Position numbers and translations under genes: made by a program | Notes under the pieces: generated by a model | Database searches by the model: none | What the model saw: only the letters and a program-made list of their open reading frames with translations | What the model was told of the DNA's origin: nothing | NCBI GenBank assembly: GCA_001800315.1 | Contig: MGVE01000004.1 | Span: 1-14,243 of the forward strand | DNA: 14,243 bases | Origin: Elusimicrobia bacterium RIFOXYA2_FULL_47_53 | Lineage (GTDB): Bacteria > Elusimicrobiota > Endomicrobiia > Endomicrobiales > XYA2-FULL-47-53 | Direction of reading: 5' to 3' | Part shown: positions 1-14,243 of the stretch, one piece after another | Numbering within the stretch: position 1 is the first letter of the stretch | How the letters are laid out: each line of letters begins with the position of its first letter

Positions 1-2
1 AA

Positions 3-269
3 CCTAAAATATTCTCGCCCGACGAAAGCAACACCATCATTTCAAAGGCAAGAATTTATATTGACAACCCTAACTACAGCGAGATCCGTTCCACCATCTT
101 TGATATGGACGGCCGTGTCCTTCGCTCTTCACTGCCCCGCGAGCAGGAAACCGTGCTATACTGGGACGGCAGGGATTCCGATGACAGGATTGTCCCTTCC
201 GGCGTTTACATATACCAGATTGAGGCTGACGGAAGGGCTGTTAACGGCACCATCGTTGTGGCAAGATAA
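3..269 (+). CDS. C-terminal fragment of an exported protein with a FlgD-like Ig domain (5' end outside window)
   Basis: The frame starting at base 3 is open from the window edge to the TAA at 267-269 and gives 88 residues. It begins PKIFSPDESN and ends with VNGTIVVAR. The order is an N-terminal strand-rich stretch (IFSPDES...ARIYIDNP), IFDMDGRVLR, then YWDGRDSDDRIVPSGVYIYQIE. The WDGRD-x5-VPSGVYIYQIE pattern is the hallmark of the FlgD Ig-like domain (PF13860 type), found at the extreme C-terminus of large secreted proteins in several phyla, where it often acts as a sorting or surface-attachment domain. The protein is truncated by the window, so its main body is unknown. No clear terminator follows it; repeat-rich non-coding DNA starts immediately. 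An ATG frame at 61-279 overlaps it in another frame and is a shadow. The family call is confident; the sorting role is inference. Confidence 0.85.
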   Translation, partial: PKIFSPDESNTIISKARIYIDNPNYSEIRSTIFDMDGRVLRSSLPREQETVLYWDGRDSDDRIVPSGVYIYQIEADGRAVNGTIVVAR

Positions 270-283
270 CTTTGGTTAGTGGT

Positions 284-318
284 TCAGTGATAAGGGATAA
301 GCGGTAAGGGGTAAGTGA
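284..318 (-). repeat. Degenerate heptanucleotide array 1 (minus orientation)
   Basis: Four consecutive 7-mers read TAAGGGA, TAAGCGG, TAAGGGG, TAAGTGA at 291-318, preceded by a related GTTCAGTGA stretch. On the minus strand they become NCNCTTA units, the same family as the arrays at 535-576, 586-620 and 2101-2135. No coding function is visible. Confidence 0.75.
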
Positions 319-330
319 AGGCAAGGACTG

Positions 331-459
331 TCATTCCAGAAAAACCTCTGGATACCAGCTTCCCAGACTGTGTGACAATGTCATCCTGATCTCCCGAAGG
401 GAGAGAAGGATCTCGAAGTTATTTTTACCGTCAAGATGCTTCACTGCGTTCAGCATGAC
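331..459. repeat. Interspersed palindromic repeats, including an ~80 bp MITE-like unit
   Basis: An imperfect hairpin ATTCCAGA (333-340) / TCTGGAT (347-353) is followed by a unit bounded by 10-bp inverted ends: GTCATCCTGA at 380-389 and TCAGCATGAC at 450-459, with 9 of 10 positions pairing. Inside it is a perfect stem CTCCC (391-395) / GGGAG (399-403). This is the common bacterial family of GTCATCCTGA...TCAGGATGAC palindromic elements. It carries no transposase, so any mobility would be passive or in trans. Confidence 0.65.
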
Positions 460-494
460 AACAGTTCAAAGCCCTCGTTAATGACAGTTACGAC

Positions 495-530
495 ACTGTC
501 TGTCCGCTGGTATGACGACACAAAAGCCTG
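495..530 (+). repeat. Partial copy of the GTCCGCTGG repeat unit
   Basis: TGTCCGCTGGTATGACGAC at 501-519 is identical to the inner part of the repeat unit at 1660-1701 and differs by one base from the one at 1849-1890. The left part of the unit is missing or diverged here. This ties the intergenic repeats upstream of the toxin-antitoxin module to those inserted at the start of the giant gene. Confidence 0.65.
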
Positions 531-534
531 CCGT

Positions 535-576
535 TCACTTATAGCTTACAACTTAAAACTTAATACTTATAACTGC
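535..576 (+). repeat. Degenerate heptanucleotide array 2
   Basis: Five consecutive 7-mers share the ending CTTA: TCACTTA, TAGCTTA, CAACTTA, AAACTTA, ATACTTA, then a decayed TAACTGC. The strict 7-base phase is visible despite an A/T-rich first half. A CCGT motif sits just before the array, as it does near arrays 3 and 4. Confidence 0.75.
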
Positions 577-585
577 CGTTGATGT

Positions 586-620
586 TCACTTATCCCTTAC
601 CACTTACCCCTTACCACTGT
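586..620 (+). repeat. Degenerate heptanucleotide array 3
   Basis: The 7-mers TCACTTA, TCCCTTA, CCACTTA, CCCCTTA are followed by the terminal CCACTGT. Array 4 at 2101-2135 has the same first two units and the same CCACTGT end, so the two are copies of one element. Array 1 is the reverse orientation of the same family, placing an inverted pair around 284-620. Confidence 0.8.
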
Positions 621-755
621 AGTCCCGTGTGCTTTTTGTCACATGCCGTTGATTTTTCATGCAAAACAGGCAATAGTATTAGTGGCCCGCTAAGGTAGTT
701 TATCAAATCATTTTCATTTGTTGTTTCTCATCATTATGGACATTTAACATTTTAG
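621..755. other. Non-coding stretch upstream of the promoter
   Basis: No supported gene is present. There is another CCGTTGAT (like the motif before heptad array 3) near 652, then A/T-rich DNA leading into the -35 element. I see no tRNA, riboswitch or convincing terminator for the upstream gene here. Confidence 0.5.
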
Positions 756-784
756 TTGACAAGCCAGATAATTATCATTATAAT
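756..784 (+). promoter_or_regulatory. Consensus sigma-70 promoter for the hepT-mntA module
   Basis: TTGACA at 756-761 and TATAAT at 779-784 are both exact consensus hexamers, separated by the optimal 17 bp. The DNA upstream is A/T-rich (ACATTTAACATTTT), which could act as an UP element. The expected start site near 791 leaves about 128 nt of leader before the toxin ATG at 919. Confidence 0.8.
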
Positions 785-785
785 T
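770..785. promoter_or_regulatory. Possible operator dyad overlapping the -10 box
   Basis: AATTAT (770-775), CATT, ATAATT (780-785) forms a perfect 6-bp inverted repeat straddling the -10 hexamer, a usual place for toxin-antitoxin autorepression. The sequence is A/T-only in its arms, so chance is a real alternative. Confidence 0.25.
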
Positions 786-819
786 GTATTGAAAATTAAC
801 TGCATTTTTGAAATCCATT

Positions 820-915
820 ATGACGAAAAATAAATTCCGTCTCTATTATGGCGCCGGCACCAACGACAGCCCGAATCTGTCCGCGGTGTTTTTTTATTAT
901 TTTTCACGGGAGTAA
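820..915 (+). CDS. Possible 31-residue leader peptide upstream of hepT
   Basis: An ATG at 820 opens a 31-codon frame ending in TAA 913-915, three bases before the hepT ATG. The peptide starts MTKNKFRLYYGAG and ends with an aromatic, hydrophobic AVFFYYFSRE. It lies wholly inside the leader made from the promoter at 756-784 and spans the hairpin at 858-888. The hepT Shine-Dalgarno (GGGAG, 908-912) lies in its last codons, so translation could couple the two. No clear ribosome-binding site precedes the ATG, and I do not recognise the peptide. It may be a leader peptide, a decayed gene remnant or chance. Confidence 0.25.
   Translation: MTKNKFRLYYGAGTNDSPNLSAVFFYYFSRE
858..895 (+). terminator. 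Hairpin plus T-run in the hepT leader (terminator or attenuator)
   Basis: CACC (858-861) pairs with GGTG (885-888), and GACAG (865-869) with CTGTC (877-881), around a 7-base loop and a 3x3 internal loop. Seven T residues follow at 889-895, then further T-rich sequence. This is the form of an intrinsic terminator, but it lies between a consensus promoter and hepT, so it would act as an attenuator of the toxin-antitoxin operon or end a short leader RNA of about 100 nt. The internal loop weakens the stem. Confidence 0.4.
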
Positions 916-918
916 CCA

Positions 919-1338
919 ATGGCATTAGACTTAAGCAGTTTAAAGAAAGCTGTAAATTCCCTGAACATCGCCATTAAAGTTGTTTCTTCGGTTAATAAAA
1001 AAACTATCCCAAAGAACCAGAAAGATGTGCTGCGCGCCGGGGTTATCCAGAATTTTGAATTCACTTATGAACTTTGCTGGAAATTCATGAAGCGCTGGCT
1101 GGAGACAAACGGGGAAGGCGCCTCGGTGGATGGAGCCACAAGGAAAGAGATTTTCCGAATTGCCGCTGAAAAACAGCTGATTGGCGATGTTGCTAAATGG
1201 TTTGAATATACTCAGGCAAGGAATGAAACCGCTCACACATACGACAATAACACCGCCAACGAAGTGTTTAGGAAAGCTAAGGCCTTCTTAAAAGACGCAA
1301 AAAAACTGCTGAAGGAATTGGAATCAAAAAATGATTAA
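919..1338 (+). CDS. hepT: HEPN-domain toxin, HepT-like (HI0074 family, nucleotidyltransferase substrate-binding protein)
   Basis: The 139-residue all-helical protein has the HI0074-family layout: N-terminal helices (LSSLKKAVNSLNIAI), the conserved QNFEFTYELCWKFMKRWL helix at about 44-61, and ARNETAHTYD at 100-109. That last motif is RX4HXY with Arg101, His106 and Tyr108. In characterised type VII systems HepT is a HEPN RNase whose Arg/His pair cleaves RNA, and the partner MntA adenylylates the Tyr of this motif to silence it. The ATG at 919 has GGGAG at 908-912 with a 6-base gap. The gene overlaps mntA by 8 bases, so the two are co-expressed and translationally coupled. Length is normal for the family and all key residues are present. 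The family call is strong; toxicity and the RNA target are inferred from homologues. Confidence 0.9.
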   Translation: MALDLSSLKKAVNSLNIAIKVVSSVNKKTIPKNQKDVLRAGVIQNFEFTYELCWKFMKRWLETNGEGASVDGATRKEIFRIAAEKQLIGDVAKWFEYTQARNETAHTYDNNTANEVFRKAKAFLKDAKKLLKELESKND

Positions 1339-1624
1339 CGCGTCGCGGGAACATATTAAACTAATCAGGGATACAATTAAACAGCGTTTTGCCGGCGCAG
1401 AAGTGCGCGTTTTCGGATCGCGCGTAAACGGAAAATCAAAAAAGTATTCTGATATTGATCTGGCGATTGTGGAAAAACGAAAAATCAGCCTAAAACATCT
1501 AAACGAACTGAGGGATGCCTTTCAGGAATCTGACATTCCCTATAGGGTTGACATTCAAGACTGGCGCAGGGTGTCTAGGGAATTTAAGGCGGTTATCAAT
1601 AAGAAATACGCTATTCTAAAATAA
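1331..1624 (+). CDS. mntA: Minimal nucleotidyltransferase antitoxin, MntA-like (HI0073 family)
   Basis: This 97-residue protein is a minimal nucleotidyltransferase of the DNA polymerase beta fold. It shows VFGSRVNGKSKKYSDIDLAI at about 27-46: GS at 29-30, then ten residues, then D41-x-D43, an exact GSX10DXD. The third carboxylate is Asp74 in YRVDIQ. In type VII systems MntA uses ATP to transfer AMP to the Tyr of the HepT RX4HXY motif, neutralising the toxin. The start ATG lies inside the end of hepT, with GAAGGA upstream at 1311-1316 and an 8-base overlap, which supports coupled translation. Length is typical and the catalytic set looks intact. Its stop at 1622-1624 lies two bases before the proposed ATG of the giant gene, so the toxin-antitoxin transcript may read into it. 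Confidence 0.9.
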   Translation: MINASREHIKLIRDTIKQRFAGAEVRVFGSRVNGKSKKYSDIDLAIVEKRKISLKHLNELRDAFQESDIPYRVDIQDWRRVSREFKAVINKKYAILK

Positions 1625-1626
1625 CC

Positions 1627-4600
1627 ATGAATAAAATATTCTCAAAACTACTATCGTCCGTCATTCCCGAATGTGTCCGCTGGTATGACGACTCAAAGAA
1701 GCCTGTTATTCCTGTGCAAACAGGAATCCATCAAGCCCGTCATTCCAGAATGGTTCTGTCTGGAATCCACAGCAATGGCATTTCATCAATGTCTCTAAGA
1801 AGTGGATCCCTGACTGCTACCTCTGGGATGACAACACAGAAAAAGTCTGTCATTCCCGAATGTGTCCGCTGGCATGACGACTCAAAGAAGTCCGTCATTG
1901 CGAGCGAAGCGGGGCAATCCAAAAGCCTGTCATTCCTGCACACGCAGGAATCCAGAAAAGCTGTCACACACAGGAGTCCGGAATCCAAAAATAAACCTAA
2001 AGACTGGATCCCAGACTACTACCTCCGGGATGACAGCACAAAACAAATCCGTCATTCTTTTATAACGAATATCATAAAACTTATATTCAACAATTTCCGT
2101 TCACTTATCCCTTACCCCTTAGCCCTTACCACTGTCTTTATGGCATTTTCTCTCGCGCACGCGGGGCCGTCAGTCATAACAAACCTTACTGCTTCAACAA
2201 CCTGCCAGACACAGCTCCAGCTTACCTGGACCGCGCCCGAAAACGGGTTTGGTGGAACCTGCAGCTCATACCTCGTAAAATATTCCACAACAGGCGATAT
2301 TGTGGACGACGCGGCGTTTAACAGCGCTTCAACTTTTCCGCAAAGTTGGCCTCCGCGGAACCCGAGCGCGATTGACAAAAAAATATTAACCGGCCTTATA
2401 CCGAGCGTCACATATTATTTTTCAATTAAAAGCGAATTCGGCTCTCTCTACTCGGTTCAGTCAACCACAGGCACCAACGGAGGGATAGCCGGGCCTTTTG
2501 ACATCCACTCAACATTACCCGGCGGCGCCGGATCAACTCTCTGCTGGGGCGATTACGACAACGACGGCGACCTGGATTTATTGTTTTCGGGCAATACTGC
2601 CAATGTTTCAGGAAATACCCACATATTCCGCAATGATTCCGGAACATTTGTCACCTTAACCCCAGGTCCGGGAGTTGCAGGCGGCGCTGTCGCTTGGGGC
2701 GATTATGATAACGACGGCGATCTGGATTATGCCGTGTGCGGTTCTGTTTTGGGCGTGGGATCCTATTCCAGAATATACAAAAATAACGCCGGCTCTTTCA
2801 GCGATATAGGGGCAGGGCTTCCGGGCTTAAGCGACACATCGGTCGCCTGGGGCGATTACGACAACGACGGAGACCTGGACCTGGCTTTAGCCAACTATAT
2901 TTACCGGAACGATTCAGGGACTTTCTCTTACATTACCGGGCTCTCCGGAGGCGTCAGCTATGGTGCGCTCGGGTGGGGCGATTACGATAACGACGGCGAC
3001 CTGGACCTGGCAACCTGCGGCGGAAATACGGCTTACATATACCGCAATGATTCAGGAGCTTTTTTAAACATTAATGCCGGACTAACCGGTGTTAACCCAG
3101 GTTCTCTTGCCTGGGGAGATTACGACAACGACGGCGACCTGGACCTCGTTGTGTGCGGCAGTAACAGCACCAAACTATACAGAAACAACACAGGAAGTTT
3201 TTCCAATGTCGCGTCAGGATTGACTAACTATGACTCCGGAACTTCTGTCGCTTGGGGAGACTATGATAACGACGGCGACCTGGATCTATCCATAAACGGA
3301 CGCATCGGCTCTATCCCCAAAAATGAGGTTTTTCAGAACAATTCCGGGTCGTTCAGCAATATACTTGCCGGGTTGACAGCAACTTATGTTGGTAGCGCGA
3401 CCTGGGGTGATTACGACAACGACGGAGATCTGGACTTGGCCATATCAGGGTACGAGGGGTGGCCAATTTACAGAACCCTGATATACCGCTCATACATGGC
3501 TGATTTCGGCGCAGTGAACACGGCACCCACTGCGCCATCAAGCGGTTTCGGCGCGGACTTTAACACAACCACAGGAATACTCCAGTTTCGCTGGGATCCG
3601 GGCTCTGATACCGAGACAACCGAAACGAAAGGTTTGTACTATCTTGTGCGCGTAAGCACGACAACACCTATTAACGATACAAACAGCAACAAGGTGTCAT
3701 GGAGACCGGCAAGCCCGCTTATGGGCAACTACCGTCATGGATATGTGACGGCCTCGTCAACCCAGTGCGGTTTCAACTACCGCCCACGCCTGACAGATAC
3801 CACCTACTACTGGCAGGTTAGAACCATTGACACGGCGCTTAAAGAATCGGCATGGTCGGTTGAGCAGTCAACTTATGTGCCTCCCGGCCCTTCGCGCATT
3901 TTTGACCTCTCGTTACAGCAAAGCTTTCAGCTGAGGCTTTCCTGGACAGCTCCGGGCGGAGTCACGGGCTACCTCGTAAAATATTCCACCACCGCCAATA
4001 TCGCGACCGAAGAAGACTTTGCCGCGGCGACAACTTTTTACCAGAGCTGGGTACCGGCGTCTCCGGGGACGGGGGAAGCAAAACTATTGACAGGGCTTCT
4101 GCCTGAAGTCACCCACTACTTCTCAATAAAGGGATTTAACGGCTCGTTATATTCGGTTCTCTCGTCAACGGCAAACGGCGCTATGCCAAGCCCTTTTGTG
4201 TCCCGCACAACGCTGTTAGCCTTTCTGCTCGGCTCGCTGGCCTGGGGCGACTACGACAACGACGGAGACTTAGACCTCGCCGCATCCGGCAGCACAAGTT
4301 CCGGAGCCAGAACATATATATACCGTAATGACGCGGGAGTCTTTAACAGCATAAACCCGGGCTTACCCAATATGTATTGGTCTTCTATGTCTTGGGGAGA
4401 TTACGACAACGACGGCGATCTGGACTTGGCTATCAGCGGGTATGATGACTTGGCATATATTTACCGAAACAATGACGGATCGTTTGTTAACATTAACGCC
4501 GGACTTTCAGGTGTGGATCAAGGCTCTATTGCCTGGGGAGATTACGACAACGACGGAGACCTGGACTTGGCGCTCTGCGGCAGCAGCAAGTCAAACATTT

Positions 4601-7600
4601 ACCGCAACGACTCCGGAGCCTTCAACAATATCAATGCAGGGCTAACCGGTGTTAGTTATTCATCGCTTGCCTGGGGAGACTACGACAATGACGGAGATCT
4701 GGATCTGGCGCTTTCGGGCTACAACAGCACTAGTCCATATTATTACTCATTAATTTACCACAACGATTCAGGAGCTTTCAACAATATCAATGCCGGACTA
4801 ACCGGTGTTAGTAATTCATCGCTTGCCTGGGGAGACTACGACAACGACGGCGACCTGGATTTAGTGCTTTCTGGTAGTGACAGCGGCAGCGTGCGGCGCT
4901 CCTACATATATCGCAATGATTCAGGAGCTTTTAACAATATCAATGCGGGATTAACAGGCGTTTACTATTCTTCACTTGCCTGGGGCGATTTTGATAACGA
5001 CGGCGATCTGGATTTGGCTGTCTCAGGCCAGGACAGCGGAAGCGTGGGAAGATCCTTTATTTACCGAAATAACTCCGGCAGTTTTTCAGACATCGCCGCG
5101 GGCTTATCAGGTGTTTTCAATTCCTCGCTCGCGTGGGGCGATTTTGATAACGACGGCGACCTGGACCTAGCCCTCGCAGGCTCTTCAAACGGCGCTGCAA
5201 GCGGTGCCTCAACCTACATATACCACTCCTGCATGGCCGGCATCGGAAATGTAAACACAGCGCCGTCGGCTCCCTCAGACGGTTTCGGTTCGGACTACAA
5301 CTCAACGACAGGCGTTTTACAACTTCGCTGGGGCTACGGCTCGGACGCCCAGACAACCGACCCTAAAGGATTGAACTATACCGTCCGCGTTTCAACCATT
5401 ACACCTATAAGCGATTCAAATTCAAAATTTGTTTCCTGGCGGCCGGCAACGCCTTTTCTCGGCAACTACCCCCATGGATATATTATCGCCTCATCAACCC
5501 AGTGCGGCTTAAATTTTCATACCGGCCTGACCGACACAACTTACTACTGGCAGGTGCGCTCCATTGATACGGCGCTTAAAGAATCCGACTGGTCTGTGGA
5601 GCAGTCAACCTATGTGCCGCTTGTCTTACTGCCAATTCCAAATGTCTCGGTGCAACAGGACTTCCAGTTGAAACTAAGCTGGTTGGCCCCTGTGGGCGCG
5701 GCAGGATACCTTATAAAATATTCCACAACCAACAACATTACCACTGAAAATGAATTTTCCGCGGCAACAACTTTTTACCAGAACTGGACGCCGGCGGCAG
5801 CCGGTTCGGGGGAGACAAAATATTTAACGGGACTTATCCCTTTGGCAACTTACTACTTCTCAATTAAGTGGTCTAACGGCTCGGCATACTCAATTATGTC
5901 TTCATCAGCAAGCGGAGCAACGGCCAGCCCTTTTAGCATTCACACCTCAACATTTACTGGTGTTTATAATTCTTCTCTTGCCTGGGGAGATTACGACAAC
6001 GACGGCGACCTGGACTTGGCCTTGTCAGGCCATACCGGCTCAGCGTATGTTTCCTACATATACCGCAACGACTCAGGGACTTTCAACAATATCAACACCG
6101 GCCTGTCTGGCGTTTTCAATTCATCTCTTGCCTGGGGCGATTACGACAACGACGGCGACCTGGACCTGGCTGTATCAGGCACTAATGGCAGTACTTACTA
6201 CTGCGACATATACCGTAATAACTCGGGGAGCTTTGTCAACATTAATGCCGGGCTGACGGGAGTTGATCAATCTTCTCTTGCCTGGGGAGATTTTGATAAC
6301 GACGGCGACCCGGACCTCGCTGTATTGGGAAACGACGGAAATGGAGCCAAGTCTTACCTGTACCGCAACGATTCAGGAGCTTTTAATAATGTCAACGCGG
6401 GTTTTGTTGCCGTCTCTTATGGCTCTCTTGCCTGGGGCGACTACGACAACGACGGCGACCTGGACCTGGCTATTACAGGAAACGGAACCTATATATACCG
6501 CAACAATTCAGGATCGTTCGTTAATATTAACGCCGGATTAACCGGTTTTACAAACGCTTCGCTCGCGTGGGGCGATTACGATAACGACGGTGACCTGGAC
6601 CTGGCCGTCATGGGGTATTCAAGCGGCGGAAAAACCTATATATACCGCAATAATTCAGGAGCTTTCGCAAACATTAACGCCGGCCTGACTGCTGTATACA
6701 TGGGCTCGCTTGCCTGGGGAGATTACGACAACGACGGCGATCTGGACTTGGCTGTTTCGGGCTATTTTGCGTCAAACAACAATAAATTATACATTTACAG
6801 CAACGATGGCGGAGCCTTCAACATCGTTAGCGCCGGATTAACAGGCGTTCGGAGTTCTTCTCTTGCCTGGGGCGATTACGACAACGACGGCGACCTGGAT
6901 CTGGCTGTCTCGGGAGAGGACAGCAGTTCTGTAAAAAGAACTATGGTATACCGCTCTTATTGGTCGGAAACAGGCACTGTAAATACCGCGCCTTCAGCTC
7001 CTTCAGGCGGTTTTGGCGCGGACTACGACACGGAAACCGGCATATTACAGCTTCGCTGGGATTACGGCTCAGATACCCTAACACCTGATAAGGGACTCTA
7101 TTACACCGTCCGCGTTTCAACCCTCACTCCCATCAGCGACTCAAATTCAAATGTCATCTCATGGCGCCCTTCAACGCCGTTTCTTGGCAGTTACCCTCAC
7201 GGATATATTACCGCCTCGTCAACCCAGTGCGGGCTAAACTTTCGCCCGCGCCAGCCCGATGCCACATATTACTGGCAGGTCAGGGCCATTGACACGGCAC
7301 TAAAGGAATCCGACTGGTCGGTGGAACAGTCCACCTATGTGCCGGCATTTGTATTGCCCATATTTGACCTTGTTGTAAGACAGGACTACCAGCTCAGGCT
7401 TTCCTGGACAGTGCCGGGAAGCGCAGCAAACTACCTGGTAAAATACTCTACCACAGCAAATATAACAACTGAGGAAGAATTTTCCGCGGCAACAACTTTT
7501 TACCAGAACTGGACGCCGGCGGCCTCCGGCTCGGGGGAACTCAAAATCTTAACCGGGCTTCTGCCAGAGGTCACATACTTTTTCTCTATAAAGTGGTCAA

Positions 7601-10600
7601 ACGGCTCCGAATACTCGGTTATTTCCTCGTCAACAAGCGGAGCCATGGCAAATCCGTTTAGCATCAATTCTTCTGCTCCCGGGGGATTTTATTACGGTGC
7701 TCTTGCCTGGGGCGATTACGATAACGACGGCGACCTGGACCTGGCGGTATCGGGTTATGACAGCGGCAACACGCCGCGCTCCTACATTTACAGAAACAAC
7801 TCTGGAGCGTTTGTCAACATCAACGCAGGGCTCACGGCGGTTACCCAATCTTCGTTTGCCTGGGGCGATTACGATAATGACGGCGATTTGGATTTAGCAG
7901 TCTCAGGCAGTGGAATAACTTACATTTACCGCAACAATTCTGGGAGCTTTGCCAACATAAATGCCGGTTTGACGGGAGTTTACAACAGTGCGCTTGCCTG
8001 GGGGGATTACGATAACGACGGCGACCTGGATTTGGCGGTATCAGGAAGCACCAATGGCGGTTCATCAGGGGTAAGTTCACGAATATACCGCAACGACTTG
8101 GGTTCGTTTAACAACATAGCCGCGCCTTTGACAAATCTTTATTATGGCTCTATTGCCTGGGGCGATTATGATAACGACGGCGACCTGGACCTGGCCAATT
8201 TTGGAACTGACATCGGCAACACACGGCGCTCCTATATATACCGCAATGATTCGGTAAGTTTCAATAACATAAATGCCGCGCTGGCAGGACTCTATAATGG
8301 CTCCCTTGCCTGGGGCGACTACGACAACGACGGCGACCTGGACCTGGCTGTCTGCGGAGACACTGGCTCTCCTATTTCCTACATATATCGCAATGATTCC
8401 GGAGCTTTTAACAATATTAACGCTGGATTAACAGGTGTTCAGAGTTCATCTCTTGGCTGGGGCGATTACGACAACGACGGCGACCTGGACCTGGCTGTTT
8501 CAGGCTATGTAGCATACGATAATTATAAGTCTTACCTATACAGAAATAATGCCGGGGTTTTTGATAATATCAGTGCCGGTTTGACAGGGCTTTCTTATGG
8601 CTCCCTTGCCTGGGGGGATTACGACAACGACGGCGACTTGGATCTGGCCTTATGCGGACAAGACGCTATTGATGTGAAATGGTTTTACATTTACAACGGT
8701 TGTTATTCAGTCAGCAGGCCAAACACCCAGCCATCCGCTCCTTCAGGCGGCTTTTCCTCAAGCTTTGACCAGCCCACAATGAAAATGACTTTTAGCTGGG
8801 ACTATGGCTCCGACGCCGAAACAACCGTTCAAAAAGGCCTCTACTACACCGTTCGCGCCTCCACAAACACTCCAATAACCGACACAAACGCTAATATAAT
8901 TTCGTGGCGGCCATCAACGCCGTTTTTTGGAAACTACCCACACGGTTACCGCGTGGCAGCCTCTACCCAGAGCGGCGCTGTTCTTACGGCGCAAAGCGAA
9001 GGGTCAACCTACTACTGGCAGGTAAGGACCATTGACACCGGCTTCTCCTCGTCAGACTGGTCTGAAACGCAAAATACCTATGTTACTCCTATAAAACCGT
9101 CAGCCGTCACAAGCCTTGCCGGCACGCGCTGGACACCCGAGGACAGCATAAAACTTTCCTGGGCAAGCCCGGGCGACGACGGCTATGTCAACAATATTAC
9201 CGGAGGAAAATTCGGCGTAAAGTATTCCACAGGCCCGTCCGACACCTGGGACACTATGCCGTTTTATGTTGAATGGACTACCAACACAACGCCAAGCTCG
9301 CCGCAAACCCGTATAATATCCGGCCTTAATGATTCCTCAACATACTATTTCTTTATTAAGGCCCAAGACGAAATAGAGGGCAACTGGTCCGAGCTGTCCA
9401 ACAGCGCGACAGCCTTTACGCTTGACACCGCGGCGCCCGGCACAATTACAAGCCTTGTTTCGGCTCTTGGGCCGGTCGGCAGGTCCATAACGCTTTCCTG
9501 GGTCTCTCCCGGGGACAACGGATACCTCCACGACATAGAAACCGGCGGCCAATACGAAATAAAGTATTCCACGGTGCCATACTTCGCCTCGGACACCACC
9601 AGCGTAGTGTTCTCAACGGCAATTTCGCCGGGCATGTTCCAGCAATCAATTATTACCGGCCTGCGCGGGTTTACCACCTACTACTTCGCCGTTAAAACCG
9701 CCGACGAAGTCCCGTTTTGGAGCGCGCTCTCTAATATTACAACAGCATACTGCCACGGCACTCCCATAATAACATACCCGGCGTTTACACAGATCAGCAC
9801 CGCTACCGTCACCGTCAACTGGGCCCTTAACGGCAACAACCTCGCCCAATACCTCTGCGAGGTTTCAACTCACTCGGATTACTCTTTGCCGCTCTCTTCG
9901 TCAGGCTGGCTCTCTTACGATACTTCTTCTGCACGCTTTGACCCGCTCTCAATTAACACCACCTTCTACTTCCGCGCTAAATCCATAGACAATATCGGCA
10001 TTGAAAGCCCCTGGCTCGTTATTGGCGACACCTCAACCTACGCCGTCGCCGTAGGCGCGCCAACCATTCTCGGCTACGACGACGACACCTTCCAGACATA
10101 CACACTGGTTGCCATAAGCAGTTCCGGCGCATCAGGCATTAACCCGCCCTGGACCGAATACGCTATTCTTAATATTGAAACCGGCGGCTGGCTCCAAGGC
10201 GACGGATCCACCGGAACCGTTGCCGTATGGAAAACTATTCCAGACTGGGAAACCAACTATTCCAACAGGCACGCGGGCCTGGCTCCTTACTCCTCTTACA
10301 GCTACCGCGTAAGAACAAGAAACAATAACTTAATTGAAACCGCTATAAGCCCCATCGGCTCAGGACTGACTCCATCCGGCCCGCCGTCAACTATCACCGT
10401 CGCCGAAGAAAACGACGACAAACTTAAAATCACCTGGTCCTCCGTAGGGCCTGCTATATCCTATAATGTTTACTACGCCACAGCCACCGACGGCGTATGG
10501 ACAAGCTCGTTTACCGGTATCGCCGACATAACCTACTCAGACGACTTCAGCGGCTCAGTAAGCACAACCACAGGCGTAGCCCTGACACCGCTTTCTACAA

Positions 10601-13600
10601 CACAAATCACTATAGACTGGGACACCTGCGCTGTCATAGAAAGCGCTACCCGCTATTATAAAGTAACAACCGTATCAGCCGGCGGCGAGTCACGCAAAAG
10701 CGCCGTTGGCTCAGGCGACCGCTTCATCACACCCATCATTACCGCCTACAACATTTACCGCGACGGCGCCTTCTTAACAACCGTATCCAGCGACACGCTC
10801 ACGCATACCGATACAGGCTTATTGCCTAACACTTCCTACGCCTTCCAAATAGCAGGCTATTCCTCCGACTCCGTGGAAGGCCCGCTGTCCGTATCCACCA
10901 TGGCCTGGACCCGCGCCCAAACCGCCGGCGCGCCGGCTATCTCGGATGTCCTAACCCATCAGGCTAACTTCACTATTGATATATCCGGCAACTCCCAGCT
11001 GACTGAATACGCCATAGCCCTGTCTTCCGATAACTGGACCGATACCAAATACCTGCAAAATTCAGCCTTCCTTTCCTCAACTATCGTCTGGAATACCACT
11101 GCCTCCTGGCATTCCGTCACCACCGATACCATCAAAGGCCTTAACTCCGGCACCGAATACAAAGCTAAAGTCAAGTCCCGCAATGTTGACGCCGTAGAAC
11201 AGCCCTTTAGCGAGGAAACTTCCTTTACCACACTGCTTGCTACCGCCCCGTTCGTCACTGCCGTCACCACCGGCACAATTTCCTTTGAATTTATCCGCGC
11301 TAACGACCGCCAGGACACACAATACGCCGTAGCACTCTCTACCGACAACTGGGCAACTTTTAAATATCTCCAGGTCGGCGGCACCACTTCGGCTAACACA
11401 GAAATCTGGCAGACTACCACCGCCTGGAACGCTTCAATGGCTGACATAATCACAGGCCTTGTCCCTAACCACAACTACCTCGTTAAAATGAAAAGCAGAA
11501 ACTCTGCCCTGGAAGCCGATAACATCTACGGCTACGCAGCCTCAACCTATACCCTTGCAAATACGCCCATCGCAGCCGCATATTCCAACTTAGCTCCAAA
11601 TGTCATCCGCGCCAACTGGAACGCTAACCTTAACTCTAATTTCACGGAATACTACGCCGAAAATATCACAAAAACAACTAACTCAGGCTGGACCACTAAC
11701 CTATACTGGCAGGAAGCAAGCCTCGCTCCAAACACAAGCTTCTACTATCAGGTCCGCGCCAGAAACTATGACGCCATACAAACCTCCACCGCATCACTCG
11801 GCTATAAATATACCTACGCCCACACGCCGTCTACACCTACTCTTACAACCGACTACGATCTCGTCAACGAACACTATATTGATATCGCCATAAACTCCGA
11901 CGCTAACCCCGACTACACCCAGTACGCCATCTACGGCGGCAACTCGGGCGACGGATACGGCTGGCTACAGGGCGACGGCACCGTCGCTATCCCCGGAACC
12001 CCGGTTTGGAAAACTAAAGCCCAGTGGGAAATTGAAGGCATTAACCGACATAACCACCTCTCTTACTCCACGGACTACGACTACAGCGTCCGCGCAAGAA
12101 ATGTTGAAGGCGTTGAAACCGCTAACGGCACAGCCACTCATATAATCACTCTGCCTCCTAAAGTCACTCTCGGCGGCGTTAACGAAATGTCCGACGACTT
12201 CCTCCGCGCTTCCTGGGCCCCTCTGTCTAATACACTCTACTATATCATTTACCGCTCCTCAGCCTCAGACGGCGTATTTACTCAGCTCTCCACCACTACC
12301 GCTATTACCTACGACGACGATATTGACGGTTCAGGGCCCACTGTTATACCCTCACTGTCGTTTTCTAATGTCACAAACTCTTCCATACAGCTCAACTGGG
12401 ATATTGATACCGAACTCCTGACGCCAAGCACCTCTAAATATTACCAGGTCTCCGCCGTCACAACAGGCGGCGAAGGGCCTAAAAGCGATATCATCGGTAA
12501 CTATGTAACGCCTATTGTCTCGGGATACAGGGTTTACCGCTTCGGCGTTATCATCAGCACATCGCCCAACCTTAGTACCACCTCTTATATAAATACGCCC
12601 CTTGCTCCCAACACAAGTTCCGTCTACGAACTCTCTGTCATAACCTCTGACTCCCTGGAAGGCACAAAATCCTCCCAGTACACAAAATGGTCTCTGGCTA
12701 ATACACCGCTCGCTCCTTCAGTTTCTGCCGACTGGGATGCCGTTAACCTCTACCGCTGCTATGTCACCGTCAACACTAACTCCAACTCTTCTTACACCGA
12801 ATACGCCGTCACTATAGCCTCTATGGGCGCCTTCGGCAACTGGTGGGTCGGAAACGACGGCCTTATCACTCAAACCACCTACTGGTCCACCAACACCCTA
12901 TGGCTTAACAAAGGGCTGACCGGTTCCACAAGCTACTACTACAAAGTCACCGCCCGCAATATGGAAGGCGCCTATACCGTACTGTCACCTCAAACCCTTG
13001 GCCGCACCCCGCCTATACCGGGACCCAAGTTCTTTGCCATGACCTCTCGCGCTCCAACCTATATCTCCTGGACCTGGGTTGACCCGGGCGACGACGAAAC
13101 AGGCTTTAAAGTTTATGCCACTACAGGCGGCACCGTTTCACCGGTCCTTATTCCTAACACCACCTTCTGGACCGAATATAACCTCCTGCCTAACACCACC
13201 TACGCAAGGTACGCCAAAGCTATAGGCCCGGGCCCGGACTTTGAAGAAAGCTTCCCGTCTAACGCTACCGCTTTCTATACCCTTATGCCTAACCCTGATA
13301 CCGTCTCTTTTGTCAGCTTTACTACAACCACTATTACCGTAGCCAACTCCTTCGCGCCGCCTAACATTTCTTCCGCCTCCTCAGGCGTTTATTTCTACAA
13401 TACCACAAGTTCCACCGTATCAGGATGGCTGCAAACTAACTCCTGGACCTCATCAAATCTCGGCATCAACAAACAGTACGCCTTCAAACTTAAACTCCGT
13501 AACGGCGACGCCGTTGAAACTCCCGAAACCTCACTCTTTAACAAATATACAGCCGCCGAAACTCCCGGCGCGCCCACCCTCTTTAAACCAACCGATAAAG

Positions 13601-14243
13601 GTTTCCAGATTATTTTTAAAGCCGATAACAACCCGGACTACACTACCTATTCCATTAAGGTATCTACCCTCGGCGATACAGACCTCTTCGTTCAGCAGGG
13701 CGGCACCGTCGCTCCAACAGCCTTCTTCCAGACTAAAGCATCCTGGGGCGTTGTAACTTCAAGCGGCCTCTCGGCTATGACTACCTATTATGTCTCAATT
13801 AACGCGCGCAACGGCGATAACGACGAAACTCCTTACTCCACCGTATCTACTGTCCGTACCTGGGGCTTCGGACCAACCCTCGCGGGCGGTTATGACCCCA
13901 CCCTTGAATACTATATCACCGTCACCATCAATCAGGGCGACAATACAACAGATACGAAATATGCGGTGTGGAATGTTCCCGGCGGCTGGTTAGACGGAAA
14001 TGGCGGCTTATTGCCTACTGAAACCTACGAGCTGAAATCCTGGTGGGACGGAGTGCCGTTCAGAAACGCGCATACAAACCTTGAACCGGCCAAGATGTAC
14101 AGCTACCGCGTCTTCGCCCAGGACCCTGTCAGTTCCAACACGGTGGTCTCAGCACAGATATCTATTCACACGCCGCCGTCTAATCCGCTGTTTAACTCGG
14201 TGTCTGAAAAGAATTCCGATTACCTTGAACTGAAATGGTCTCT
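1627..14243 (+). CDS. Giant secreted repeat protein: four seven-bladed FG-GAP/VCBS propellers plus a long FN3 array (3' end outside window)
   Basis: One frame runs from an upstream stop (1600-1602) through ATG 1627 to the window edge, about 4,205 codons with no stop. The coding body starts near ATG 2140; mature protein likely begins at 2164 after an AHA signal-peptidase site. Domains in order: four A-propeller-B units (2170-9084), where A is an FN3 domain with the GYLVKYSTT signature, the propeller has seven WGDYDNDGDLDLA blades, and B is an FN3-like domain (NTAPSAPS...TYYWQVR...STYVP). About 18 further FN3-like modules follow, beginning with two SWASPGDDG/SWVSPGDNG types. DNDGDLD is a DxDxDG calcium loop. 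No catalytic domain is visible, so adhesion or a surface scaffold is the likely role. The start is uncertain: 1627 gives a good signal n-region but has no clear ribosome-binding site and is followed by about 480 bp of inserted repeats; 2140 lacks a usable signal peptide. A FlgD-like C-terminal domain may lie beyond the window. Confidence 0.85.
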   Translation, partial: MNKIFSKLLSSVIPECVRWYDDSKKPVIPVQTGIHQARHSRMVLSGIHSNGISSMSLRSGSLTATSGMTTQKKSVIPECVRWHDDSKKSVIASEAGQSKSLSFLHTQESRKAVTHRSPESKNKPKDWIPDYYLRDDSTKQIRHSFITNIIKLIFNNFRSLIPYPLALTTVFMAFSLAHAGPSVITNLTASTTCQTQLQLTWTAPENGFGGTCSSYLVKYSTTGDIVDDAAFNSASTFPQSWPPRNPSAIDKKILTGLIPSVTYYFSIKSEFGSLYSVQSTTGTNGGIAGPFDIHSTLPGGAGSTLCWGDYDNDGDLDLLFSGNTANVSGNTHIFRNDSGTFVTLTPGPGVAGGAVAWGDYDNDGDLDYAVCGSVLGVGSYSRIYKNNAGSFSDIGAGLPGLSDTSVAWGDYDNDGDLDLALANYIYRNDSGTFSYITGLSGGVSYGALGWGDYDNDGDLDLATCGGNTAYIYRNDSGAFLNINAGLTGVNPGSLAWGDYDNDGDLDLVVCGSNSTKLYRNNTGSFSNVASGLTNYDSGTSVAWGDYDNDGDLDLSINGRIGSIPKNEVFQNNSGSFSNILAGLTATYVGSATWGDYDNDGDLDLAISGYEGWPIYRTLIYRSYMADFGAVNTAPTAPSSGFGADFNTTTGILQFRWDPGSDTETTETKGLYYLVRVSTTTPINDTNSNKVSWRPASPLMGNYRHGYVTASSTQCGFNYRPRLTDTTYYWQVRTIDTALKESAWSVEQSTYVPPGPSRIFDLSLQQSFQLRLSWTAPGGVTGYLVKYSTTANIATEEDFAAATTFYQSWVPASPGTGEAKLLTGLLPEVTHYFSIKGFNGSLYSVLSSTANGAMPSPFVSRTTLLAFLLGSLAWGDYDNDGDLDLAASGSTSSGARTYIYRNDAGVFNSINPGLPNMYWSSMSWGDYDNDGDLDLAISGYDDLAYIYRNNDGSFVNINAGLSGVDQGSIAWGDYDNDGDLDLALCGSSKSNIYRNDSGAFNNINAGLTGVSYSSLAWGDYDNDGDLDLALSGYNSTSPYYYSLIYHNDSGAFNNINAGLTGVSNSSLAWGDYDNDGDLDLVLSGSDSGSVRRSYIYRNDSGAFNNINAGLTGVYYSSLAWGDFDNDGDLDLAVSGQDSGSVGRSFIYRNNSGSFSDIAAGLSGVFNSSLAWGDFDNDGDLDLALAGSSNGAASGASTYIYHSCMAGIGNVNTAPSAPSDGFGSDYNSTTGVLQLRWGYGSDAQTTDPKGLNYTVRVSTITPISDSNSKFVSWRPATPFLGNYPHGYIIASSTQCGLNFHTGLTDTTYYWQVRSIDTALKESDWSVEQSTYVPLVLLPIPNVSVQQDFQLKLSWLAPVGAAGYLIKYSTTNNITTENEFSAATTFYQNWTPAAAGSGETKYLTGLIPLATYYFSIKWSNGSAYSIMSSSASGATASPFSIHTSTFTGVYNSSLAWGDYDNDGDLDLALSGHTGSAYVSYIYRNDSGTFNNINTGLSGVFNSSLAWGDYDNDGDLDLAVSGTNGSTYYCDIYRNNSGSFVNINAGLTGVDQSSLAWGDFDNDGDPDLAVLGNDGNGAKSYLYRNDSGAFNNVNAGFVAVSYGSLAWGDYDNDGDLDLAITGNGTYIYRNNSGSFVNINAGLTGFTNASLAWGDYDNDGDLDLAVMGYSSGGKTYIYRNNSGAFANINAGLTAVYMGSLAWGDYDNDGDLDLAVSGYFASNNNKLYIYSNDGGAFNIVSAGLTGVRSSSLAWGDYDNDGDLDLAVSGEDSSSVKRTMVYRSYWSETGTVNTAPSAPSGGFGADYDTETGILQLRWDYGSDTLTPDKGLYYTVRVSTLTPISDSNSNVISWRPSTPFLGSYPHGYITASSTQCGLNFRPRQPDATYYWQVRAIDTALKESDWSVEQSTYVPAFVLPIFDLVVRQDYQLRLSWTVPGSAANYLVKYSTTANITTEEEFSAATTFYQNWTPAASGSGELKILTGLLPEVTYFFSIKWSNGSEYSVISSSTSGAMANPFSINSSAPGGFYYGALAWGDYDNDGDLDLAVSGYDSGNTPRSYIYRNNSGAFVNINAGLTAVTQSSFAWGDYDNDGDLDLAVSGSGITYIYRNNSGSFANINAGLTGVYNSALAWGDYDNDGDLDLAVSGSTNGGSSGVSSRIYRNDLGSFNNIAAPLTNLYYGSIAWGDYDNDGDLDLANFGTDIGNTRRSYIYRNDSVSFNNINAALAGLYNGSLAWGDYDNDGDLDLAVCGDTGSPISYIYRNDSGAFNNINAGLTGVQSSSLGWGDYDNDGDLDLAVSGYVAYDNYKSYLYRNNAGVFDNISAGLTGLSYGSLAWGDYDNDGDLDLALCGQDAIDVKWFYIYNGCYSVSRPNTQPSAPSGGFSSSFDQPTMKMTFSWDYGSDAETTVQKGLYYTVRASTNTPITDTNANIISWRPSTPFFGNYPHGYRVAASTQSGAVLTAQSEGSTYYWQVRTIDTGFSSSDWSETQNTYVTPIKPSAVTSLAGTRWTPEDSIKLSWASPGDDGYVNNITGGKFGVKYSTGPSDTWDTMPFYVEWTTNTTPSSPQTRIISGLNDSSTYYFFIKAQDEIEGNWSELSNSATAFTLDTAAPGTITSLVSALGPVGRSITLSWVSPGDNGYLHDIETGGQYEIKYSTVPYFASDTTSVVFSTAISPGMFQQSIITGLRGFTTYYFAVKTADEVPFWSALSNITTAYCHGTPIITYPAFTQISTATVTVNWALNGNNLAQYLCEVSTHSDYSLPLSSSGWLSYDTSSARFDPLSINTTFYFRAKSIDNIGIESPWLVIGDTSTYAVAVGAPTILGYDDDTFQTYTLVAISSSGASGINPPWTEYAILNIETGGWLQGDGSTGTVAVWKTIPDWETNYSNRHAGLAPYSSYSYRVRTRNNNLIETAISPIGSGLTPSGPPSTITVAEENDDKLKITWSSVGPAISYNVYYATATDGVWTSSFTGIADITYSDDFSGSVSTTTGVALTPLSTTQITIDWDTCAVIESATRYYKVTTVSAGGESRKSAVGSGDRFITPIITAYNIYRDGAFLTTVSSDTLTHTDTGLLPNTSYAFQIAGYSSDSVEGPLSVSTMAWTRAQTAGAPAISDVLTHQANFTIDISGNSQLTEYAIALSSDNWTDTKYLQNSAFLSSTIVWNTTASWHSVTTDTIKGLNSGTEYKAKVKSRNVDAVEQPFSEETSFTTLLATAPFVTAVTTGTISFEFIRANDRQDTQYAVALSTDNWATFKYLQVGGTTSANTEIWQTTTAWNASMADIITGLVPNHNYLVKMKSRNSALEADNIYGYAASTYTLANTPIAAAYSNLAPNVIRANWNANLNSNFTEYYAENITKTTNSGWTTNLYWQEASLAPNTSFYYQVRARNYDAIQTSTASLGYKYTYAHTPSTPTLTTDYDLVNEHYIDIAINSDANPDYTQYAIYGGNSGDGYGWLQGDGTVAIPGTPVWKTKAQWEIEGINRHNHLSYSTDYDYSVRARNVEGVETANGTATHIITLPPKVTLGGVNEMSDDFLRASWAPLSNTLYYIIYRSSASDGVFTQLSTTTAITYDDDIDGSGPTVIPSLSFSNVTNSSIQLNWDIDTELLTPSTSKYYQVSAVTTGGEGPKSDIIGNYVTPIVSGYRVYRFGVIISTSPNLSTTSYINTPLAPNTSSVYELSVITSDSLEGTKSSQYTKWSLANTPLAPSVSADWDAVNLYRCYVTVNTNSNSSYTEYAVTIASMGAFGNWWVGNDGLITQTTYWSTNTLWLNKGLTGSTSYYYKVTARNMEGAYTVLSPQTLGRTPPIPGPKFFAMTSRAPTYISWTWVDPGDDETGFKVYATTGGTVSPVLIPNTTFWTEYNLLPNTTYARYAKAIGPGPDFEESFPSNATAFYTLMPNPDTVSFVSFTTTTITVANSFAPPNISSASSGVYFYNTTSSTVSGWLQTNSWTSSNLGINKQYAFKLKLRNGDAVETPETSLFNKYTAAETPGAPTLFKPTDKGFQIIFKADNNPDYTTYSIKVSTLGDTDLFVQQGGTVAPTAFFQTKASWGVVTSSGLSAMTTYYVSINARNGDNDETPYSTVSTVRTWGFGPTLAGGYDPTLEYYITVTINQGDNTTDTKYAVWNVPGGWLDGNGGLLPTETYELKSWWDGVPFRNAHTNLEPAKMYSYRVFAQDPVSSNTVVSAQISIHTPPSNPLFNSVSEKNSDYLELKWS
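1660..1701 (+). repeat. 42-bp repeat unit, copy 1
   Basis: This copy matches 1849-1890 at 41 of 42 positions. It starts GTCATTCCCGAATG and ends GACTCAAAGAAG. Its first 30 bases are bounded by near-complementary ends (GTCATTCC / GGTATGAC), so it can fold as a hairpin. Confidence 0.85.
1708..1727. repeat. Perfect hairpin repeat (8-bp stem, GCAA loop)
   Basis: ATTCCTGT (1708-1715) pairs fully with ACAGGAAT (1720-1727) around GCAA. It is a sister of the hairpin at 1932-1951, with compensating stem changes. Confidence 0.8.
1742..1766. repeat. Perfect hairpin repeat (8-bp stem, 9-base loop)
   Basis: ATTCCAGA (1742-1749) pairs fully with TCTGGAAT (1759-1766). It belongs to the same interspersed family and resembles the hairpin at 333-353. 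Confidence 0.75.
1849..1890 (+). repeat. 42-bp repeat unit, copy 2
   Basis: It is identical to copy 1 (1660-1701) except for one T-to-C change in the GGYATGAC end. It is followed directly by another GTCATTGCGAG-type unit. Confidence 0.85.
1932..1951. repeat. Perfect hairpin repeat (8-bp stem, ACAC loop)
   Basis: ATTCCTGC (1932-1939) pairs fully with GCAGGAAT (1944-1951) around ACAC. Compared with 1708-1727, the stem change is matched on both arms, suggesting that the structure, not just the sequence, is kept. Confidence 0.8.
2101..2135 (+). repeat. Degenerate heptanucleotide array 4, in the reading frame of the giant gene
   Basis: The 7-mers TCACTTA, TCCCTTA, CCCCTTA, GCCCTTA and CCACTGT form the array. 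Start and end units match array 3 (586-620). In the giant gene's frame it encodes SLIPYPLALTTV, a hydrophobic stretch leading directly into FMAFSLAHA, so repeat DNA could supply a new signal-peptide core. Confidence 0.8.
2491..3516 (+). repeat. Propeller block 1: seven FG-GAP/VCBS-type blades
   Basis: The Trp codons of the WGDYDNDGDLD cores are at 2545, 2695, 2848, 2974, 3112, 3253 and 3403. Each blade continues with LDLA..G, a variable loop, IYRNDSG, then F..I.AGL. A strand FDIHSTLPG before blade 1 and LIYRSYMA after blade 7 fit closure of a ring. Each core carries the DxDxDG calcium-binding loop. Confidence 0.85.
4201..5250 (+). repeat. Propeller block 2: seven blades
   Basis: The blade-core Trp codons are at 4243, 4393, 4534, 4672, 4828, 4981 and 5134. 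Blades 6 and 7 have DF in place of DY. Blades 4 and 5 are nearly identical at the DNA level around the GLTGVS..SSLAWGDYDNDGD stretch, a sign of recent duplication or conversion. Confidence 0.85.
5931..6978 (+). repeat. Propeller block 3: seven blades
   Basis: The blade-core Trp codons are at 5983, 6133, 6283, 6433, 6568, 6715 and 6868. Blade 3 has DF for DY and Pro for Leu in DNDGDPDLA, the only break of the core leucine among the 28 blades. Confidence 0.85.
7661..8712 (+). repeat. Propeller block 4: seven blades
   Basis: The blade-core Trp codons are at 7708, 7861, 7999, 8158, 8311, 8458 and 8611. All seven keep WGDYDNDGDLDLA without change in the calcium loop. The last blade ends FYIYNGCYSV and passes into the fourth B domain. 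Confidence 0.85.
9085..14243 (+). repeat. Long array of diverged FN3-like modules within the giant protein
   Basis: About 18 modules of roughly 55-110 residues continue to the window edge. Recurrent signs are an early ITW/LSW/ANW strand and a late NTSY/TTYY..V..RN strand. Two modules at 9091-9750 are close to the A type (SWASPGDDG, KYSTGP, STYYFFIKA). Further on, a WLQGDG/WLDGNG module recurs near 10.05, 11.85 and 13.87 kb. Module boundaries are approximate and by eye. Confidence 0.7.

Follow-up and report, generated by a model that had tools for sequence, protein, structure and literature searches.

Palindromic repeats that read in frame inside genes are known mainly from Rickettsia, and whether the stretches that they encode act is open. 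CGTC-1 REPs are defined by a CGTC/TGTC tag, an 8-bp stem starting with AT, a loop of 4 bases, and a CCA tail (Di Nocera et al. 2013, PMC3733652). Their superfamily takes in dRS3 of Neisseria and RPE-6 of Rickettsia conorii; the repeats are mostly intergenic and at times clustered, and some lie in frame within ORFs, often at the N terminus, where they are often non-coding (PMC3733652). Rickettsia palindromic elements, ∼150 bp long, are likewise fused in frame, in unrelated genes that stay open (PMC10969869). In ESPR-type autotransporter signals, a long N-terminal part with a charged N-domain precedes an otherwise normal Sec signal, the examples being ∼52 to 55 residues long (PMC2805444). REPs in frame at gene N termini are thus already known (PMC3733652; PMC10969869), and repeats becoming protein in the way considered below is unusual, not unprecedented.

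The window (the whole stretch of DNA analyzed, 14,243 nt) comprises bases 1 to 14243 of contig C4, in a genome of 2.41 Mb and 20 contigs. The best matches of a decarboxylase-like protein encoded in this genome are to Elusimicrobia/Endomicrobiia MAGs, with 83% to Elusimicrobia bacterium RIFOXYA2_FULL_50_26. Assembly breaks fall in giant genes: C4 starts inside the end of one, and a run of N is present. A second giant ORF starts at ATG 1627 and is open to the window end, through 4,205 codons. The window contains the following features.

1 to 269, + strand: 3′ end of another giant gene, with a FlgD-Ig/T9SS-tail-like C terminus (...GVYIYQIEADGRAVNGTIVVAR) that is almost the same as the C8 paralog's end
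285 to 623, + strand: intergenic repeat cluster of REP units and heptamer arrays
584 to 620, + strand: left heptamer array, a direct repeat of the array within the signal peptide
756 to 784, + strand: sigma-70-type consensus promoter TTGACA-N17-TATAAT, conserved at the three paralog loci and at one further locus (alignment)
820 to 915, + strand: leader ORF MTKNKFRLYYGAGTNDSPNLSAVFFYYFSRE across the terminator hairpin, a possible attenuator or small RNA
858 to 895, + strand: intrinsic-terminator-like hairpin, CACC...GGTG followed by T7
919 to 1338, + strand: HEPN/HepT-like nucleotidyltransferase substrate-binding gene
1331 to 1624, + strand: MNT-type nucleotidyltransferase gene
1627 to 1653, + strand: MNKIFSKLL, with its ATG two bases past the preceding stop; identical DNA in C2, absent from C8
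1656 to 2043, + strand: CGTC-1-type REP cluster, read in frame
2044 to 2091, + strand: diverged heptamer-related sub-block common to three paralogs, with no clear protein-level constraint
2092 to 2163, + strand: signal-peptide island NFRSLIPYPLALTTVFMAFSLAHA, with the heptamer array at 2099 to 2135 (three-paralog comparison)
2164 to 14243, + strand: exported part, which contains FN3 and FG-GAP repeats and stays open as far as the window end

Two further giant paralogs have the same 5′ layout, on contigs C2 (L009, from 17603) and C8 (L010, ∼14614 to 15036). All three loci carry, in order, a heptamer array, the promoter, a leader with a hairpin, a REP cluster, and a second array that runs into VFMAFSLAHA/GP, and all three 5′ regions are contig-internal. 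The paralogs are ∼95% identical at their 3′ ends and 60 to 70% identical in the middle. Because the C terminus at the start of C4 matches the end of the C8 paralog, giant genes are probably arranged in tandem.

The palindromic units match the definition of CGTC-1 REPs. The unit at 1708 to 1730 reads ATTCCTGT-GCAA-ACAGGAAT-CCA and that at 1932 to 1954 reads ATTCCTGC-ACAC-GCAGGAAT-CCA, each with an 8-bp stem starting from AT, a 4-base loop, and a CCA tail; a third unit (1742 to 1766) has a loop of 9 bases. The end tag, CGTC or TGTC/CCTC, is strongly overrepresented: in 14.5 kb of clusters, GTCATTCC occurs 59 times against 0.2 expected and CGTCATTCC 36 times against 0.15 expected. The units are dispersed and multicopy; mapping of the genome parts around repeats gave 66 repeat stretches, nearly all intergenic, and 18 further genomes from the order also contain the REP unit. 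A sequence-only reading of the window had likened the repeats to Rickettsia palindromic elements and had noted copies outside genes. The first point is borne out by RPE-6, itself a CGTC-1 REP, and the second by the same units at 285 to 623.

That reading had also described a stop-free run of repeats between MNKIFSKLL and FMAFSLAHA. It holds: the repeats at ∼1656 to 2135 (∼480 bp) have no stop in 159 codons, and the open stretch in the gene frame is 109 codons in C2 and ∼89 in C8. In 62 other repeat stretches, read in the repeat sense, stops occur at 0.033 per codon (∼1 per 30 codons); no open window exists among 1,290 that span 130 codons or among 863 that span 160 codons. Among matching pieces elsewhere, 38 to 42% have a stop or a net frameshift in the gene frame (54 of 129 for C4, 37 of 97 for C2, and 21 of 56 for C8), while the three gene copies have neither. 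The C4 cluster was picked because it is open, and the independent check is therefore on C2 and C8 with 27 shared codons removed; the chance that both are open is then ∼0.008, which is only moderate evidence. A long open frame by itself was rejected as proof of translation, since the frames of two other clusters are equally open into the tadE-like and GIY-YIG-like genes that follow them, and these genes have their own ATG. Among the mapped clusters, going by a reading of the list, only those of the giant genes share a frame with a recognizable gene lacking a usable start of its own downstream.

Comparison of the three paralogs sets the island at 2092 to 2163 apart from its flanks. Only 1 of its 72 columns varies, compared with 130 of the 315 immediately downstream and 20 of the 48 immediately upstream (Fisher P ∼1e-13 and ∼9e-9, respectively, with columns taken as independent). 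Between paralogs, dS is 0 to 0.06 in the island and ∼2 right after the AHA/GP site, where silent sites are saturated and dN is 0.13 to 0.22; in the sub-block at 2044 to 2091, over only 16 codons, dN is 0.25 to 0.35 and dS 0.22 to 0.96. The island has the features of a Sec signal, namely, an R in the n-region, a 12-residue core (LALTTVFMAFSL) with a mean hydropathy of 2.04, and an AHA/G cleavage site, although its core is less hydrophobic than those of other export signals of this genome (2.4 to 2.8). Since the island is near-identical in three genes while silent sites downstream are saturated, NFRSLIPYPLALTTVFMAFSLAHA is most likely the working signal peptide, with about half of it encoded by the array. 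VFMAFSLAHA (2134 to 2163) directly follows that array, which is 95% identical to the array at 584 to 620 and reads YPLALTT where the intergenic copy would read YHLPLTT. The proposal that repeat makes up part of the signal peptide is supported. Because the silent sites of the island have not changed either, protein-level selection alone is insufficient; recent exchange among the loci or a DNA-level constraint must contribute to its identity. Gene conversion is plausible because the giant genes converge to ∼95% at their 3′ ends.

With a start at ATG 2140, just eight residues would precede the cleavage site, so the start must precede the island, and most simply it would be ATG 1627, coupled to the preceding cargo gene. 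The lack of a Shine-Dalgarno sequence at ATG 1627 speaks against this, although just 16 of the 45 first ATGs have the core of such a sequence. In the tentative alternative that most of the frame is untranslated, the cluster would be ordinary 5′ untranslated or intergenic DNA, with a locus-specific or non-AUG start inside it or near its 3′ end. This alternative, which we consider a possibility to be taken seriously if not the favored one, agrees with the often non-coding nature of N-terminal REPs, with the intergenic location of nearly all other clusters here, and with the sub-block at 2044 to 2091, in which protein-level constraint is not clear. Candidate starts exist in C2 (GTG 17852, with AAAGG upstream, which would give a 46-residue signal peptide) and in C8 (TTG 14881), and the start site may differ between loci. 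Against it, three open frames are unlikely by chance. Moreover, the nearest ATG, GTG, or TTG upstream of the island in C4 is ATG 1828, inside the repeats and 88 codons before the island, so that, barring a non-AUG start, at least 88 repeat codons would still be translated there.

Another giant protein of this genome, encoded in L045 (4869 to 5095, G000:C14), has a signal sequence of ∼70 residues in which a long polar stretch leads up to the core; its start codon is GTG, with a good Shine-Dalgarno sequence, and there are no REPs inside. In L046 (3170 to 3700, G000:C8 at ∼231,170), an S26 signal-peptidase-I-like domain (an NCBIfam match below the cutoff) stands at the beginning of a giant ORF, fused in frame ahead of the ORF's own signal peptide; this ORF has at least 3,944 codons and adjoins HprK-like and radical-SAM-like genes.

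MNKIFSKLL had been taken as the first half of an ancestral signal peptide that the repeats split from VFMAFSLAHA. MNKIFSKLLSS is nearly identical in DNA in C4 and C2, in both of which it is in frame to VFMAFSLAHA. A weakly similar segment, INLFFKLLDG, lies past the leader in C8; the likeness, seen by eye, was too weak to use as homology. The nine residues do not form a hydrophobic core by themselves and occur in only two of the three paralogs, directly behind the last cargo gene in both (ATGAATAA overlaps its stop in C2, and a 2-nt gap separates the two in C4). The cargo genes differ between these loci, and MNKIFSKLL may have arrived with them. The search of related genomes for an allele lacking the insert yielded neither a filled nor an empty site: no homologue with this N terminus and no joined halves were found in DNA and protein searches of the genome itself, in 39 relatives, or in a wider contig scan. 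We therefore regard a split signal peptide as doubtful. It is compatible with the cassette that we propose below, from which it differs solely in history.

Upstream of the clusters, the promoter and a leader of ∼100 nt with the terminator hairpin occur in four copies (window 756 to 915, L009 ∼16780 to 16910, L010 ∼14555 to 14690, and L044 ∼1475 to 1605), in this genome only; a DNA search of 83 genomes gave only short chance-like matches to the leader in relatives. Three copies precede the giant genes, and one precedes a gene for an ABC-type substrate-binding protein. In all four, a short ORF (R-L/I-Y-Y/H-G-A-G...A-V-F-F) crosses the terminator, which suggests a possible translation-coupled attenuation or a small RNA. 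The leader has no Rfam match at the gathering score; two sub-threshold miRNA matches are put down to chance. What lies between leader and REP cluster varies: the HEPN/MNT nucleotidyltransferase pair in C4, a putative nucleotidyltransferase gene in C2 (L009 16951 to 17610, named from sequence and with no NCBIfam match), and no cargo gene in C8. The presence of differing nucleotidyltransferase-type genes at the same position in C4 and C2 gives the impression of a site favored for cargo.

That the repeats silenced the genes, or that these are pseudogenes, had also been considered. The leader terminator upstream and the first ATG lacking a Shine-Dalgarno sequence would be in keeping with silencing, but frames of ∼3,800 to 4,240 codons are open in all three paralogs, the consensus promoter is kept in all, and silent changes far exceed replacement changes just after the signal peptide (dS ∼2 versus dN 0.13 to 0.22). 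We consider silencing very improbable.

Taken together, these observations lead us to propose that the feature is a repeat-bearing 5′ cassette of three giant secreted proteins, whose REP-encoded extension is translated and then lost with the signal peptide; we give this reading about an even chance. The conserved 24-codon island would be the functional Sec signal, with the N-terminal half encoded by the heptamer array. The primary product would carry a REP-encoded cytoplasmic extension, which cleavage would discard along with the signal peptide. The extension is not conserved between paralogs, and the repeats would be tolerated for staying open, not for their amino acid sequence. In each locus, two arrays end in CCTTACCACYGT; the first precedes the promoter, and the second lies within the signal peptide. 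This end motif is located at 609 and at 2124 in C4, at 16627 and 17950 in C2, and at 14406 and 14997 in C8. Because the cassette lies between two direct arrays, array-to-array recombination could move or delete it. Such recombination, or gene conversion, may have spread the cassette among the paralogs, and the exchange would have preserved similarity between the promoter and the cleavage site as the mature parts grew apart.

In tag, stem, loop, and tail, and in having in-frame N-terminal cases, the cluster resembles the CGTC-1 REPs described previously (PMC3733652). There, however, the larger REP-encoded stretches are 43 to 82 amino acids, versus ∼160 codons here, and the present cluster has a heptamer array mixed in and, in three paralogs, lies directly against a signal peptide. 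An open frame is shared with the Rickettsia elements, which insert into unrelated genes (PMC10969869), whereas here a mosaic cluster occupies one position in one gene family. Like ESPR-type signals (PMC2805444), the predicted product has a long N-terminal part ahead of an otherwise normal Sec signal; unlike them, this part would be ∼130 to 180 residues (C2 and C4), is unrelated in sequence, varies among paralogs, and has no conserved charged N-domain, since the pre-regions differ save for MNKIFSKLL (two paralogs) and the short sub-block. No report of repeats of this kind in a signal peptide was found in the literature searched, mostly papers free of subscription. What appears to be new here is how large the cluster is, that it lies immediately ahead of the signal core, that an array encodes half of the signal peptide, and that the arrangement recurs in three paralogs.

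A further proposal, which we put forward as a rather unlikely one, is that the heptanucleotide array both belongs to the working h-region and serves as the site at which an exchangeable promoter-leader-signal-peptide cassette recombines. If so, array recombination could delete the promoter or swap the 5′ ends of giant surface proteins while leaving the mature protein unchanged. An export signal would here have been partly created from simple repeat DNA. Repeats at this position would be removed together with the signal peptide at no cost to the mature protein, which offers a simple reason for the survival of such insertions, and the three paralogs make this idea testable.
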